From contig DXCU01000103.1 in the NCBI GenBank assembly GCA_019115845.1, forward strand, positions 46,011 through 110,010: a DNA stretch of 64,000 nucleotides, written 5' to 3'. Positions within the stretch are counted from its first letter, which is position 1. Every line of letters starts with the position of its first letter. The position numbers and the translations under genes were made by a program. This document shows, piece by piece, positions 1 through 64,000 of this stretch. Below the pieces are notes generated by a model. That model did not search any database. It was not told the origin of the DNA and saw only the letters and a list, made by a program, of their open reading frames with translations. Source of the DNA: Candidatus Rubneribacter avistercoris (GTDB taxonomy: Bacteria > Actinomycetota > Coriobacteriia > Coriobacteriales > Eggerthellaceae).

Positions 1-1
1 C

Positions 2-532
2 ATCCTCGACGGCGGCAAGCCGCAGCTGTCTGCGGCGCTCGAGATGTTCGACCGCATGGGCATCGACGACATCGCGATGTGCGGTTTGGCCAAGCGCGAC
101 GAGGAGCTGTTCGTGCCCTGGCAGGACACGGGCCCTGTGGTGCTGCCGAGCGGTTCGGCGTCGCTTTACCTGGTGAAGCAGGTGCGCGACGAGGCGCACC
201 GCTTCGCCATCACGTTCCACCGCGAGCTGCGCGGCAAGGGCATGACGGCTTCCATCTTGGACGACGTGACGGGCATGGGGCCGGTGCGCAAAAAGGCCCT
301 GCTCAAGCATTTCAAATCGTTCAGGAACCTGAAAGCGGCCACGCTCGAGGACATCAAGGCGGCCCGCGTCGTGCCCGAAGAGGTGGCCGAGGAGCTGTTC
401 TGCGTGCTCCAGCAGTATAATAGCGAGCGGAAGGACGAGCGCGTCGTGGGCGGCGACGGTGCGGCGGGGGCCGCCGCAGCCTGCGCGCGCGATGCGGACG
501 AAGGGACTGCGGATGAGCGAACAGACGGTTGA
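2..532 (+). CDS. uvrC: UvrC, excinuclease ABC subunit C (C-terminal part)
   Basis: This is the C-terminal end of the UvrC nuclease subunit of nucleotide excision repair; the gene starts before the window. The open frame runs from base 2 with the DGGKPQL stretch typical of the UvrC endonuclease domain, then KGMTASILDDVTGMGPVRKKALLKHF, the start of the tandem helix-hairpin-helix DNA-binding domain that ends UvrC proteins. The last ~30 residues are Gly/Ala/Asp-rich and look like a variable tail. It overlaps the start of rapZ by about 20 bases, so the two are probably co-translated. The first ATG in the window (44) is internal and is not the real start. Confidence 0.95.
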   Translation: MLDGGKPQLSAALEMFDRMGIDDIAMCGLAKRDEELFVPWQDTGPVVLPSGSASLYLVKQVRDEAHRFAITFHRELRGKGMTASILDDVTGMGPVRKKALLKHFKSFRNLKAATLEDIKAARVVPEEVAEELFCVLQQYNSERKDERVVGGDGAAGAAAACARDADEGTADERTDG

Positions 533-1472
533 CCTGGAACTCATGCCCGAGCTCGTCATTGTGACGGGCATGAGCGGCGCAGGCCGCACCGAAGCCATGC
601 ACGTGTTCGAGGACCTGGACTACTTCTGCGTGGACAACCTGCCCTCGAGCCTCATCGGGAGCCTGCTCGAGCTTGCCGGCATGCCCGGCCAGCCCGACGA
701 GCGCCGCCGTTTGGCGGTGGTGTGCGACGCGCGCAACGGCGACTTCTTCGCCAACCTGAAAGCCGAGCTTGCCAAGCTGAGGGAGCGGGGCATCGACTAC
801 CGGGTGCTGTTTTTGGACGCCGCCGACGAGAAGCTGATCTCCCGGTACAAATCAAGCCGCCGCCGGCATCCGCTGTGCACGGACGGGTCGTCCATCGCTC
901 GGGGGATAGAGCGCGAGCGCAGCCTGCTGTTCGCCCTGCGCGAAGGGGCCCATCACGTCATCGACACCACCGACATGCTGCCGCCGCAGCTGCGCGCCAC
1001 CATCCGCGCGCTGTTCGCGCCCGGAGAGGAGCGCGCGGGGTTGCAGGTGACGGTGTACTCGTTCGGCTTCAAGCACGGCGCGCCGCTTGACGCGGACCTG
1101 GTCATGGACGTGCGCTTTCTGCCGAATCCCTACTACGATCCCGCTTTGCGCCCCTTCACGGGGCTTGACGCGCCCGTGCGCGATTTCGTGCTGTACCGTC
1201 CCGAGACCGAGGAGTTCCAGAAGAAGTGGCGCGCGCTGCTCGACGTGGTCATGCCCGGCTACGTGGCGGAGGGCAAGCAGCAGCTCGCCATCGCCGTGGG
1301 ATGCACGGGCGGGCAGCACCGCAGCGTGGCGCTCGCGGAGTCCACGGCCGACTACCTCAAGGGGAAGGGCTACCGCGTGAGCATCGCGCATCGGGACCTG
1401 AAACTGGCGGAGGGCGCCGACGGACGCCTGGTCGCAGACTCGGCCGCGGCCGCGCCGTCCGCGGGGCGCTAG
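513..1472 (+). CDS. rapZ: RapZ/YvcJ family nucleotide-binding protein
   Basis: P-loop ATP/GTP-binding protein of the RapZ (YvcJ) family, in Proteobacteria an RNA-binding adaptor controlling glucosamine-6-phosphate synthase and in Firmicutes linked to competence. A Walker A motif (GMSGAGRT) lies near residue 15, and the family C-terminal signature IAVGCTGGQHRSVALAE near residue 265. Length (319 aa) is slightly over the family norm because of an Ala-rich tail. The ORF opens upstream at 459, but ATG 513 (MSEQTVDLEL) fits family N-termini and has an AAGGGA just upstream. It is followed after 8 bases by yvcK, the conserved rapZ-yvcK-whiA order of Gram-positives. Confidence 0.93.
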   Translation: MSEQTVDLELMPELVIVTGMSGAGRTEAMHVFEDLDYFCVDNLPSSLIGSLLELAGMPGQPDERRRLAVVCDARNGDFFANLKAELAKLRERGIDYRVLFLDAADEKLISRYKSSRRRHPLCTDGSSIARGIERERSLLFALREGAHHVIDTTDMLPPQLRATIRALFAPGEERAGLQVTVYSFGFKHGAPLDADLVMDVRFLPNPYYDPALRPFTGLDAPVRDFVLYRPETEEFQKKWRALLDVVMPGYVAEGKQQLAIAVGCTGGQHRSVALAESTADYLKGKGYRVSIAHRDLKLAEGADGRLVADSAAAAPSAGR

Positions 1473-1480
1473 GAGACGGC

Positions 1481-2599
1481 ATGCGTCCTTTCGTCCACGA
1501 CTCGTCCATGACGGCCTCGTTCGCGCCTTTGCGCGCGGCGCGGCCCGTGGTGCCTGCGGGCGAGCGCCTGCGGGCCGTGGTCATCGGCGGCGGAACGGGC
1601 GCGCCGGTGTCCATCCGCACGCTTCTGTCCATGGGCTTCGAGACGAGCGCCGTGGTGGCCATGGCCGACGACGGAGGCTCGACGGGCATCCTGCGCGAGG
1701 AGGCGCACGTCACGCCGCCCGGCGACGTGCGCAAGTGCATCGCCGCCATGGCGGCCGATCCCGCCGACCCGCTTACGAAGGCGTTCAAGTACCGCTTCCC
1801 CTTCGCGCGCAACCACACGCTCGGAAACTTGATGCTGTCGGCCCTGGAGGACGCGGCGGGGTCGTTCCCCGAGGCCGTGGCCATTTGCGAGCGGTTGCTG
1901 AACGCGCGCGGGCACGTGTACCCCTCCACGCTCGACCGGGTGTCGCTCGAGGCGCGCACGAGGGACGGGCGCGTGCTGGAAGGGCAGGCGGTGGCGTGCC
2001 ATTCCCGCACGGCGCTCGAGCGCGTGCGGCTGCGGGCGGACCGGCCCATCGTGCCCTACGAGCCCGCGCTCGACGCCATCCGCGAGGCGGACCTCATCGT
2101 GCTGGGCCCCGGCTCTCTTTTCACCTCCATCGTGCCCAACCTGCTGGTGCCCGGCGTGACGGAGGCCGTCCGCGCCTCGAAGGGGGCCACGCTGTTCGTG
2201 TGCTCGCTGGCCGACATGCAGGGGGAGACCTGGGGGCTTACCGCGCGCGAGCACGTTGAGGCGCTCATGGACCACGGCATGCGCGGCATCCTGGACTACG
2301 TGCTGGTCCACACGCCGGTGCCGCTGCGGCCCGACAGCCCCGCCACAGGCGTGTTCGGCGCCGCGACGGGGGCCGAGCCCGAGCATTCCTCCACGTCCGG
2401 CATGGGCTACGAACAGCTTGCCGGGCGCATCCGCCCCGTGGCCGTGAGCCATCGGGCCGTTCAGGCCATCCAAGCGCAGGGACCGGTGGTGATCGCGCGC
2501 GACCTTGTGGATCGCGAGCGTCCCACCTGGCATGATCCCGTGGCGCTGCGCGACGCTTTCTCGGGGGTGCTGAAGCTATGTCGTTCACGGCGGAGGTGA
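1481..2599 (+). CDS. yvcK: YvcK/CofD-like gluconeogenesis factor
   Basis: Member of the YvcK (CofD-like, UPF0052) family, which binds UDP-sugars and affects central carbon metabolism and cell morphogenesis in Bacillus and mycobacteria. Visible signatures are VVIGGGTGAPVSIRTLL near residue 33, MADDGGSTGILRE, and VLGPGSLFTSIVPNLLV in the second half. The ORF-track start (1226) lies inside rapZ; ATG 1481 is preceded by AGGAGA at 1471-1476 and gives a 372-aa protein with a ~28-residue lead before the Rossmann strand. The 3' end overlaps whiA by 22 bases, implying translational coupling. Confidence 0.94.
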   Translation: MRPFVHDSSMTASFAPLRAARPVVPAGERLRAVVIGGGTGAPVSIRTLLSMGFETSAVVAMADDGGSTGILREEAHVTPPGDVRKCIAAMAADPADPLTKAFKYRFPFARNHTLGNLMLSALEDAAGSFPEAVAICERLLNARGHVYPSTLDRVSLEARTRDGRVLEGQAVACHSRTALERVRLRADRPIVPYEPALDAIREADLIVLGPGSLFTSIVPNLLVPGVTEAVRASKGATLFVCSLADMQGETWGLTAREHVEALMDHGMRGILDYVLVHTPVPLRPDSPATGVFGAATGAEPEHSSTSGMGYEQLAGRIRPVAVSHRAVQAIQAQGPVVIARDLVDRERPTWHDPVALRDAFSGVLKLCRSRRR

Positions 2600-3516
2600 A
2601 AGACGAGCTGGCGCGTGTCCCTCCCGTGTGCTCGCACTGCGACAAGGCGACCTTGGCGGCGCTCGTGCGCATAGAGGGCACGCTGTTCTTCAGCGGGCAG
2701 GGACGCTACCGCGTCGAGGTCGCCACCGACGCGCCGTCGGTGGCGCGCCTGGTCATCAAGCTGCTCCACGAGCTGTACCATCTTCAGACGAACCTCACGG
2801 TGCGCCGCAGCGTGCTGCACAAGACGCCGAACTACCTCATAGAGGTGCCGGCGCAGCCTCGGTTGGCCGAATCGCTGACCGACATGGGCGTGCTCTCGCC
2901 CGAAGGCGGCCTTGAGATGGGCGTCAAGCCCGCGCTCGTGGCCAAGGAGTGCTGCACGGCCGCCTACCTGCGCGGGGCGTTTTTGGGCAGCGGCTTTGTG
3001 TCCGACCCGCGCGGCGATTTCCATTTCGAGGTGACGGTGGAGAGCGAGGAGCTGGCCGAGGACCTGGTCGGGCTGCTTGAGCTCAAGGGCATCAAGGCGC
3101 GGGTCATGCAGAGGCGCAGCTCGTACATGGTCTACCTCAAAAGCGGCGCCGCCATCTTGGAGTTCCTCGCCTTCGCCGGCGCCCATCAAAGCGCGCTGGC
3201 CATGGAGAACGCCCGCGTCATCAAAAGCGTGCGCAACGACGTGAACCGCCAGACCAACGCGGAGATGGCCAACCAGGCCAAGGCGGCCAACGCCTCGGTG
3301 GACCAGATCTACGCCATTCGGGTGGTGCTGGAGGCGCACGGCATGGAGAACCTGCCGCCGGCGCTGCAGGAGTTCATCAAGCTGCGCGTCACCTATCCCG
3401 ACGCCACGCTCAAAGAGCTGGGCGAGCGCGCGAACCCCCCGCTGTCCAAAAGCGCCGTCTACCACCGCGTCCGCCGCATCGAGCAGATGGCGCGCGAGGT
3501 CCAGGGAAGAAGCTGA
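2578..3516 (+). CDS. whiA: WhiA, DNA-binding sporulation/division regulator
   Basis: WhiA-type regulator, with an N-terminal degenerate LAGLIDADG homing-endonuclease-like domain and a C-terminal helix-turn-helix. In Streptomyces it activates division genes with WhiB; in other Gram-positives it affects cell division and chromosome segregation. Seen here: MSFTAEVKDELARV at the start, AAYLRGAFLGSGFVSDP in the LAGLIDADG-like part, and TLKELGERANPPLSKSAVYHRVRRI as the HTH near residue 285. Length (312 aa) is typical. It starts inside the end of yvcK and ends the uvrC-rapZ-yvcK-whiA unit. Confidence 0.95.
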   Translation: MSFTAEVKDELARVPPVCSHCDKATLAALVRIEGTLFFSGQGRYRVEVATDAPSVARLVIKLLHELYHLQTNLTVRRSVLHKTPNYLIEVPAQPRLAESLTDMGVLSPEGGLEMGVKPALVAKECCTAAYLRGAFLGSGFVSDPRGDFHFEVTVESEELAEDLVGLLELKGIKARVMQRRSSYMVYLKSGAAILEFLAFAGAHQSALAMENARVIKSVRNDVNRQTNAEMANQAKAANASVDQIYAIRVVLEAHGMENLPPALQEFIKLRVTYPDATLKELGERANPPLSKSAVYHRVRRIEQMAREVQGRS

Positions 3517-3808
3517 CAGCTCCACAGCGACCCCATGGAGACGGACGGCGGGCCGCGCCGCATTTGCGACCGATGGGAAAAGCGCGGCGGCGCTGGCGGC
3601 CGCGAGCGTCTTTCCTCGCTGCCGCATGATCTTCGCTTTCGCCAGCTTCATCCTGCGGCCGCGATCGAAGCAAACGCCCGCATCTTGCGTTAAGCGCTTG
3701 CGACCAAGGGGCGCGCACGTGCGCTTTCCGCTGTGCGGCGGGGGCATGCCGCTTGCCCGCTTTTTCTTGGGAGAGCGGGGCGGGCAGGGCGTGCGAGCAG
3801 GGCGCCCG
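3517..3808. other. Intergenic region between whiA and gap
   Basis: Nearly 300 bases before the gap promoter without a convincing gene. ORFs listed here run into gap out of frame and have no family signature. I see no clear T-tailed hairpin ending whiA. The segment probably holds only upstream control sequence for the glycolytic operon. Confidence 0.5.
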
Positions 3809-3817
3809 TGGTATGAT
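3809..3817 (+). promoter_or_regulatory. Extended -10 promoter of the gap operon
   Basis: TGGTATGAT is an extended -10 element (TGn plus TATGAT), one base off the TATAAT consensus, about 50 bases before the gap start. No good -35 hexamer stands at 17 bp, which fits an extended -10 promoter. The strong ribosome site GAAAGGAG follows just before the ATG at 3868. Confidence 0.6.
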
Positions 3818-3852
3818 CGGGCCGTCTTCACGGCATCGAATGAGTATCTTGA

Positions 3853-4869
<1,017 letters not shown>

Positions 4870-4886
4870 GGAAAGCGCGAAAGGGG

Positions 4887-4911
4887 GGGCTGCGGCGCGA
4901 TGCCGCAGCCC
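4887..4911 (+). terminator. Intra-operon hairpin after gap
   Basis: GGGCTGCGGC and GCCGCAGCCC form a perfect 10-bp stem with a 5-base loop, followed only by TTCTG rather than a T-run. It lies between gap and the next gene on the same strand, so it may be a leaky terminator or a 3'-stabilising hairpin. Confidence 0.5.
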
Positions 4912-4978
4912 TTCTGCCGTTTCAGGCGACGCGTTCGCCTTGCCGTGCGGAACGGACGCAGACGAAGGAGGTGGCGCC

Positions 4979-5228
4979 ATGTCGTTCACCGGGGTTTTCG
5001 CGAATGTCCTGCTCACCGTCATCTACCTGATCCCCCTCGTCGTCGCGCTGTTCGTCCTGCGCGAGTTCTTCCGCATGGCGAAGGCGGTGCAGGCGCTCGA
5101 GCTGGCGCAGAAAGAGCACGCGGCGAACATGGAACGGGCGATGCGGGAGCTGATTGCCGCGCAGAAAGAGCAAACGGAGCTGATGCGCTCGCCGGAGCGC
5201 ATCGCGGACGATTCGACGGGACGACAAC

Positions 5229-5236
<8 letters not shown>
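4979..5236 (+). CDS. Small single-pass membrane protein in the glycolytic operon
   Basis: An 85-aa protein of unknown function. One hydrophobic segment (about residues 9-28, VLLTVIYLIPLVVALFVL) is followed by a charged, Ala/Glu/Lys-rich helix of about 45 residues that could form a coiled coil, giving a membrane-anchored coiled-coil layout. ATG 4979 has an excellent ribosome site (AAGGAGG). The ORF-track start at 4940 is less likely. It overlaps pgk by 8 bases, so it is co-translated with a glycolytic enzyme, which is unusual. I recognise no named family. Confidence 0.75.
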
Positions 5237-6425
<1,189 letters not shown>

Positions 6426-6516
6426 CAAGTTGGCGCACAAGGGCGCCCCGCCAAGCCGGCTTCGCGGGGCGCTGGGCCGCCTCTCCTTGCGGCGAGGCGG
6501 TGGGAAGGAGAATCGC

Positions 6517-7287
6517 ATGACGCGCAAACCCCTGATGGCAGGCAACTGGAAGATGAACAACACCGTCGCGGAGGCGGTGGTGCTCACCCAGGAGATCTCG
6601 AACCGTTACGAGAAGGAGTGGGCCGAGGCGGTGGACGTGCTCGTCTGCCCGCCGTTTGTGGACCTCAAGCCTGCCAAGACCGTGCTCGACTTCGACAAGA
6701 CCAAGGTGTCGGTGGGCGCGCAGAACGTGCACTGGGAGCCGAAGGGCGCGTTCACCGGCGAGGTGTCCGTGGCCATGATCAAGGAGATCGGCTGCACGTG
6801 CTCCATCGTGGGGCACTCCGAGCGCCGGGAGCTGTTCGGCGAGACGAACGAGGACGTGAACCGCAAGGTGAAGGCGCTCGTGAGCGCGGGGCTTTACGCC
6901 GTGGTGTGCGTGGGCGAGTCGCTGGCCGTGCGCGAGGAGGGCACCACCGAGGAGTACGTCACCGCCCAGGTGCGCGCCGCGTTCGCCGGCGTGGACGCGC
7001 GCGATGCGGCGGAGTGCGTGGTCGCCTATGAGCCCATCTGGGCCATCGGGACGGGCCGCACGGCCACGCCCGAGCAGGCCGAGGCCGTGTGCGCGGCCAT
7101 CCGCGCCACGCTCGCGGAGCTGTTCGGCGACGAGACGGCCGACGCCATGCGCGTTTTGTACGGCGGCTCCATGAACGTGGGCAACGTGGAGGGGCTTATG
7201 GCTCAGCCGAACATCGACGGCGGCCTGGTGGGCGGCGCGAGCCTGGAGGCGGCGTCGTTCGTGCAGCTGATCGAGGCGTGCCTGTGA
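6517..7287 (+). CDS. tpiA: Triose-phosphate isomerase
   Basis: Interconverts dihydroxyacetone phosphate and glyceraldehyde-3-phosphate. Seen: AGNWKMNNT with the substrate-binding Lys near the start, the catalytic His in IVGHSERRELFGE, and the catalytic Glu loop AYEPIWAIGTGRTAT. ATG 6517 is preceded by GGGAAGGAG and gives 256 aa; the longer ORF from 6430 adds a basic stretch unlike the family. The stop shares bases with the gpmI start (TGATG), so the two are translationally coupled. Confidence 0.97.
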   Translation: MTRKPLMAGNWKMNNTVAEAVVLTQEISNRYEKEWAEAVDVLVCPPFVDLKPAKTVLDFDKTKVSVGAQNVHWEPKGAFTGEVSVAMIKEIGCTCSIVGHSERRELFGETNEDVNRKVKALVSAGLYAVVCVGESLAVREEGTTEEYVTAQVRAAFAGVDARDAAECVVAYEPIWAIGTGRTATPEQAEAVCAAIRATLAELFGDETADAMRVLYGGSMNVGNVEGLMAQPNIDGGLVGGASLEAASFVQLIEACL

Positions 7288-8831
7288 TGGCGCGCGCCGA
7301 TCTGCCGCTGCCTGCGTGCCTGGTCATCATGGACGGCTTCGGCCTGGCCGAGCCGGGTTCGGGCAACGCCATCTCGCAGGCGCGCACGCCCGTTTTGGAC
7401 GCGCTTTTCGCCGAGCGTTCCTGGACGCGGCTTGAAGCGTCGGGCGAGGCCGTGGGCTTGCCCGCGGGCCAGATGGGCAACTCGGAGGTGGGACACCTCA
7501 ACATCGGCGCGGGGCGGGTGGTGCACCAGGAGCTCACGCGCGTGAACCGTGCCTGCGCCGACGGGTCGCTGGCGGAAAACCCGGTGCTTCGCCAGGCGTT
7601 TTCCCAGGCGTCGCGCCCGGGGGCGGCGCTGCACCTCATGGGCCTGCTCTCCGATGGAGGCGTGCACTCCTCCAACGCCCACCTCTACGCGCTTCTGCGC
7701 GCCGCGAAGCGCGCCGGGGTGCCGCATGCGGTGGTGCACTGCTTCATGGACGGGCGCGACGTGCCGCCCGAAAGCGGCGCGGGCTACGTGGCCGAGCTGG
7801 ACGAGGTGCTGGCGGAGCTTTCGGGCGAGGGGTTTGCGGCCGAGGTCGGCAGCATCGGCGGGCGCTACTACGCCATGGACCGCGACAAGCGCTGGGATCG
7901 CGTGGAGCGCGCATGGCGGGCCGTGGTGCGGGCCGAGCCGCGCACGGAGCGCACGCCCGCCCAGGTGATGGCCGACTCCTACGCCGCCGGCGTCACCGAC
8001 GAGTTCGTGGAGCCGGTGGCGCTTTCCGCCCGCGGCGTGCGCGAGGGCGACGCTGTGGTGTTCTTCAACTTCCGCCCCGACCGCGCCCGCGAGCTTACGC
8101 GCGCGATGGTTGATCCGGCGTTCGACGGCTTTGCGCGCGGCGCGTGGCCGCAGGTGGGGTTCGTGTGCCTGACCGAGTACGACCCGGAGATCCCTGCGCC
8201 GGTGGCCTTTCCCAAGGAGTTTCCCGCCGACGTGCTGGCCGACGTGCTGGCTGCGGCCGGCCTGCGCCAGTACCACATCGCCGAGACGGAGAAGTACGCT
8301 CATGTGACGTTCTTCTTAAACGGCGGGCGCGAGGAGCCTAAGGCCGGGGAGGAGCGCGTGCTGGTCCCCAGCCCCAAGGTGGCCACCTACGACCTCCAGC
8401 CCGAGATGAGCGAGCCTGAGGTGGCGCGCACGCTGGCGGCGGCCATCGACGCGGACGAGGCCGACGTCTACATCGTGAACTTCGCCAACTGCGACATGGT
8501 GGGGCACACCGGCGTGGTCCCGGCCGCGGTGGCGGCTGTGGAGGCGGTGGACGCCGGCGTGGGCGAGGTGCTGGCCGCCCTCGAGCGCAAAGGCGGCGTC
8601 GCGCTTGTGACGGCCGACCACGGCAACGCCGACAAGATGGTGGCCGAGGACGGCTCGCCGTTCACCGCGCACACCACGGCCCTCGTGCCGCTTGTCCTCG
8701 CGGACTTCTCGGGTGCGAACCGCGCTCTCGACAGCCGCCAGGGCGCGCTCTGCGACATCGCGCCCACGCTGCTCGCTCTTGCTGGCTTGGAGGCCCCTGC
8801 GGCCATGACGGGACAAAGCCTGCTCGCATAG
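7287..8831 (+). CDS. gpmI: 2,3-bisphosphoglycerate-independent phosphoglycerate mutase
   Basis: Mn-dependent mutase of the alkaline-phosphatase superfamily that converts 3- to 2-phosphoglycerate. Seen: CLVIMDGFGLAEPGSGNAIS, the catalytic Ser in GQMGNSEVGHLNIGAGR, the metal-binding DMVGHTG, and VTADHGNADKM near the C-terminus. The 514-aa length is typical. ATG 7287 overlaps the tpiA stop; the ORF-track start at 7089 is a frame extension inside tpiA. It is the last enzyme gene of the glycolytic unit and is followed by a strong hairpin. Confidence 0.97.
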   Translation: MARADLPLPACLVIMDGFGLAEPGSGNAISQARTPVLDALFAERSWTRLEASGEAVGLPAGQMGNSEVGHLNIGAGRVVHQELTRVNRACADGSLAENPVLRQAFSQASRPGAALHLMGLLSDGGVHSSNAHLYALLRAAKRAGVPHAVVHCFMDGRDVPPESGAGYVAELDEVLAELSGEGFAAEVGSIGGRYYAMDRDKRWDRVERAWRAVVRAEPRTERTPAQVMADSYAAGVTDEFVEPVALSARGVREGDAVVFFNFRPDRARELTRAMVDPAFDGFARGAWPQVGFVCLTEYDPEIPAPVAFPKEFPADVLADVLAAAGLRQYHIAETEKYAHVTFFLNGGREEPKAGEERVLVPSPKVATYDLQPEMSEPEVARTLAAAIDADEADVYIVNFANCDMVGHTGVVPAAVAAVEAVDAGVGEVLAALERKGGVALVTADHGNADKMVAEDGSPFTAHTTALVPLVLADFSGANRALDSRQGALCDIAPTLLALAGLEAPAAMTGQSLLA

Positions 8832-8914
8832 CGTCCCGGCCGCGCTCGGCCGCGTCCTTGCGCTTTGCCGCGGACGCATGCGGACGACGGAGCCGCGCTG
8901 CGCGGGCTTCTGGC

Positions 8915-8942
8915 GAAGGCGGGAGGGGCTTCTCCCGCCTTC
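8915..8942 (+). terminator. Hairpin terminator after gpmI
   Basis: GAAGGCGGGAG and CTCCCGCCTTC form a perfect 11-bp stem with a 6-base loop about 85 bases after gpmI. The bases after it are T/C-rich without a pure T-run. It probably ends the glycolytic operon before the separate secG promoter. Confidence 0.6.
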
Positions 8943-9014
8943 GTCTTCGCGCTTCCCCCTGCGGGGCATCCGATGGGGATGGGGGAGAAAGGGGAGGGGG
9001 AAACTGCGATTTTC

Positions 9015-9043
9015 TTGCCCCGGCCGTCCGACTCGGCTATACT
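9015..9043 (+). promoter_or_regulatory. Promoter of secG
   Basis: TTGCCC at 9015-9020 and TATACT at 9038-9043 are separated by exactly 17 bases, a good housekeeping-sigma promoter, about 50 bases before the secG start. It lies beyond the gpmI hairpin, so secG is probably an independent unit. Confidence 0.7.
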
Positions 9044-9091
9044 GAGCGAATTATGTGACCGACGTGTTTTCTGCAAAGGAAGAGAAAAACC

Positions 9092-9349
9092 TTGAATCCG
9101 CTTCTCATCATCGTCATCGCCCTGCTCGTGCTCTCGGGCATCGGGCTCATCATCTTCATCCTGCTCCATTCCGGCAAGGGCACGGGCGTGTCGGACATGA
9201 TCGCCAGCTCCGTGTACTCCACGCAAACCGGCACGAGCATCGTGGAGAAGAACCTCGACCGCATCACCATCGTCTTGGCCATCGTGTTCATGGCGTCGCT
9301 CATCGCGCTCATGATCATCTACCCCCATGGGAGCATCGCGGGCAACTAG
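9092..9349 (+). CDS. secG: SecG, preprotein translocase subunit
   Basis: Small auxiliary subunit of the SecYEG translocon in the cytoplasmic membrane. The 85 residues have two transmembrane segments (about 3-23 and 56-77) joined by a loop with LLHSGKGTGVSDMIASSV, matching the SecG signature LLQ.GKG.G. The start is TTG at 9092, with AAAGGAAG upstream. Its position after tpiA/gpmI is the common Gram-positive arrangement. Confidence 0.92.
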   Translation: MNPLLIIVIALLVLSGIGLIIFILLHSGKGTGVSDMIASSVYSTQTGTSIVEKNLDRITIVLAIVFMASLIALMIIYPHGSIAGN

Positions 9350-9476
9350 GGCGCAGGTGTCGGCGGCCCGCCTTCGTTTTCGGCGTCGGGCTCGCTGCTG
9401 CGGAATTCGCTGAAATTCCCCCTTCACAACGGGGAGGGCTTCGGGTAGAATGTCCACCGTTGCGTTTGAGCAGCAT

Positions 9477-9565
9477 GTCGGAGTGGTGGAACGGCAGACA
9501 CGCTAGCTTGAGGTGCTAGTGCCCATCTAACGGGTGTGCGGGTTCAAATCCCGCCTCCGACACCA
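9477..9565 (+). tRNA. tRNA-Leu (GAG)
   Basis: A long-variable-arm tRNA with 7-bp acceptor GTCGGAG/CTCCGAC, anticodon arm CTAGC-TTGAGGT-GCTAG carrying GAG, a variable stem-loop, T-loop GTTCAAATC, and an encoded CCA at 9563-9565. GAG reads CTC leucine codons, which are frequent in this GC-rich genome. A T-tailed terminator follows directly. Confidence 0.95.
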
Positions 9566-9574
9566 GGAAAAGAC

Positions 9575-9597
9575 AGAGAGCCTTCGGGCTCTCTTTT
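9575..9597 (+). terminator. Terminator after tRNA-Leu
   Basis: AGAGAGCC-TTCG-GGCTCTCT forms an 8-bp stem with a stable TTCG tetraloop, ending in TTTT. A classical intrinsic terminator 10 bases after the tRNA CCA end. Confidence 0.85.
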
Positions 9598-9658
9598 CGT
9601 ATGTGGGTCCGTTGCGCGACGCGGCGGGCGGAAGGCGCTCGAAAGGAGGGGCGGCGTC

Positions 9659-10564
9659 ATGTCCAAGGCGCTGGCGACGAAATCGCCCGTTTCGGAGCGC
9701 ATGCGCTCCATTCAGCGGGTGCTCTGGATCATCCTTGCGCTCAACCTGGCCGTAGCGGCGGCGAAGTACGTGTGGGGTGTGGCGAGCGGCTCCGAGTCGA
9801 TGCAGGCCGACGGCATCCATTCGGTGTTCGATTCGGCGGGCAACGTGGTGGGGCTTGTGGGCATCGCGATAGCGGCGCGGCCGGCCGACGAGGGGCATCC
9901 CTACGGGCATGCGAAGTTCGAGACGTACGCGAGCTTGGCCATCGGCGCGCTTCTTCTGCTGGCGGCGTTCGAGGTGGGGTCGAGCGCTGTGGGCAAGCTT
10001 GCGGAGGGCGCGTACACCGCCGAGGTCACGCCGGTGTCGTTTGCGGTGATGATCGGCACGCTCGCGGTCAACCTGGGGGTGACCGCTTATGAGCGGCGCG
10101 CCGCCAAGCGCCTGGGCAGCGAGGTGCTGGCAGCGGATGCGAACCACACGCTCTCCGATGCGCTTGTGTCGGTGGGCGTGATCGTGGGGCTTGCCGCTGT
10201 GGCGCTTGGATTCCCCATGGCGGACCCGGTGATGGCGCTCGTGGTGACGGTCGCCATCTTGGCCACGGCCGCCGACGTGCTCAAGCACGCCCTTGCCACG
10301 CTCTCGGACCGCGCGCGCATTCCCGAGGCCGACTTGCGCGCCGCGGCCACGGCGGTGCCCGGCGTGCGGGACGCCCACCGCATTCGCACGCGCGGCACGG
10401 AAGGGGAGGTGTACGCCGATCTGCACGTGCTCGTGGACCCCGCCATGAGCGTTGCCGACGCGCATCGTCTGGCCGACGAGGTGGAGGAGGCCGTGCGGGC
10501 GCGTTTCCCGAACGTGATCGAGACGCTCGTGCACATAGAGCCCGACGACGGGCACGAGGAGTAG
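9659..10564 (+). CDS. Cation diffusion facilitator (CDF) family transporter
   Basis: Membrane antiporter exporting divalent metals (Zn, Fe, Mn or Co) for protons. About six transmembrane helices fill the first ~210 residues. Metal-site sequences are visible: MQADGIHSVFDSAGNVV in helix 2 and ADANHTLSDALVSVGV in helix 5. HPYGHAKFET is a family hallmark, and a cytoplasmic ferredoxin-like domain follows (about 215-300). ATG 9659 has the ribosome site AAAGGAGG; the longer ORF start overlaps the tRNA and its terminator. The metal cannot be assigned from sequence alone. Confidence 0.92.
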   Translation: MSKALATKSPVSERMRSIQRVLWIILALNLAVAAAKYVWGVASGSESMQADGIHSVFDSAGNVVGLVGIAIAARPADEGHPYGHAKFETYASLAIGALLLLAAFEVGSSAVGKLAEGAYTAEVTPVSFAVMIGTLAVNLGVTAYERRAAKRLGSEVLAADANHTLSDALVSVGVIVGLAAVALGFPMADPVMALVVTVAILATAADVLKHALATLSDRARIPEADLRAAATAVPGVRDAHRIRTRGTEGEVYADLHVLVDPAMSVADAHRLADEVEEAVRARFPNVIETLVHIEPDDGHEE

Positions 10565-10572
10565 GGGGGCGC

Positions 10573-11265
10573 ATGGCGGACGCGGTGTTCTTCGACGTGG
10601 GGGCCACGCTCATTCGGCCCTGCCCCTCGGTGGCCGAGACGATGGCCCGCGTGGCGGCCGAGCGGGGGCATGCGCTTTCCGTGCGCGACTTCGAGCCGCA
10701 CATGCCGGCCATGGACGCCTACTACGAGGCTGAGTACCTGCGCGACGGCGACTTCTGGTGCTCGCACGAGGGATCGGTCGCCATCTGGCTCGACCAGTAC
10801 CGCTTCGTGTGCCACCGGGTGGGCATCGGCGCCGACGCCGAAGGGATGGCCCGCGCCGTGCACGAGGCGTACCGTCGCGCCGAGGGCTGGGAGGTGTACC
10901 CTGACGTCGCCGCGTGCCTGCGCGAGCTGAAGGAACGCGGGCTTGCGCTCGCCGTCGTGTCGAACTGGGACGCCGAGCTGGAGGACTTGCTACGCGAGCT
11001 GCGCTTGCTGCCGTACTTCGATGCGGTGGTGTCAAGCGCTGCGGTGGGCTACCGCAAGCCGGACCCGGTCATCTTCGACCTGGCCTGCGAGGCGGTGGGC
11101 GTGCGGCCGGAGGTTGTCGTGCACGTGGGGGATCGGCCCGACGCCGACGGCGACGGGGCTGCGGCGGCCGGCGTGCGACCTGTGATCGTGGACCGATCCG
11201 GCGCGCAGGAGGGCTGCGGCTACGAGCGCGTGGCGGCGCTCACGGAGTTGGCGGGCCTGCTCTAG
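10573..11265 (+). CDS. HAD-superfamily hydrolase
   Basis: Haloacid-dehalogenase fold hydrolase, probably a small-molecule phosphatase, 230 aa. Motif I is FFDVGATLIRP (Asp near residue 8), motif II AVVSNWDAEL, motif III Lys in GYRKPDPVIF, and motif IV VHVGDRPDADGDGAAAAG. In motif I the usual second Asp (DxD) is replaced by Gly (DVG), which in related proteins is associated with changed or lost phosphatase activity. It lies 8 bases after the CDF transporter and is probably co-transcribed. Substrate unknown. Confidence 0.85.
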   Translation: MADAVFFDVGATLIRPCPSVAETMARVAAERGHALSVRDFEPHMPAMDAYYEAEYLRDGDFWCSHEGSVAIWLDQYRFVCHRVGIGADAEGMARAVHEAYRRAEGWEVYPDVAACLRELKERGLALAVVSNWDAELEDLLRELRLLPYFDAVVSSAAVGYRKPDPVIFDLACEAVGVRPEVVVHVGDRPDADGDGAAAAGVRPVIVDRSGAQEGCGYERVAALTELAGLL

Positions 11266-11420
11266 CGCGAACACGGCTAGCTGGCGGCTGTGCTCGGCGA
11301 TCGGCGCGGTCCCGATGCGCTTGCCTTCCGGTTGAATGTCGTGTCCGCACCCCCGTGCTTGCGCTTGTCCCCATAGCTTGTATTTGGGTTCGCCCCTGCG
11401 TCCTGAAGTCGCTGCGCATG

Positions 11421-11451
11421 AAAAAAGCCGCCGGACGTTCGGTCCGGCGGC
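11421..11451 (-). terminator. Terminator of tRNA-Val (minus strand)
   Basis: Read on the minus strand, GCCGCCGGAC and GTCCGGCGGC form a perfect 10-bp stem with a 5-base loop, followed by TTTTTT. It lies 11 bases beyond the 3' end of the minus-strand tRNA. Confidence 0.9.
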
Positions 11452-11462
11452 TCGGCTCCTCA

Positions 11463-11537
<75 letters not shown>

Positions 11538-11928
11538 ATGAACGCTTGCAGAAAAACCTCGTTCCCTGCCAGCGAGCAAGTAGTTTACCAGATAGCGGCG
11601 CTCTGTCAAAGCATCTTTTCAAAAAACCGCCGTCGCAACGGGAAAACGCCGGCAGAACGTCTGCAGAGGGTCCGGGGCAAACGAAAGCCCGCATACGACG
11701 AGCGGGCGCACGAGGGGGCGGGGACTGCGCGCGGCGGGCGGAGACGCAAGGCGAGGGTAGGGGCCGCACGCGGCGGGCAGGGGCGCACGAGAGGGCAGGG
11801 GCCGCGTGCGACGTTCGCAGCCGGTGCCTGCGGCCCGGGTTACGAAAAGCGCGTCTGGTCGAATCGCGCTCGCTTGCGCTCGCCGCCCCTTTGTTGGCGA
11901 GAATTCCAAAACTTTCAGAAAAGAGGGC
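11538..11928. other. Gene-free stretch with G-rich imperfect repeats
   Basis: About 390 bases between the tRNA-Val start and the tRNA-Gly promoter. ORFs here have no family signature and overlap in several frames. Between about 11710 and 11820 there are loosely repeated G-rich units built on GGGGCCGC, GCGGCGGGC and GGGCGCACGAG. No RNA or protein gene can be supported. Confidence 0.5.
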
Positions 11929-11957
11929 TTGCGCGAGCAGAGACGTTCCAGTATTAT
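11929..11957 (+). promoter_or_regulatory. Promoter of the tRNA-Gly/Cys/Gly cluster
   Basis: TTGCGC at 11929-11934 and TATTAT at 11952-11957 are 17 bases apart, placing transcription start a few bases before the first tRNA-Gly at 11972. The AT-rich CAGTATTATATTTCC around the -10 stands out in this GC-rich sequence. Confidence 0.75.
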
Positions 11958-11971
11958 ATTTCCTCGCCGAT

Positions 11972-12047
<76 letters not shown>

Positions 12048-12112
12048 TCGTCAGCGCAAGGCCGGTCATGAGCGATTTTGGCCGGCCTTTTCAATGACGG
12101 TGCCGCCAAGGT

Positions 12113-12186
12113 GGCGACGTGGCCAAGTGGTAAGGCAGAGGCCTGCAAAGCCTTCACCCCCGGTTCGAATCCGGGCGTCGCCTCCA
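12113..12186 (+). tRNA. tRNA-Cys (GCA)
   Basis: Acceptor GGCGACG/CGTCGCC, anticodon loop CTGCAAA carrying GCA, T-loop GGTTCGAATCC, encoded CCA at 12184-12186. It lies between the two tRNA-Gly copies, an arrangement common in bacterial Gly-Cys tRNA operons. Confidence 0.95.
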
Positions 12187-12220
12187 ACCATTTTGTCGGA
12201 GACATCGGCAGCACGCATAT

Positions 12221-12296
<76 letters not shown>

Positions 12297-12306
12297 TGAG
12301 GATCGA

Positions 12307-12339
12307 GGGGCCGAAGCGAATGCGCTTCGGCCCCTTTTT
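12307..12339 (+). terminator. Terminator of the tRNA-Gly/Cys/Gly cluster
   Basis: GGGGCCGAAGCG and CGCTTCGGCCCC form a perfect 12-bp stem with a 4-base loop followed by TTTTT. It starts 11 bases after the last tRNA. Confidence 0.92.
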
Positions 12340-12415
12340 GGTTTTGGGGGCCGTCGGCTCGGGAAGGGGGTAGGGTGCAAAACGGACGCGGGGGCGCGCC
12401 GTGCGGGAGGAAAGG

Positions 12416-12478
12416 ATGATCGAGCAGGACCAGGCGCGACGGCAACGGCGGGCGAGCCGACCCCCTTGCTCGGGATAA
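12416..12478 (+). CDS. Possible 20-codon leader ORF before the histidine kinase
   Basis: ATG at 12416 is preceded by a strong ribosome site (GGAGGAAAGG) and opens a 20-codon frame ending in TAA. The peptide is Arg-rich (RRQRRASR) with no recognised similarity. It lies between the tRNA terminator and the kinase and could be a leader peptide or chance. The ribosome site is the only positive evidence. Confidence 0.25.
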   Translation: MIEQDQARRQRRASRPPCSG

Positions 12479-12599
12479 GGGAGCCGAGAAGCCGCACGGT
12501 GCGTGCCCAGGCGCAGGGAAAATGATAAGATTGAGTCCACTGAAGCTGGCGAGGCGCGCGACGGTTCGCCATAGGGCTGCCGAAGGTCGAGGAGGGGAT

Positions 12600-13799
12600 G
12601 TGGGCGCTTCCAATTTCAGCGAGGAGGAGCTTGCGGGCGCGTGCGCGGAGTTCCGCGCGGCCGTCCGGCTCATCAAGGCCCGCCACGGGTTCGACTTCGT
12701 CTCCCTCGGCCTGACCGCCTTCATCGGCGCGCCGCTCAAATGGGTGTACAGCGCGGGCGCCACGGGCGAGCGGCACCGCAGGATCGTGCTGGCGCCGGGG
12801 CACGGCATAGGGGGCATCGCCATCAAGGCCGGCAAGCCCATGATGTTCACCGACATCGACGAGGAGATAGACCCGCGGGAGTACTCGTCTTATCCCATCG
12901 TGTTCGCCGAGGACCTGCGCAGCTTCTGCGCGCTGCCGCTGTCGCGCGGCGGGCGCGTGGTGGCCGTGCTCTTGTGCGCGTTCCGCTCCGTGGGCGGCCA
13001 TCACGAGCAGGCCTACCGCAGCCTCATAGAGGGCCTTGGGGGACGCCTGCTCGGCATGGACGTGGTGTCCACGGACTTCATGGACTTCGAGGGCTTGGCC
13101 GCCGACCGGCGCGCCTCGTCTCAGCGCAACCCCATTTTCGTGCGCTCCGAGCTCTCCCGCGTCATCGCGGCGCAGGAGGACGAGCGCAAGCGCATATCGC
13201 GCGAGCTGCACGACGGCATAGCGCAGGAGCTTCTGGCGGTGTCGTTTTGCGTGAACCGCCTGGGGAGCCATGTGGACGAAGCGGGTTGGGAGGTTTTGGA
13301 GGAGGCGGCCAACGGCATCGACCGCATCCTTGACGAGCTGCACAACATCTCGGTGGAGCTGCGGCCCTCCGCGCTCGACCACCTGGGCTTCGAAGCGGCG
13401 CTGCACTCGCAGGCGGCGGTGTTCGAGAAAACCTACGGCACCGAGATCGTGTTTCAGGGCGGGCTTTCCCGGACGAGGTTCGACCAGGCTCTGGAGACGC
13501 AGGCGTACCGCATCTGCCAGGAGGCCATCCTGAACGCGTGCAAGTACTCGGAGGCGGACCGCGTGTACGTGTCGCTGGAGGATTCCGACGGGTGGCTGCA
13601 TGCGCGCGTGGTGGATCACGGGGTGGGCTTCGACGTGGAGCATCCCCGGATCAAGGGGAGCGGCTGCGGTTTGTCGGGAATGCGCGAGCGTGCGAGCGTC
13701 ATAGGCGCCACCCTCTCTATGGAGTCGGGTCCGCGCGGCACTTCGATCACGCTCGTGGCGCCCATGAACGCAATGGAAGGCAAGGGGGTCAAGGCATGA
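12600..13799 (+). CDS. GAF-domain sensor histidine kinase (NarX/NreB-like output)
   Basis: Soluble two-component sensor kinase of the HisKA_3 class. An N-terminal GAF-like domain (about residues 15-160) is followed by the dimerisation/phosphoacceptor helix AQEDERKRISRELHDGIAQELLAV with the phospho-His in ELHDG. A HATPase_c domain follows, with N-box YRICQEAILNACKYSEA and G-boxes DHGVGFD and GCGLSGMRERA. No transmembrane segment is seen. I prefer GTG 12600 (AGGAGG just upstream, 399 aa); ATG 12522 would add a basic 26-residue lead. It overlaps its response regulator by 4 bases. The convergent nap cluster suggests nitrate sensing, as GAF protein NreA does for NreBC, but this is inference. Confidence 0.85.
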   Translation: MGASNFSEEELAGACAEFRAAVRLIKARHGFDFVSLGLTAFIGAPLKWVYSAGATGERHRRIVLAPGHGIGGIAIKAGKPMMFTDIDEEIDPREYSSYPIVFAEDLRSFCALPLSRGGRVVAVLLCAFRSVGGHHEQAYRSLIEGLGGRLLGMDVVSTDFMDFEGLAADRRASSQRNPIFVRSELSRVIAAQEDERKRISRELHDGIAQELLAVSFCVNRLGSHVDEAGWEVLEEAANGIDRILDELHNISVELRPSALDHLGFEAALHSQAAVFEKTYGTEIVFQGGLSRTRFDQALETQAYRICQEAILNACKYSEADRVYVSLEDSDGWLHARVVDHGVGFDVEHPRIKGSGCGLSGMRERASVIGATLSMESGPRGTSITLVAPMNAMEGKGVKA

Positions 13800-14440
13800 T
13801 CCGCATCGTGCTGGCGGACGACCACGAGGTGGTTCGCGCAGGGTTCAAGATGATACTGGAGCAGGATCCCGATCTGTCGGTGGTGGCCGAGGCCGCCGAC
13901 GGGGCGCAGGCGTACTCCATCGTCGCGCGCGAGAAACCCGACGTGCTGCTCATGGACATCTCCATGCCGCCGGGGCAAAGCGGCCTGGTGGCCTGCGAGA
14001 AGGTGGCCAAGGACTTCCCGGCCACGAAGGTGGTGATCCTCACCATGTTCGCCGAGCCGGAGTATCTGTTCTACACGCTGCGGGGCGGCGCGGCCGGCTA
14101 CATCCTGAAGAACTCCAGCTCAGAAGAGCTGCTCTCGGCCGTGCACGCCGTGGCCGACGGCGGCAGCTACATCCATCCGAAGATGACGGCGCTGCTGACC
14201 AAGCAGCTTTCCCAAGGGGCTTCCGACGAGGACCGCTCCTATCAGCAGTTGTCGAACCGCGAGTTGGAGATACTCCAGCTTCTGGCCAAGGGGTTCACGA
14301 ACAAGGAGATCTCCGAGCGGATATTCCTGTCGGTGAAGACCGTGGAGGCCCATCGCTCGAAGATCTACCAGAAGCTGGGATTGAAATCGCGCGCCGACTT
14401 GGTGGACTACGCGTTGCGCCACAAGCTGCTCGGCGTGTGA
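13796..14440 (+). CDS. NarL/LuxR-family response regulator
   Basis: DNA-binding response regulator partnered with the preceding kinase (ATGA overlap). The receiver domain (about 1-120) starts MIRIVLADDHEVVRAGF with acidic-pocket Asp residues and has the phospho-acceptor Asp in VLLMDISMPPGQSG near residue 54. The C-terminal LuxR-type HTH (about 150-212) has LSNRELEILQLLAKGFTNKEISERIFLSVKTVEAHRSKI. ATG 13796 is the true start; the ORF-track start lies inside the kinase gene. Likely targets are the nearby nap genes, by position only. Confidence 0.93.
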   Translation: MIRIVLADDHEVVRAGFKMILEQDPDLSVVAEAADGAQAYSIVAREKPDVLLMDISMPPGQSGLVACEKVAKDFPATKVVILTMFAEPEYLFYTLRGGAAGYILKNSSSEELLSAVHAVADGGSYIHPKMTALLTKQLSQGASDEDRSYQQLSNRELEILQLLAKGFTNKEISERIFLSVKTVEAHRSKIYQKLGLKSRADLVDYALRHKLLGV

Positions 14441-14470
14441 GGGAGCGGGCGGCGAAAGGTCCCCGCCTGC

Positions 14471-14544
14471 AGGCGCGCTGCGCTCGCGGGCGGCATGTCC
14501 GCGCGGGCGCCCGTCCGGCCCGCGCTCGCGAGCGCAGCGCGCCT
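14471..14544. terminator. Large hairpin between convergent regulator and napH
   Basis: AGGCGCGCTGCGCTCGC at 14471-14487 is exactly complementary to GCGAGCGCAGCGCGCCT at 14528-14544, a 17-bp stem around a 40-base G/C-rich loop with its own pairing potential. It fills the space between two convergent units and reaches the napH stop, so it may stop transcription from both sides. No T-run is present. Confidence 0.5.
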
Positions 14545-15422
14545 CACGCCTGCTTCCGCGGCCTGCCAAGACGCATCGAGAGCGCACGCGTCGGGCACGC
14601 GTCGACGCACGCGCCGCACGCCATGCAGTCGCCCGCGCGCACGATGTCGTCGCACCTTTCGATGGCAGGCTCCAAGATGGCCGGATCGCACAGGCACGCG
14701 GCTTTGCAGGCGCCGCACTTCACGCATGCGTCGTGGTCGATGCGCACGTTGACCTGCCCTGCGCGGCCAAGCGCCTCGTAGAAGCCGCCGAGGGGGCACA
14801 GCGCCCGGCACCACACCCGGTGCCCCCAGAACAGCTCCGCAGCCACGATGGCCGCCAGCGTCCACAGCCCCGCCGCGGATCCGAGCAGGATGCCCTTGTT
14901 GACGGCGCTGATGGGCGAGAACGCCTCGAACACGGGGATGGAGGTTATCGCGGACAGGACGAGCACCGCCGCCGCCACCCCGATCTTCGCGCGGCGCGGC
15001 ACGGGCGCTTCGCGCACCGCGATGCCGAGTTTGCGCCGCAGGGCGTCCACCAGCTCAAGCATGAGGTTCACCGGGCAGGCCCAGCCGCAAAACGCGCGTC
15101 CGCGCACAAGGCCGTACACCGCCAACACGGGCAGCGCCGCCGCAAGCCACGCAAGCGGCAGCGTCTTGGACGCCAACGCCGCCTGCAATGCCGCAAACGG
15201 GTCGAGCGTTTCTGCGCCGAAGACGGTCGAGGAGGAAAGGGTCCCGAAAAACGGCAGCTCCGCTGGGGTGGGCGCCGGCTCCTCCCCGCCCGAAAATCCG
15301 CCGAACAGCCCCCAGCCCGTCGCAAGAAGCGGCAGCATGAACAGCGCAAGCACCGCAACCTGCACAACGTGGCGCGCCCCTGTCCAGCGTGCGCGTTTCC
15401 GCGCGGCGGCCTGCTCGCTCAT
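14544..15422 (-). CDS. napH: NapH-like quinol dehydrogenase iron-sulfur membrane subunit
   Basis: Polytopic membrane iron-sulfur protein of the NapH family, which passes electrons from the quinol pool towards periplasmic nitrate reductase. The N-terminus has a transmembrane segment, then more helices with FCGWACPVNLML and CRALCPLGGFY, the conserved membrane-proximal Cys motifs. Two [4Fe-4S] motifs follow near the C-terminus: CVKCGACKAACLC and CMACGACVDACPTRA. ATG 15422 (MSEQAAARKR, 292 aa) overlaps napD by 4 bases; the longer listed ORF is a frame extension. Last gene of the nap cluster. Confidence 0.85.
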   Translation of the reverse strand: MSEQAAARKRARWTGARHVVQVAVLALFMLPLLATGWGLFGGFSGGEEPAPTPAELPFFGTLSSSTVFGAETLDPFAALQAALASKTLPLAWLAAALPVLAVYGLVRGRAFCGWACPVNLMLELVDALRRKLGIAVREAPVPRRAKIGVAAAVLVLSAITSIPVFEAFSPISAVNKGILLGSAAGLWTLAAIVAAELFWGHRVWCRALCPLGGFYEALGRAGQVNVRIDHDACVKCGACKAACLCDPAILEPAIERCDDIVRAGDCMACGACVDACPTRALSMRLGRPRKQA

Positions 15423-15676
15423 CGCGCGCCGGCCTTCGGCAAGGTGGGGTCGTCCTCGAAGTTGGCGTACACCAAGTTGATGCCGGTCACGCCCGGGACG
15501 GCGATGAATCCGCTCGCGGTGCCGTGCGAATCGTCCACCGTCTCGGCCTCGATGGTGACCACGAGCTTGCATCCGTTCGCCTCGTGGACCTCCACGCCCT
15601 CCCGGCGCGAAAGCTCGCGCGCCACCTCTTCGGTTTTTTCGGGCACGGTCTCTACGACCAGGCTGGAAATGACCAT
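15419..15676 (-). CDS. napD: NapD-like nitrate reductase assembly chaperone
   Basis: Small cytoplasmic chaperone (85 aa) that binds the NapA Tat signal and controls cofactor loading and export. MVISSLVVETVPEKTEEVARELSRREGVEVHE fits the NapD ferredoxin-like fold, which typically begins with a strand, then a helix, then a GVEVH strand. ATG 15676 has a good ribosome site (AAGGAG). Its stop overlaps the napH start. Presence of a NapD supports the nitrate-reductase reading of the neighbouring molybdoenzyme. Confidence 0.82.
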   Translation of the reverse strand: MVISSLVVETVPEKTEEVARELSRREGVEVHEANGCKLVVTIEAETVDDSHGTASGFIAVPGVTGINLVYANFEDDPTLPKAGAR

Positions 15677-15703
15677 GGGAACACTCCTTGCGTCGTCTTG
15701 GAA

Positions 15704-15735
15704 AGGCGGGGTCCGCAAGCTTGCGAACCCCGCCT
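15704..15735 (-). terminator. Intra-operon hairpin between napB and napD
   Basis: AGGCGGGGT and ACCCCGCCT form a 9-bp stem enclosing a further pairing around CGCAAGCTTGCG. No T-run follows in either direction. Inside one transcription unit it may be a processing or stabilising element setting different levels of the catalytic and accessory genes. Confidence 0.45.
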
Positions 15736-15752
15736 CGCTCGGGTGCGAAACC

Positions 15753-16091
15753 CTATTCGCCCTGCGTCACGTGGCAGGTGTTGCACTGCTCGCGCACGGG
15801 GTCCATCGTCTGGGTGGCGGGATCGCCGTTTTGATAGTGGTCGGCGGGCAGGGGCACGGACCCGGTGAGCATCGGGTCGGCCTGGTCGTTGGCGCCGTGG
15901 CAGCCGTAGCAGCCTTTCGCGCCCAGGCTCTCGTAGCGGCCCTCGTGGGTGCTTGGCATGAGGGGCGCCGCGCCGGCGGGCGTGTCGGCGTTCACGGTGG
16001 ATTCGGGCGCCTCCGTCGCGCATCCGGCCAGGGCGGACGCGCCGAGCGCCAGGGTCAGGGCCGCGGTCGCGGCAAGCGTTGCCTTCTTCAT
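15753..16091 (-). CDS. napB: Small diheme cytochrome c lipoprotein (NapB-like)
   Basis: 112-aa exported c-type cytochrome, probably the electron-transfer partner of NapA. The start MKKATLAATAALTLALGASALAGC is a lipoprotein signal peptide with lipobox LAGC, so the protein is likely tethered outside the cell membrane. Two heme-binding CXXCH motifs are visible, CYGCH near residue 63 and CNTCH near residue 105, as in NapB, but the protein is shorter than typical NapB. ATG 16091 lies 5 bases after the napA stop. NapB is called mainly from the two hemes and position. Confidence 0.8.
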   Translation of the reverse strand: MKKATLAATAALTLALGASALAGCATEAPESTVNADTPAGAAPLMPSTHEGRYESLGAKGCYGCHGANDQADPMLTGSVPLPADHYQNGDPATQTMDPVREQCNTCHVTQGE

Positions 16092-16096
16092 GGCGC

Positions 16097-18661
16097 TCAC
16101 CCCTCTATCTTTCTGATGGACACGCAGGTCTTTTTGTAGTCGGGTTCTTTGGAAAGCGGGCAGTACGTGTCCTGCACCGCCAGGTTGACAAGCGTCTCCT
16201 CCGCGAAGAAGGGGGCGAACACCACGCCGGCGGGCGGTTCGGTGCGGCCGGCCGTGGACACCTTGATGTCGAACTCGCCGAAGCGCGAGCGCACGTTGAC
16301 CATGTCGCCGTCCTTGATGCCCAGCTTGTCGCAGTCGGCCTGGCACACGTTGAGCAAGGCCTCGGGCAGGGCGCGGTCGAGCTCGGGGATGCGCCTGGTC
16401 AAAGAGCCGGTGTGCCAATGCTCCAGCAAACGGCCCGTGCAGAGGTAGAACGGGTACTCCTCATCGGGCGTCTCCGCCGGTGGCTCGTAGGGCCGAAACA
16501 CCACCGAGGGCTTCATGTTGGCGGACTTGTAGAAGCTCACGCCGCCGGCCAGGCCCTCCGCGCCGTACTGCGCGATGCCCACCTCGTCGAAGCCGTCTTC
16601 CTGCGCGCCGGAGCAGAAGCGCCACTTCGTGGGCAGCCACTGGCCGTCCACCTCGCGCACGGGCCAGGTGAGGCCGTGGCGCGCCAGGTACTCGTCGTAG
16701 GGGGCCAGCTGCTTGGCCTCCATCTTCATCTTGGCGCCGAAGGCTCCGTCCGCATCGTCGTTGATGGCCTTGGCCTTGTCGTTGAGGGAGGGGTTGGAGA
16801 AGATGCGGTACTCCTCCCAGATGGCGCGGTTCGTCTCGCGGTCGTCGCCCTTGAAGTCGGCGGCGTCTTTGTCGTAGATGAAGCCGAACAGGTGGTCGAA
16901 GGCGTCCTGGCCGCCTATCTGCTCGCCGTCGAGCACGCGGCGGGCCACCTCCATGATGACCCAGAGGTCCCATTTGGCCTCGCCCGGCGGATCGACGGCC
17001 TTCTCGAACACCGCGCTGCGGCGCTCGGCGTTGCCGAACTGCCCCTCGCGCTCCACCCACAGCGCCACGGGGAACACCACGTCGGCGTATTGGGTGGACA
17101 GGGTGGGGTACACCTCGTTCACCACGATGAAGGTGTCGAAGATGCCGCGCTTGTCCTCGCCGCGGCCCAAGAAGCGCGTGAGGTTGGGCATGGAGACGGC
17201 CCAGTTGTTGTGCGCGGTCCAAAGGAAGTCCATGTTGCCCTTGGACATCTCGCGGAAGATCTTGACCGTGTGGAAGCCCGGCTTCTGGATGGCGTCGAGG
17301 TAGCCCTCCGGCAGATCCCAGACAGCCTCGCTGAAGCGGCGGTGCTGCGCGTTGGCCACCAGGAGGTCGGCGGGCAGGCGGTGGCAGAACGTGCCCACCT
17401 CGCGCGCGGTGCCGCAGGCCGTGGGCTGGCCGGTCAGCGAGAACGGGCCGCAGCCGGGGCGCGCGATCTTCCCGGAGAGCAGGTGGACGTTGTAGATGTT
17501 GTGGTTCATCCACGTGCCGCGGTTGTGCTGGTTCACGCCCATGGTCCAAAGCGACATCACGCGCGCGTCGGGATCGGCGAACACCTCGGCCAGCTCCCGC
17601 AGGTCCTCCACCGCCACGCCGGAAAGCTCGGAGGTGTGCTCGAAGGTGTAGGGGGCCAAGCGCGCGGCGTACTCCTCGAAGGTGATGGGGGAGACGTTGT
17701 CCACCGCCGAGCCCACTTCGCTTGCGTCGTAGCCGTCGTCGGTGGGGTTGCCCAAGTTCTCGGTGCCCTGCTTGAACTGCAGATGGTCGTTCACGAACGC
17801 CTCGTCGTAGAGCTTGTTCTGCACGAGGTGGTTGGCTATGCAGTTGGCGATGGCCAGGTCGGTGCCGGGCTTGAAGACAAGCGTCTTGTCGGCGCTTGCG
17901 GAGGTGCGCGTTTTGATGGTGCCCAGGTCGTAGTGGCGCACGCCTTCGCCGGAGAGCTTGCGCGCGGTCAGGCGCGAGTAGAGCATGGGGTGCGCTTCGG
18001 CCATGTTGGCGCCCCAGGTGACGAACACGTCGGCCTCGTCAAGGTCGCTGTAGCAGCCGGCGGGCTCATCGGTTTGGAACACGTTCATGAAGCTCACCAC
18101 GGCGCTTGCCATGCACAGGCGTGCGTTGGGGTCGATGTTGTTCGACAAAAGCCCCGCTTTCCAAAGCTTCGCCGTGCAGTAGCCCTCGGTGATGGGCTGC
18201 TGTCCGCTGCCCCAGAACGCCAGGCGACTCTTGTCGTTTTTCCAGGTCTCGCGCAGTTTGGACGCCACCAGGTCGAGCGCCTCGTCCCAGGTGGCCTCGC
18301 GCAGGCCCTCCTTCGTGCCCTTGGTGGAGCTGTCGTCGCGGATGAGCGGCACGGTCAGGCGGTCCTTTCCGTAGAGGAGCTTGGCCAGGTAGTAGCCCTT
18401 CACGCAGTTGAGGCCCCGGTTGGACTCGTTGTCCGGATCGCCTGTGACGCTGATGAGGCGGTTGTCCTTCACCTCGCAGATGACGCCGCAGCCGCATCCG
18501 CAGAAGCGGCAGACGGCCGTGTACTTTCGGCCTTCTGGCACGCTTGCGCCCTGCTGCCCGCCTGCGGCGCATCCGACCAGCGACGACATGGTGCCCGCCG
18601 CGGCGGCGCTTGCCAGAGCGACCGCGGTGGCCTTGACGAATGCTCGCCGTGTGATGTCCAT
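16097..18661 (-). CDS. napA: Periplasmic-type nitrate reductase catalytic subunit NapA
   Basis: Molybdopterin bis-MGD oxidoreductase reducing nitrate to nitrite outside the cytoplasm. The Tat signal ITRRAFVKATAVALASAA is followed by a lipobox-like SLVGC, suggesting a lipid-anchored Tat protein. The [4Fe-4S] motif CRFCGCGCG...LNCVKG comes next. DPNARLCMASAV carries the Cys expected to ligate Mo, as in NapA. The C-terminal part has LCTGRLLEHWHTGSLTRR, typical of NapA-type MGD domains. ATG 18661 (MDITRRAF, 854 aa) is chosen over the listed 18700. The neighbouring napD, napB, napG and napH support nitrate over other substrates, though close relatives can use other oxyanions. Confidence 0.88.
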   Translation of the reverse strand: MDITRRAFVKATAVALASAAAAGTMSSLVGCAAGGQQGASVPEGRKYTAVCRFCGCGCGVICEVKDNRLISVTGDPDNESNRGLNCVKGYYLAKLLYGKDRLTVPLIRDDSSTKGTKEGLREATWDEALDLVASKLRETWKNDKSRLAFWGSGQQPITEGYCTAKLWKAGLLSNNIDPNARLCMASAVVSFMNVFQTDEPAGCYSDLDEADVFVTWGANMAEAHPMLYSRLTARKLSGEGVRHYDLGTIKTRTSASADKTLVFKPGTDLAIANCIANHLVQNKLYDEAFVNDHLQFKQGTENLGNPTDDGYDASEVGSAVDNVSPITFEEYAARLAPYTFEHTSELSGVAVEDLRELAEVFADPDARVMSLWTMGVNQHNRGTWMNHNIYNVHLLSGKIARPGCGPFSLTGQPTACGTAREVGTFCHRLPADLLVANAQHRRFSEAVWDLPEGYLDAIQKPGFHTVKIFREMSKGNMDFLWTAHNNWAVSMPNLTRFLGRGEDKRGIFDTFIVVNEVYPTLSTQYADVVFPVALWVEREGQFGNAERRSAVFEKAVDPPGEAKWDLWVIMEVARRVLDGEQIGGQDAFDHLFGFIYDKDAADFKGDDRETNRAIWEEYRIFSNPSLNDKAKAINDDADGAFGAKMKMEAKQLAPYDEYLARHGLTWPVREVDGQWLPTKWRFCSGAQEDGFDEVGIAQYGAEGLAGGVSFYKSANMKPSVVFRPYEPPAETPDEEYPFYLCTGRLLEHWHTGSLTRRIPELDRALPEALLNVCQADCDKLGIKDGDMVNVRSRFGEFDIKVSTAGRTEPPAGVVFAPFFAEETLVNLAVQDTYCPLSKEPDYKKTCVSIRKIEG

Positions 18662-18772
18662 GAACGCCCCTCCTTCTTCCTTCTCGGTCTCTCGTCGCAC
18701 TCTTCGTGCTTTTGTATCGTCACCGCGTTCGGCGGATCGGAACCTGGATGGCCGCGCTGGGCGGCAGGCGGG

Positions 18773-19381
18773 CTAGCCGGCCCGTTCGCGCGCCCGTTCG
18801 GCGTCGCAAGCGATGCGGATGGGCACCGCAGGATCGCCCACCACGCAGCGTTGCACGCACAGTCCGCATCCCACGCACGCCTCCTCGTCGATGACGGGGG
18901 CGAACACCGAATGGATGGCGTCGCCTTCGCGCATGCGGTAGTCGATGGAGATAGCCTCGTCGATGAGGGGACAGGCCCGGTAGCACACCTCGCAGCGCAT
19001 GCCCTGGAAGGCGATGCACGCCTCCTCGTCGATGACGGCGACCCCCATGCGCACGTCCTTGCGCGCGGCGACGTCGCGCAGCGCGCCGGTGGGGCAGACC
19101 TCGATGCAGGGGAAGTCCTCGCACAGGCGGCACGCTTGGGCGCGCGGATCGACGAAGGGCGTTCCGACGGATGCGCCCTCGTTGGCGCCGGCGGGTTTGA
19201 GGGCGCGGTAGGGGCAGGCCTGCATGCACTTGCCGCATTTGACGCAGCGCGCCATGAAGTCGCCTTCCCCTTGGGCGCCGGGCGGCCTCAGAAGGTTCGC
19301 CTGCCCGCGCACGGCGTGCATGACCGCCTGGAGCGCCACGGCGGCGCCCGCCGCACCTGCTATGAGCTGTGCTGGTTTCAT
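18773..19381 (-). CDS. napG: NapG-like four-cluster ferredoxin subunit
   Basis: 202-aa iron-sulfur protein with four [4Fe-4S] motifs: CVKCGKCMQACPYRAL, CRLCEDFPCIEVCPTGAL, CEVCYRACP with an upstream Cys, and CVGCGLCVQRC. In Nap systems NapG pairs with NapH to carry electrons from quinol to NapB/NapA. The N-terminus has one hydrophobic stretch (about 5-22) but, unlike usual NapG, no twin-arginine motif, so its export route is unclear. It is the first recognisable nap gene in this direction, 111 bases before napA. Confidence 0.8.
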   Translation of the reverse strand: MKPAQLIAGAAGAAVALQAVMHAVRGQANLLRPPGAQGEGDFMARCVKCGKCMQACPYRALKPAGANEGASVGTPFVDPRAQACRLCEDFPCIEVCPTGALRDVAARKDVRMGVAVIDEEACIAFQGMRCEVCYRACPLIDEAISIDYRMREGDAIHSVFAPVIDEEACVGCGLCVQRCVVGDPAVPIRIACDAERARERAG

Positions 19382-19519
19382 GGGGCTTCCTCCTCGGGCA
19401 TCATGATGCGCGAGGCCGGCGCGCCTTCCAATCGGGGTATGTCCGCGGGGAGGAGAGGAAACCCCCGCCGCAGGGGCAGGGGTTTCTACTATTTTTCTAT
19501 AAGAATAACTTTGACGAGG

Positions 19520-20311
19520 CTAGAGGGTCAGCCTTACGCCCACGTACACGGCGTCGTCGGGAAATCCCGCTATGTCGTACATGCTGGAGAGCGCGATGGC
19601 CGACACCTGCCACGTGCCCACCGTGCCGCCCGCGTCCACCGTTCCGGTCTGGTAGGTGTTGCCCACCTCGTCCACGCCCGCGCCTCCTTCAGGGGTGGTC
19701 AGGGGGTCGAACCCCTCGGAGGCTATGGCGTTTTGCACGGCCGCCTCCACGCTGCCGGACGTGAAGTCGGCGTAGGCCACGCGCAGGGAGGTCCCCTCGC
19801 TGCGGTCCACGTCGAGCATCCATGCTCCGTTGAGCAAAAGCGACGCCTTGGCGGCGTCGAGCGATCCGATGCCGCCGCCTGCGAGCATGGCGGCGGCATC
19901 GAGCTCGGTCACGTCGGGTGGGAGCCTGATGAGCCTCATCTTGCCGACGGCCGCCTCCTCCTCGCTCGTGTAATCGTAGACCGTCTCTCCGGCATCGACG
20001 AACTGCTGCTTGATGGCGGCGTTGTCGGGAAGGGTGGCGATCCCGGCAAGGGAGGGCAGGTTGTAGGGCACCTCGCGCGCCAGGTTCTCCTCCATGCTGG
20101 CCTGCACGTTCCCGCCGGCCTGCATGCCGGTGAGAACGCTGTAGAGCAGGTAGGCGCCGATGACGGCCGCCGCCGCGACGAAGGCTCCCATGACGATGCG
20201 CTGCGGAGCGGACGGGCCGAGCGGACGGCGAAGCCCGCTGTCGTCCAGATGGCGGACCGGGCCGCCATCGTCGACGTAGTCGTTGCGCCTCTTGAATGAA
20301 ATGAACTGCAT
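19520..20311 (-). CDS. Unknown membrane-anchored protein upstream of the nap genes
   Basis: 263 aa with no recognised family. A ~37-residue charged cytoplasmic N-terminus is followed by one transmembrane segment (about 38-60, RIVMGAFVAAAAVIGAYLLYSVL) and a ~200-residue extracytoplasmic part with no Cys, heme or iron-sulfur motif. ATG 20311 has AGGAG upstream and an extended -10 (TGCTATAAT) behind it. It ends 138 bases before napG on the same strand, so it may be co-transcribed with nap. A role in nitrate respiration is possible but unsupported by motifs. Confidence 0.7.
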   Translation of the reverse strand: MQFISFKRRNDYVDDGGPVRHLDDSGLRRPLGPSAPQRIVMGAFVAAAAVIGAYLLYSVLTGMQAGGNVQASMEENLAREVPYNLPSLAGIATLPDNAAIKQQFVDAGETVYDYTSEEEAAVGKMRLIRLPPDVTELDAAAMLAGGGIGSLDAAKASLLLNGAWMLDVDRSEGTSLRVAYADFTSGSVEAAVQNAIASEGFDPLTTPEGGAGVDEVGNTYQTGTVDAGGTVGTWQVSAIALSSMYDIAGFPDDAVYVGVRLTL

Positions 20312-20366
20312 CGCGTCTCCTGACGGACTTGCGTATCGGAACCGTGACGATTTGTGTGCATTGCGC

Positions 20367-20372
20367 ATTATA
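20367..20372 (-). promoter_or_regulatory. -10 element of the minus-strand unknown gene
   Basis: On the minus strand TATAAT preceded by TGC forms a perfect extended -10, about 55 bases before ATG 20311. No strong -35 is seen. It faces the riboswitch promoter, whose -35 starts only four bases away, so the two divergent promoters probably interfere. Confidence 0.65.
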
Positions 20373-20375
20373 GCA

Positions 20376-20404
20376 TTGCCGCCCCGTCGGCTTCGTGTTA
20401 GGAT
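20376..20404 (+). promoter_or_regulatory. Promoter of the riboswitch-terC transcript
   Basis: TTGCCG at 20376-20381 and TAGGAT at 20399-20404 are 17 bases apart, with a TGT extension before the -10. Transcription would start at about 20411, just before the conserved riboswitch sequence. Confidence 0.65.
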
Positions 20405-20410
20405 GCGAAC

Positions 20411-20549
20411 GCCCGTGGGGGAGTAGTTGGCGCGCGATCGGACGCACGCGGCACGTTCAACATCGTGGCCGAGAGGCCTGGCGTGCCTTAATCAAACGAG
20501 ACTCATGGTGCGACCGTGCGCGCGCACGGTCGCACCATGAGTCTTTTTT
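20411..20549 (+). promoter_or_regulatory. yybP-ykoY (manganese) riboswitch with terminator platform
   Basis: The leader of the TerC gene contains GGGGGAGTAG near its 5' end, then GTTCAACAT and GAGAGGCCTGGC, matching in order the conserved GGGGAGUAG / UCAACA / GGCnUGGC-type elements I know from yybP-ykoY riboswitches, which sense Mn2+. TerC/YkoY genes are their classic targets. Immediately downstream, 20499-20544 is a perfect 46-base palindrome (AGACTCATGGTGCGACC...) followed by TTTTTT, a very strong terminator and the probable expression platform. A covariance search (Rfam yybP-ykoY) would settle it. Confidence 0.82.
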
Positions 20550-20621
20550 GCGCGTGCGCCGCCGTCCGCCCGCTTCCTCGGAACAACGACGAGCAGCCGA
20601 GAAAGAAGGAGCATCCGAACC

Positions 20622-21710
20622 GTGGACCTTTCGATCTTCTCATCGCCCGAGGCGTGGATCAGCCTGGTCAGCCTTATTTTCCTGGAGATAGTCCTGGGCG
20701 TGGACAACTTGGTGTTCATCTCCATCACCACCAACCGCCTGCCCGAGGACAAGCAGCACATCGGGCGCAAGCTGGGTCTTGCCGGAGCGCTCGTCATGCG
20801 CATAATCTTTTTGTGCTTCGCCTCCTTCCTGGTGCATATGACCTCGGCGCTGTTCACCGTGGACCTGGGTCCCTACCAGCATGGCTTTTCCGTGCGCGAC
20901 CTCGTGCTTTTGATCGGCGGGGCGTACCTTGTTTACAAGGGGGTTGCCGAGCTGCGCGACACGCTCAAGCTCACCGAGCTCAAAGCCGAGCACTGCGAGG
21001 AGCACAAGGCGCTGCACCGCATCGCGCTGCCCCAGGCGGTGGGCACCATCATGGTCATGGACCTCGTGTTCTCCATCGACTCGGTCATCACGGCCGTGGG
21101 CATGGCCGACCACCTCATCGTCATGATCATTGCCGTCATGCTGGCGGTGTTCCTCATGATGGCCTTCATCGACCCCATCTCCAATTTCATCAACGGGCAT
21201 CCCGAGATGAAGATGCTCGCGCTCACGTTCATCGTGGCCATCGGCTTTTTGCTCGTCATAGACGCGGCCGGGTTCCACACCGGCATCGAGCTTCTGCACA
21301 TGCCGCTTGAGAAGCTCATCGTGTACTTCGCCATGGTGTTCTGCATCGTGCTGGAGCTTGTCCAGATGCGCTACAACGCGAACTACCTGGCCTGGCGCAA
21401 AGAGCGCTGGAAAACGGAGACGGCCGCGCAGATCGAGGAGGTGCGCGCCGAGATGGAGGAGCGGCTCGCGCAGGAGCGCGCGGGCGCGCAGGGGTCCGCC
21501 GCCCAGGAGGGCGCGGGCGGGCGCATCCAGCCCGTCATCATCGGAAACAACGTCTACGTGATGATGCCGGTGGCGGGCGAGGACGCCGCGTCGTTCAAGG
21601 AGCTTCTGGCCACCTCCGACGAGGCCGGCCGCGCCTTCGACCGTCCGCTTGAGATAGGGGCCGAGGTGGCCGACGTCGAGCCGACCTACGAAGAGCCCGG
21701 GGAGCGGTAG
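20622..21710 (+). CDS. TerC/YkoY family integral membrane protein
   Basis: 362-aa protein of the TerC family, members of which (Alx, MeeY, YkoY) export or handle manganese and help metallate secreted enzymes. About seven transmembrane segments fill residues 1-240, with the family motifs EIVLGVDNLVFISI and MVMDLVFSIDSVITAVG carrying acidic residues in the membrane. A hydrophilic Glu/Ala-rich tail of ~110 residues follows. The start is GTG 20622 (AAGGAG 10 bases upstream). The Mn riboswitch in its leader supports Mn2+ homeostasis rather than tellurium resistance. Confidence 0.9.
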   Translation: MDLSIFSSPEAWISLVSLIFLEIVLGVDNLVFISITTNRLPEDKQHIGRKLGLAGALVMRIIFLCFASFLVHMTSALFTVDLGPYQHGFSVRDLVLLIGGAYLVYKGVAELRDTLKLTELKAEHCEEHKALHRIALPQAVGTIMVMDLVFSIDSVITAVGMADHLIVMIIAVMLAVFLMMAFIDPISNFINGHPEMKMLALTFIVAIGFLLVIDAAGFHTGIELLHMPLEKLIVYFAMVFCIVLELVQMRYNANYLAWRKERWKTETAAQIEEVRAEMEERLAQERAGAQGSAAQEGAGGRIQPVIIGNNVYVMMPVAGEDAASFKELLATSDEAGRAFDRPLEIGAEVADVEPTYEEPGER

Positions 21711-21734
21711 CGCGCCGGGCTCCTCCGCGAGGGC

Positions 21735-21767
21735 GGCCGGGGGACGGCCGCGCGCCGTCCCCCGGCC
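21735..21767. terminator. Bidirectional hairpin after TerC, copy of a repeated element
   Basis: GGCCGGGGGACGGC and GCCGTCCCCCGGCC form a perfect 14-bp stem with a 5-base loop, between the convergent TerC and flavoprotein genes. The same core (GCCGGGGGACGG) recurs in another convergent gap at 25499. Confidence 0.6.
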
Positions 21768-21787
21768 GGCGGAGAAGGCCCGCGGCC

Positions 21788-23251
21788 TTACGCCAGGTCC
21801 TCGGCAAGGACGGAGCCGCACAGCAGGCCGGAGCCGGCGGCGGGGACGATGTCCTCGGTTCCGGCGGTGCATCCTGCGGCATAGAGATGCGGGATGGGAT
21901 CGCCGTTGGCGTCGAGCACCTCCATGCGGTCGCTCACGGCAAGCCCTCCGCAGCTTTTGTAGCGTACGGGAACGTTGCGGATGAAGTAATAGGGCGGTTC
22001 GAGCTTTTGCAGGAAAAGCGTCTTGCCGAATTCCGGATCCGCCTGGTTGTCGCAGATCGCGTTCCAGTCGTCGAAGGCCGCCTGCACCGTCGAGAGCGCC
22101 AATCCCGTCTTCTCGGCCAGCTCCTCCAACGAGGCCGCGGCCTGCACGGCGTCGCCCGCATGCGCGATGACCTCCTGGTCGATGCCGTTTTGGGCCGTGC
22201 CGTCCCAGATGCTGTACCACTCGTTGTAGCCTGCGGCCAGGCACTTGGTCGCGGCATCGTGCACGGCCGTCTCGCAATAGAAGCGCTTGCCGTTGGGCAG
22301 CAGCCCGATGAGCGGGTAGAACGTGCCAAGCATGTGCCCGGCCTCGTAGCGCGGGTTGAGGTTGCCGGAGGGACCCATGCCCGAAAGCGTGCCGCCCGCG
22401 GCCACGCCCGCGGCTATGGCGTCGCCCTTGCGTCCGGCCACGATGTTTCCGATGAAGGCCCATTCGGGGGCGTACTCTATCATCCATTCCTGGTTGGAGA
22501 CGTAGCCGCCCCCTGCGAGCACGACCGCCTTGGCCCCGATGTCGACGATCGCGCCGTCCTTCGCGACGAAGCGCCCTCCGGCCACCGTGCCGTCCTCGCC
22601 GACGATGAGCGTCTTGAACGTTGTCTCGAACAGGTAGGACGCGCCCGCCTCGGTTACCTTTTCGTTCATGAGCTCGAACTCGTCCTTCATCGTGCACAGG
22701 CCGTTTTTAGGGAAGAAAGCCTGATGGTAGGGGCTTTCGCGCAGTTCTTGGAATTCGTATCCCCATTCGTAGTGCATGGTGTCGATGAATTTGCCGCCCC
22801 AGGTTTGGAGGAGCACGGTGCGCTCGAGGCCCGCCTCGTCGTTTTCGTAGTACGGTGCGAATTTCTCGCGTATCTGCTCCGCGCTCATGTACTTGTCGGG
22901 ACGCTCCTCCTGGGTGAGCTTGGCGGTCGTGCACATTTGGCAAGCGGCCGAATAGATGGCGTCGCCTCCGTAGGTGGCGTTCTGCTCGACGATGAGCACG
23001 TTCAGGCCGGCTTTGGCGGGGTCCACGGCCGACAGCATGCCCGAGATGCCCGCTCCCACGATGAGGACGTCGACCTCCTTGCCGAAGCTCACGTCCGCGT
23101 CTCCGATGGCGCGGGCGGTTGCGGCTGCGGACGACCCTTCTCCCGCAGAGGGGGAGCTTGCGGAAGCGCAGCCCATGGCCGTTCCCCCGGCGATGGCCGC
23201 CAAGGCGCCGGCGGTTCCCAGCGCGCAGAACTGACGACGGTTCATGCTCAT
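21788..23251 (-). CDS. Tat-exported FAD-dependent reductase (fumarate/urocanate reductase family)
   Basis: 487-aa flavoprotein of the FAD-binding fumarate reductase-like family. The Tat signal MNRRQFCALGTAGALAAIAGG ends near a possible lipobox (TAMGC). The FAD-binding dinucleotide fold is VDVLIVGAGISGMLSA, with a further FAD motif HLYAAGCTAGTEDIVPAAGSGL at the C-terminus. ATG 23251 has AGGAG six bases upstream. The FMN-binding lipoprotein gene lies 32 bases upstream on the same strand, so the flavocytochrome-type functions are split over two proteins. It probably uses an organic electron acceptor in extracellular anaerobic respiration. The substrate is unknown, and the active-site residues differ enough that fumarate should not be assumed. 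Confidence 0.85.
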   Translation of the reverse strand: MSMNRRQFCALGTAGALAAIAGGTAMGCASASSPSAGEGSSAAATARAIGDADVSFGKEVDVLIVGAGISGMLSAVDPAKAGLNVLIVEQNATYGGDAIYSAACQMCTTAKLTQEERPDKYMSAEQIREKFAPYYENDEAGLERTVLLQTWGGKFIDTMHYEWGYEFQELRESPYHQAFFPKNGLCTMKDEFELMNEKVTEAGASYLFETTFKTLIVGEDGTVAGGRFVAKDGAIVDIGAKAVVLAGGGYVSNQEWMIEYAPEWAFIGNIVAGRKGDAIAAGVAAGGTLSGMGPSGNLNPRYEAGHMLGTFYPLIGLLPNGKRFYCETAVHDAATKCLAAGYNEWYSIWDGTAQNGIDQEVIAHAGDAVQAAASLEELAEKTGLALSTVQAAFDDWNAICDNQADPEFGKTLFLQKLEPPYYFIRNVPVRYKSCGGLAVSDRMEVLDANGDPIPHLYAAGCTAGTEDIVPAAGSGLLCGSVLAEDLA

Positions 23252-23283
23252 GTTGATCTCCTGCCTTTCGTCTCCGTTGGTTT

Positions 23284-23748
23284 TCACTTCGCTTGGGACA
23301 GCGCGTCTTCGACGGCTTTCCTCACGCCGCCGGTGGTCATGGTGGCGCCCGTCACTCCGTCTATGTCGGCGGACTGGGCCTCCTCGATCTGAGCCTTGAA
23401 CGTGCCGTCTTCTATGGCTTCCTTGCCTCCGATGCCCGCCGTCTCGCCCGATTCGGTTATCTCGTCAACCTGCACGCGCCCTTCGGCCACGGTGAGCGTC
23501 ACGCTGATGGTGCCGCCCATGCCTTTGCCCTCTCCCACGTAGGTTCCGTCCTTGTAGGCGGTCTTCGGGGCTTGCTCCTGCCGCTGTTCCGACGGGGCGC
23601 TCGATTCAAAGCCCGCCTCGATGCCCGCGTTCGATTGCCCCCCTTGCGGTGCCTCGGCGCCGCATCCGGCCAGAACGGGGCTCACCGACACCGCCAGGCA
23701 GCAGGCCGCGATGGCCGTCTGCCTTCCCTTGCCCTTGCGCATGGTCAT
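23284..23748 (-). CDS. FMN-binding domain lipoprotein, electron donor to the flavoprotein
   Basis: 154-aa exported lipoprotein with signal peptide ending VLAGC and an FMN-binding domain (about residues 65-150). ADIDGVTGATMTTGG matches the covalent FMN attachment motif (D/S-GAT-T), where ApbE transferases link FMN to a Thr. Such proteins pass electrons from membrane flavoproteins or quinol dehydrogenases to a surface reductase. It precedes the FAD reductase by 32 bases. ATG 23748 or 23742 could be used. No apbE gene is in the window, so flavinylation must come from elsewhere. Confidence 0.87.
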   Translation of the reverse strand: MTMRKGKGRQTAIAACCLAVSVSPVLAGCGAEAPQGGQSNAGIEAGFESSAPSEQRQEQAPKTAYKDGTYVGEGKGMGGTISVTLTVAEGRVQVDEITESGETAGIGGKEAIEDGTFKAQIEEAQSADIDGVTGATMTTGGVRKAVEDALSQAK

Positions 23749-23830
23749 GTTCCTTTCTTGATCCTTTCTCGGTCGGGTTCTGGACGCCCGTATTTAATCC
23801 GCGCTGCCGGGGTAACATCAAGCCGCACGG

Positions 23831-23892
23831 CGGGGTATCTTCGAAAACGATGGGGTATGCGTGAGGTAGCCGTGAGGTAGTGCGTGAGGGTG
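23831..23892. promoter_or_regulatory. Direct repeats in the divergent reductase/regulator control region
   Basis: GTGAGGTAG at 23861-23869 and 23872-23880, and GTGAGGGTG at 23884-23892, repeat with an 11-12 base period, one helical turn. GGGGTAT also occurs twice just upstream (23832 and 23852). They lie between the LuxR-type regulator and the FMN lipoprotein gene, the expected place for the regulator's operator. On the minus side a weak promoter (TTGATG, 19 bases, TAAATA, 23821-23791) may serve the reductase genes. Confidence 0.45.
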
Positions 23893-24038
23893 CGGTTTCT
23901 CATCTGCGAATTTGCGAAAACGGGAAGCGCTCGGGACGCGATGTTCTGTACTATGGCAAGCTGACGGGAACGGGCGGCAGGACGTTTCCGGCGTGGCGGG
24001 GCTCGCCTCGCCCGGCCCGTTTCGGAAAGGGGATGGCT

Positions 24039-25487
24039 ATGAACCGCAAGGGTGCTCCGCACGACGCCCCGACGGCGGAAGCGCTGTCGGCTCCGGCGTT
24101 CGCTTTGCTCGTGTGCGGGCTGGGGACGTATTTGGGATGGCAGACGGTCGGCATCTCCCCAACGTTGTTCCCTCGTCCGCAGGCGATGAGCGCCCAGGTC
24201 CTTGAGCTGGCGAACTATCTGCAGACGGCGCTCTTCTTGGTTTTGCTCGCGGTGCTTGCGCGGGTGGCCCTGCGCCGGGGCGGAGGGCTCATTTCCTCGA
24301 GGCTCCTCGTGCTGTCGGCGCCCGCGCTCATGTGCGCCTCGACCGTCTGCGCCTATGCGAGCGGTTGGGTGTTCGACCAGCCTCTCGGGACGGTGGCGGG
24401 CGTTGCGCTCGGGGCGTCGAAAGCGGCGCTTCTGCTCCTGTGGTCGGAATGCCTCTGCCGCGTCCGTTTCCGCGATGCGCTTCTGTGCGTGGCGCTCGTG
24501 TACGCAACGGCGTTTTCGCTGTGCCTGCTGGTGGCGGGTTTGAAGCCCCTGCCGGCGCTTATCGTGCATGCGGTGCTGCCGCTGCTTTCGGGTGCGGCGC
24601 TTCTGGCGTTGCGCTTTGACGGCGCCTTCGTCGCTTTGGGAAGCGCGCCCCCGCGCGAAGCGGGGTCCGCCTCGCTCCTGCCCCTGCGGCTTTTCGTGGG
24701 AGTCGGGCTGTTCGGGGCCGTCAGCCTGCTCACGAACTCGCTTTCGGAGGAGAAGTCCTCCGCCACAGCCGAGCTCAACACTCTGATCGCGGGGCTTGCC
24801 GTGTCCGCGATCATCGCCCTTCTGGCCAGGCGGCGAAGCGGGGGGTTCGACTTCATGCTCCTCTACCGCATGCTCACGCCCCTCATCATAGTGAGCATCA
24901 TTCCCGTCCTCACGCTCGAGAGCGGAAACCAGCAGTACGAGGCGTTCGTCATAGGGGCGGGGTGGACGTTCTTTCGCATATTCACCTGGACGCTTTGGTG
25001 CAGCATCGCTTTGCGCTCGCGCGTTCCCGCGGCGACCGTCTTCGCGGCGGGCCAGTTCTCCTTGACCGCGTGCAGCACGCTCGCCCAGGCTCTCTACGAC
25101 GGGTTTTTGCAGGAGGCCGGCGTTTCCCTGCCCGTCACGATATCGGGCATCATCGCGCTGGCCGTGGCCGTGTCGGCCTTCGTGATGAGCGAAGGGGACA
25201 TCAGGCGGTTCTTCGAGAGGCGCAAGGCGCGGCGGCAGCCTGCCGACGACGAGGAGGCGTTCGCTCGGTGCGCGCGGCGCGCCGCGTGCGAGTTCGGGCT
25301 GTCGAACCGCGAGGAGGAGATAGCCGTCCTCGTCATGAAGGGGAAGAACAACGCTGTCATCGAAAAGCTGCTCTGCATAACCGAGAGCACGCTGCGCACG
25401 CATCTGCGAAACATCTACGGGAAAGCGGGGGTCCATAGCCGGCAGGAGCTTGCCGACACGCTCGCATCGTACCTCGACGACGCGTGA
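24039..25487 (+). CDS. Polytopic membrane LuxR-type transcriptional regulator
   Basis: 482-aa regulator with about 12 predicted transmembrane segments (about residues 15-385) and a C-terminal LuxR HTH (about 415-480): LSNREEEIAVLVMKGKNNAVIEKLLCITESTLRTHLRNIYGKAGV. This layout is characteristic of Eggerthellaceae, where many such regulators stand next to Tat-exported reductases and respond to small molecules. GAAAGGGG six bases before ATG 24039 decides the start; the listed ORF begins far upstream. It is divergent from the FMN lipoprotein and flavoprotein genes and is very probably their regulator, sensing the reductase substrate at the membrane. Confidence 0.88.
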   Translation: MNRKGAPHDAPTAEALSAPAFALLVCGLGTYLGWQTVGISPTLFPRPQAMSAQVLELANYLQTALFLVLLAVLARVALRRGGGLISSRLLVLSAPALMCASTVCAYASGWVFDQPLGTVAGVALGASKAALLLLWSECLCRVRFRDALLCVALVYATAFSLCLLVAGLKPLPALIVHAVLPLLSGAALLALRFDGAFVALGSAPPREAGSASLLPLRLFVGVGLFGAVSLLTNSLSEEKSSATAELNTLIAGLAVSAIIALLARRRSGGFDFMLLYRMLTPLIIVSIIPVLTLESGNQQYEAFVIGAGWTFFRIFTWTLWCSIALRSRVPAATVFAAGQFSLTACSTLAQALYDGFLQEAGVSLPVTISGIIALAVAVSAFVMSEGDIRRFFERRKARRQPADDEEAFARCARRAACEFGLSNREEEIAVLVMKGKNNAVIEKLLCITESTLRTHLRNIYGKAGVHSRQELADTLASYLDDA

Positions 25488-25498
25488 GGGGGGGGGCG

Positions 25499-25529
25499 GC
25501 CGGGGGACGGTCGCGCTCCGTCCCCCGGC
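25499..25529. terminator. Bidirectional hairpin, second copy of the repeated element
   Basis: GCCGGGGGACGG and CCGTCCCCCGGC form a 12-bp stem with loop TCGCGCT, in the gap between the convergent LuxR regulator and lipid kinase genes. It shares its core with the hairpin at 21735. Confidence 0.6.
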
Positions 25530-26440
25530 TACGCTCCGCTGAACTGCTCGTAGCCCTCCTCGCTCACGATGAGGCGGGCGGCGCGCGGCAGGATGCGCGC
25601 GGAGAACGGCGTGGTGAGGCGCGTGGCCTCGCCGTCGTACTGCACCTCCATGGGCGGGTCGGCCTCCGCGCGCACCTCGCGCGCGCGGTGCAGCTCGAGG
25701 GCGTCGGTGCGGTCGGGGAACTCGCCGCCGCGGTCGAGCAGGCCCGCCAGCACGGCGGGGATGAGGTCGAAGGCGGTGCGGGCCTTGAGCACCACCACGT
25801 CGAACTCCCCGTCGCGCGGCTCGTTGCCGTGCGTGACCGTGATGTCGAACTGGATCTTGGAGAAGTTCACGAGCAGGATGCCAAGCCCTTCGCTTTCCAC
25901 CGTGCGCCCGTCCAGCTCAAGGGAGAAGCGCGATTTCTGCGGCATCGGGTTCAGCACGGCGGCCGAGAGGTAGGCCATAGGGCCGAACAGGCGCTTGCCG
26001 GCTTCCGCCCCGTGCATGATGGCGGCGTCGTAGCCCGCGCCAGCCATGATGCCGAAGCCGAATCGGCGTCCGGCCACCTCCATCTCGCCCAGGTCGAAGT
26101 CGAGCGTGCGGCCCTCGCGGACCATCTTGGCCAGCGCGTGCGGCTCCATGGGCGAGGCCAGGTTGAGCGCGAGCAGGTTCGCCGTGCCGGCGGGGAAGGG
26201 CAGCACCGGCACGCCCGTTCCCGCCAGCGAGTAGCTCACCGTGGCCACCGTGCCGTCTCCGCCGCTGGCCACCACCGCGTCGTAGGACGTCGCGTCTTCA
26301 AGCAGGTCGCGCACGTCGGTCGCGCCGTCGGTGGAACGGATGCACACCTCGTCGCCGTCTTTGGCGAACGAGCGCGCGAAGTCGTAGACGGCGCCTTCGC
26401 CGTAGCCGGAGGACAGGTTGTTGATGACGAGCAGTTTCAC
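25529..26440 (-). CDS. Diacylglycerol kinase-like lipid kinase
   Basis: 303-aa member of the DAGK_cat (YegS/DgkB-like) family, which phosphorylates diacylglycerol or related lipids with ATP. Seen: VKLLVINNLSSGYG at the start, the catalytic-domain motif VVASGGDGTVATVSYSL (GGDGT), and PFPAGTANLLALNL (usually P.GT.N). The C-terminal beta domain carries FGIMAGAGYDAAIM. The start is GTG 26440 with AAAGGG upstream; the listed ORF extends far through the divergent rnd gene. It is divergent from RNase D. Confidence 0.87.
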   Translation of the reverse strand: MKLLVINNLSSGYGEGAVYDFARSFAKDGDEVCIRSTDGATDVRDLLEDATSYDAVVASGGDGTVATVSYSLAGTGVPVLPFPAGTANLLALNLASPMEPHALAKMVREGRTLDFDLGEMEVAGRRFGFGIMAGAGYDAAIMHGAEAGKRLFGPMAYLSAAVLNPMPQKSRFSLELDGRTVESEGLGILLVNFSKIQFDITVTHGNEPRDGEFDVVVLKARTAFDLIPAVLAGLLDRGGEFPDRTDALELHRAREVRAEADPPMEVQYDGEATRLTTPFSARILPRAARLIVSEEGYEQFSGA

Positions 26441-26464
26441 AGATTCCCTTTCTGTTGCTATGAT
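26436..26464 (+). promoter_or_regulatory. Promoter of RNase D
   Basis: TTCACA at 26436-26441, a 17-base spacer, and TATGAT at 26459-26464 with a TGC extension. Transcription would start near 26471, downstream of ATG 26468, which argues for GTG 26513 as the real start codon of the gene. Confidence 0.65.
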
Positions 26465-26512
26465 GGCATGGTACAGCACACAGAGCGCGAAACACAAGGT
26501 AAGGACCATTCG

Positions 26513-27658
26513 GTGTACATAGCTGACCAAGAAAACCTCGAGGCGTTCGTCCAGCGCGCCATGGGATCGGCCGTGCTGGCCATCGACACGGAGTTTCTTC
26601 GAGAGAAGACGTACTACGCGAAGCTGTGCCTGATCCAGCTGGCAACGGACGACGAGACGGCCATCGTGGACCCCTTCGCCGTGGACGACCTGCGGGCGTT
26701 GGCCCCCGTTTTGGAGAACGAGGGCGTCATGAAGCTTTTCCACGCCGGCGGGCAGGATTTGGAGATCATCCTGAGGGAGGTGGGCGTGCTGCCGCGCCCC
26801 CTCTTCGACACGCAGGTGGCGGCGGCGCTTCTGGGCCACGCGCAGCAGATAGGCTACGCCGCGCTCGTGAACGCGGAGTGCGGCGTGTCGCTCAAGAAGG
26901 CCGATTCGTTCACGGACTGGTCGCGCCGCCCGCTGTCCGGCTCGCAGCTGGAGTACGCGGCCGACGACGTGGCCTATCTTCCGCGCATCTACGAGCGGAT
27001 GCGCGCCGACCTGGAGCGCAAGGGGCGGCTTTCGTGGCTCGACCGCGACTTCGCCGACATGAGCGATCCGGCGCGCTACGCTGTGGACGAGCGCAGCCGC
27101 TACCGCCGCTTGAGGCGCGTCTCGCAGCTCTCTCGCCGCCAGCTGGCGGCGGCGCGCGAGGTGGCGGCGTGGCGCGAGCTGGAGGCGCAGCGTCGCGACG
27201 TGCCGCGCAAATGGGTGATCACCGACGAGCAGGTGGTGGAGGCGTGCAAGCGCGAGCCGCGCAGCATCGACGATTTGTTCATGGTGCGCGGGCTGTCCGA
27301 CCGCCTGTCCACGCGCGACGCGCGCGCGGTGGTGGCGCTCATCGCGTCGGCCCTCGACTCGCCGCCCGACACCTGGCCTGAGCCCGACCGTTGCGGGAAG
27401 AACGAGCCGAACGTCGATGCGCAGCTGGACCTCATGATGGCGCTCGTGCGCTTGCGTGCCAGGGAGAGCGGCGTGGCGTTTCCCACATTGGCCAGCCACG
27501 ACGATCTGACGCGGGTGGCCAGGGGATATCGCGAGGGCGTGGACCTTTTGCGAGGCTGGCGGCGCGCCCTTGTGGGAGAGGAGCTGCTCGACCTTTTGGA
27601 GGGGAGGATCCTGCTTGGCTTGGACGGCGGGGAGCTGAAGGTGATCCGGGAGCGCTGA
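26513..27658 (+). CDS. rnd: Ribonuclease D
   Basis: 3'-5' exoribonuclease of the DnaQ fold that trims tRNA and other small RNA 3' ends. The DEDDy motifs are visible: VLAIDTEFLREKTY (Exo I), FHAGGQDLEIILRE (Exo II) and LEYAADDVAYLPRIYERM (Exo III). A C-terminal HRDC domain region with PRKWVITDEQVVEACKREP follows. GTG 26513 has TAAGGA seven bases upstream (381 aa) and suits the promoter position; ATG 26468 would add 15 residues. It is divergent from the lipid kinase. Confidence 0.92.
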   Translation: MYIADQENLEAFVQRAMGSAVLAIDTEFLREKTYYAKLCLIQLATDDETAIVDPFAVDDLRALAPVLENEGVMKLFHAGGQDLEIILREVGVLPRPLFDTQVAAALLGHAQQIGYAALVNAECGVSLKKADSFTDWSRRPLSGSQLEYAADDVAYLPRIYERMRADLERKGRLSWLDRDFADMSDPARYAVDERSRYRRLRRVSQLSRRQLAAAREVAAWRELEAQRRDVPRKWVITDEQVVEACKREPRSIDDLFMVRGLSDRLSTRDARAVVALIASALDSPPDTWPEPDRCGKNEPNVDAQLDLMMALVRLRARESGVAFPTLASHDDLTRVARGYREGVDLLRGWRRALVGEELLDLLEGRILLGLDGGELKVIRER

Positions 27659-27767
27659 CGGGCCGCGCGCAACGGGGCGGCGGCGCTCAGTTCACGGAAG
27701 GGTAACGGCCCTTTGGTTATCTGGCGCGGACCGCCGCCTCCGTTTCCCCGGGCGTCGAAGGTTCCGC

Positions 27768-27773
27768 TATACT
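27768..27773 (+). promoter_or_regulatory. -10 element of the zinc peptidase gene
   Basis: TATACT, about 65 bases before the coding start. The best -35 candidate (TTTCCC at 27743-27748) is 19 bases away, so the promoter is plausible but weak. Confidence 0.4.
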
Positions 27774-27836
27774 GATGCGAATGTTCGACGGCGCGCGGTC
27801 GAAGGGGCCGCGCCGCCGCCTTTCGAAAAGGAGAGT

Positions 27837-28520
27837 TTGTCAGATATGTTGCTTGGAATGAGCTATTCGTACTGGCTTTTGATCATCGTCACGCTGGCCA
27901 TCGGCGGGGCGGCCACCTGGTATGTGAACTCGCAGCTGAAAAAGTACGCGCGCGTGCCCATCTCAACGGGCCTCACCGGCGCCGACGTGGCGCGCGGGAT
28001 GCTGTCCTACTACGGCATCTCGGGCGTGGAGGTGCGCCGCGGCGCTCCGGGCCAGGACTTCTTCGACCCGCGCACGAACTCCGTCACGCTGGGCCCGGAC
28101 TCCTACGACGGGCGCTCCATCACCGCCACGGCCACGGCCTGCCACGAGGTGGGGCACGCCTACCAGTACGCCCAGGGCTACGCGCCCATGAAGGTGCGCG
28201 GCGCGCTGGTGCCGGTGGTGAACCTGGCCTCCAACGCCTGGATGCTCCTGCTTTTGATGGGCATCATCTTGAACATCGCGGGCCTGACCACGCTCGCCAT
28301 CGTCATGTACGCCGCAGTGGTGCTGTTCCAGCTGGTCACCCTCCCTGTGGAGTTCGACGCGTCGAAGCGCGCCATGGTCTATATGAGCAGCATCGCGCTG
28401 CCCCAGGCCGAGCAGGCCGGCTCGTTCAACGTGCTGCGCGCCTGCGCGCTCACCTACGTGGCCGCCGCGCTCACCTCCATCCTGCAGCTTCTGTGGCTTT
28501 TGACCCAGCGGCGCGACTAG
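27837..28520 (+). CDS. YugP-like membrane zinc metallopeptidase
   Basis: 227-aa protein of the putative neutral zinc metallopeptidase (YugP) family. A transmembrane segment at the start (about 10-28) is followed by the zinc-binding motif ATACHEVGHAYQYAQG (HExxH) near residue 104, and two more hydrophobic segments (about 133-170 and near the end). Expected substrate is a membrane or secreted protein; none is known here. The TTG at 27837 sits 3 bases after AAGGAG, while ATG 27846 sits 12 bases after it, so the start is uncertain by 9 bases. Confidence 0.85.
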   Translation: MSDMLLGMSYSYWLLIIVTLAIGGAATWYVNSQLKKYARVPISTGLTGADVARGMLSYYGISGVEVRRGAPGQDFFDPRTNSVTLGPDSYDGRSITATATACHEVGHAYQYAQGYAPMKVRGALVPVVNLASNAWMLLLLMGIILNIAGLTTLAIVMYAAVVLFQLVTLPVEFDASKRAMVYMSSIALPQAEQAGSFNVLRACALTYVAAALTSILQLLWLLTQRRD

Positions 28521-28528
28521 GCGGCGCC

Positions 28529-29914
28529 GTGGAGTCTGGAGCAACGGAGGCCAAGCAGGCGCCCGAGCCGCTGTCCGTCTCGGGCGCGATGGCGCTTGCG
28601 AAAGGCGCGCTCGAGGGCGTGGTCGTGCGCCTTCTGGGCGAGGTGTCCGAGGTGTCGGCCAAACCCGGCTACAAGGCCGTGTACTTCACCGTGAAAGACG
28701 AGCGGGCCGCGCTGCCGTGCATGATGTGGAACAACCGCTACCATGCGGCGGGCGTGGCGCTGCGCGTGGGCCAGCTTGTGGAACTGACCGGGCGTTTCAC
28801 GCTGTACGCGCCGAAGGGGCGCATGAACTTCGACGTGTTTTCGCTGGCGCTGGCCGGGGAGGGCGACCTGCGCTTGAAGGTGGCCGACCTCGCGCGGAAG
28901 CTGGAGGCCGAAGGGCTCATGGATCCGGCGCGCAAGCGGCCGCTGCCGGCGTACCCTCGCACGGTGGGCCTGGTCACGTCTCCGCGCGGGGCGGCCGTGC
29001 ACGACGTGCTGCGCACGCTGCGCCGCCGCTTCCCGCTTTCCCGCGTGCTTTTGGCGGGCGTGCCCGTGGAGGGCGCGCAGGCGCCGGCGGGCATCGTGGA
29101 GGGCATGCGGCAGGTGGTGGAGGCCGGGGCCGAGGTGGTGCTCGTGGTGCGCGGCGGCGGGTCGTTCGAGGACCTCATGCCGTTCAACGACGAGCGCCTG
29201 GCGCGCACCATCGCGCGCTGCCCCGTGCCGGTGGTCACCGGCATCGGGCATGAGCCGGACACCTCCATCGCCGACATGGTGGCCGACGTGCGCGCCTCCA
29301 CGCCCACCGCGGCCGCCGAGGCGGCCAGCCCCTCGCGCGAGAGCCTGGAGCGCCATTTCTCCGCGCGGGCGCGCTCGCTTGCGGCGTGCGCCGGGCGCGC
29401 GGTGGAGCGGGCGGAGGCCGAGGTGCGCCGCTTCTCCACGCGCCCGTTGTTTCGCGACCCGCAGCTTCTGTTCGCCGCAGAGGCCCAGACGCTCGATCTG
29501 GCATCGGAGCGTCTCTCGCGTGCCATCCCCGCCAACGTCGAGCGCGACGCGCTTTCGGTGGAGCGGCAGCGCGAGCGCCTTTCGCGCGTCCTGCCGGTCG
29601 CCGTCGAGCGCGCCCGCGCGGACGCGACGCGCGCCCGGACGCGGCTTGCGGCATGCGGCGGGTCGCTTGTGGGGCGCTTTTCCCAGGAGGCGGCCGTGGC
29701 GGCCGCGCGCCTGCACGACCTGTCGCCTCTGTCCGTGCTTGGGCGCGGGTACGCCGTCGCGCGTACGCCCGAGGGCGCGGTGGTGAGAAGCGTCCGCGGC
29801 GTGTCCGCAGGAGACGCCGTGGACGTGTCGCTGGCCGACGGCGTGTTGGCCTGCCGCGTGGAAGGAACGCGGCGCATCGATACGGAGATAATGGAGTGGG
29901 AGGACGCATCATGA
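28529..29914 (+). CDS. xseA: Exodeoxyribonuclease VII large subunit
   Basis: Large subunit of exonuclease VII, which degrades single-stranded DNA in repair. The N-terminal OB-fold has LSVSGAMALAKGALEGVVVRLLGEVSEVSAKPGYKAVYFTVKDERA. The catalytic domain has VGLVTSPRGAAVHDVLRTLRRRFP and the signature RGGGSFEDLMPFNDERLARTIARCPVPVVTGIGHEPDTSIAD. A long coiled-coil region and a C-terminal LGRGYAVAR segment follow. GTG 28529 avoids overlapping the peptidase gene (461 aa); GTG 28493 is the other option. It overlaps xseB by 4 bases. Confidence 0.95.
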   Translation: MESGATEAKQAPEPLSVSGAMALAKGALEGVVVRLLGEVSEVSAKPGYKAVYFTVKDERAALPCMMWNNRYHAAGVALRVGQLVELTGRFTLYAPKGRMNFDVFSLALAGEGDLRLKVADLARKLEAEGLMDPARKRPLPAYPRTVGLVTSPRGAAVHDVLRTLRRRFPLSRVLLAGVPVEGAQAPAGIVEGMRQVVEAGAEVVLVVRGGGSFEDLMPFNDERLARTIARCPVPVVTGIGHEPDTSIADMVADVRASTPTAAAEAASPSRESLERHFSARARSLAACAGRAVERAEAEVRRFSTRPLFRDPQLLFAAEAQTLDLASERLSRAIPANVERDALSVERQRERLSRVLPVAVERARADATRARTRLAACGGSLVGRFSQEAAVAAARLHDLSPLSVLGRGYAVARTPEGAVVRSVRGVSAGDAVDVSLADGVLACRVEGTRRIDTEIMEWEDAS

Positions 29915-30168
29915 GTGACGCTCTGGATGTCAAGCCCGTGGAGGAGCTGTCGTTTCGCGAGGCCATGGCCGAGCTTGACGGCATCGTGGGGGTGCTGGAG
30001 AGCAACACGCTGGAGCTGGAGGACAGCCTTGCCAGCTACGAGCGCGGCGTGGCGCTTCTGCGCGCGCTGCAGGGCCGCCTGGCCGAGGCCCAGCAGAAGG
30101 TGGACGTGCTCATGGGCGAGCTTGCCCCCGAGGCCGACGACGAGGCGCGCGACACCAGCCTGTCGTGA
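29911..30168 (+). CDS. xseB: Exodeoxyribonuclease VII small subunit
   Basis: Small helical subunit of exonuclease VII (85 aa). ELSFREAMAELDGIVGVLESNTLELEDSLASYERGVALLRALQGRLAEAQQKVDVL is a clear match to the XseB family. ATG 29911 overlaps the xseA stop (ATGA). The ORF-track start at 29386 runs through xseA and should be ignored. Confidence 0.95.
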   Translation: MSDALDVKPVEELSFREAMAELDGIVGVLESNTLELEDSLASYERGVALLRALQGRLAEAQQKVDVLMGELAPEADDEARDTSLS

Positions 30169-30178
30169 GCCAAGGGAA

Positions 30179-30206
30179 GGGGATGGCCGCCGTCCCCCTC
30201 GGTTTT
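30179..30206 (+). terminator. Terminator after xseB
   Basis: GGGGATGG and CCGTCCCC form an 8-bp stem (one G-T pair) with a 3-base loop, followed by CTCGGTTTT. It lies 10 bases after the xseB stop. Confidence 0.5.
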
Positions 30207-30311
30207 CGGTGAGCGGCGCGCCGCTTGCCGAAGGGGCGGCGCGTCTGGATGCGGCCCGTCCCCGCCGCGCCTAAAATGAATGTTTCAGGATAGGCAAAAG
30301 GAGGCAGGCCG

Positions 30312-31553
30312 TTGAACGTACTAGTCATCAATGCGGGATCATCTTCCTTGAAATACCAGCTGCTCAACGTGGAGCGGCAGGAGCTGCTCGCCAAGGGCAT
30401 CTGCGAGCGGGTTGGGTCGGCCGAGTCCTTCCACAAGCACGGGCTTGACGAGAACGAGCGCGTCATCGACGCGCACATGGCCGACCATGACGACGCGATG
30501 GCGCTTGTGCTGGAGTCGCTCACAAGCGGTCCCGCCAAGGCCGTGGACTCCCTGGCCGAGATAGACGCCGTCGGGCACCGCATCGTGCAGGGCGGCAAGT
30601 ACTTCGACCGATCGGTCCTCATCGACGAGGACGTCGTCGCCAAGATCGACGAGCTGGCCGAGCTGGCCCCCCTTCACAACAAGGCCGCGCTCATGGGCAT
30701 CCGCGCCTGCCAGAAGCACATGCCGGACGTGCCGATGGTGGCCGTGTTCGACACGTCGTTTTTCCAGACGCTGCCGCCGAAGGCCTACATGTACCCCTTG
30801 CCCTACGAGCTGTACGAGAAGTACGCCATCCGCAAATACGGCGCGCACGGCACCTCGCACCGCTACATCTCCGAGCGCGCGGCCGCGGTGCTCGACGAGC
30901 CGATAGACGAGCTTAAGCTCATCACGTGCCACTTGGGCAACGGCTGCTCCATCAGCGCCATCGACCATGGCGTGGCGGTGGACACCTCCATGGGCCTGAC
31001 CCCGCTCGACGGCCTCATGATGGGCACGCGCTGCGGCGCCATCGACCCGGCCATCGTGCCGTTCGTCATGGAGCACGAGGGCCTCTCGCCCGCCGAGATG
31101 AACGACCTCATGAACAAGAAGTCGGGCCTTCTGGGCATCTCGGGCATCTCCAACGACCTGCGCAGCGTGCGCGACGCCTCCGAGAAGGGCGACGAGCGCG
31201 CCATGCTGGCCTACGACATGTACTCGAACTCGGTGAAGAAGTACATCGGCCAGTACATCGCGGTCATGGGCGGGGTGGACGCCATCGTGCTCACGGCCGG
31301 CGTGGGCGAGAACTGCGAGAAGATGCGCCGCCTGATCTTCACGGGCCTGCAGCCGCTGGGCATCATCCTGGACGAGGAGAAGAACCGCCAGCGCGGCTTC
31401 GAGCGCGAGATCTCGGCCGATAGCTCCCAGGTGAAGATCATCATCATCCCCACCAACGAGGAGTACATGATAGCCCGCGACACCTACGAGATCATCCACG
31501 AGCGGGTGGGCATGGAGGACGGCGTGCACGATGCGGCCGAGATACTGATGTAG
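30312..31553 (+). CDS. ackA: Acetate kinase
   Basis: Converts acetyl phosphate and ADP to acetate and ATP, a main energy-yielding step in anaerobes. NVLVINAGSSSLKYQL at the N-terminus, DTSFFQTLP and HGTSHRYIS with the catalytic Asp/His region, and LGNGCSISAI are family signatures. The 413-aa length is slightly above the usual ~400. The start is TTG 30312 with AAGGAGG seven bases upstream; a TAAAAT at 30272-30277 could be its -10. Unusually, its partner pta is not in the same operon but converges from the other side of the HIT gene. Confidence 0.96.
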   Translation: MNVLVINAGSSSLKYQLLNVERQELLAKGICERVGSAESFHKHGLDENERVIDAHMADHDDAMALVLESLTSGPAKAVDSLAEIDAVGHRIVQGGKYFDRSVLIDEDVVAKIDELAELAPLHNKAALMGIRACQKHMPDVPMVAVFDTSFFQTLPPKAYMYPLPYELYEKYAIRKYGAHGTSHRYISERAAAVLDEPIDELKLITCHLGNGCSISAIDHGVAVDTSMGLTPLDGLMMGTRCGAIDPAIVPFVMEHEGLSPAEMNDLMNKKSGLLGISGISNDLRSVRDASEKGDERAMLAYDMYSNSVKKYIGQYIAVMGGVDAIVLTAGVGENCEKMRRLIFTGLQPLGIILDEEKNRQRGFEREISADSSQVKIIIIPTNEEYMIARDTYEIIHERVGMEDGVHDAAEILM

Positions 31554-31575
31554 CGAGCGGTTTCCCGCTCCGTTG

Positions 31576-31617
31576 AAACGCGGGGAGGCCCCTCGAAGGA
31601 GGGGCCTCCCCGCGTTT
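31576..31617. terminator. Bidirectional terminator between ackA and the HIT gene
   Basis: AAACGCGGGGAGGCCCCTC and GAGGGGCCTCCCCGCGTTT form a perfect 19-bp stem with a GAAG loop; A and T runs at the ends let it work in both directions. It separates two convergent genes. Confidence 0.9.
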
Positions 31618-31720
31618 CGGTCTTGCGCACCGGCCGTCCGCATGTCGGCAGGAGGCCGAAAGGCGGCGAAAGCGCCCTTGGTTGGGAAGGGGGGCTTTCG
31701 CCGCCCCCGGCCGGCAGGGG

Positions 31721-32077
31721 CTAGGCGCGTTGGGAGTTCTCGAAAGTGAAGCGTCCCATCTTCACGCCGCCCAGCACATGGACGTGCAGGTGGGGCACCG
31801 TGGCCGCCGAGTCCTCTCCGGTGTTGACCACGCAGCGGAAGCCCGTCTCGTCCACGCCCTTGAGGGCGGCCACCTTCGGCACGACGGACAGCAGGTGGCC
31901 CAAAAGCTCGGCCGGCACGTCGTCTTGCAGGTTGTCGTAGTGCTCCTTCGGCACGATGAGCGTGTGCACGGGGGCTTCCGGCTCGATGTCGTCGAAGGCG
32001 TAGCAGAGGTCGTCTTCGTACACCTTCGCCGAGGGGATCTCCCCGGCGACGATCTTGCAGAACAGGCAGTCGGTCAT
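31721..32077 (-). CDS. HIT family (histidine triad) nucleotide hydrolase
   Basis: 118-aa HINT-branch protein that cleaves nucleoside phosphoramidates and related adenylylated compounds. DCLFCKIVAGEIPSAKVYEDD at the start (a Cys pair often binding zinc) and the histidine triad VPHLHVHVLGG near residue 98 are clear. AAAGGA before ATG 32077 is a good ribosome site. It lies 72 bases downstream of pta on the same strand and may be co-transcribed with it. Confidence 0.94.
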   Translation of the reverse strand: MTDCLFCKIVAGEIPSAKVYEDDLCYAFDDIEPEAPVHTLIVPKEHYDNLQDDVPAELLGHLLSVVPKVAALKGVDETGFRCVVNTGEDSAATVPHLHVHVLGGVKMGRFTFENSQRA

Positions 32078-32149
32078 GGCGGTTCCTTTCGTTTCGCGGC
32101 GGCGCGAACGTTGGGTCCGCGCCGCTTGTCGGCAGTTGCGGCAGTTGCG

Positions 32150-33148
32150 CTACCTGGCCCTTTTCGCCTGGGCTTGGACGCAGGTGATGGCGATCACGCC
32201 CACGATGTCGTCGGCCGTGCAGCCGCGGGACAGGTCGTTCACCGGCGTGGCGATGCCCTGGGTGATGGGGCCGTACGCCTCGGCGCGCGCGAGGCGCTGC
32301 ACCAGCTTGTAGCCGATGTTGCCGGCGTCCAGATCGGGGAACACCAGCACGTTCGCGCGTCCGGCCACAGGGGAGTCCGGCGCCTTCGACGCGCCGACGG
32401 CAGGCACGATGGCGGCGTCGAGCTGCAGCTCGCCGTCCAGGTCGATCTCGGGCGCCAGCTCGCGGGCGATGCGCGCGGCCTCCACCACCTTCGCGGCGTC
32501 GTCGTTTTTGGCCGAGCCGTAGGTGGAATGCGACAGCAGGGCCACGGCGGGATCGGTGCCCATGAGCTCCCTCCACGACTGCGCGGAGTTCACGGCGATG
32601 TGCGCCAGCCTCTCAGCGTCGGGCTGCACCTCCAGCCCGCAGTCGCTGAACAGGAACGTGCCGTTCTCTCCCATGTCGCAGTCGGGAACGGCCATCACGA
32701 AAAACGAGCTCACCAGCTTCACGCCCGGCGCGGTGCGCAGGATCTGCAGGCTCGGGCGCAGCACGTCGCCGGTCGCGTGGCACGCGCCGGCCACCATGCC
32801 GTCGGCTTGGCCGGCCTTCACCATCATCACGCCGAAGTACAGCACGTCGTCCATGAGGGCAAGCGCCTCTTCCTCGGTCATGCCCTTGGCCCGCCTCAGC
32901 TCGAAGAGGGTCTGTGCGAAGCCTTCGCGCAGGTCGGAAGCGCGCGGGTCGATGACGCGCGCGCCGTCGAGCGCGTAGGGGCTTGCGGCGATGGCGTCCG
33001 CGTCGCCCAAGATGACGAGGTCGGCCACGTCATCGGCCAGGATGCGCTCGGCTGCGGCGAGCGTGCGCTCGTCGTCGCCTTCGGGCAGCACGATGGTTCG
33101 CTTGTCCGCCTTGGCGCGGGCGAGCATGGATTCCAGAAACGAGCTCAT
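32150..33148 (-). CDS. pta: Phosphate acetyltransferase
   Basis: Converts acetyl-CoA and phosphate to acetyl phosphate, supplying acetate kinase. This is the short (332 aa) Pta form without the N-terminal regulatory domain. Seen: RTIVLPEGDDERTLAAAERIL, GMVAGACHATGDVLRPSLQIL, and FPDLDAGNIGYKLVQRLARAEAYGPITQGIATPVNDLSRGC. ATG 33148 (MSSFLESML) with AAAGGA is the start; the listed ORF adds 67 unrelated residues overlapping the glf leader. Confidence 0.96.
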   Translation of the reverse strand: MSSFLESMLARAKADKRTIVLPEGDDERTLAAAERILADDVADLVILGDADAIAASPYALDGARVIDPRASDLREGFAQTLFELRRAKGMTEEEALALMDDVLYFGVMMVKAGQADGMVAGACHATGDVLRPSLQILRTAPGVKLVSSFFVMAVPDCDMGENGTFLFSDCGLEVQPDAERLAHIAVNSAQSWRELMGTDPAVALLSHSTYGSAKNDDAAKVVEAARIARELAPEIDLDGELQLDAAIVPAVGASKAPDSPVAGRANVLVFPDLDAGNIGYKLVQRLARAEAYGPITQGIATPVNDLSRGCTADDIVGVIAITCVQAQAKRAR

Positions 33149-33347
33149 GGCACCGTCCTTTCTTCGGCGCGCGATCTCGGGCGTCGCGGCGCCTCCTTCG
33201 CAGTTGTCCCCTTCGTATGATAATCCACGCACCGCCTCGCCTTTTCGGTAAAATAGCCTCCGGCTTACCGGACGGGGCCAAAAAGCCCGTTTCGGGACGG
33301 CGCCGCATGCGCGCCCGGGCGGTTCGACGGACAGGAAAGGTTGCACC

Positions 33348-34562
33348 ATGGGCGTGCGCTACTGCGATTTCAGGGAGCTTGACAAGGGCGATTTCGACGC
33401 CGTGGTCGTCGGCAGCGGCTTTGCCGGGGCCGTGGCGGCGCGCGAGCTGGCCGAGCGCGGCGGCAGGCGCGTGCTCGTCATCGAGAAGCGCGGCCATATC
33501 GGCGGCAACATGTACGACGAGCTGGACGAGGCCGGCATCCTCGTGCACCGCCATGGGCCGCACATCTTCCACACCGACGACGCGCGCGTCTTTAGCTACG
33601 TGCGGCGCTTTTCCGATTGGCGCGACTACGAGCACGAGGTGCTGGCCGACTGGTACGGCACGTACCTGCCCGTGCCGTTCAACAAAAACTCCCTGGAGGT
33701 CGCCTTCGGGAAAGAGCGCGGCGCGCGCCTTGCGCGGAAGCTTGCGGATGTGTTCGGCGACGGACGCAAGGTGGCCATCACCGAGCTGCGCGCCCAGAAC
33801 GATCCGGAGCTGGCCGAGGTCGCCGACTTCGTGTACGAAAACGTGTTCCTCTGCTACACGCAGAAGCAATGGGGCCTCACCCCCGAGGAGGTGGATCCGT
33901 CGGTCACGGCGCGCGTGCCCGTGTTCGTTTCGCGCGACAACCGCTACTTCCAAGACGCCTACCAGGGCGTGCCGGCTAAGGGCTACACGGCGTTGTTCGA
34001 GCGCATGCTCGATCACGAGGGCATCTGCGTGTGCCTGGGCACCGAAGCCGAGAGCGTGTTCGATCTGGAGTTCGAAAGCGGCGAGGAGCGCGCGCCGCTT
34101 TCGGCCATCCTCATAAAGGACGCGCCCTTCGAAGGGCCCATCGTCTACACCGGCCCGCTTGACGAGCTGTTCCTGTCGCGCTTCGGCCGCCTGCCGTACC
34201 GCAGCCTGGACTTCGTCTACGAGACGCACGACGCCGAGTTCGTGCTGCCGTGCGGCACGGTGAACTTCACGGTGACCGAAGACTGCACGCGCGTCACCGA
34301 GTTCAAGCGCCTCACGGGGCAGAGGCACCCCAAGACCACCACGTGCAAGGAGTACAGCCGCCCCTACGAGGACCCGAAGTCGCAGACGCCCTACTACGCC
34401 ATCCTCTCCGACGAGAACCGGGCGCACTACGAGCGCTACCTGGCGCTCACGGAGAAGCTGCCGAACTTCCATCCGCTCGGGCGCTTGGCCGAGTACCGCT
34501 ACTACAACATGGACGTCATCGTCGGACGCGCGCTTTCGCTGGCCGACGAGCTGGTGGGTTAG
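33348..34562 (+). CDS. glf: UDP-galactopyranose mutase
   Basis: Flavoenzyme converting UDP-galactopyranose to UDP-galactofuranose for cell-surface glycans. The FAD-binding VVVGSGFAGAVAARELAERGGRRVLVIEKRGHIGGNMYD is near residue 18; HRHGPHIFHTDD and the C-terminal FHPLGRLAEYRYYNMDVIVGRAL are family signatures. 404 aa. A TAAAAT at 33249-33254 may be the -10. The next gene is a family 2 glycosyltransferase 9 bases downstream, suggesting a galactofuranose-using surface polymer. Confidence 0.95.
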   Translation: MGVRYCDFRELDKGDFDAVVVGSGFAGAVAARELAERGGRRVLVIEKRGHIGGNMYDELDEAGILVHRHGPHIFHTDDARVFSYVRRFSDWRDYEHEVLADWYGTYLPVPFNKNSLEVAFGKERGARLARKLADVFGDGRKVAITELRAQNDPELAEVADFVYENVFLCYTQKQWGLTPEEVDPSVTARVPVFVSRDNRYFQDAYQGVPAKGYTALFERMLDHEGICVCLGTEAESVFDLEFESGEERAPLSAILIKDAPFEGPIVYTGPLDELFLSRFGRLPYRSLDFVYETHDAEFVLPCGTVNFTVTEDCTRVTEFKRLTGQRHPKTTTCKEYSRPYEDPKSQTPYYAILSDENRAHYERYLALTEKLPNFHPLGRLAEYRYYNMDVIVGRALSLADELVG

Positions 34563-34571
34563 GAGGCCGCC

Positions 34572-35594
34572 GTGAAAACCGTTTCGTTCGCCATACCCTG
34601 CTACAATTCGGCCGCGTACATGGACGCGTGCATCGAGTCCGTCCTCGCTTGCGGCGACGATGTGGAGGTCATCATCGTGGACGACGGCTCGACCAAAGAC
34701 GACACGGCCGCCAAGGCCGATGCGTGGGCCGCGCGCCACTCCGACGTCGTCCGCGTCGTGCATCAGGAGAACGGGGGCCACGGCGCGGCGGTGAACGCGG
34801 GCCTCTCCAACGCCACCGGCTTGTACTTCAAAGTGGTGGATTCCGACGACTGGCTTGACGAGGCTGCCATGCGCGAGATCATGGCTTACCTGCGCGAGCA
34901 GGCGTCCCGTCCGAATCCCACCGACCTTGTGGTGGGCAACTACGTGTACGAGAAGGTGCACGAGGGAACGCGCACGGTCATGCACTACCGCAACGTCTTC
35001 CCCGAGGGCCGCGAGTTCGGCTGGGACGAGGCGGGGCACTTCGGCCAGAGCCAGTACCTGCTCATGCACTCGGTCATCTACCGCACCGAGCTTCTGCGCG
35101 AGGTCGGACTCGAACTGCCCAGGCACACGTTCTACGTGGACAACATCTTCGTGTACGTGCCGCTGCCGCATGTGAAGACCATCTATTACCGCGATGTGGA
35201 CATGTACCGCTACTTCATCGGCCGCGAGGACCAGAGCGTGAACGAGAGCGTCATGATGGGCCGCATCGACCAGCAGCTGCGCGTGACGCGCCTCATGATA
35301 GACGCGGTGCGGCTGCCCGGAGAGGTGCCCGAGAGGCGCTTGGAGCGCTACATGGAAGGCTACCTGTCCATGATGATGTGCATCTGCTCCATCTTCCTGC
35401 GCATGATAGGCACCGACGAGGCCGAAGGCAAGCGCGAGGCCATCTGGGACTATCTCAAGTGCAAAAACCCGGACGTCTACGGGCGCATTCGCCGCAGCGC
35501 GCTCAACATGGGCACGAACCTGCCCACGCAGCTGGGACGCAAGATCGGCATCACCGGTTACCGCATGGCCCAAAGGATCTTTAAGTTCAACTAG
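34572..35594 (+). CDS. Family 2 glycosyltransferase
   Basis: 340-aa GT-A fold glycosyltransferase. The nucleotide-sugar domain begins VSFAIPCYNSAAYMDACIESVL, then VIIVDDGSTKDDT, HQENGGHGAAVNAGL and VVDSDDWLDE (the DxD-like metal site). The C-terminal half is helical without obvious transmembrane segments. The start is GTG 34572 with AGGAGG five bases upstream. Pairing with glf suggests it builds a galactofuranose-containing glycan, by context only. Confidence 0.9.
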   Translation: MKTVSFAIPCYNSAAYMDACIESVLACGDDVEVIIVDDGSTKDDTAAKADAWAARHSDVVRVVHQENGGHGAAVNAGLSNATGLYFKVVDSDDWLDEAAMREIMAYLREQASRPNPTDLVVGNYVYEKVHEGTRTVMHYRNVFPEGREFGWDEAGHFGQSQYLLMHSVIYRTELLREVGLELPRHTFYVDNIFVYVPLPHVKTIYYRDVDMYRYFIGREDQSVNESVMMGRIDQQLRVTRLMIDAVRLPGEVPERRLERYMEGYLSMMMCICSIFLRMIGTDEAEGKREAIWDYLKCKNPDVYGRIRRSALNMGTNLPTQLGRKIGITGYRMAQRIFKFN

Positions 35595-35635
35595 GCGCGG
35601 GACGCGCGGCGGCGCGAAAGGAAGGGCGGACGGAC

Positions 35636-36433
35636 ATGGACAAGAGGGGAGAGGCTGCGGCGCGGACGGTGCTGGCGGTGGATGTGGGGAACACCACGAC
35701 GGGGCTTGGGCTGTTCGAGGACGGCGATCTGGCCGCCACGTGGTCGCTCACCACGCCCGAGCGCATGACCGCCGACGAGGCGCGCGCGGCGGCGCTGTCG
35801 TTTCTGCATGCGACCGAGCGCGTGCCCGAGGTGCGCGACGGCATCGTGGCCTCGGTGGTGCCGGGGCTGACCGATGCGTGGACGGCGGCCGTGGCGGCGC
35901 TTTCTGGCCGCCGTCCGCTTGTTGTGGGGCCGGGGCTTAAAACGGGCGTGCGCATGCGCTACCACGACCCGGCCGAGATAGGGGCCGACCGCATAGCCGA
36001 CCTCGCGGCGGCCAAGGAGTCCTACGAGCCGCCGTTTCTGGTGGTCGATCTGGGCACGACGACGAACTTCGAGGTGGTGGACGAAGACGGCGTGTTCGTG
36101 GGCGGCATCATCGCGCCGGGGTTCAAGCTCTCGGCGCGCGCCTTGGCCGAGGCGGCGGCGCAGCTTGCGGTGGTTGACCTGCGCACGCCCGCGTCCGTCA
36201 TCGGGAAGAGCACGCGCGAGGCCGTGCAGGCGGGCGTGGTCATGGGGGAGGTGGCGCGCATAGACGGCCTCATCGACATGGTGTGGCGCGAGCTGGGCTA
36301 CGAGACGCTCGTCATCGCCACCGGGGAGGATGCGCAGACGATGCGCGCCCTCTCCTCGCGTATCCGCGCAGCCGACGATCACCTCACTTTGCGCGGTTTG
36401 GGCATCCTGCACGCGCTCAACCGCCGCCCGTAG
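35636..36433 (+). CDS. coaX: Type III pantothenate kinase
   Basis: Phosphorylates pantothenate, the first step of coenzyme A synthesis. TVLAVDVGNTTTGLGLFEDGDL (phosphate-binding, residues ~11-32), GADRIADLAAAKESY, and VDLGTTTNFEVVDEDGVFVGGIIAPG are the CoaX signatures. 265 aa. ATG 35636 has AAAGGAAG upstream. It lies 41 bases after the glycosyltransferase on the same strand. Confidence 0.95.
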   Translation: MDKRGEAAARTVLAVDVGNTTTGLGLFEDGDLAATWSLTTPERMTADEARAAALSFLHATERVPEVRDGIVASVVPGLTDAWTAAVAALSGRRPLVVGPGLKTGVRMRYHDPAEIGADRIADLAAAKESYEPPFLVVDLGTTTNFEVVDEDGVFVGGIIAPGFKLSARALAEAAAQLAVVDLRTPASVIGKSTREAVQAGVVMGEVARIDGLIDMVWRELGYETLVIATGEDAQTMRALSSRIRAADDHLTLRGLGILHALNRRP

Positions 36434-36474
36434 GGTACAATAGGCGGGTTTTGTTTCCGAAGAAGGGATCGTCA

Positions 36475-37794
36475 ATGGAGAAAGGCAACGTGAGGGCGCT
36501 TCTGCCCATCGGGGTGTTCCTTGTGCTGTACCTGGGGCTTGGCGTGCTGTTCGAGTACGCGCTGGGCATTTCCATGGGGTTCTACAGCATCCCCATCGTG
36601 GTGGTGTTTTTGGTGGCGCTCATGGTGGCGTGCTTCCAGAACCGCGCGCTGCCCTTCGATGACAAGCTGGTCGTCATGGGGCGGGGCATTGGCGACAAGA
36701 CCATCGTCACGATGATCCTCATCTTCATGGCCGCCGGCGTGTTCGTGGGCACGGTGGGGCGCGACAGCGCCGAGAGCGTGGCCTACCTCATGCTCTCGAT
36801 CATCCCCGCAGAGTTCTCGGTTGTCGTGCTGTTCGTGGTGAGCTGCTTCGTGTCGCTTTCCATGGGAACGTCGGTGGGCACCATCACGCTCATCACGCCC
36901 ATCGCCGTGGCGGTGTCGGCCGCGTCGGGGTTCGATCTGCCGCTGTGCGTGGCTTCCGTCATGGGCGGCGCGATGTTCGGCGACAACCTCTCGTTCATCT
37001 CGGACACCACCATCGCCGCCTGCCAGGGTCAAGGGTGCCAGATGAAGGACAAGTTCCGCGAGAACTTCAAGATCGCGCTGCCGGCGGCGCTGGTGACGAT
37101 CGTCGTTATCCTGGTGCTGTCTTTGGGGTCCGACATCAGCGGCACGGTGCACAACGACTACGACCTCGTCCAGCTCATCCCGTACCTCATCGTGCTTGTG
37201 GGCGGCATCGTGGGCGTGAACGTGTTCGTGGTGCTCTTGCTGGGAATCCTCACGGGATCGATCATTATGGTGGCCACGGGCGCCACGGCGCCCACCGACC
37301 TTCTGGCCAACATGGGGTCGGGCGCGGCAGGGATGTTCGAGACCACGATGGTGGCGGTGCTCGTGAGCGCCATCTGCGCGCTCATCAGGGAATACGGAGG
37401 TTTCGCCGCTCTTTTGAACGGCATAAAGAGCCTGTTTAGGAGCAAGAAGGGCGGGCAGCTGGGCATGGGGCTTTTAGTGGGGGCCATGGACATAGCCACG
37501 GCCAACAACACGGTGGCCATCGTCATGGCCAACCCCATTGCGGCCGACATGGCCAAGACCTACGGCATCACGCGGCGCAAGACGGCCTCCATCCTGGACA
37601 CGTTCTCCTGCGTGTTTCAGGGCGTCATCCCCTACGGCGCCCAGATGCTCGTGGCCATATCGGCGGCGACCGAGCTTGGCTACGCGGTGTCGGCGTTTCA
37701 GATCATCCCGTTTCTGTTCTACCCGTTTTTGCTGCTCGCAAGCTCGCTCGTCTTCATCTTCCTGGTGCCCGAGAAGGAGGGGGAGGGCAACTAG
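36475..37794 (+). CDS. NhaC-family Na+/H+ antiporter
   Basis: 439-aa polytopic membrane protein (about 11-12 helices) of the NhaC ion transporter family. Visible signatures are SLSMGTSVGTITLITPIAVAVS and MGGAMFGDNLSFISDTTIAACQGQGC, plus MDIATANNTVAIVMANPIAADMAKTYGITRRKTASILDTFSCVFQGVIPYGAQ. ATG 36475 with AAGAAGGG upstream replaces the longer listed start inside coaX. Exchange of Na+ (or a similar solute such as an organic acid) for H+ is expected; the substrate is not proven. Confidence 0.88.
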   Translation: MEKGNVRALLPIGVFLVLYLGLGVLFEYALGISMGFYSIPIVVVFLVALMVACFQNRALPFDDKLVVMGRGIGDKTIVTMILIFMAAGVFVGTVGRDSAESVAYLMLSIIPAEFSVVVLFVVSCFVSLSMGTSVGTITLITPIAVAVSAASGFDLPLCVASVMGGAMFGDNLSFISDTTIAACQGQGCQMKDKFRENFKIALPAALVTIVVILVLSLGSDISGTVHNDYDLVQLIPYLIVLVGGIVGVNVFVVLLLGILTGSIIMVATGATAPTDLLANMGSGAAGMFETTMVAVLVSAICALIREYGGFAALLNGIKSLFRSKKGGQLGMGLLVGAMDIATANNTVAIVMANPIAADMAKTYGITRRKTASILDTFSCVFQGVIPYGAQMLVAISAATELGYAVSAFQIIPFLFYPFLLLASSLVFIFLVPEKEGEGN

Positions 37795-38002
37795 GGGCGC
37801 TTCGCCGCGCGCGGGCCGCGCTGGGCGGCTTGCGCGGAGGCGGCGCCGGATGCCGTCCGGTCGCGTGATCGTGCGCGGCGCAGACCGGCTGCAGGCGGGC
37901 CATGCGCGGGGCTGGCCTTGCAGCTTGTGGATCCTTCTCATCGAAGCCGGGATGCCCCGCGCCTTCGAAGGACCCTGTCTTTCACCTTGAAATTAGCCAA
38001 GG
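37795..38002 (+). other. Gene-free region before ybaN
   Basis: The whole interval between the antiporter and the YbaN-like gene is 317 bases. No coding signature is seen. Its last part turns AT-rich (TTGAAATTAGCCAAGGTTTACAAATTG) and holds the promoter at 38003-38031. Confidence 0.5.
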
Positions 38003-38031
38003 TTTACAAATTGCTGGGAATCGCGTATCCT
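38003..38031 (+). promoter_or_regulatory. Promoter of the ybaN-cydDC unit
   Basis: TTTACA at 38003-38008 and TATCCT at 38026-38031 with a 17-base spacer, preceded by AT-rich sequence that could act as an UP element. About 80 bases before the YbaN start. Confidence 0.6.
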
Positions 38032-38111
38032 TCCGTATGTTAGCTATTGGAAACATTGCGCTGACCGCGTCCTTTGGGTGGGGACGGAGCGCAGGACGGA
38101 GGATGCGCTTC

Positions 38112-38570
38112 ATGGGCAAACGCACGATCGCGCGACGGCTGTGGGCCGTGGGAGGATTCGCGAGTTTTGGGCTGGGGGCGGTTGGGACGGTCGTCCCCAT
38201 TTTGCCGACCACGCCGTTTCTGCTGGTGGCGGCGTTCTGCTTTGCGCGCAGCTCCGAACGGGTGAACGCGTGGTTCCGCTCGACGAGGCTTTATCGGACG
38301 GTGGTGGAGGGCTATGCCACCAAGCGCGCCATGACCGTGCGCGCGAAGCTGCTGCTGCTCGCGCCGCTTACCGTCGTGCTGGGCGTTTCGTTCGCGCTCA
38401 TGGGAAGCGTGCCGGTGGGACGCGCGGTCGTGGCCGTGGTGTGGGTGGCGCATGTCGTCTACTTCGGGTTCGTGGTGCGCACCGATCGGGGCGAAGCGCA
38501 CGGACGCGCGGGCCTCGGGCGGGGGTCGGCCGTGCGCGGGCGCTCGGCGGACGCGGCGACGGAGAGGTAG
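38112..38570 (+). CDS. YbaN family (DUF454) membrane protein
   Basis: 152-aa inner-membrane protein of unknown function. RLWAVGGFASFGLGAVGTVVPILPTTPFLLVAAFCFARSSERVNAWF matches the DUF454 signature (GxLPxLPTTPFLLLAA.CF.RSS); two or three further hydrophobic segments follow, then an Arg/Gly-rich tail. ATG 38112 sits 9 bases after GGAGG; ATG 38103 is directly behind it. Only 6 bases separate it from the fused CydDC gene, so it may aid that exporter. Confidence 0.82.
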   Translation: MGKRTIARRLWAVGGFASFGLGAVGTVVPILPTTPFLLVAAFCFARSSERVNAWFRSTRLYRTVVEGYATKRAMTVRAKLLLLAPLTVVLGVSFALMGSVPVGRAVVAVVWVAHVVYFGFVVRTDRGEAHGRAGLGRGSAVRGRSADAATER

Positions 38571-38576
38571 GGCGGC

Positions 38577-41500
38577 GTGTTCAGCATGCGTCTTCTGCGC
38601 ATGGTGCCCGCCGCGCGCGGGCCCATCGTGGCCAACGTGGTGCTGCAGTGGGTCGCGCTTGCGGCCAACGTGGCGCTCATGGTTCTGTTCGGCCTGTTTG
38701 TGCAGGAGTGGTTCGAAGGCGTGCTCGACGTGGGCCCGTGGCTTTGGGGCCTGGGGTGCGCGGCGGCGGTGGCCATCGCGGTGCGCATGGCGTGCTTGGC
38801 GGGCGCGCAGCGCTGCGGGCTGGCGGCGGCGCAGGCCGCCAAGCGCGCGGTGCGCCAAGAGGTGTACGACAAGCTCGTGCGCCTCGGGCCCTCTTACGCC
38901 GAGCGGGTGCCCACCGCCGAGGCCGTGCAGGTGAGCGTGGAGGGCTGCGAGCAGCTGGAGAGCTACTTCGGCCAGTACGTCCCGCAGCTGTTCTACGCGG
39001 TTTTGGCGCCCCTCACGCTGTTCGCGTGCCTGGCGCCTTTGTGCCTGCCCGCGGCGGCGGCCCTCTTGGCGTGCGTGCCGCTCATCCCCTTGTCCATCGT
39101 GGCGGTGCAGAAGATCGCCAAGCGCGTCATGCGCACCTACTGGGGCGCCTACACCGACTTGGGCGGCGCGTTCCTCGAGAACCTGCAGGGTCTGACCACG
39201 CTCAAGATCTACCAGGCCGACGGGGATCGCCATGCGCGCATGAACGAGGAGGCCGAGACGTTTCGCCGCGCGACGATGCGGCTTTTGCGCATGCAGCTGA
39301 ACTCGGTCACGGTCATGGACCTGTTCGCGTTCGGCGGCGCGGCGGTGGGCGTCGTCGTGGCGCTCGTTCAGTTCGCGAACGGCCAGGTGCCCCTGTTCGC
39401 GGCCTTCGCCGTGGTGTTCTTGTCGGCCGAGTTCTTCATCCCGCTGCGCGCGCTCGGGTCGTTTTTCCACACGGCCATGAACGGTATGGCCGCCGCCGAC
39501 AAGATGTTTTCCATCCTGGACGCGCCCGAACCCGCGCGCGGATCGCGCGTGATCGACCCGCAGGGCGCAGGCGTGTCCTTGCGCGGGGTGGGCTACTCCT
39601 ACGACGGCGAGCGGCAGGTGCTCGCGAACGTGGACTTCGAGGCGGCGGCGGGGTCGTTCACGGGCATCGTGGGCGAGAGCGGATCGGGCAAGTCCACGCT
39701 GGCGGGTGTGCTGTGCGGGCGCAACGCGGGCTTCACCGGGCAGGTGGAGCTGGGCGGCGTGCCGCTTGCGGAGGCGTCGCGCACCTCGGTGGCGCGCACG
39801 GTGTGCGTCGTGCCGTTTTCCAGCTACCTGTTCAAAGGCACGGTGCGGTCGAACCTGCTTCTGGCCGATCCGCAGGCGGAAGACGACGAGCTGTGGGCGG
39901 CGCTTGCTCGCTGCCGGGCCGACGGGTTCGTACGCGCTTCGGGCGGTTTGGACATGCCGGTGGCCGAGCAGGGGTCGAACCTCTCGGGAGGGCAGCGCCA
40001 GCGCCTGGCGCTTGCCCGCGCGCTTCTGCACGACGCGCCGGTGTACGTGTTCGACGAGGCCACGTCCAACGTGGACGCGGAGAGCGAGCGCGCCATCATG
40101 GAGGTCGTCCGCGAGCTTGCGCGCGAGAGGACCGTCATCGTGATCACGCATCGGCTGGCCGCCGTGGCCGAGGCCGACCGCATCTACGTGATGGCCGACG
40201 GGCGCGTGGCCGAGTCGGGTTCGTGCGAGGAGCTGCTGGCGCGCAAGGGCGCGTTCGCGCGGCTGTGGGGCCGGCAGGCGGAGCTTGAGCGCTTCGCGGC
40301 CGCGGTCGACGCCGACGAGCCGTCGCGCGCGGCCGAGGAAGCGCGCGGCGAGCGCGCCGTGCGGGAGGGCCGGGCGGACGGGGCGCAAGGCCGGGGCGCG
40401 CCCGAAGAGCGCCCGCGGCGCTCGCACGCCTCGGTGATGCTGCGGCTTGTGGGCCTTGTGAAGCCGCTCCTTCCGTGGATGGCGCTCGCGGCCGCACTCG
40501 GCGTGCTCGGTTTTCTGGCCGCCATCTTCCTCACGGTGTTCGCGGCCTACGCGCTGGCCGACGCGGCGGGGCTTCCGCAGGGCGTCGGGCTGCCTGCGGC
40601 ATGCGCGCTTGTGGCGGCGTGCGGCATCGTGCGCGGCCCCTTGCGCTACGGCGAGCAGCTGTGCAACCACTACCTGGCCTTCAAGCAGCTCGCGCTTGTG
40701 CGCGACAAGGTGTTCGCGTCGCTGCGGCGGCTGGCGCCGGCAAAGCTCGAAGGCCGCGACAAGGGCGATCTGGTCTCCCTCGTCACCTCCGACATCGAGC
40801 TTTTGGAGGTGTTCTACGCCCACACGCTCTCGCCGGCCGTCATCGCGCTTGCGGTGTCGCTTGGCATGGCGGCGTTCATCGCGACGCTCTCGCCGGTGCT
40901 CGGGGCGCTTGCGCTCACATCGTACGTACTGGTGGGCGTGGTGGCGCCGTTCCTCTCGTCGCTGGCGGCGGGAAGCGGCGGGCGCGAGGTGCGCGAGGGC
41001 CTGGGCGCGATGAACTCGTTTGTGCTCGACAGCCTGCGCGGCCTGCGCGAGACGTTGCAGTTCGGGCGCGCCGACGACCGCTCGCGCGAGCTTTCGCTGC
41101 GTGCCGGGGAGTTGGAGCGCGACGAGGCGCGCCTCAAGGGGCGCGCCTCGGTGGCCATGGCGGGCGTGAACGCGCTCGTTTTGGCGCTCGACGCGACGAT
41201 GGTGCTGGCGGCTGGCGTGCTGGTGGCGAAAGGGCAGCTGTCGCCCGGCGCGGCCATTGTGGCAACCTCGGCGCTCATGTCCTCGTTCGGCCCGGTCATC
41301 GCCGTGGCGAACCTGGGCTCTACGCTGCAGCAGACGCTGGCGTCGGGCGCGCGCGTGCTCGATCTGCTTGACGAGCGCCCCCAGACCGAAGACGTGTCGG
41401 ACGGCGTGGACGTGGGGGCGTTCACGGGCGCGGGCACAAGCGGCGTGGACTTCTCCTACGGCGGGCGCCCGGTGCTCGACGACGTGAGTCTGCGCATCGA

Positions 41501-42071
41501 GCCGGGGAGCATCGTGCAGCTTGCCGGACGCAGCGGGTCGGGCAAATCGACTCTGTGCAAGCTGCTCATGCGCTTTTGGGACGCCACGCGCGGCGTGGTG
41601 GAGGTGTCGGGCACCGACGTGCGGCGGGTGAACACGGCCAGCTTGCGCCGGGCGGAGGGTTACATGACCCAGGAGACGCACCTGTTCGCGGGCACCGTCC
41701 GGGAGAACCTGCTCATCGCGAAGCCCGATGCGACGGAAAGGCAGCTGGCCGACGCCTGCGCGAAGGCGTCGCTCTCGGGCCTGATAGAGCGGCTTCCCAA
41801 GGGCCTGGACACGCCGGTGGGCGAGCTGGGCGAGACGCTTTCGGGCGGGGAGCGCCAGCGCATCGGCCTCGCGCGCGTGTTTTTGCACGACGCGCCGTTC
41901 GTGCTGCTCGACGAGCCGACCTCGAACCTCGACAGCCTCAACGAAGCGGCCGTTCTGCGGGCGCTCTCCGAAGGCCGCGGCGGCAAGACCGTCGTGCTCG
42001 TGAGCCACCGCGCCTCCACGGCCGCCATCGCCGACGTCTCCTACACCGTGGAGCGCGGGCGCTTGTCGTAG
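38577..42071 (+). CDS. cydDC: Fused CydD-CydC-type ABC exporter
   Basis: 1164-aa single polypeptide with two complete permease-ATPase halves. Half one: six-helix domain (about 15-310), Walker A GESGSGKST, signature NLSGGQRQRLALARAL, Walker B VYVFDEATSN. A charged linker of about 45 residues follows (about 580-625). Half two: membrane domain (about 635-910), Walker A GRSGSGKST, signature LSGGERQRIGLARVF, Walker B FVLLDEPTSN. CydDC exports glutathione/cysteine and is needed for cytochrome bd and c-type cytochrome maturation; normally two genes. The fused form and the nearby nap cytochrome make such a role plausible. GTG 38577 or ATG 38586 could be the start. A different substrate cannot be excluded. 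Confidence 0.85.
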   Translation: MFSMRLLRMVPAARGPIVANVVLQWVALAANVALMVLFGLFVQEWFEGVLDVGPWLWGLGCAAAVAIAVRMACLAGAQRCGLAAAQAAKRAVRQEVYDKLVRLGPSYAERVPTAEAVQVSVEGCEQLESYFGQYVPQLFYAVLAPLTLFACLAPLCLPAAAALLACVPLIPLSIVAVQKIAKRVMRTYWGAYTDLGGAFLENLQGLTTLKIYQADGDRHARMNEEAETFRRATMRLLRMQLNSVTVMDLFAFGGAAVGVVVALVQFANGQVPLFAAFAVVFLSAEFFIPLRALGSFFHTAMNGMAAADKMFSILDAPEPARGSRVIDPQGAGVSLRGVGYSYDGERQVLANVDFEAAAGSFTGIVGESGSGKSTLAGVLCGRNAGFTGQVELGGVPLAEASRTSVARTVCVVPFSSYLFKGTVRSNLLLADPQAEDDELWAALARCRADGFVRASGGLDMPVAEQGSNLSGGQRQRLALARALLHDAPVYVFDEATSNVDAESERAIMEVVRELARERTVIVITHRLAAVAEADRIYVMADGRVAESGSCEELLARKGAFARLWGRQAELERFAAAVDADEPSRAAEEARGERAVREGRADGAQGRGAPEERPRRSHASVMLRLVGLVKPLLPWMALAAALGVLGFLAAIFLTVFAAYALADAAGLPQGVGLPAACALVAACGIVRGPLRYGEQLCNHYLAFKQLALVRDKVFASLRRLAPAKLEGRDKGDLVSLVTSDIELLEVFYAHTLSPAVIALAVSLGMAAFIATLSPVLGALALTSYVLVGVVAPFLSSLAAGSGGREVREGLGAMNSFVLDSLRGLRETLQFGRADDRSRELSLRAGELERDEARLKGRASVAMAGVNALVLALDATMVLAAGVLVAKGQLSPGAAIVATSALMSSFGPVIAVANLGSTLQQTLASGARVLDLLDERPQTEDVSDGVDVGAFTGAGTSGVDFSYGGRPVLDDVSLRIEPGSIVQLAGRSGSGKSTLCKLLMRFWDATRGVVEVSGTDVRRVNTASLRRAEGYMTQETHLFAGTVRENLLIAKPDATERQLADACAKASLSGLIERLPKGLDTPVGELGETLSGGERQRIGLARVFLHDAPFVLLDEPTSNLDSLNEAAVLRALSEGRGGKTVVLVSHRASTAAIADVSYTVERGRLS

Positions 42072-42126
42072 CGTTGCGGGCGTCCCCCGTTAGCGACGGC
42101 GCGCGGCGAGGGCTGCCCGCAGGCCC

Positions 42127-42675
42127 CTAGTCCCAGCCGCCTTCGGCGAGCGTGCGGCCGTCGAGGGCCTTGAGCGCGAAGCGGCCGTGCTCGTAGACGG
42201 CGTAGCTCGCCGATCCGTCTTTGGGGATGGAGGCGCTGCCGGGGTTGACGAACAGCACGCCGTCGCGCTCCTCAAGCGTCTTCACGTGCGTGTGGCCGGA
42301 GAGGAGAGCGCTTTTCGGCGGCAGGGCCGGCGGGTCGTCGGGGGCCTTTCCCGGCAGGTGGCCGTGCGTGAGGTAGAGCATATGCCTGTCGGCCTCGATG
42401 AGGGCGTAGTCGGCCAGGCAGGGGAAGTCGAGCACCATCTGGTCCACCTCGGCGTCGCAGTTGCCGCGCACGGCCACCACGCGTGTGGACCACCCGTTGA
42501 GGACGGCGAGCGCTTCTTTGGGCGCGTAGCCCTCGGGCAGGTCGTTGCGCGGCCCGTGGTAGAGCAGATCCCCCAGAAGGACGATGCGGTCGGGCGATTC
42601 GGCTTCCACGCGCGCGTCGAGCGCGCGCACGGCGGGTGCCGCGCCGTGCAGGTCGGAGGCTATGAGAAGCTTCAT
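42127..42675 (-). CDS. YfcE-like metallophosphoesterase
   Basis: 182-aa calcineurin-like phosphodiesterase. The metal-ligand motifs are in order: ASDLHGAAPA, VLLGDLLYHGPRN, VRGNCDAEVD, YLTHGHLPG and LLSGHTHVKTLEERDGVLFVNPGSASIPKDG. This matches the MJ0936/YfcE family, active on phosphodiesters with Mn. ATG 42675 has AAAGGA upstream. Physiological substrate unknown. Confidence 0.92.
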   Translation of the reverse strand: MKLLIASDLHGAAPAVRALDARVEAESPDRIVLLGDLLYHGPRNDLPEGYAPKEALAVLNGWSTRVVAVRGNCDAEVDQMVLDFPCLADYALIEADRHMLYLTHGHLPGKAPDDPPALPPKSALLSGHTHVKTLEERDGVLFVNPGSASIPKDGSASYAVYEHGRFALKALDGRTLAEGGWD

Positions 42676-42846
42676 GGGCGTCCTTTCCTCGTTCTCGTCG
42701 GTTTCGCGCTTTCAGGCGCAGGCGCGACTTTGCCGCGCCTTCCCGTCGGGGGCGCCTGCGGGCTTTCGCCGTCGCGCCGCTCGGCGTCGGGAGGGGTTTC
42801 AGGCCCGGCGGGGCGGAGGGTCGTTTTCGCCTCGCGCATCCTGCGG

Positions 42847-44073
42847 TCAGGCCAGGTCGGCGCAGTAGCCGCGCTCGACGGGCCGGCGGGGGTCGTCGGG
42901 GAACAGGTGCGCGTAGAGCGCGGTGAAGTAGCGGTCGGTCATAGAGGAGACATAGTCCACCACGATCTGGTTCGGCTCGGTGCGCAGGTACTCGTCGCGG
43001 TCGATGGAGCTTGATTTCGCAGCCAGGTAGTCAACGTGGTGGCGCACCACGGGCGAGTCCTCGTCGCCGGCCTTCAAATCGGAGAGCAGCCGGTCGTAGA
43101 GGCGCTCGAACATCTCCTCCACCACGTTGCCCGCGTCTTGGGAGAGGCCCTCGCGCCCGTAGATCAGCTCGTAGTTCTGCGCTTTGGCGCGCTTGAGGTC
43201 GGCGAACATGGCCTCGCTCAAGGCGATGCGGTCGCGCCCGTAGCTGTTGTTCACGATGTCTGTCGTGAGGTTGTGGATGATCTGGGCGTTCCCCTTTCCC
43301 ATGACGGAGGTCTCGAACGCGTCGAAGGAGGGCAGCACCCCCATGTCCACGGCGTCCTGCCTATCCTTGCCAAGGTAGGCGATCATGTCGCTCACGCGCA
43401 CCACGCAGCCCTCCAGCGTGGAGGGGCGCAGGCGCTTGATGGCGGCCTCGTCGGCGGCGCACGTCTCCACGAGCGCGTCGAGCGCGGCGAAATCATGCGT
43501 GTCGCCCACGCGCAGCACCTGGCAGGCGAACTCGCCGTTATGGCAGAGCACGCCGTCGAGGGTCTGCAGGCTGATGTTGCGGCGGTAGAGCTGGTCGAGC
43601 ACGCGCACGGAGTGCACGTTGTGGTTGAAGTAGCGTCCGGTGCGCGCGTGGTAGCATGCGCTCAAGAAGCGCTCGCCCGCATGTCCGAACGGCGTGTGGC
43701 CCACGTCGTGGCCGAGCGCGATGGCCTCTATGAGCTCGCAGTTCAGCCCCAAAAGCGACCCGATGCCGCGCGCCACGCGGCTCACCAGCTGCACGTGCAG
43801 CCCGCGGCGGCAGATGTCGTCGTTCTCCACGAAGCTGAACACCTGGGTTTTGCCGGCGTAGCGGTTGTAGGCGGGCACGTTCAGTATCTTCTCTATGTCG
43901 CGCGCGAACGCGGGGCGCGTGAGCGTGGCGCGGTCGTGGGCCTTGTCCTCGCGGCGCACCACGTCCTCGTCGGAAAACGCGTGCGGGTTGCGCCGCCCTA
44001 AGGCGCGGTCGGCGCGGATGGCGGCCTCCACTTCCGGGTCGAGTGCGAGGTAGGGGATGCGTTTGTGCTCCAT
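42847..44073 (-). CDS. dgt: dGTP triphosphohydrolase-like HD-domain protein
   Basis: 408-aa deoxynucleotide triphosphohydrolase family protein. HD-domain metal ligands are visible in the FVENDDICRRGLHVQLVSRVARGIGSLLGLN segment and EAIALGHDVGHTPFGHAGERFL, with VRVSDMIAYLGKDRQDA further on. These enzymes cleave dNTPs to the nucleoside and tripolyphosphate, controlling dNTP pools. ATG 44073 (MEHKRIPYLAL) is preferred over the longer listed ORF. Substrate preference cannot be read from sequence. Confidence 0.88.
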   Translation of the reverse strand: MEHKRIPYLALDPEVEAAIRADRALGRRNPHAFSDEDVVRREDKAHDRATLTRPAFARDIEKILNVPAYNRYAGKTQVFSFVENDDICRRGLHVQLVSRVARGIGSLLGLNCELIEAIALGHDVGHTPFGHAGERFLSACYHARTGRYFNHNVHSVRVLDQLYRRNISLQTLDGVLCHNGEFACQVLRVGDTHDFAALDALVETCAADEAAIKRLRPSTLEGCVVRVSDMIAYLGKDRQDAVDMGVLPSFDAFETSVMGKGNAQIIHNLTTDIVNNSYGRDRIALSEAMFADLKRAKAQNYELIYGREGLSQDAGNVVEEMFERLYDRLLSDLKAGDEDSPVVRHHVDYLAAKSSSIDRDEYLRTEPNQIVVDYVSSMTDRYFTALYAHLFPDDPRRPVERGYCADLA

Positions 44074-44174
44074 GGCTGGGTCCTTCGCGCTGAGGCGCGC
44101 CGCAGACGCGGCGCGCGCCGTGTGTTCACGGACATTGTAGCGTATGGAGGGCCTGCGCATCCTCGGCGTACAGA

Positions 44175-44190
44175 TGTTTCACATGAAACG
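44175..44190. promoter_or_regulatory. parS-like centromere motif
   Basis: TGTTTCACATGAAACG differs at two of 16 positions from the bacterial ParB-binding consensus TGTTTCACGTGAAACA. It lies in the short non-coding gap between two minus-strand genes. No parA/parB is in the window, so this is a sequence match only. Confidence 0.45.
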
Positions 44191-44211
44191 TCCGCCGGCG
44201 GAGGGGCGTTG

Positions 44212-45360
44212 TCAGTACCGAAACAGCGCGGCGATGCCCGACTCTCCCGGAACCTGCTCGGCGGGCAGCTCCAAGACCTCGGCCCCCTGCGCGAGGGCGG
44301 CGCGGGAGAGGGCGTCGGCCAGCTCGGGACCCTGGAACCGGTCGTGGGGCCTCCGTTCGAACAGCCGCACCTCTCCTGTCCGCTCGTCGAAGGCGCCGGG
44401 GACGTAGGCCCCTTCGGCCAGCAGCAGCGCGCGCACCTTGCGCTCGGCAAGGGCCATGCCCACGGCGTAGGGGCTTGAGGAGGCGCCGCCCGTGCCCACC
44501 GCCTGGCCGTAGGCGTCCAGCAGCCGTTCGGCGTGCGCCTGCGCGACGCGGCCCATGACCGCCGCGGCGTCCGCGAGAAGCTCGGGCTCTCCCACGCCGT
44601 CGGGGTTCTTCTCTATGCCCTCTTCCAGAAGTCCGGGCACGGTGGATATCCGGCGGAACATGCCTTGGTGCTCGGGCAGGCTCACCAAGATGACGGGCAG
44701 GCGCGGGCCCCCGTCGCGCGAGAGCAGCGCCGTCGCCTCCTGGTTGACGGAGCGGAAGAACGCCTCGGCCTCCTCCTTCCGCACGTCGTTGCTCGACTTC
44801 CATCCGTGGTAGGCGGACTGGTGCCCGTCGAAAGACGGCCCGCCCGAAGCCGTGCGCCGCGCATCGCGCGCCGGGGCGGGGACCTCCATGCGCTCGAGGG
44901 AGCGCGCGTCGCCTTCGATGAGGGAGAACCGGTCTGCCGAGAGCGCCAGCAGAAGGTAGCGCGCCCCGGGGCGCAGCGCGCCGAGCAGCGGGCGCGTGAG
45001 AAACCGCTCGCCTGTGAAGGCGAGCGGTCCGACGGGTCGGTCCAAGCGGCATGCGTAGGCCCGATCGCTTGCGGCAAGAACGGCCAGCCCGCTTTCCGCA
45101 AGGCCGCTTCGCAGCGCGCCGAGGTGGGCGGAGGCGAGGTCGAGCAGCTCGTCGAGCCTGCCGCGCTCCCTGCGCTCGCTTTGCCGCTCGATCTTCTCGC
45201 GCGCTTCGTTTGCGAGGGCTTCGAACAAGGCGCGGTCCCGCCTTTCCTCGCGCGGACCGCCCGTGGGCAGGTAGATGGATGCGCACGGGGGTTTCTCCCT
45301 CGCGAGGAGCGCGGGTGCGGGATCCGTCAGAAGCGTGACGCCGGCTGGCATGTCGGGCAT
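44212..45360 (-). CDS. baeRF-type release-factor-like protein
   Basis: 382-aa protein that resembles the bacterial archaeo-eukaryotic release factor (baeRF) families, related to eRF1/Pelota and suspected to act on stalled ribosomes. Supporting features are the opening CASIYLPTGGPREERRDRALFEALANEA, the middle domain YLLLALSADRFSLIEGD (typical of these families), and an eRF1-like C-terminal region with ALAERKVRALLLAEGAYVPGAFDERTGEVRL. ATG 45360 has GGAGG upstream. The assignment rests on pattern memory, not a search; function is unproven. Confidence 0.65.
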   Translation of the reverse strand: MPDMPAGVTLLTDPAPALLAREKPPCASIYLPTGGPREERRDRALFEALANEAREKIERQSERRERGRLDELLDLASAHLGALRSGLAESGLAVLAASDRAYACRLDRPVGPLAFTGERFLTRPLLGALRPGARYLLLALSADRFSLIEGDARSLERMEVPAPARDARRTASGGPSFDGHQSAYHGWKSSNDVRKEEAEAFFRSVNQEATALLSRDGGPRLPVILVSLPEHQGMFRRISTVPGLLEEGIEKNPDGVGEPELLADAAAVMGRVAQAHAERLLDAYGQAVGTGGASSSPYAVGMALAERKVRALLLAEGAYVPGAFDERTGEVRLFERRPHDRFQGPELADALSRAALAQGAEVLELPAEQVPGESGIAALFRY

Positions 45361-45562
45361 GGAAAGACCTCCGTGTTCGTTGCCTGGAAACCCGCTGCGG
45401 CGCGGGTTCGAGCATCGCCCCACGTTAGCAGCCGCAGCGGCGGGCGCGGCTCTTCGGAGGCGTTCCGTAAACGTTCGGTCGGCAAACCGATGCCGCCCCG
45501 TGCGGCGCCTTCCCATGCGCTATACTGTCTGCGGACACGACGGGCGGAGGTAGCGCGGTTTC

Positions 45563-47455
45563 ATGGCGGGCATCAGCGAAGAGGACATCCAAAGGGTGCG
45601 CGAGGCGAACGACCTCGTGGCGGTCATCGGCGAGCGCGTGCCGGTGAAGCAGCGCGGCCGCGACTTTTGGTGCTGCTGCCCGCTGCACAACGAGAAGACG
45701 CCTTCGTTCAAGATCGACCCGGCGCTGCAGCTGTGGCATTGCTTCGGATGCGGCGAGGGCGGGGACGTGTTCGCCTTCGTCATGAAGACGGAGGACCTGT
45801 CGTTTCCCGAGGCCGTGCGGCGGCTTGCCGAGCGCGCCCACATCGAGATAGCCGACGACGGAGGCCACGGGGGCGCAGGCTCCGGCCGCAAGGCGCGCCT
45901 CAAGGCCGTGTGCGCCGAGACGGCCGAGTTCTACCATGTCCAGCTCATGCGCAACCCGGGTCCGGACGCGGCGGCCGCGCGCAGCTACCTGGCGGGCCGC
46001 GGGTTCGGCGGCGAGGTGCCCCGGGCCTGGCGCCTCGGTTTCGCGCCCGGGCGCGGGCAGCTCGTGCGGCATCTGGCCTCCCAAGGCTTCGCTGCCGAGG
46101 AGATGGTGCAGGCCAACGTGGCGCTCGTGGGCGACGGGGGGAGGTTGCGCGACCGTTTCTACAACCGCGTGATGTTTCCCATCCTCGACCCGCAGGGGGA
46201 GTGCATCGCCTTCGGCGGGCGCGTGGTGGGCGCAGGCGAGCCGAAGTACCTGAACTCGCAGGAGACGCCGCTCTTCCATAAATCGCAAGTGCTCTACGGG
46301 CTTGACAAGGCGAAGGCGGCCATGGCCGCCACGGGCACGGCGGTGGTGTGCGAGGGCTACACCGACGTCATCGCGCTGCACGAGGCGGGGGTGAGAAACG
46401 CGGTGGCCACGTTGGGGACGGCGCTCACCATGCGCCATATCCGGCTGCTCTCGCGCCATGCGCGCCACCGCATCGTTTACCTGTTCGACGGGGATGCGGC
46501 CGGGCAGCGCGCCGCCGACCGGGCGCTCGCGTTCATCGACGAGTCCATGACGCCCGAGGCCGGCAAGAGCCGCATCGAGCTGGCGGCCGTCACGCTGCCC
46601 GACAACCTGGATCCCGCCGAGTTCGTGGCCGAGCGCGGGGCCGATGAGCTGCAAGGCCTTATCGAGCGCGCCCAGCCGCTGCTCGCCTACGGCATCGAGC
46701 GGCGCCTGGCCGCGCACGACCTGTCCCGCGCCGAGGGACGCGCCGCCGCGCTGACCGACGCGCTGTCCGTGCTCGCGCCCATCAAAGGCTCGATGCTCGC
46801 GAAGGACTACGCCGTGCAGCTTGCGAGCCGCTGCCGCGCGCGCGAGGAGGACGTGCTCGCCGCGCTGGCCGGCCTGAAGGCCCCGCGCCCGGCGTCCGAG
46901 GACCGTCCGGCGCCGGTCCCGGCGCAGCCCGCGTCCGGCGCGCCTGCGGTCCCGGCGCCCGCCCGTTCGGCGCTTCCGCCCGCCGAGCGAAGCCGCCGCC
47001 GCTTCGAGCGCCAGCTGCTCGCTCTGGCCGCGCGCCGCCCCGACCTGGCGCTTGCCCACGCCGACGCGCTCGCCCGGACGCAGTGGCACGACCGCTTGAG
47101 CGCCGAGGTGGCCCAAAGCGTGCTCGACACGCTTGCCGCCGACCCCGCGGCCCAGCCCGCCCGCATCGTCGCCGAGGCCGCCCGACGGCTGCCCGCCGCG
47201 GCCAACCTGCTGACGGCCGGCCCGCCTGCGGAGGGCGCGGACGACGCCCGGCTGGCCGCCTTCCTGGTGGAGGAGCTTTCCATCGGCGATGCCGAGGACG
47301 CTGTGGACGCCCTGCGCGCGCAGTTGGCCGACCCCGCGCGCCTTCCCGCCGACGAGTACGACATGCTTTTCCAGACGGTGGCGTCCATGCAGAAGGACCT
47401 CGTGCGCCGCCGCGCCGCCCACGACAAGGCCAACGCGGTCGGCACGGTCGGCTGA
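45563..47455 (+). CDS. dnaG: DNA primase
   Basis: 630-aa primase making RNA primers for replication. The N-terminal zinc-binding domain has CPLHNEKTPSFKIDPALQLWHCFGCGEGGD (Cys/His ligands), and the RNA polymerase/TOPRIM core has YNRVMFPILDPQGECIAFGGRVV, VCEGYTDVIALHEAGV and YLFDGDAAGQRAADRAL. The C-terminal helicase-interacting part is Ala-rich, with a low-complexity linker (about 450-480). Ribosome site GGAGG about 12 bases before ATG 45563. A TATACT at 45521-45526 may be the -10. Confidence 0.96.
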   Translation: MAGISEEDIQRVREANDLVAVIGERVPVKQRGRDFWCCCPLHNEKTPSFKIDPALQLWHCFGCGEGGDVFAFVMKTEDLSFPEAVRRLAERAHIEIADDGGHGGAGSGRKARLKAVCAETAEFYHVQLMRNPGPDAAAARSYLAGRGFGGEVPRAWRLGFAPGRGQLVRHLASQGFAAEEMVQANVALVGDGGRLRDRFYNRVMFPILDPQGECIAFGGRVVGAGEPKYLNSQETPLFHKSQVLYGLDKAKAAMAATGTAVVCEGYTDVIALHEAGVRNAVATLGTALTMRHIRLLSRHARHRIVYLFDGDAAGQRAADRALAFIDESMTPEAGKSRIELAAVTLPDNLDPAEFVAERGADELQGLIERAQPLLAYGIERRLAAHDLSRAEGRAAALTDALSVLAPIKGSMLAKDYAVQLASRCRAREEDVLAALAGLKAPRPASEDRPAPVPAQPASGAPAVPAPARSALPPAERSRRRFERQLLALAARRPDLALAHADALARTQWHDRLSAEVAQSVLDTLAADPAAQPARIVAEAARRLPAAANLLTAGPPAEGADDARLAAFLVEELSIGDAEDAVDALRAQLADPARLPADEYDMLFQTVASMQKDLVRRRAAHDKANAVGTVG

Positions 47456-47497
47456 GCGGATCCCTCGTATTTCGAGGGCTTTCGCCGTCGATGCCTG

Positions 47498-47506
47498 TGC
47501 TATACT
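47498..47506 (+). promoter_or_regulatory. Extended -10 promoter of the nfeD-SPFH pair
   Basis: TGCTATACT is an extended -10, about 25 bases before the GTG start. It lies after a short hairpin (CCCTCG-TATTT-CGAGGG, 47462-47478) that may end dnaG transcripts. Confidence 0.55.
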
Positions 47507-47529
47507 CTTCGCAGGAGAAAGGAGAAGCC

Positions 47530-47958
47530 GTGAGCCCTCTTGCGTGGTTGGTCGTCGCAGCCGTCATGGCCGTGATCGAGGTTGCGTCGCTTGGCCTCAT
47601 CACCGTGTGGTTCGTCGTTGGCGGGCTTGCCGCCTTCGTTGCGGGCGAGCTTGGCGCGGACTTGTTCGTCCAGACGGCCGTGTTCCTCGCCGTGTCGCTT
47701 CTGTGCCTGATCCTGCTGCGTCCCGTGTTCGTGAAGTACCGCGATCGCGGAAAGCGCGCCGAACCCACGGTGGTCGGCTCGCACGCCGTGGTGCGCGAGC
47801 CGGTGGACAACGCCCTCATGACGGGCCGCGTTGAAACCCCCGACCACATGACCTGGGCCGCTCGGTCCGCGGACGGCGCTCCCATCCCCGCCGGCGAGAA
47901 CGTGGAGGTGGTCGGCCGGGAGAGCGTCACGCTCATCGTCGAAAGGAGAGGACAATGA
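47530..47958 (+). CDS. NfeD-like membrane protein
   Basis: 142-aa protein with two or three N-terminal hydrophobic segments (about 3-70) and a C-terminal OB-fold domain (TVVGSHAVVREPVDN...GAPIPAGENVEVVGRESVTLIVE), the NfeD short form. NfeD proteins pair with SPFH/stomatin proteins in membrane microdomains; here the stomatin-like gene overlaps by 4 bases. The start is GTG 47530 (AAAGGAG five bases upstream). Confidence 0.88.
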   Translation: MSPLAWLVVAAVMAVIEVASLGLITVWFVVGGLAAFVAGELGADLFVQTAVFLAVSLLCLILLRPVFVKYRDRGKRAEPTVVGSHAVVREPVDNALMTGRVETPDHMTWAARSADGAPIPAGENVEVVGRESVTLIVERRGQ

Positions 47959-48896
47959 TCTTCCTCATCGTGCTCGTAGTGCTTGTGGTGCTGTTCAGCG
48001 TCACAAGCGTCAAGATCGTCCCGCAGGCGGAGGCCGCGGTGGTCGAGCGCCTCGGATCGTATCTGACCACCTGGAACAACGGCCTGCACGTCAAAGTGCC
48101 CTTCATCGACCGGGTGCGTCCTTACGTCTCGCTCAAAGAGCAGGTGTTCGACTTCCCGCCTCAGCCGGTCATCACCAAGGACAACGTCACCATGTCCATC
48201 GACACGGTGGTGTTCTTCAAGATCCTCGATCCCAAGCTCTACACCTACGGGGTGGAAAGCCCCATCGTGGCCATCGAGAACCTCTCGGCCACCACGCTGC
48301 GCAACATCATCGGCGAGCTTGATCTGGACACCACGCTCACCTCGCGCGACACCATCAACTCCCAGATGCGCGCCATACTTGACGAGGCCACCGACGCCTG
48401 GGGCATCAAGGTCAACCGCGTGGAGGTGAAAAACATCACGCCGCCGGCCGCCATCCAGCAGGCCATGGAAAAGCAGATGAAGGCCGAGCGGGAAAAGCGC
48501 GAGGCGGTGCTTCTGGCCGAGGGCGAGAAGCAGGCGGCCATCACCATTGCCGAGGGCAACAAGCAGGCCCAAATCCTCAACGCCGAGGCGGAGAAGCAGC
48601 AGGTCATCCTTGCCGCCGAGGCGGAGAAGGAAAGGCAGATCCGCGAGGCGGAGGGCGAGGCGGCCGCCATCTTGAACGTGCAGCAGGCCACGGCCGACGG
48701 CATCCGCATGGTGCGCGAGGCCGGTGCCGACGAGGCGGTGCTCACCCTGCAGGCGTTCGAGGCGCTCAAATCCGTCGCCAACGGGCGGGCCACCAAGCTC
48801 ATCATCCCCTCGCAGATCCAAGGGCTGGCCGGCCTGGCGGCCTCGCTCAAGGAAGTGGTCGCCGACGACGCGCCGGAGGATCCGAAGGGCGCGTAG
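47955..48896 (+). CDS. SPFH/stomatin-like membrane protein
   Basis: 313-aa protein with an N-terminal membrane anchor (MIFLIVLVVLVVLFSV), then the SPFH/band 7 domain (VPQAEAAVVERLGSY...WGIKVNRVEVKNITPPAAIQQAMEKQMKAEREKR) and a long Ala/Glu-rich coiled coil (about 175-260). Such proteins oligomerise into membrane microdomain scaffolds and can control proteases. Coupled to the NfeD-like gene by an ATGA overlap. Confidence 0.92.
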   Translation: MIFLIVLVVLVVLFSVTSVKIVPQAEAAVVERLGSYLTTWNNGLHVKVPFIDRVRPYVSLKEQVFDFPPQPVITKDNVTMSIDTVVFFKILDPKLYTYGVESPIVAIENLSATTLRNIIGELDLDTTLTSRDTINSQMRAILDEATDAWGIKVNRVEVKNITPPAAIQQAMEKQMKAEREKREAVLLAEGEKQAAITIAEGNKQAQILNAEAEKQQVILAAEAEKERQIREAEGEAAAILNVQQATADGIRMVREAGADEAVLTLQAFEALKSVANGRATKLIIPSQIQGLAGLAASLKEVVADDAPEDPKGA

Positions 48897-49202
48897 GGCG
48901 TGCATCCTCGCGCCGGACGGACATGCCGCTCGCGCGTTCTGGCGCGCCGATGCGCGGTGGTCGGGCTTGCGGAGCTGCGGCTTTAAGCGCGCAGGGTCGC
49001 AAGCGGCGGGTCCCGGGCGCGCGGGGTCGCGGGTATGCGGCCTCGCGAAGCGACGCGCGGCCGCGCGGCCGGCGCCGCGTTCTGTGGAACTTTCCGGGGG
49101 GACTGGACAAGGCAGGTGCGATTGCGGACAATGTCCGGCAGGATGTTTCCGCGTCGCGACCTGCGGCGCGTCGTTTGATTTCAGCAGAAGGGCGTGTTGG
49201 GC
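48897..49202 (+). other. Gene-free region before def
   Basis: About 306 bases with no coding signature; listed ORFs are shadow frames. It contains repeated G/C runs such as GCGCGGGGTCGCGGG but no clear hairpin with a T-run and no good -35/-10 pair that I can support. Confidence 0.45.
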
Positions 49203-49745
49203 ATGATCACCATAGTCCGGTCCCCCGATCCGATGTTGAACACGGTGTGCGAACCGTGCGACCTCGGCGACAAGGACCTCAAGAAGCTGGCCCGCCAGAT
49301 GGCGAAGGCCATGTACAAAAACGACGGCTGCGGCTTGGCGGCGCCCCAGGTGGGCGTGGCCAAGCGCCTGGTTGTCATCGACTGCGACCAGGAAGACGGC
49401 GAGCAAAACCCCATCGTGCTGGTGAACCCCGTGCTCGTGGAGACGCAGGGCGATCCGGTGACCGAAGGGGAGGGCTGCCTGTCGTGCCCCGGCATCTCGG
49501 TGCCCATCGCGCGTCCGCCCATCGCGCGCGTGCGCTACTTCGACCTCGACGGGGAGGAGTGGGAGATAGAGGGCGACGGCTTGCTCGGCCGCTGCCTGCA
49601 GCACGAGCTTGACCACCTCGACGGCATCACGATGTTCGAGCGCTGCGATCCTCTGGCGCGCATCCAGGCCCTGCGCGACTACGAGGCCGCGCTGGCGTCA
49701 GGCGCGAAGCCGGGGGAAACGTCGGTTCAACCGCGGGTGCGCTGA
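49203..49745 (+). CDS. def: Peptide deformylase
   Basis: Removes the formyl group from new N-terminal Met. The three metal-site motifs are present: GCGLAAPQVGVAKR (motif 1, GxGLAAPQ), EGCLSCPG (motif 2, EGCLS) and LQHELDHLDGITMFER (motif 3, HExDH). ATG 49203 is chosen (AGAAGGG upstream); GTG 49194 is possible. 180 aa. It forms an operon with fmt, as often in bacteria. Confidence 0.96.
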   Translation: MITIVRSPDPMLNTVCEPCDLGDKDLKKLARQMAKAMYKNDGCGLAAPQVGVAKRLVVIDCDQEDGEQNPIVLVNPVLVETQGDPVTEGEGCLSCPGISVPIARPPIARVRYFDLDGEEWEIEGDGLLGRCLQHELDHLDGITMFERCDPLARIQALRDYEAALASGAKPGETSVQPRVR

Positions 49746-49747
49746 CC

Positions 49748-50704
49748 ATGCGCGTCGTGTTCATGGGCACGCCCGCGTTTGCGGCCGCCATCCTTGACGC
49801 CGTGGCCGAGCAGCATGAGGTGGCGGCCGTTTTCACGCGGCCCGACGCGGTGCGCGGGCGGGGCAGCCGTCCCGAGCCGTCGCCGGTCAAAGAGGCGGCC
49901 CTCGCTCGTGGGCTTCCCGTCATGGAGCCGCGCACGCTGCGCGACGAATCCGTCCAGCGCGCGTTGGCCGACTTGGCCCCTGACGTCGTGTGCGTGGCGG
50001 CGTACGGCGCCATCCTGCCCAAGGTCGTGCTCGACATCCCCCGTTTGGGCTGCCTGAACGTCCATGCCTCCCTGCTCCCGCGCTGGCGCGGGGCGGCTCC
50101 TGTCGAGCGTGCCATCTTGGCGGGCGACGAGGAGGCGGGCGTGTGCATCATGCGCATGGAGGAGGGTTTGGACACGGGCGCGTACTGCGTGCGCCGGACC
50201 GTCCGCACGGAGTCGAAGGGGGCGGCCGAGCTGACCGAGGAGCTTGCCGTGCTGGGCGCCCAGGCGCTTCTGACGGCGCTCGCGCACGTGGAGGCCGGCG
50301 CGGCGGACTGGACGGAGCAGGACGAGGGGGCGGTCACCTACGCCGCCAAGATAGAGCGGGGCGAGCTGGACCTCGATCCGGCGGAGGGGGCGCTTGCCGG
50401 CGAGCGCAAGGTGCGCGCCTCGGGCGACGCCCATCCTTCGCGCGCCGTTGTGGCCGGGCGTCCCGTGACGGTGCTTGCGGCCCGCGCGGTCGAAGACGCC
50501 GTGGGGCTTGGTCTGGCCTCGGGCATCGAGTCCGGCGAGGTGCGCTTCGCGGGGAAGCGGCTGTTTTTGGGAACGGCGGCGGGGGCGCTCGAGGCGCTCT
50601 CGGTCAAGCCCGACGGCAAGCAGGCCATGGACGCCAAATCGTTTGCCGCGGGAGTGCAGGGATTGAAGCAGAACGGATCGACGTGGAGGAGCGCGCATGT
50701 CTGA
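49748..50704 (+). CDS. fmt: Methionyl-tRNA formyltransferase
   Basis: Formylates initiator Met-tRNA using 10-formyltetrahydrofolate. MRVVFMGTPAFAAAILDAV, AAYGAILPKVVLDIPRLGCLNVHASLLPRWRGAAPVERAILAGD (folate-binding/catalytic SLLP region) and the C-terminal OB-like domain are visible. 318 aa. It starts 2 bases after def and overlaps rsmB by 8 bases. Confidence 0.96.
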   Translation: MRVVFMGTPAFAAAILDAVAEQHEVAAVFTRPDAVRGRGSRPEPSPVKEAALARGLPVMEPRTLRDESVQRALADLAPDVVCVAAYGAILPKVVLDIPRLGCLNVHASLLPRWRGAAPVERAILAGDEEAGVCIMRMEEGLDTGAYCVRRTVRTESKGAAELTEELAVLGAQALLTALAHVEAGAADWTEQDEGAVTYAAKIERGELDLDPAEGALAGERKVRASGDAHPSRAVVAGRPVTVLAARAVEDAVGLGLASGIESGEVRFAGKRLFLGTAAGALEALSVKPDGKQAMDAKSFAAGVQGLKQNGSTWRSAHV

Positions 50705-52634
50705 GCAGCACGGCGGGCCTGGCAAGGGCAAGGGGTACGATCGCGGAGGGTCGCGGCAGGGTCGCCCGCGCGGCGGGGGAGGGCCGTCCGCGGGCGGCAG
50801 GCGCGAGTTCGGCGGCCGCCGCGACGACAGGCGCGACAGCCGAAACAGCAAGGGCGGCGCAGAGCGCGCCCCGCGTCACGGGGAGCGCCGCGACGGTGGC
50901 GGCAAGGGCCGCAGCTTCGATTCGCGCCGTGATGGGGCGAAGCGCTTCGACGACCGTCGCGACGGCAAGCGGGGCTTCGGACCCCGCCGCGACGACCGGC
51001 GGGAGCGGGGCTTGGAGGAGCGCAAGGGCTTCGACGGGCGCCGCGACGACCGGCGGAGTCAAGGCTTTGAGGACCGCAGGGGCTTTCGCGGCGGCAAGGA
51101 GCGCTCCGGCAACGCCCGGGACGGCCGCTTCGGCGAGCGCGAGAAGCGCCCCTTTGGCGAGAAGCGCCCCTTCGACAAGGAGCGCTCCTCGGGCGATCGC
51201 CGTCCGGCGAATGGGCGCCTTGGCGACTCGGGACGCTCGGGCGGCAAGGCGGAGCGCTTCGAGTTCGCACGCTCGAAGGCGACGCCGGCGCGCCTGGCGG
51301 CGCTCGAGGCGGTGCGCATCGTCCGCGAGCGCAAGGCATTCGCCAGCGACGTGATAGACTCCACCATCGACCGCTCGAGCCTCACGCCCGAGGATCGCGC
51401 GTTCGCCACGCGCCTGGTGCTGGGGTCGGTGAGCTCCGAAGGGACGCTCGACGAGGTCATAGATCGCGTTTTGGACGACCCGCACGACATCAGCCCGCTC
51501 GTGCGCGACGCGGTTCGCCTGTCCACTTACGAGATACTGTTCTTGGACAAGCGGTTCCATGCGGCCGTCGACCAGGGCGTCGAGATGGTGCGCGCCGTGG
51601 CTCCGCCCGCGGCGGGCGTGGCCAACTACATTCTGCGCAACATCGTCCGCCAAAGAAGCGCGTTCCCCTTCGGCGACCCCACGCAGGATCTGGAGGCGTT
51701 GGCGCGCCTGCAGGCGTTTCCCGCCTGGTTGGCCGCACTGCTCATGAAGGACCTGGGTCCTCAGGAGGCGGTTCGGCTCATGCAGGCGTCCAACCGGCCG
51801 GCGCCCCTCTACGTCTCCGTCAACGCGCTCAAGACGCGCGAGGAGCTGGTGCGCCGCGTGTTCGACCGCTTGGAGGAGCCGGTCGAGCACGTGGCGATAG
51901 ACGGCTTGGAGGTGGAGGGCTGCCTGCGCGTGGAGGATCCCCGCACCCTGCTCATCCCGGAGGTGGGCAGGCTGCTCAAGCAGGGGCGCCTCGTGGTGTC
52001 CGATGCGGCGTCGCAGCTGGTGGCTGCCTCGGTCCTGCCCGACGAGAAGCCCTCGTCGGTGCTGGAGGCGGGAGCCGGGCGCGGAACCAAGACCGTGCTT
52101 CTCCAGAGCGAGGCCCAAAGGCGGTGGGGGTCGCAGATAGAGACGTACGTGACGCTTGACAACCGCGCGTTCAAGACGAAGCTCCTTGAGGAGCGCGCCG
52201 GGCAGTGCGGCGCGCACGTGTCCGAGGCGCTGACGGGAGACGCTCTGCATGCCGAGGAGCTGACGGGAGGACGCCTCTTCGACCTGGTGTTCTTGGATGC
52301 GCCGTGCTCGGGCCTGGGGACGCTGCGCCGCCATCCGGAGATCCGCTGGCGCTTGAAGCTGGAGGAGATCGTGGAGATGGCGCGGCTGCAGCTCTCTTTG
52401 CTGCGCGCGCTGGCCGGCCGCGTGAGCCCCGGCGGCACGCTGGCCTACGCCACGTGCACGGTCACCCACGTGGAGTGCAACGGCGTGGTGAAGGCGTTTT
52501 TGGAGAGCGAGGAGGGGGCGGATTTCCGGCTGGCTCCCATCGCCGGCGGGTCCTGCGTGTCCACCCGACTCTCCGAAGGGTCCCCCGACGCCCATTTCGC
52601 GGTGCGCTTCGTGAGGGAGGGCAAGGGGGCCTAG
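50697..52634 (+). CDS. rsmB: RsmB 16S rRNA m5C methyltransferase with a long RG-rich N-terminus
   Basis: Methylates C967 (E. coli numbering) of 16S rRNA using SAM. Residues ~190-330 match the NusB-like RNA-binding domain (ARLAALEAVRIVRERKAFASDVID...AANYILRNIV-type helices). The C-terminal methyltransferase has LEAGAGRGTKTVLLQ (SAM motif I), LDAPCSGLGTLRRHPEIRWR (motif IV Cys) and YATCTVTHVECNGV (motif VI catalytic Cys). The first ~190 residues are an extra low-complexity stretch of Arg, Gly and Asp repeats (RRDDRRD, RRDGKRGF, GKRPFDKE), making the protein 645 aa versus the usual ~450. This tail is probably disordered and RNA-binding. Confidence 0.93.
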   Translation: MSEQHGGPGKGKGYDRGGSRQGRPRGGGGPSAGGRREFGGRRDDRRDSRNSKGGAERAPRHGERRDGGGKGRSFDSRRDGAKRFDDRRDGKRGFGPRRDDRRERGLEERKGFDGRRDDRRSQGFEDRRGFRGGKERSGNARDGRFGEREKRPFGEKRPFDKERSSGDRRPANGRLGDSGRSGGKAERFEFARSKATPARLAALEAVRIVRERKAFASDVIDSTIDRSSLTPEDRAFATRLVLGSVSSEGTLDEVIDRVLDDPHDISPLVRDAVRLSTYEILFLDKRFHAAVDQGVEMVRAVAPPAAGVANYILRNIVRQRSAFPFGDPTQDLEALARLQAFPAWLAALLMKDLGPQEAVRLMQASNRPAPLYVSVNALKTREELVRRVFDRLEEPVEHVAIDGLEVEGCLRVEDPRTLLIPEVGRLLKQGRLVVSDAASQLVAASVLPDEKPSSVLEAGAGRGTKTVLLQSEAQRRWGSQIETYVTLDNRAFKTKLLEERAGQCGAHVSEALTGDALHAEELTGGRLFDLVFLDAPCSGLGTLRRHPEIRWRLKLEEIVEMARLQLSLLRALAGRVSPGGTLAYATCTVTHVECNGVVKAFLESEEGADFRLAPIAGGSCVSTRLSEGSPDAHFAVRFVREGKGA

Positions 52635-52684
52635 GCGGGTCGCGTCCGCCGGCTCCTCGCGCCGCCCATCCGACAAAAGGCGCT

Positions 52685-52716
52685 CCGAACGCGGCGAGAT
52701 CGCCGCGTTCGGGTTT
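52685..52716 (+). terminator. Terminator after rsmB
   Basis: CCGAACGCGGCG and CGCCGCGTTCGG form a perfect 12-bp stem with an AGAT loop, followed by GTTT. It lies 50 bases after rsmB and directly before the next promoter. Confidence 0.75.
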
Positions 52717-52721
52717 ACAAT
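52716..52721 (+). promoter_or_regulatory. -10 element of the first XRE-cupin regulator
   Basis: TACAAT about 57 bases before the regulator's ATG. The -35 region overlaps the rsmB terminator stem and is not consensus, as expected for a regulated promoter. The leader between it and the gene has GAGATCGAAA-type repeats, ending in a very strong ribosome site AAAAGGAGGT. Confidence 0.45.
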
Positions 52722-52778
52722 GGCACGCGTTTGCGAAAAGGAAGATCGAAAGAGAGATCGAAAAGGAGGTCCGCGTAC

Positions 52779-53360
52779 ATGGAACCGAACATCAAAGAAG
52801 TGGCGGGGCGCATCCGCGCGCTGCGCGAGGACCTCGACATCACCATGCAGGAGATGGCCGACGCGACGGGCCGGTCGGTGGCCGAGTACGCCGCGCAGGA
52901 GTCCGGCGAGCAGGATCTGTCGTTCACGTTCCTCTACAAGTGCGCCCAGCGTCTGGGCGTCGACGTGATAGAGCTGCTCACCGGCGAGGACCCGCACCTT
53001 TCCGGCTACTCGCTCACGCGGGCCGCCGACGGGCTTTCCATCAAGCGGCGCGCCGGGTTCGAGTACCTGCACAAGGCCCCGCATTTCAAGAACAAGCTGG
53101 CCGAGCCGTTCTTGGTCACGGCACCCTACCTGGAGGAGGAGCAGGATCGGCCCATCCACCTGTCCTATCACAAAGGCCAGGAGCTGGATTTCGTCATCTC
53201 GGGCAGAATGCGCTTCGCCTACGAGGACCACGTGGAGGAGCTTGAGGCGGGCGATCTGCTCATGTACGACTCGGGCCGCGGCCACGGCATGATAGCCACC
53301 GGCGGCGAGCCGTGCGTGTTTTTGGCCGTCGTCATGAAGCCGAACGGGGAGATTATCTAG
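52779..53360 (+). CDS. XRE-cupin transcriptional regulator, copy 1
   Basis: 193-aa regulator with an N-terminal XRE-type helix-turn-helix (about 5-65, VAGRIRALREDLDITMQEMADATGRSVAEYAAQE) and a C-terminal cupin domain (about 110-190, QELDFVISGRMRFAYEDHVEELEAGDLLMYDSGRGHGMIATGGEPCVFLAVV). Such proteins sense a small ligand or metal through the cupin. ATG 52779 is behind AAAAGGAGGT. It precedes the first acyl-CoA synthetase by about 120 bases; a paralogue stands before the second synthetase. Confidence 0.88.
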   Translation: MEPNIKEVAGRIRALREDLDITMQEMADATGRSVAEYAAQESGEQDLSFTFLYKCAQRLGVDVIELLTGEDPHLSGYSLTRAADGLSIKRRAGFEYLHKAPHFKNKLAEPFLVTAPYLEEEQDRPIHLSYHKGQELDFVISGRMRFAYEDHVEELEAGDLLMYDSGRGHGMIATGGEPCVFLAVVMKPNGEII

Positions 53361-53420
53361 GCGCTGCCGTCTGCGGGCGCGTCCGTTGCGGCGGGCGCGC
53401 GCTTTCGGCAGCGCCGTTTT
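53360..53420 (+). terminator. Hairpin with T-run after XRE-cupin copy 1
   Basis: GGCGCTGCCG and CGGCAGCGCC form a 10-bp stem around a 36-base loop, ending in GTTTT. It may separate regulator and synthetase transcripts, or act as an attenuator before the synthetase. Confidence 0.5.
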
Positions 53421-53483
53421 CGAGACGATCCTATCCGTTTGGCGGCGCGACGCCGCCGCGTGCCTTGAAAGAAGACCAATCCA

Positions 53484-55259
53484 ATGAGAAACATCAACGA
53501 GCGTTTCGTCACCGAAGCCTACGACGAGGGCGGCCTGCTCACGGAGTTCGCCGTCAACTGCCCCGACTCCTTCAACTTCGGCTACGACGTGGTGGACGAC
53601 ATAGCCGAGAACGACCCCGACCGCCGCGCCATGGTGTGGTGCAACCCCGAGGGCGAGGAGCACGTGTTCACGTTCGCCGACATGAAGAGGTGGTCGGACA
53701 AGACGGCGAACTTCCTGGCCGAGGCCGGCATCGGGCGGGGCGACTACGTCATGGTCATCCTGCGCCGCCACTACCAGTTCTGGTTCGTAGCCACGGCGCT
53801 CGCGAAGCTCGGCGCCGTCATGGTGCCCGCCACGTTCATGCTCAAGGAGCACGATCTGGAGTACCGCCTGAACGGCGCGTCCGTGAAGGCGATCATCGCC
53901 ACCTCGCTCGGCTCCATCGCCGATGTGACGGACCGCGTGGCCGACGCGTGCCCCACGCTGGAAACACGCATCCTCGTGAACGGCGCGGGCGGCGGCCTCA
54001 CGCCGGAGGACGCCGAGGGTAACCTCGTGCTCCCCGACGACGGGGAGCCTTTGGGGCCGGCGCTGTCCGGGCCGGAGGGCGTGTGCGCCGCACCGGCCGA
54101 GCGCGAGGGCTGGCTCGACTTCAACACGGGCGTGCGCGCGGCTTCTGCGGACTTCGCGCGCCGCGAGACGCGGGCGGCCGACCCCATGCTCATGTACTTC
54201 TCCTCCGGCACGTCGGGTAATCCCAAGATGGTGCTGCACGACTCCGAGTACGCCATCGCGCACCTGGTCACGGCCAAGCACTGGCACAACGTGGACCCCG
54301 ACGGCCTGCACTTCACCATCGCCGACACGGGCTGGGGCAAGGCCGTGTGGGGCAAGTACTACGGCCAGTGGCTCATGGAGGCGTGCGTGTTCACTTACGA
54401 CTTCGACCGCTTCCGCCCCGCCGACATCCTCTCGCTCATCGGCAGGTACGGCATCACCACGCTGTGCTGCCCGCCCACCATGTACCGCATGATGATGGCC
54501 GAGGACGTGGACGCCTACGACCTTTCGTCGCTTGCGTACTCCACCACGGCGGGCGAGGCGCTCAACCCCGACCTGTTCGATTTTTGGAAGGAGCACACAG
54601 GCCTCACCATTTACGAAGGGTTCGGGCAGACCGAAACGCCGCTCACCATCGCCAACCTCACGGGATCGGTGCCGCGCCCGGGATCCATGGGAAAGCCCAT
54701 CCCGCTCTACAACGTGGAGATCCAGCGCCCCGACGGCTCGCGCTGCGACACGGGCGAGACGGGGGAGGTGTGCATCGACATCAGCCGGAAGGCGCCCGGC
54801 ATCATGCTGGAGTACTACCGCGACCCTGAGAAGACGCACGCCGCCATGCACGACGGCTGGTACCACACCGGCGACACGGCCTGGTGCGACGAGGACGGCT
54901 ACTTCTGGTACGTGGGGCGCAACGACGACGTCATCAAGTCGAGCGGCTACCGCATAGGCCCCTTCGAGATAGAGAGCGTGCTGCTGGAGCACGAGGCGGT
55001 GCGCGAGTGCGCCGTCACGGGCGTGCCCGACCCGGTGCGCGGCAAGGCCGTGAAGGCCACCGTCGTGCTGGCGGAGGGCTTCGCGGGCACCGACGCGCTC
55101 ACGCGCGAGCTGCAGACCTGGGTGAAGCGCAAGACCGCGCCGTACAAGTACCCCCGCATCGTGGAGTACGCCGACGCGCTGCCGAAAACCGTCAACGGCA
55201 AGATCCGCCGTGCGGCTATCCGCGAGGCTGACGAGGCGGCGCCCGAGGGCCTCGTATGA
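53484..55259 (+). CDS. AMP-forming acyl-CoA synthetase, copy 1
   Basis: 591-aa adenylate-forming enzyme, similar in layout to medium-chain acyl-CoA synthetases, activating a carboxylic acid with ATP and CoA. Adenylation motifs: MYFSSGTSGNPKMVLH (A3/P-loop), YEGFGQTETP (A5), WYHTGDTAWCDEDGYFWYVGRNDDVIKSSGYRIGPFEIES (A7-A8) and PKTVNGKIRR with the catalytic A10 Lys. It starts at ATG 53484 and overlaps the next gene by 4 bases. A clear paralogue lies at 59554. Acid substrate unknown; branched-chain or aromatic acids are possible from the neighbouring oxidoreductase. Confidence 0.9.
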   Translation: MRNINERFVTEAYDEGGLLTEFAVNCPDSFNFGYDVVDDIAENDPDRRAMVWCNPEGEEHVFTFADMKRWSDKTANFLAEAGIGRGDYVMVILRRHYQFWFVATALAKLGAVMVPATFMLKEHDLEYRLNGASVKAIIATSLGSIADVTDRVADACPTLETRILVNGAGGGLTPEDAEGNLVLPDDGEPLGPALSGPEGVCAAPAEREGWLDFNTGVRAASADFARRETRAADPMLMYFSSGTSGNPKMVLHDSEYAIAHLVTAKHWHNVDPDGLHFTIADTGWGKAVWGKYYGQWLMEACVFTYDFDRFRPADILSLIGRYGITTLCCPPTMYRMMMAEDVDAYDLSSLAYSTTAGEALNPDLFDFWKEHTGLTIYEGFGQTETPLTIANLTGSVPRPGSMGKPIPLYNVEIQRPDGSRCDTGETGEVCIDISRKAPGIMLEYYRDPEKTHAAMHDGWYHTGDTAWCDEDGYFWYVGRNDDVIKSSGYRIGPFEIESVLLEHEAVRECAVTGVPDPVRGKAVKATVVLAEGFAGTDALTRELQTWVKRKTAPYKYPRIVEYADALPKTVNGKIRRAAIREADEAAPEGLV

Positions 55260-55984
55260 CAGGCGGCGGGCGCTGGGAGCCTTCCGCCCCCGTGGTCGTC
55301 GTCGTGGGGCACTACGGGGTGGGGAAGACCAACCTGTCGCTTAACCTGGCCTTCGACGCGCGGGAGCGCGGGAGCGCGGTGGCGCTGGTGGACCTGGACG
55401 TGGTGAACCCCTACTTCCGGTCGAGCGGCAGCCGCGCGCTTCTGGAGGAGCGCGGCGTGCGCCTGGTGGCGCCGGTGTTCGCCGGCACGAACCTGGACGG
55501 CCCGAGCCTGTCGCCGGAGGTTCCGGCCGCGATCGAGTGGGCGCGGGCGGCGCCGGGGCGCGTGGCGGTTGTGGACGCGGGCGGCGACGACGCGGGCGCA
55601 ACGGCGCTCGGGCGCTTCGCGGACGCGGTGGCCGCAGGACCCTACGAGATGCTCTATGTGGTGAACCGCTCCCGCAACCTCACGCAGGATCCGGCCGGCG
55701 CGGCGGAGGTGCTGCGCGAAGTGGAGGCCGCGAGCCGCTTGCGCGCGACGGCCGTCGTCAACAACACGCACCTCAAAGGCGACACCGACCTCGAGACGAT
55801 CAGGCGGGGGATCCCCTTCGCCGAGGAGGTCGCGCGCGCTTCGGGCCTTCCGCTCGCGTTCACCACGGCGCCGACCGCGTTGGCTGATGTGCTCGCCGAC
55901 CGGCAAAACGACCGCTTTCGGCAAACCGACGGCGGGTGCGGGGCCTATCCTGTGCGAGTATACGTGAGGACACCTTGGGAATAG
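55256..55984 (+). CDS. P-loop ATPase of unknown role in the oxidoreductase cluster
   Basis: 242-aa ParA/MinD-like nucleotide-binding protein. Walker A is VVGHYGVGKTNLSLNLA near residue 19; ALVDLDVVNPYFRSSG is the switch/A'-like segment, and RVAVVDAGGDDAGATALG resembles Walker B. Ferredoxin, CooC or nitrogenase-type ATPases of this fold insert metals or regulate partner enzymes. Overlap with the synthetase (ATGA) and position before the oxidoreductase suggest a maturation or reactivation factor, by context only. No Cys motif for an iron-sulfur cluster is seen. Confidence 0.78.
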   Translation: MTGGGRWEPSAPVVVVVGHYGVGKTNLSLNLAFDARERGSAVALVDLDVVNPYFRSSGSRALLEERGVRLVAPVFAGTNLDGPSLSPEVPAAIEWARAAPGRVAVVDAGGDDAGATALGRFADAVAAGPYEMLYVVNRSRNLTQDPAGAAEVLREVEAASRLRATAVVNNTHLKGDTDLETIRRGIPFAEEVARASGLPLAFTTAPTALADVLADRQNDRFRQTDGGCGAYPVRVYVRTPWE

Positions 55985-56052
55985 ACAAGAGGGGCGCCGC
56001 GCATCGAAGGAGGCGGGGCGCCCTGCCCGTTTGAGACGAGAGAGGCGAGGCA

Positions 56053-56259
56053 ATGGCGAGAATCAGCGTGGACGACTCCTTCTGCAAGGGGTGCGGCCTG
56101 TGCGTCGACGCGTGCCCTGTGGGCATCGTCGAGCTTGACCGAGAGACGATCACGGCGAAGGGCTACCATCCGGCGCGCTGCGTGGACCAGGACGCGTGCA
56201 CCGGTTGCGCGTCCTGCGCGACGATGTGCCCGGACGTCGCGATCACGGTGGAAAGGTAG
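56053..56259 (+). CDS. korD: 2-oxoacid:ferredoxin oxidoreductase, ferredoxin (delta) subunit
   Basis: 68-aa two-cluster ferredoxin: CKGCGLCVDACPVGIV and CTGCASCATMCPDVAI. This is the delta-type subunit of multi-subunit 2-oxoacid oxidoreductases (KorD/VorD), accepting electrons from the TPP core. It directly precedes the alpha subunit by 5 bases. ATG 56053. Confidence 0.92.
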   Translation: MARISVDDSFCKGCGLCVDACPVGIVELDRETITAKGYHPARCVDQDACTGCASCATMCPDVAITVER

Positions 56260-56264
56260 GGGGC

Positions 56265-57344
56265 ATGGCGGAGAAAGTTCTCATGAAGGGCAACGAGGCC
56301 CTGGCGGAGGCCGCGCTGCGTGCGGGCTGCCGCTTTTTCTTCGGGTATCCCATCACGCCGCAGACAGAGCTTGCGGCCTACATGTCAAAGCGCATGCCGA
56401 AGGTGGGCGGCACGTATCTGCAGGCCGAGAGCGAGGTCGCTGCCATCAACATGGTGTACGGCGCCGCAGCCGCCGGTGCGCGCGTCATGACGTCGTCGTC
56501 CTCGCCGGGCATCTCGCTCAAGGGGGAGGGCATCTCCTACATGGCCGGCGCCGACCTTCCGGGCGTCATCATCAACGTGCAGCGCGGCGGCCCGGGCCTC
56601 GGCGGCATCCAGCCTTCGCAGGCCGACTACTGGCAGGCGACGCGCGCGCTCGGCCACGGCGATTTCCACGTGGTGGTGTACGCGCCCTCCACGGTGCAGG
56701 AGATGGCCGACTACGCCTACGGCGCCTTCGACGTGGCCGACAAGTACCGCACGCCCGTCATGATCCTGGCCGACGGCATGCTCGGCCAGATGATGGAGCC
56801 GGTGGAGCTGCCGGACCCCCTCGATCCGGCCGACCTCCCCGAAAAGCCCTGGGCCACCTCCGGCCACGGGCATGCGCGCGCACACAACGTGGTGAACTCG
56901 CTTTACCTCACCGCCGACGCGCTTGAGCGGCTCAACGTCGAACGCTACGAGCGCTACGCGCGGATCGAGCGCGACGAGCAGCGCGCGGAGACGTTCATGA
57001 CCGACGATGCCGACATCGTGGCGGTGGCGTTCGGCGCGAGTGCCCGTGTGGCCCGCTCGGCCGTGGTCGCCGCGCGCGAGCAGGGCATCAAGGCCGGCCT
57101 CGTCAGACCGATCACGCTGTGGCCGTTCCCCGTGGACGCCATCGAGGCCACCGTGCCCTCCGCGAAGGCGTACCTGTCCGTGGAGATGAGCATGGGCCAG
57201 ATGGTCGACGACGTGCGCCTGGCCGTGGCGGGCCGGCGGCCCGTCGACTTCTACGGCCGCACCGGCGGCGTCATCCCGACGCCCGCCGAGGTGCTGGGCA
57301 AACTCGCGACCATGAACGAGGACCTTGCGAAAGGAGGGGAGTAG
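56265..57344 (+). CDS. korA: 2-oxoacid:ferredoxin oxidoreductase, alpha subunit (VorB/KorA-like)
   Basis: 359-aa alpha subunit, containing the pyrimidine-binding and transketolase C domains. MKGNEALAEAALRAGCRFFFGYPITPQTELAAYMSKRMPKVGG and ESEVAAINMVYGAAAAGARVMTSSSSPGISLK are typical of the 3-methyl-2-oxobutanoate (VorB) or 2-oxoglutarate (KorA) branch. ATG 56265 follows the ferredoxin stop by 5 bases. The enzyme converts a 2-oxoacid and CoA to acyl-CoA, CO2 and reduced ferredoxin, or the reverse. Which oxoacid is used cannot be told from sequence. Confidence 0.92.
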   Translation: MAEKVLMKGNEALAEAALRAGCRFFFGYPITPQTELAAYMSKRMPKVGGTYLQAESEVAAINMVYGAAAAGARVMTSSSSPGISLKGEGISYMAGADLPGVIINVQRGGPGLGGIQPSQADYWQATRALGHGDFHVVVYAPSTVQEMADYAYGAFDVADKYRTPVMILADGMLGQMMEPVELPDPLDPADLPEKPWATSGHGHARAHNVVNSLYLTADALERLNVERYERYARIERDEQRAETFMTDDADIVAVAFGASARVARSAVVAAREQGIKAGLVRPITLWPFPVDAIEATVPSAKAYLSVEMSMGQMVDDVRLAVAGRRPVDFYGRTGGVIPTPAEVLGKLATMNEDLAKGGE

Positions 57345-57347
57345 GCC

Positions 57348-58196
57348 ATGGCAGAGAAGGAGCTGAAAACCGTGTTCGAGCGTCCCCATGCGCTGCTGCC
57401 CGTCGTGACGAACTACTGCCCTGGCTGCACGCACGGCATCGTGAACCGGCTGGTGGCCGAGTGCTTGGACGAGCTGGACGTGGAGGGCCGCTCCGTGGGC
57501 GTGGCGCCCGTGGGCTGCTCGGTGATGGCGTACGACTTCTTCGGATGCGACATGATAGAGGCGGCGCACGGCCGCGCGCCGGCGGTGGCCACGGCGGTGA
57601 AGCGCGTGCATCCGGAGGGCGTCGTGTTCGCCTACCAAGGCGACGGCGACCTGGCCTCCATCGGCATGGCCGAGACCATCCACGCGGCCACGCGCGGCGA
57701 GCACATCACCGTCATCTTCATCAACAACGCCATCTACGGCATGACGGGCGGGCAGATGGCCCCCACGAGCCTGCCGAACCAGGTGACGCAGACCTCGCCC
57801 TACGGGCGCGACGTGTCCGCCGCAGGCTACCCCATCCGCGTGTGCGAGCTTCTCAGCTCGCTTGACGGCGTGGCGTACCTGGAGCGCGTGACGGTGGACT
57901 GCCCCAAAAACGTGCGCAAGGCCAAAAAGGCCATCAAGAAGGCGTTTCAAAACCAGGTGGACGGCGTGGGCTACTCGCTGGTGGAAGTGGTGTCCACCTG
58001 TCCCACGAACTGGGGCATGACGCCGCAGGAGGCGTTTGTGTGGATGCGCGAGAACATGCTGCCGTACTACCCGCTGGGCGTGTACAAAGACGTGGTGGCC
58101 GAAGGCTACGCGAACGCAGCCGAGGCCGCGGCGGCCCGGGCGGCCGCCTGCCCGATGGCCAACCCTGCCCCTGCGACGGAAGGAGGCGCGCGATGA
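57348..58196 (+). CDS. korB: 2-oxoacid:ferredoxin oxidoreductase, beta (TPP) subunit
   Basis: 282-aa thiamine diphosphate-binding subunit. NYCPGCTHGIVNRLVAEC (Cys motif), VGVAPVGCSVMAYDFFGCDM, and FAYQGDGDLASIGMAETIHA followed by IFINNAIYGMTGGQMAPTSL are the TPP/Mg2+ signatures (GDG...N). ATG 57348 follows AAGGAGGGG. It overlaps the gamma subunit by 4 bases. Confidence 0.94.
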   Translation: MAEKELKTVFERPHALLPVVTNYCPGCTHGIVNRLVAECLDELDVEGRSVGVAPVGCSVMAYDFFGCDMIEAAHGRAPAVATAVKRVHPEGVVFAYQGDGDLASIGMAETIHAATRGEHITVIFINNAIYGMTGGQMAPTSLPNQVTQTSPYGRDVSAAGYPIRVCELLSSLDGVAYLERVTVDCPKNVRKAKKAIKKAFQNQVDGVGYSLVEVVSTCPTNWGMTPQEAFVWMRENMLPYYPLGVYKDVVAEGYANAAEAAAARAAACPMANPAPATEGGAR

Positions 58197-58729
58197 GCTG
58201 CAACCTCGACATCGTGCTCGCCGGCTTCGGCGGGCAGGGCGTGCTGTTCGCCGGCAAGCTCATCGCCTACGCGGGCCTTTTGGAGGGGCGCGAGGTGTCG
58301 TGGCTGCCCTCCTACGGGCCGGAGATGCGCGGCGGCACGGCCAACTGCAGCGTGTGCCTGTCGGACGATCCCATCGGCAGTCCTCTTGTGACCTCTCCGA
58401 ACGCCCTTGTGGCCATGAACCAGCCCTCGCTCGACAAGTTCGAAGGCAGCGTGGTCGAAGGCGGCGTGGCGGTGGTGGACTCCACGCTCGTCCAGCGCGT
58501 TCCGGAGATCCCGGGCGTGCGCATGCGTGCTCTTCCCGCCACCGCCATGGCCGAGGAGGCCGGCTTCAAGAAGCTCGCCAACATCATCCTGGCCGGCAAG
58601 CTGTACGCCGAGACGTCCTTCTGCGAGGAGGAGACGCTGTGGAAGGCCATGGAGAAGTGCGTGCCCGCGAGGAAGGCCGCCATGTTGGAGATGAACAAGC
58701 AGGCGCTGAAGCTGGGCATGGAGGCGTAA
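58193..58729 (+). CDS. korC: 2-oxoacid:ferredoxin oxidoreductase, gamma subunit
   Basis: 178-aa gamma-domain subunit. LDIVLAGFGGQGVLFAGKLIAYAGLLEGREVSWLPSYGPEMRGGTANCSVCLSDDPIGSPLV is the standard gamma start. ATG 58193 overlaps korB (ATGA). It completes the four-gene oxidoreductase; a hairpin directly after its stop probably ends the transcript. Confidence 0.94.
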   Translation: MSCNLDIVLAGFGGQGVLFAGKLIAYAGLLEGREVSWLPSYGPEMRGGTANCSVCLSDDPIGSPLVTSPNALVAMNQPSLDKFEGSVVEGGVAVVDSTLVQRVPEIPGVRMRALPATAMAEEAGFKKLANIILAGKLYAETSFCEEETLWKAMEKCVPARKAAMLEMNKQALKLGMEA

Positions 58730-58730
58730 T

Positions 58731-58758
58731 GTTCCGCCGGCCTGTCGTCCGGCGGAAC
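58731..58758 (+). terminator. Hairpin after korC
   Basis: GTTCCGCCGG and CCGGCGGAAC form a perfect 10-bp stem with an 8-base loop, 2 bases after the korC stop. No T-run follows. It is the first of several hairpins before the next regulator. Confidence 0.6.
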
Positions 58759-58802
58759 AGGTCGACGCTGCGGCTTCCCGTGGCACCCGATCTCGCCCCT
58801 TT

Positions 58803-58882
58803 GCCCTGCCGCAGCGAAGCTGCGCAGGGCGCGCCCGCTCGGGCGCATAGCGTGGCACTGAACAAGCCCCTGGCTTGTTCAG
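58803..58882 (+). other. Hairpin-rich leader before XRE-cupin copy 2
   Basis: Two further stem-loops: GCCCTGCCGCAGC/GCTGCGCAGGGC (58803-58830, one bulged C) and CTGAACAAGCC/GGCTTGTTCAG (58858-58882, 11 bp, loop CCT). They may be part of a structured leader or transcription barriers. No known RNA family is recognised. Confidence 0.4.
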
Positions 58883-58980
58883 CACGTGCGAAGCACGCTC
58901 GGCCGCGAAACGGGGCGATCTCGGGCACCACGGGAACCCTCGCTGACCGATATGGACCTATGAAGTTGGAAAGGAAACCG

Positions 58981-59532
58981 ATGGTAGCTGAACTGGCTGA
59001 GATCGGCCTGCGCATCAAGGGCCTGCGTGAGGCGTGCGACGTCACGCGCGAGGAGATGGCGGTCGAGCTGGAGGTGCCGCTTGGTACGTACGAGCGCTGG
59101 GAGGAGACGGGCGAGGACGTGCCCATCTCGGCGATCTACCACATCGCGCGGCGCTTCGGCGTGGAGTTCACCGAGATCTTGACGGGCACCGCGGCGAAGC
59201 TGGACACCTATCAGGTGGTGCGCTACGGCGAGGGGCGCGAGGTGGACCGCAACCCCGAGTACCATTTCGAGGACTTGGCGTGGCGCTACGTCGGCAAGGT
59301 CATGCAGCCGCTTCTGGTGGTGCTCGACCCCTCCGACAAGCCCGCGAAGCTCGTTTCGCACTCGGGGCAGGAGTTCAACCTGGTGCTCGAGGGCACGGTC
59401 ATCGTCACCTGGGAGGACAAGGAGTTCGAGCTGCATCCCGGCGACAGCATCTACTTCAACCCCGAGCACCCGCACGGCCAGCGCTGCGCCGGCGACGTGC
59501 CTGCGAAATTCGTAACGATAATAGCCGAGTAG
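58981..59532 (+). CDS. XRE-cupin transcriptional regulator, copy 2
   Basis: 183-aa regulator built like copy 1: XRE HTH (about 4-60, IGLRIKGLREACDVTREEMAVELEVPLGTYERWEE) and cupin (about 105-183, LVSHSGQEFNLVLEGTVIVTWEDKEFELHPGDSIYFNPEHPHGQRC). The cupin keeps the His-rich HPHGQ segment that can bind metal. ATG 58981 has AAGGA five bases upstream; ATG 58960 is possible. It stands just before the second acyl-CoA synthetase. Confidence 0.88.
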   Translation: MVAELAEIGLRIKGLREACDVTREEMAVELEVPLGTYERWEETGEDVPISAIYHIARRFGVEFTEILTGTAAKLDTYQVVRYGEGREVDRNPEYHFEDLAWRYVGKVMQPLLVVLDPSDKPAKLVSHSGQEFNLVLEGTVIVTWEDKEFELHPGDSIYFNPEHPHGQRCAGDVPAKFVTIIAE

Positions 59533-59553
59533 GACGAGAGGAACGCACGACCA

Positions 59554-61227
59554 GTGGACCACATTCTGAAGAAATACTGTCCCCGCATCGATTTCGACTC
59601 CTACGAGGACTTCTACGAGAACTTCCAGATCGACGTGCCCGAGGCGTTCAACTTCGGCTTCGACGTGGTGGACGAATGGGCGCGCGTGGAGCCTGAGAAG
59701 CGCGCGCTTATGTGGTGCGACGACCACGACGAGGAGCGCACGTTCACGTTCACCGACATCTCCCGGCTGTCGAACCGGGCGGCCAACGCGTTTCGCCGCC
59801 TGGGCATCGGCAAGGGCGACGTGGTCATGATGATTTTGCGGCGTCGCTGGGAGTACTGGGTGTGCGCCGTGGCGCTGTGCAAGCTGGGCGCCACCATCAT
59901 CCCCGCGTCGCTGCAGCTCACGAAGAAGGACATCGTCTACCGCGCCGAGAGCGCGCAGGTGAAGATGGTCGTGTGCGTGAACGACGACTACGTGTGCGAG
60001 CAGATGGAGGAGGCGCTGCCCGAATCGCCCTCCATCCGCGAGCGCGTGCTGGTGGCCGGCGAGCGCGCGGGGTGGACGTCGTTCGATGCGCTCATCGAGG
60101 GCGAGTCGGAAAAGTTCGCGCGCCCGACGGGCGAGGAAGGTGTGACGAGCAAGGACATCATGCTCATCTACTTCACCTCCGGCACCACAGGGCTTGCGAA
60201 GGCCGTGTGCCACAACTTCGCGCATCCCTTGGGGCACATCATCACCGCGCGCTACTGGCAGCAGGTGCGGGAGGACGCGCTGCACATGTCCGTGACCGAC
60301 AGCGGCTGGGCGAAGTTCGGCTGGGGCAAGATCTACGGCCAGTGGATCTGCGGGGCCACCATCTTCGCCTACGACATGGACAAGTTCGTGCCGACCAAGC
60401 TTTTGCAGAAGATCCAGGACTATCGGTTGACCACGTTCTGCGCGCCGCCCACCATGTACCGCTTCATGCTGCAGGAGGACGTGGCGGCCTACGATCTGTC
60501 GAGCGTGCAGAACTTCGCCACGGCGGGCGAGCCGTTGAACGCCGAGGTGACCATCCAGTGGGAGCGCTTGACGGGCAAGAAGATCCGCGAGGGATTCGGC
60601 CAGACGGAAGGGCCGGTGCTGTTGGCCACCTTCCCCTGGATCGAGCCGCGCCCGGGTTCCATGGGCAAGCCCTCGCCGCTTTTGAACGTGAAGCTTTTGG
60701 ACGAGGACGGGTGCGAGGTGCCCGACGGCGAGGAGGGCGCCATCTGCGTCACCGGCCTGCGCGAGGCGTACCCGCCAGGTTTGTTCGTGGGCTACTACCG
60801 CGAGCCGGAGCGCACGCGCGAGGCCGTGGGCGGGGCGTACTACAACCTGCACGACATGGCGTGGCGCGATTCGGACGGTTACTGCTTCTTCGTGGGGCGC
60901 AACGACGACGTCATCAAGTGCTCGGGCTACCGCATTGGGCCTTTCGAGGTGGAAAGCGCGCTCATCGAGCATCCCGCGGTGGTGGAGTGCGCCGTCACGG
61001 CCGCGCCCGACCCCATCCGCGGCAAGGTGGTGAAGGCCACCGTGGTGCTCGCGCGGGGCTGGGAACCGTCTGATGATCTGGTGCGCGAGCTGCAGGAGCA
61101 CGTGAAGCACACGACCGCGCCCTACAAGTATCCGCGCATCGTGGAGTTCACCGACGAGCTGCCCAAGACCATCGGCGGCAAGATCAAGCGCAAGCTCATC
61201 CGCCAAACCGACGGCATAGAGGACTAA
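59554..61227 (+). CDS. AMP-forming acyl-CoA synthetase, copy 2
   Basis: 557-aa paralogue of the synthetase at 53484. Motifs: IYFTSGTTGLAKAVCH (A3), REGFGQTEGPVLLATFPW (A5), MAWRDSDGYCFFVGRNDDVIKCSGYRIGPFEVES (A7-A8) and PKTIGGKIKRKLIR (A10 Lys). Both copies begin with a similar DSFNFG/EAFNFG segment. The start is GTG 59554 with a weak ribosome site. It probably activates a related but different acid and is regulated by the preceding XRE-cupin protein. Confidence 0.9.
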   Translation: MDHILKKYCPRIDFDSYEDFYENFQIDVPEAFNFGFDVVDEWARVEPEKRALMWCDDHDEERTFTFTDISRLSNRAANAFRRLGIGKGDVVMMILRRRWEYWVCAVALCKLGATIIPASLQLTKKDIVYRAESAQVKMVVCVNDDYVCEQMEEALPESPSIRERVLVAGERAGWTSFDALIEGESEKFARPTGEEGVTSKDIMLIYFTSGTTGLAKAVCHNFAHPLGHIITARYWQQVREDALHMSVTDSGWAKFGWGKIYGQWICGATIFAYDMDKFVPTKLLQKIQDYRLTTFCAPPTMYRFMLQEDVAAYDLSSVQNFATAGEPLNAEVTIQWERLTGKKIREGFGQTEGPVLLATFPWIEPRPGSMGKPSPLLNVKLLDEDGCEVPDGEEGAICVTGLREAYPPGLFVGYYREPERTREAVGGAYYNLHDMAWRDSDGYCFFVGRNDDVIKCSGYRIGPFEVESALIEHPAVVECAVTAAPDPIRGKVVKATVVLARGWEPSDDLVRELQEHVKHTTAPYKYPRIVEFTDELPKTIGGKIKRKLIRQTDGIED

Positions 61228-61228
61228 A

Positions 61229-61254
61229 CGAGGGGCGCCTGCGGGCGCCCCTCG
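61229..61254 (+). terminator. Terminator after acyl-CoA synthetase copy 2
   Basis: CGAGGGGCGCC and GGCGCCCCTCG form a perfect 11-bp stem with a TGCG loop, 2 bases after the stop. No T-run, but a strong stem. Confidence 0.6.
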
Positions 61255-61582
61255 CGCGTGTTGGAGCCTCGCGGCCTTTGTGATGGGCCTGCGTTTCCTG
61301 CTTGGGGCGCGGGCGCGGGGGCGCAGCCTCCGAAACCCTGCGCATTGGGGCTGCGATCTTTCGCAGGACGCGATGCGCGCTGGGCGAGGCCGGTCTGCCG
61401 CGCGGGCGTGCTTCGGAGGCTGCGCCGTTGGAAGGCGCCTCGGCGGCATCGTGCGCAGGACCGCCGCGCCCTCTTGCGCGTCCGGCTGCGGTTTCGAAAG
61501 GTCTTTGCGGACACGTCCGCAAAGACCTTCGAGTGCCTTCTTGCACGCTTGGATGTGGTTTCGAAAGCGGTGGGTCGCCTAA
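61255..61582. repeat. Non-coding region with direct repeats and a 15-bp hairpin
   Basis: Part of a ~600-base gene-free stretch. TTGCGCGTCCGGCTGCGGTT and following TCGAAAG at 61474-61500 recur, 21 of 27 identical, at 61541-61567. Between them lies AAGGTCTTTGCGGAC-AC-GTCCGCAAAGACCTT (61498-61529), a near-perfect palindrome. Listed ORFs are shadow frames without family signature. Confidence 0.55.
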
Positions 61583-61726
61583 GTGGCGAGAAATGACCGA
61601 AGTCGGAAGATGAAGCGGTCCAAAAGAGCCATTCGACCATATCGCATAATCGCCGACCAGGTGTTTTCCTTGTTCTATCCGAGAGGGGAAACGCGATCTG
61701 TTCCGACTTCGGTCATTTCTCGCCAC
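61583..61726. mobile_element. 144-bp element bounded by a perfect 26-bp inverted repeat
   Basis: GTGGCGAGAAATGACCGAAG plus TCGGAA at 61583-61608 is exactly repeated in inverse at 61701-61726. The 92-base interior is less GC-rich than its surroundings and carries no gene. Size and long terminal inverted repeats are like a miniature inverted-repeat element (MITE). I see no clear target duplication at the ends, so a structural RNA or regulator site is also possible. Confidence 0.5.
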
Positions 61727-61840
61727 CGGCGCACGGGGGGCGGCCTGGTAACTTTGGACGAGCGATTCCGAGTCGCGTGTTCGTGCCCGAACACGATGCG
61801 CGCAGATGCGGCACATGGGCGGCGCATGGGAGTTTTGCGC

Positions 61841-61846
61841 TATCAT
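61841..61846 (+). promoter_or_regulatory. -10 element of the GGQ-protein gene
   Basis: TATCAT ends 6 bases before ATG 61853. A start about 7 bases downstream would fall at the ATG, and no ribosome site is present, so this gene may be translated leaderless. Confidence 0.4.
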
Positions 61847-61852
61847 GGCCCC

Positions 61853-62230
61853 ATGGATGCCGAAGAGCCGACATACCGCGACTTCGCCCGCTGGGCGGCC
61901 CAGGAGCTTGACGAGATAGAGCGCGACTGCGACGTGCGGGCCTTCCATGCAAGCGGGCCGGGCGGGCAGTGCGTGAACACTGCGGACTCGGCCGTGCGCA
62001 TGACGCACCGGCCGAGCGGCGTGACGGCGGTGTCGCGGGAGTCGCGCAGCCAGTTTCGCAACCGTCGCCTCTGCCTGCAGAAGCTGCGCGAGGAGTTCGC
62101 GCGCAGGGCCGCACCTCCCAAGAAGCGGCGCCCCACCTCCGTTCCGCGCCGCAGCCGCGAGCGCCGTTTGGCCGACAAACGCCGCCGCGCCCAGCTGAAA
62201 GCGCACCGCGGCCGCGTGGAGGGGGAGTAG
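61853..62230 (+). CDS. GGQ-domain peptidyl-tRNA hydrolase (ArfB-like release factor)
   Basis: 125-aa class I release-factor-domain protein without codon-recognition domains. FHASGPGGQCVNTADSAVRMTHRPSGVTAVSRESRSQFRNRRLCLQKLREEF contains the catalytic GGQ loop (near residue 40). The C-terminal ~40 residues are very basic (KKRRPTSVPRRSRERRLADKRRRAQLKAHRG), as in ArfB/YaeJ, which insert the tail into the mRNA channel of stalled ribosomes. ATG 61853 has no Shine-Dalgarno. Ribosome rescue is the likely role. Confidence 0.82.
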   Translation: MDAEEPTYRDFARWAAQELDEIERDCDVRAFHASGPGGQCVNTADSAVRMTHRPSGVTAVSRESRSQFRNRRLCLQKLREEFARRAAPPKKRRPTSVPRRSRERRLADKRRRAQLKAHRGRVEGE

Positions 62231-62307
62231 GGCGGGATCCGGGTTGTTCGAAAGAGTTTTATCGTGCGAAGCGCGTTGCGCGCCATGGGCTTTCATATGA
62301 AGCTTTC

Positions 62308-62316
62308 TGGTACAAT
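62308..62316 (+). promoter_or_regulatory. Extended -10 promoter of the HipA-like kinase
   Basis: TGGTACAAT is an extended -10 about 60 bases before the ATG at 62375. The surrounding sequence (TTTCATATGAAGCTTTC) is clearly more AT-rich than the genome average. Confidence 0.6.
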
Positions 62317-62374
62317 CGCGTATTGCTTGGAACTGGTCTGCGGGAGCGCGGTGAATGATGAGGAGGTGCGGGCT

Positions 62375-63316
62375 ATGATCGAGATTGCCGATCTGCGCGA
62401 GTGCGAAAAGAGCGGGCTGTTTTACGGCGGGCGTGCCGGTCAGAAGGAGGGCATCCTCATAGACGGCGAACCGTGGATTGCGAAGTACCCCCGCACCACG
62501 CGCGACCTGCGGGGAAAGCATCTGCCTCCCTACACCTCAAGTCCGGTTTCGGAGTACCTTGGATCGCATATGTATGCGTCGCTTGGCATTCCTGCGCACG
62601 AAACGCGGCTTGGCTACCGTGCGGGGAAGGTCGTGTGCGCGTGCCGAGATTTCACTTACCCTGACAAGCGTCTTTTCGAATTCAAAGAGATCAAGAACGC
62701 TCTATCGGATGACGATGCGGGGTTCAGCTCCGCACCGTCTGATGGCGAGAGCGTGTATTTGGGGGATGTGCTGGCGACCATCGAAACATCGGAGTTGCTG
62801 CGTTCGGTTCCCGGCGTGCGCGAACGGTTCTGGGACATGTTCGTGGTGGACGCCTTCATTAAAAACCCTGATCGCAACAATGGCAACTGGGGGTTGCTCA
62901 TGGGGCCGGATCGTTCGTACGAATTGGCGCCGGTATACGATCTGGGTAGTTCGTTGTTCAGCAAGCGCAGTCCTTCGCTTGCTGAAAGCCGCCTGGCTGG
63001 CGAGGCTGAAGTTGAGCAGGACGCGTTCGGCACCAATGTGTCGTGCTATCGGCTCCCGACGGAGGACGGCAAGGGAAGCGCCATCCATCCATTCGACTAC
63101 ATGGCGGCCACGAGCAACCCTGATCTGAACGCGGCGATACTCCGCTTCGTAGAGGCGGTGGACATGGAAGCTATCTACGCGCTCATCGACAGCGTGCCCG
63201 CAGAAGCCTTCGGCATCCTCCTTATGCCCGACGCTGTGCGCGCGTCGCATAAAAAGCTCCTCGAGTATCGCCTGACCAAGGGATTTCTGCCTCTTTGCCG
63301 CCGTCTTGCGAGGTGA
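62375..63316 (+). CDS. Orphan HipA/CtkA-like serine/threonine kinase
   Basis: 313-aa protein resembling HipA C-terminal-domain kinases. Kinase features: YGGRAGQKEGILIDGEPWIAKYP (ATP-binding with the Lys), YLGSHMYASLGIPAHETRLG, the catalytic loop FIKNPDRNNGNWGLL, and the metal-binding ELAPVYDLGSSLFSK (DFG-like). No HipB-type antitoxin or HipA N-terminal subdomain gene is beside it. ATG 62375 has AGGAGGT seven bases upstream; codon choice (GAA, TTC, CGT, GTA) is less GC-biased than its neighbours, a sign of transfer. Stand-alone CtkA-type kinase or one-gene toxin is possible. Confidence 0.75.
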   Translation: MIEIADLRECEKSGLFYGGRAGQKEGILIDGEPWIAKYPRTTRDLRGKHLPPYTSSPVSEYLGSHMYASLGIPAHETRLGYRAGKVVCACRDFTYPDKRLFEFKEIKNALSDDDAGFSSAPSDGESVYLGDVLATIETSELLRSVPGVRERFWDMFVVDAFIKNPDRNNGNWGLLMGPDRSYELAPVYDLGSSLFSKRSPSLAESRLAGEAEVEQDAFGTNVSCYRLPTEDGKGSAIHPFDYMAATSNPDLNAAILRFVEAVDMEAIYALIDSVPAEAFGILLMPDAVRASHKKLLEYRLTKGFLPLCRRLAR

Positions 63317-63459
63317 TGCCGCAAGATGGCGGCTGGGGTGCGGCGTGCGCCCCTTTCGTCGGATCTTAGCTGCGAGCTAATGTTTTTCGCTTCCCCTTTC
63401 CCTAACATATGCGACTGTGCTTGGAAAAAGGGCATCGATCCTCAGAGGAAAGGAAGACA

Positions 63460-63888
63460 ATGCAGCAAGATCGTGGTTTCAGCGGGCAGCCGGCGCCTTT
63501 GTCGGCTCTGGCGGTGACGTCGCTTGTTTTGGGCATCGTGGCGTTTCTCGTGTCGTTCATCCCCCTTCTCAACAGCTTCTCGGTGGTGGCCGGTCTGCTC
63601 GGCGTCATCTTCGGCATCGTGGGCATCGCGGTGTCGGCGAAAGGCGCTCGGAGGGGGAGGGGTTTGGCCATCGCGGGGCTTGTCGTGTGCGTGGTGTCCA
63701 TCCTGGTGTCGTTCGCCTCCTGCGGCGCGCTGGTGGACGCCGTCGACGAGAACGCCAACCCCGTTACGACCGAGGACGGGTCCGCGGCTTCGAATTCGCC
63801 CGCGGCCGACGAGGGGGCCGCGCAGCAGGATGCCGAGAAGTACGCGGTGGCCGACGAGCAGCTTGTCGACAATGCTCATGTGTCATAA
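63460..63888 (+). CDS. DUF4190-like small membrane protein
   Basis: 142-aa protein with two transmembrane segments (about 17-45 and 60-88): LAVTSLVLGIVAFLVSF then LGVIFGIVGIAVSAKGARRGRGLAIAGLVVCVVSILVS, the DUF4190 pattern. An acidic Ala/Asp/Glu-rich extracellular tail of ~50 residues follows. GAGGAAAGGAAG precedes ATG 63460. Function unknown; such proteins are common near cell-envelope genes. Confidence 0.78.
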   Translation: MQQDRGFSGQPAPLSALAVTSLVLGIVAFLVSFIPLLNSFSVVAGLLGVIFGIVGIAVSAKGARRGRGLAIAGLVVCVVSILVSFASCGALVDAVDENANPVTTEDGSAASNSPAADEGAAQQDAEKYAVADEQLVDNAHVS

Positions 63889-63948
63889 AGAAACACACAA
63901 GAGATTGATAGACAGCAGCCTACTATTCCGTAAATTTTGTTTCAGGAC
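63889..63948. other. AT-rich stretch before the final promoter
   Basis: From the DUF4190-like stop onward composition changes to AT-rich (TAAAGAAACACACAAGAGATTGATAG, CCGTAAATTTTGTTTC), unlike the rest of the window. No gene seen. It may mark the edge of an acquired segment that continues past the window. Confidence 0.45.
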
Positions 63949-64000
63949 TTTCTTTTTCAATGCCGATATGCTATAATATTTCTATTCCAAGTAAGGAGTT
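63949..64000 (+). promoter_or_regulatory. Promoter and ribosome site of a gene beyond the window
   Basis: TTTCTT, 17 bases, then TATAAT at 63972-63977 with a TGC extension, a near-consensus promoter. AAGGAG at 63993-63998 is a ribosome site, so a coding start is expected within about 10 bases after the window end. The short leader leaves no room for a riboswitch. Confidence 0.8.

What the first reader, a model, noticed from the sequence alone, without database searches (positions are those of the whole stretch)
21788..25487. Split extracellular flavin reductase with a dedicated membrane LuxR sensor
FMN-binding lipoprotein and Tat-exported FAD reductase form one operon, divergent from a 12-helix LuxR regulator. 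In Eggerthellaceae such trios use diverse diet- or host-derived acceptors for respiration. The acceptor of this one cannot be read from sequence and may be new.
Basis: partly seen in the sequence, partly recalled or inferred. Interest (0 to 1): 0.6.

Follow-up and report, generated by a model that had tools for sequence, protein, structure and literature searches.

The report
Gut respiratory-type reductase cassette, unknown acceptor
A gut bacterium carries a portable set of three genes - a membrane sensor, an electron-carrying surface protein and an exported enzyme - that probably lets it 'breathe' one particular food- or host-derived molecule; the enzyme is clearly not a fumarate reductase, and what it reduces is still unknown.

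Summary
The trio is real and conserved: FMN_bind lipoprotein (23284-23748, -), Tat/lipobox FAD_binding_2 flavoprotein (likely 21788-23251, -) and divergent TM-LuxR (likely 24039-25487, +; the 23880 start is too early). The reductase has 71-85% identical orthologs in 8 other of 140 Eggerthellaceae genomes; seven keep the whole trio, and only the trio is kept between distant genera. Two Lachnospiraceae carry the reductase with FMN_bind (72-74%) without LuxR, one with FMN_bind fused to an EstA-type esterase.

New here: the intergenic region holds a phased TACCtCA direct-repeat array just upstream of a sigma-70-like promoter. It occurs once per genome, in 7 of 9 cassette-bearing and 0 of 131 other Eggerthellaceae genomes: strong evidence for a dedicated operator.

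The enzyme has the fumarate/urocanate reductase fold (AF2 pLDDT 84; best PDB hits UrdA and Fcc3). Every aligned catalytic and carboxylate-binding residue is replaced (R402->H343, H504->K444, E378->M319, R381->T322; the R544 segment is deleted). It forms its own long-stemmed clade, about 30% identical to the nearest relatives. A fumarate reductase is refuted; the acceptor is undetermined.

Verdict: an uncharacterised orthogroup within a known kind (12-TM-LuxR-controlled extracellular flavoreductase), with an unusual active site.

The parts
21788..23251 (-). Tat-exported lipoprotein-type FAD flavoprotein (487 aa), fumarate-reductase superfamily PF00890, own orthogroup; ORF can be extended to GTG 23287
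   Evidence: PF00890 E 2.6e-28; SD AGGAG before ATG 23251, same start as orthologue L001 (487 aa); AF2 pLDDT 84.3 and PDB fold hits 6t86, 1qjd
23284..23748 (-). FMN_bind lipoprotein (154 aa) with DGVTGATMT flavinylation-type motif; the only stand-alone FMN_bind ORF among 14 FMN_bind domains in this genome
   Evidence: PF04205 E 9.3e-14; sequence; other domains lie in 680-1081 aa frames
24039..25487 (+). Membrane LuxR-type regulator (482 aa; 12 predicted helices plus C-terminal GerE HTH), divergent
   Evidence: PF00196 E 9.6e-11; orthologues 52-74% identical over the whole length including the membrane domain; 12 hydrophobic segments in the averaged profile
23873..23879 (-). operator box 1 TACCTCA
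   Evidence: conserved in 7 aligned loci
23862..23868 (-). operator box 2 TACCTCA
   Evidence: conserved in 7 aligned loci
23851..23857 (-). operator box 3 TACCCCA
   Evidence: conserved in 7 aligned loci
23831..23837 (-). operator box 4 TACCCCG (TACCTCA in the other six aligned loci), preceded by a TTTT block at 23844-23847
23792..23821 (-). promoter-like -35 TTGATG (23816-23821; TTGACG in the other loci), 18-bp spacer, -10 TTAAAT (23792-23797)
   Evidence: sequence, conserved in the alignment

Best explanation
A self-contained, inducible extracellular reductase cassette. The 12-TM LuxR senses the acceptor (or something close to it) at the membrane and binds the TACCtCA array upstream of the promoter to switch on the FMN_bind-flavoprotein operon. 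The FMN lipoprotein (flavinylated by the genome's ApbE) sits on the outer face of the membrane, takes electrons from the quinol/respiratory chain and hands them to the FAD of the Tat-exported flavoprotein. The FAD delivers a hydride to an activated C=C (or similar) bond of a substrate that is not a simple dicarboxylate; protonation and polarisation come from the Y443/K444/H343 set instead of the Arg/His set of fumarate reductase. Shown: gene content, conservation, operator-cassette association, fold, loss of the fumarate/urocanate catalytic residues. Inferred: flavinylation, electron path, direction of electron flow, LuxR binding to the array, induction by substrate. The acceptor is not known; of the candidates I lean weakly to a plant-derived, ester-released phenylpropenoid or other unsaturated plant compound, because in one rumen MAG the FMN domain is fused to an esterase.
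For: Trio conserved as the only shared genes between distant genera. Array once per genome in 7 of 9 cassette genomes and 0 of 131 others, unique in its own genome even with 2 mismatches; the 31%-identical sister cassette has a different conserved element, TCCGAAACGGA. In G041 the array (shifted spacing) still stands directly upstream of the reductase although the FMN and LuxR genes are missing there. FMN_bind motif and a single ApbE in the genome. Fold: UrdA/Fcc3 best hits, E about 1e-31 to 1e-30. Literature: 12-TM LuxRs activate their neighbouring enzyme in response to its substrate (PMC9734109); FMN_bind domains link fumarate-reductase-like enzymes to the respiratory chain (PMC8238504). Esterase-FMN_bind fusion directly upstream of the orthologue in L007.
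Against: No biochemical or expression data. The esterase fusion is one MAG; G438, with an 84%-identical reductase, has a plain FMN_bind gene and no esterase beside it. Reduction rather than oxidation is not shown: the superfamily also holds ketosteroid and cyclohexanone dehydrogenases. G041 seems to manage without an adjacent FMN_bind gene. No binding evidence for the array.
Confidence: 0.68

Rival explanations
1. It is a fumarate (or other dicarboxylate) or urocanate respiratory reductase like Fcc3, FrdA of Listeria or UrdA.
For: Same superfamily and fold; Fcc3 and UrdA are the best sequence and structure matches.
Against: R402, H504, E378, R381, H365 and R544 of Fcc3 align with H343, K444, M319, T322, G308 and a deleted segment; the equivalents in UrdA are lost at the same columns. 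H343 and K444 are invariant in 12 orthologues. TIGR01813 scores 135 bits against a cut-off of 285.
Confidence: 0.03
2. Hydroxycinnamate/phenylpropenoid reductase: the cassette reduces the side-chain C=C of ester-released plant phenolics.
For: FMN_bind fused to an EstA-type esterase, with a two-domain esterase just downstream, in the rumen Lachnospiraceae locus; hosts are gut and rumen bacteria.
Against: Single fused instance; the esterase family is broad (nearest solved relative Thermotoga EstA), so feruloyl specificity is not shown; no match to the vinyl phenol reductase model (98.9 bits against a cut-off of 600).
Confidence: 0.25
3. Dehydrogenase or reductase of a cyclic ketone or steroid-like substrate (ketosteroid dehydrogenase-like), possibly running in the oxidative direction with electrons going to quinone.
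For: Structure hits to 3-ketosteroid delta4-(5alpha)- and delta1-dehydrogenases and cyclohexanone dehydrogenase; the carboxylate-binding Arg segment is absent, which suits a neutral substrate.
Against: Ketosteroid equivalog models far below cut-off (88 against 789 bits); TM-scores 0.59-0.67, lower than to UrdA/Fcc3; catalytic residues not aligned residue by residue here.
Confidence: 0.15
4. Extracellular thiol/disulfide, sulfoxide or quinone reductase using the orthogroup-specific cysteines next to the flavin.
For: Five cysteines are invariant in the 12 orthologues (C116, C119, C198, C412, C473); C116 and C119 form a CxxC aligned with the SAGG stretch of Fcc3 and this CxxC is absent from the sister clade.
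Against: Their mutual distances were not measured on the model; the cysteines may be structural or hold a metal centre, as was considered for Cgr2 (PMC5953540).
Confidence: 0.1

Closest known systems
DadR-dadh, CadR-cadh, HcdR-hcdh (12-TM LuxR-controlled enzymes of Eggerthella, PMC9734109)
   Same: 12-TM LuxR with C-terminal GerE domain encoded beside a metabolic enzyme; E. lenta DSM 2243 has 83 TM LuxRs, 50 of them near flavin enzymes (that paper).
   Different: Those characterised enzymes are molybdenum dehydroxylases; here a split FMN/FAD flavoenzyme. A DNA target array is proposed here; none was found described in that paper's main text.
Cgr1/Cgr2 (cardiac glycoside reductase, E. lenta, PMC5953540)
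   Same: Exported PF00890 flavoprotein with an electron-carrier partner in a two-gene operon and active-site residues unlike fumarate reductase.
   Different: Cgr1 is a cytochrome and Cgr2 carries [4Fe-4S]; here the partner is an FMN_bind lipoprotein and the enzyme belongs to another branch.
Urocanate reductase UrdA and flavocytochrome c3 (Shewanella)
   Same: Fold and FAD-binding framework.
   Different: All aligned catalytic/carboxylate residues replaced or deleted; FMN or haem domain is fused in those, a separate gene here.
FMN_bind-linked fumarate-reductase-like gene clusters (PMC8238504)
   Same: FMN_bind protein and PF00890 protein encoded together; a separate-gene arrangement is recorded there for 189 clusters against 3070 fused proteins.
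   Different: Adds a divergent 12-TM LuxR and its own operator; substrate unknown.
E. lenta DSM 2243 sister clade (G054:C1:3280530, L057/L083)
   Same: Nearest clade; shares RYK[ST]xGG, a SHD/VHD histidine, and a divergent TM-LuxR.
   Different: About 30% identical, lacks the CxxC, no FMN_bind gene beside it, different conserved upstream element.

Membership tests
Fumarate reductase, flavocytochrome c3 type | FAD_binding_2 fold | tested here: met
   PF00890 E 2.6e-28; 1qjd E 1.2e-30, TM 0.72
Fumarate reductase, flavocytochrome c3 type | proton-delivery residues R402, E378, R381 | tested here: not met
   aligned to H343, M319, T322; column identity checked with the R402K/Y and R381K mutant chains in the same alignments
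Fumarate reductase, flavocytochrome c3 type | substrate carboxylate residues H365, H504, R544 | tested here: not met
   G308, K444, and a deleted segment
Urocanate reductase UrdA | conserved Arg/His at the columns of Fcc3 R402, H504 and R544 | tested here: not met
   alignment to 6t85: H343, K444, segment absent
Vinyl phenol reductase VprA (NF053717) | score above the equivalog cut-off | tested here: not met
   98.9 bits against 600
3-ketosteroid dehydrogenases | score above equivalog cut-offs | tested here: not met
   88 against 789 bits and similar
3-ketosteroid dehydrogenases | catalytic Tyr/Ser set | not tested
   no residue-level alignment to 4at0/4c3x was obtained
ApbE-flavinylated FMN_bind proteins | FMN_bind domain with [ST]GA[ST]-type motif and ApbE in the genome | tested here: met
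   PF04205, DGVTGATMT, ApbE G000:C41:25733-26563
ApbE-flavinylated FMN_bind proteins | covalent FMN | not testable with these tools
   needs protein
12-TM LuxR regulators of Coriobacteriia | 10-12 N-terminal TM helices plus C-terminal GerE HTH | tested here: met
   12 hydrophobic segments (averaged profile); PF00196
12-TM LuxR regulators of Coriobacteriia | substrate-dependent activation of the neighbouring enzyme | not testable with these tools
   needs reporter or RNA assay
Cgr2 cardiac glycoside reductase | [4Fe-4S] cluster and cytochrome partner | tested here: inconclusive
   partner is FMN_bind, not cytochrome; five invariant Cys but cluster binding cannot be judged

The most novel reading that the evidence does not exclude
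An undescribed family of inducible extracellular reductases, shared by Eggerthellaceae and rumen Lachnospiraceae, that uses a flavin active site built on Lys/Tyr/His and a flavin-adjacent CxxC instead of the Arg/His set, reduces an acceptor not yet known to support respiration, and is addressed by a cassette-specific phased-heptamer operator read by a 12-TM LuxR.
Probability: 0.35. Interest if true: 0.7.

Novelty: new variant of a known kind. Interest (0 to 1): 0.5.

Why it matters
Gut Eggerthellaceae carry tens of such flavoenzymes (about 60 FAD_binding_2 matches here), almost all without a known substrate. This one is a conserved, transferable unit with its own sensor and a sharply defined DNA target. 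The acceptor can therefore be hunted with a reporter: a LuxR plus array-promoter fusion would light up with the right compound, in line with the published finding that 12-TM LuxR inducers match the substrates of the neighbouring enzymes (PMC9734109, PMC11585353). The isolated active site makes an unfamiliar reaction plausible, and the operator finding gives a testable rule for how a genome with dozens of 12-TM LuxRs avoids cross-talk: each cassette has its own DNA address.

Tried and rejected
Fumarate/urocanate reductase: rejected on residues. First AF2 job with 12 close orthologues gave pLDDT 53 and was discarded; the 29-sequence alignment gave 84. Alignment A1 held one row in a wrong frame (L017); replaced by A3/A4. 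The LuxR start at 23880 and reductase start at 23287 were rejected in favour of 24039 and 23251; my interim estimate of 24069-24075 for the LuxR start (notebook) was wrong. Esterase as a general marker of the family: rejected, since esterase relatives in 14 other Lachnospiraceae genomes were matched mostly over the esterase part only and G438 lacks one beside its reductase. Conserved flanking genes beyond the trio: none between distant genera; TerC and other flanks are shared only with G053 and G090. The key survey of gut respiratory reductases (Little et al. 2024, known to me from memory) is not in the library, so its characterised enzymes could not be compared directly.
Full report
What is there. 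Three genes occupy 21788-25487 as described. On the minus strand, an FMN_bind lipoprotein gene (23284-23748, PF04205 E 9e-14, lipobox, DGVTGATMT motif) is followed after about 32 nt by a FAD_binding_2 flavoprotein (PF00890 E 2.6e-28) with a twin-arginine and lipobox N-terminus. Its likely start is ATG 23251 behind AGGAG, which gives 487 aa as in orthologue L001. Divergently lies a LuxR-type protein with a C-terminal GerE domain. Orthologues start at its M54, so the gene is 24039-25487; the orthologue-averaged hydropathy profile shows 12 hydrophobic segments.

Conservation. Seven keep the FMN_bind gene and a divergent LuxR orthologue (one LuxR cut by a contig end), 52-74% identical over its whole length for the complete ones. 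The published statement for E. lenta is that membrane domains of different 12-TM LuxRs are generally below 20% identical (PMC9734109), so conservation of this membrane domain points to a conserved ligand. Between distant genera nothing but the trio is shared. G041 keeps only the reductase. Two Lachnospiraceae have the reductase (72-74%) with FMN_bind but no LuxR.

Operator. The 290-nt intergenic region carries TACCTCA-N4-TACCTCA-N4-TACCCCA, a TTTT block and a fourth box, then TTGATG-18 bp-TTAAAT ahead of the FMN gene. The layout is conserved in seven aligned loci. In the whole genome the triple pattern has one site, the only other match within 2 mismatches being the same site one box further on. 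Across 140 Eggerthellaceae genomes the triple pattern occurs in 7, once each, all of them cassette genomes and upstream of the cassette; it is absent from all 131 genomes without the reductase. By hypergeometric arithmetic this is about 2e-10, not corrected for relatedness. The sister cassette instead shows a conserved TCCGAAACGGA element in five of six loci. The boxes are spaced close to whole helical turns just upstream of -35, as expected for an activator. Binding by this LuxR is inferred. G041 retains a shifted version directly before its reductase.

Enzyme. A 29-sequence alignment gave an AF2 model of pLDDT 84.3; the best PDB hits are UrdA (6t86, E 4e-31) and flavocytochrome c3. In profile alignments to 1qo8 and 6t85, the columns of Fcc3 R402, E378, R381, H365 and H504 hold H343, M319, T322, G308 and K444, and the segment with R544 is deleted. 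R402 and R381 columns were confirmed by mutant chains in the alignments. H343, Y443 and K444 are invariant in 12 orthologues, and RY[KR][ST]xGG recurs in most of the sister clade. Invariant C116, C119, C198, C412 and C473 include a CxxC, specific to this orthogroup, at the stretch aligned with the SAGG stretch of Fcc3. The orthogroup is monophyletic (100/100) on a stem of 2.0 changes per site, while branches inside it are about 0.1: old, isolated and tightly constrained.

Electron path. The genome has one ApbE and 14 FMN_bind domains, of which only this one lies in a short stand-alone frame. Published counts put fused FMN_bind/fumarate-reductase-like proteins far above separate-gene clusters (3070 proteins against 189 clusters, PMC8238504). 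The split form is a recognised minority arrangement.

Acceptor. The residues exclude the fumarate/urocanate set. The one positive hint is the L007 locus from a roe deer rumen Lachnospiraceae MAG: the FMN domain (67% identical to the window's) is fused, without an internal signal peptide, to an EstA-type esterase directly upstream of the reductase, with a two-domain esterase downstream. This suggests an ester-released substrate but is a single case; G438 lacks the esterase. I give phenylpropenoids 25%.

Verdict. It is an uncharacterised, tightly conserved orthogroup of a known kind of system, with an unusual active site and a cassette-specific operator that makes the acceptor screenable.

Noticed in passing
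L007:2970-10451 (Lachnospiraceae MAG RGIG5021, roe deer rumen): EstA-type esterase fused to FMN_bind (675 aa) upstream of the reductase orthologue, and a double-esterase protein (971 aa) downstream; the fusion was not seen in the other Lachnospiraceae matches.
   Followed up: partly
L022:3128-4777 (G041, uncultured Gordonibacter): Reductase orthologue without FMN_bind or LuxR beside it, yet with a TACC array of shifted spacing and TTGACG directly upstream, between chaperone-region genes (hrcA/dnaJ-like).
   Followed up: partly
L083:4772-11465 (E. lenta DSM 2243) and L084: Cluster of three flavoreductases with a divergent TM-LuxR; the first belongs to the sister clade, whose upstream regions share a conserved TCCGAAACGGA palindrome followed by GGTGACG.
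   Followed up: partly
whole genome G000: About 60 FAD_binding_2 flavoproteins but only one ApbE and 14 FMN_bind domains, so most of these enzymes must take electrons by another route.
   Followed up: no
window 21788-23287 (residues 116, 119, 198, 412, 473): Five invariant cysteines specific to the orthogroup, with a CxxC aligned to the flavin-binding SAGG stretch; role unknown.
   Followed up: partly
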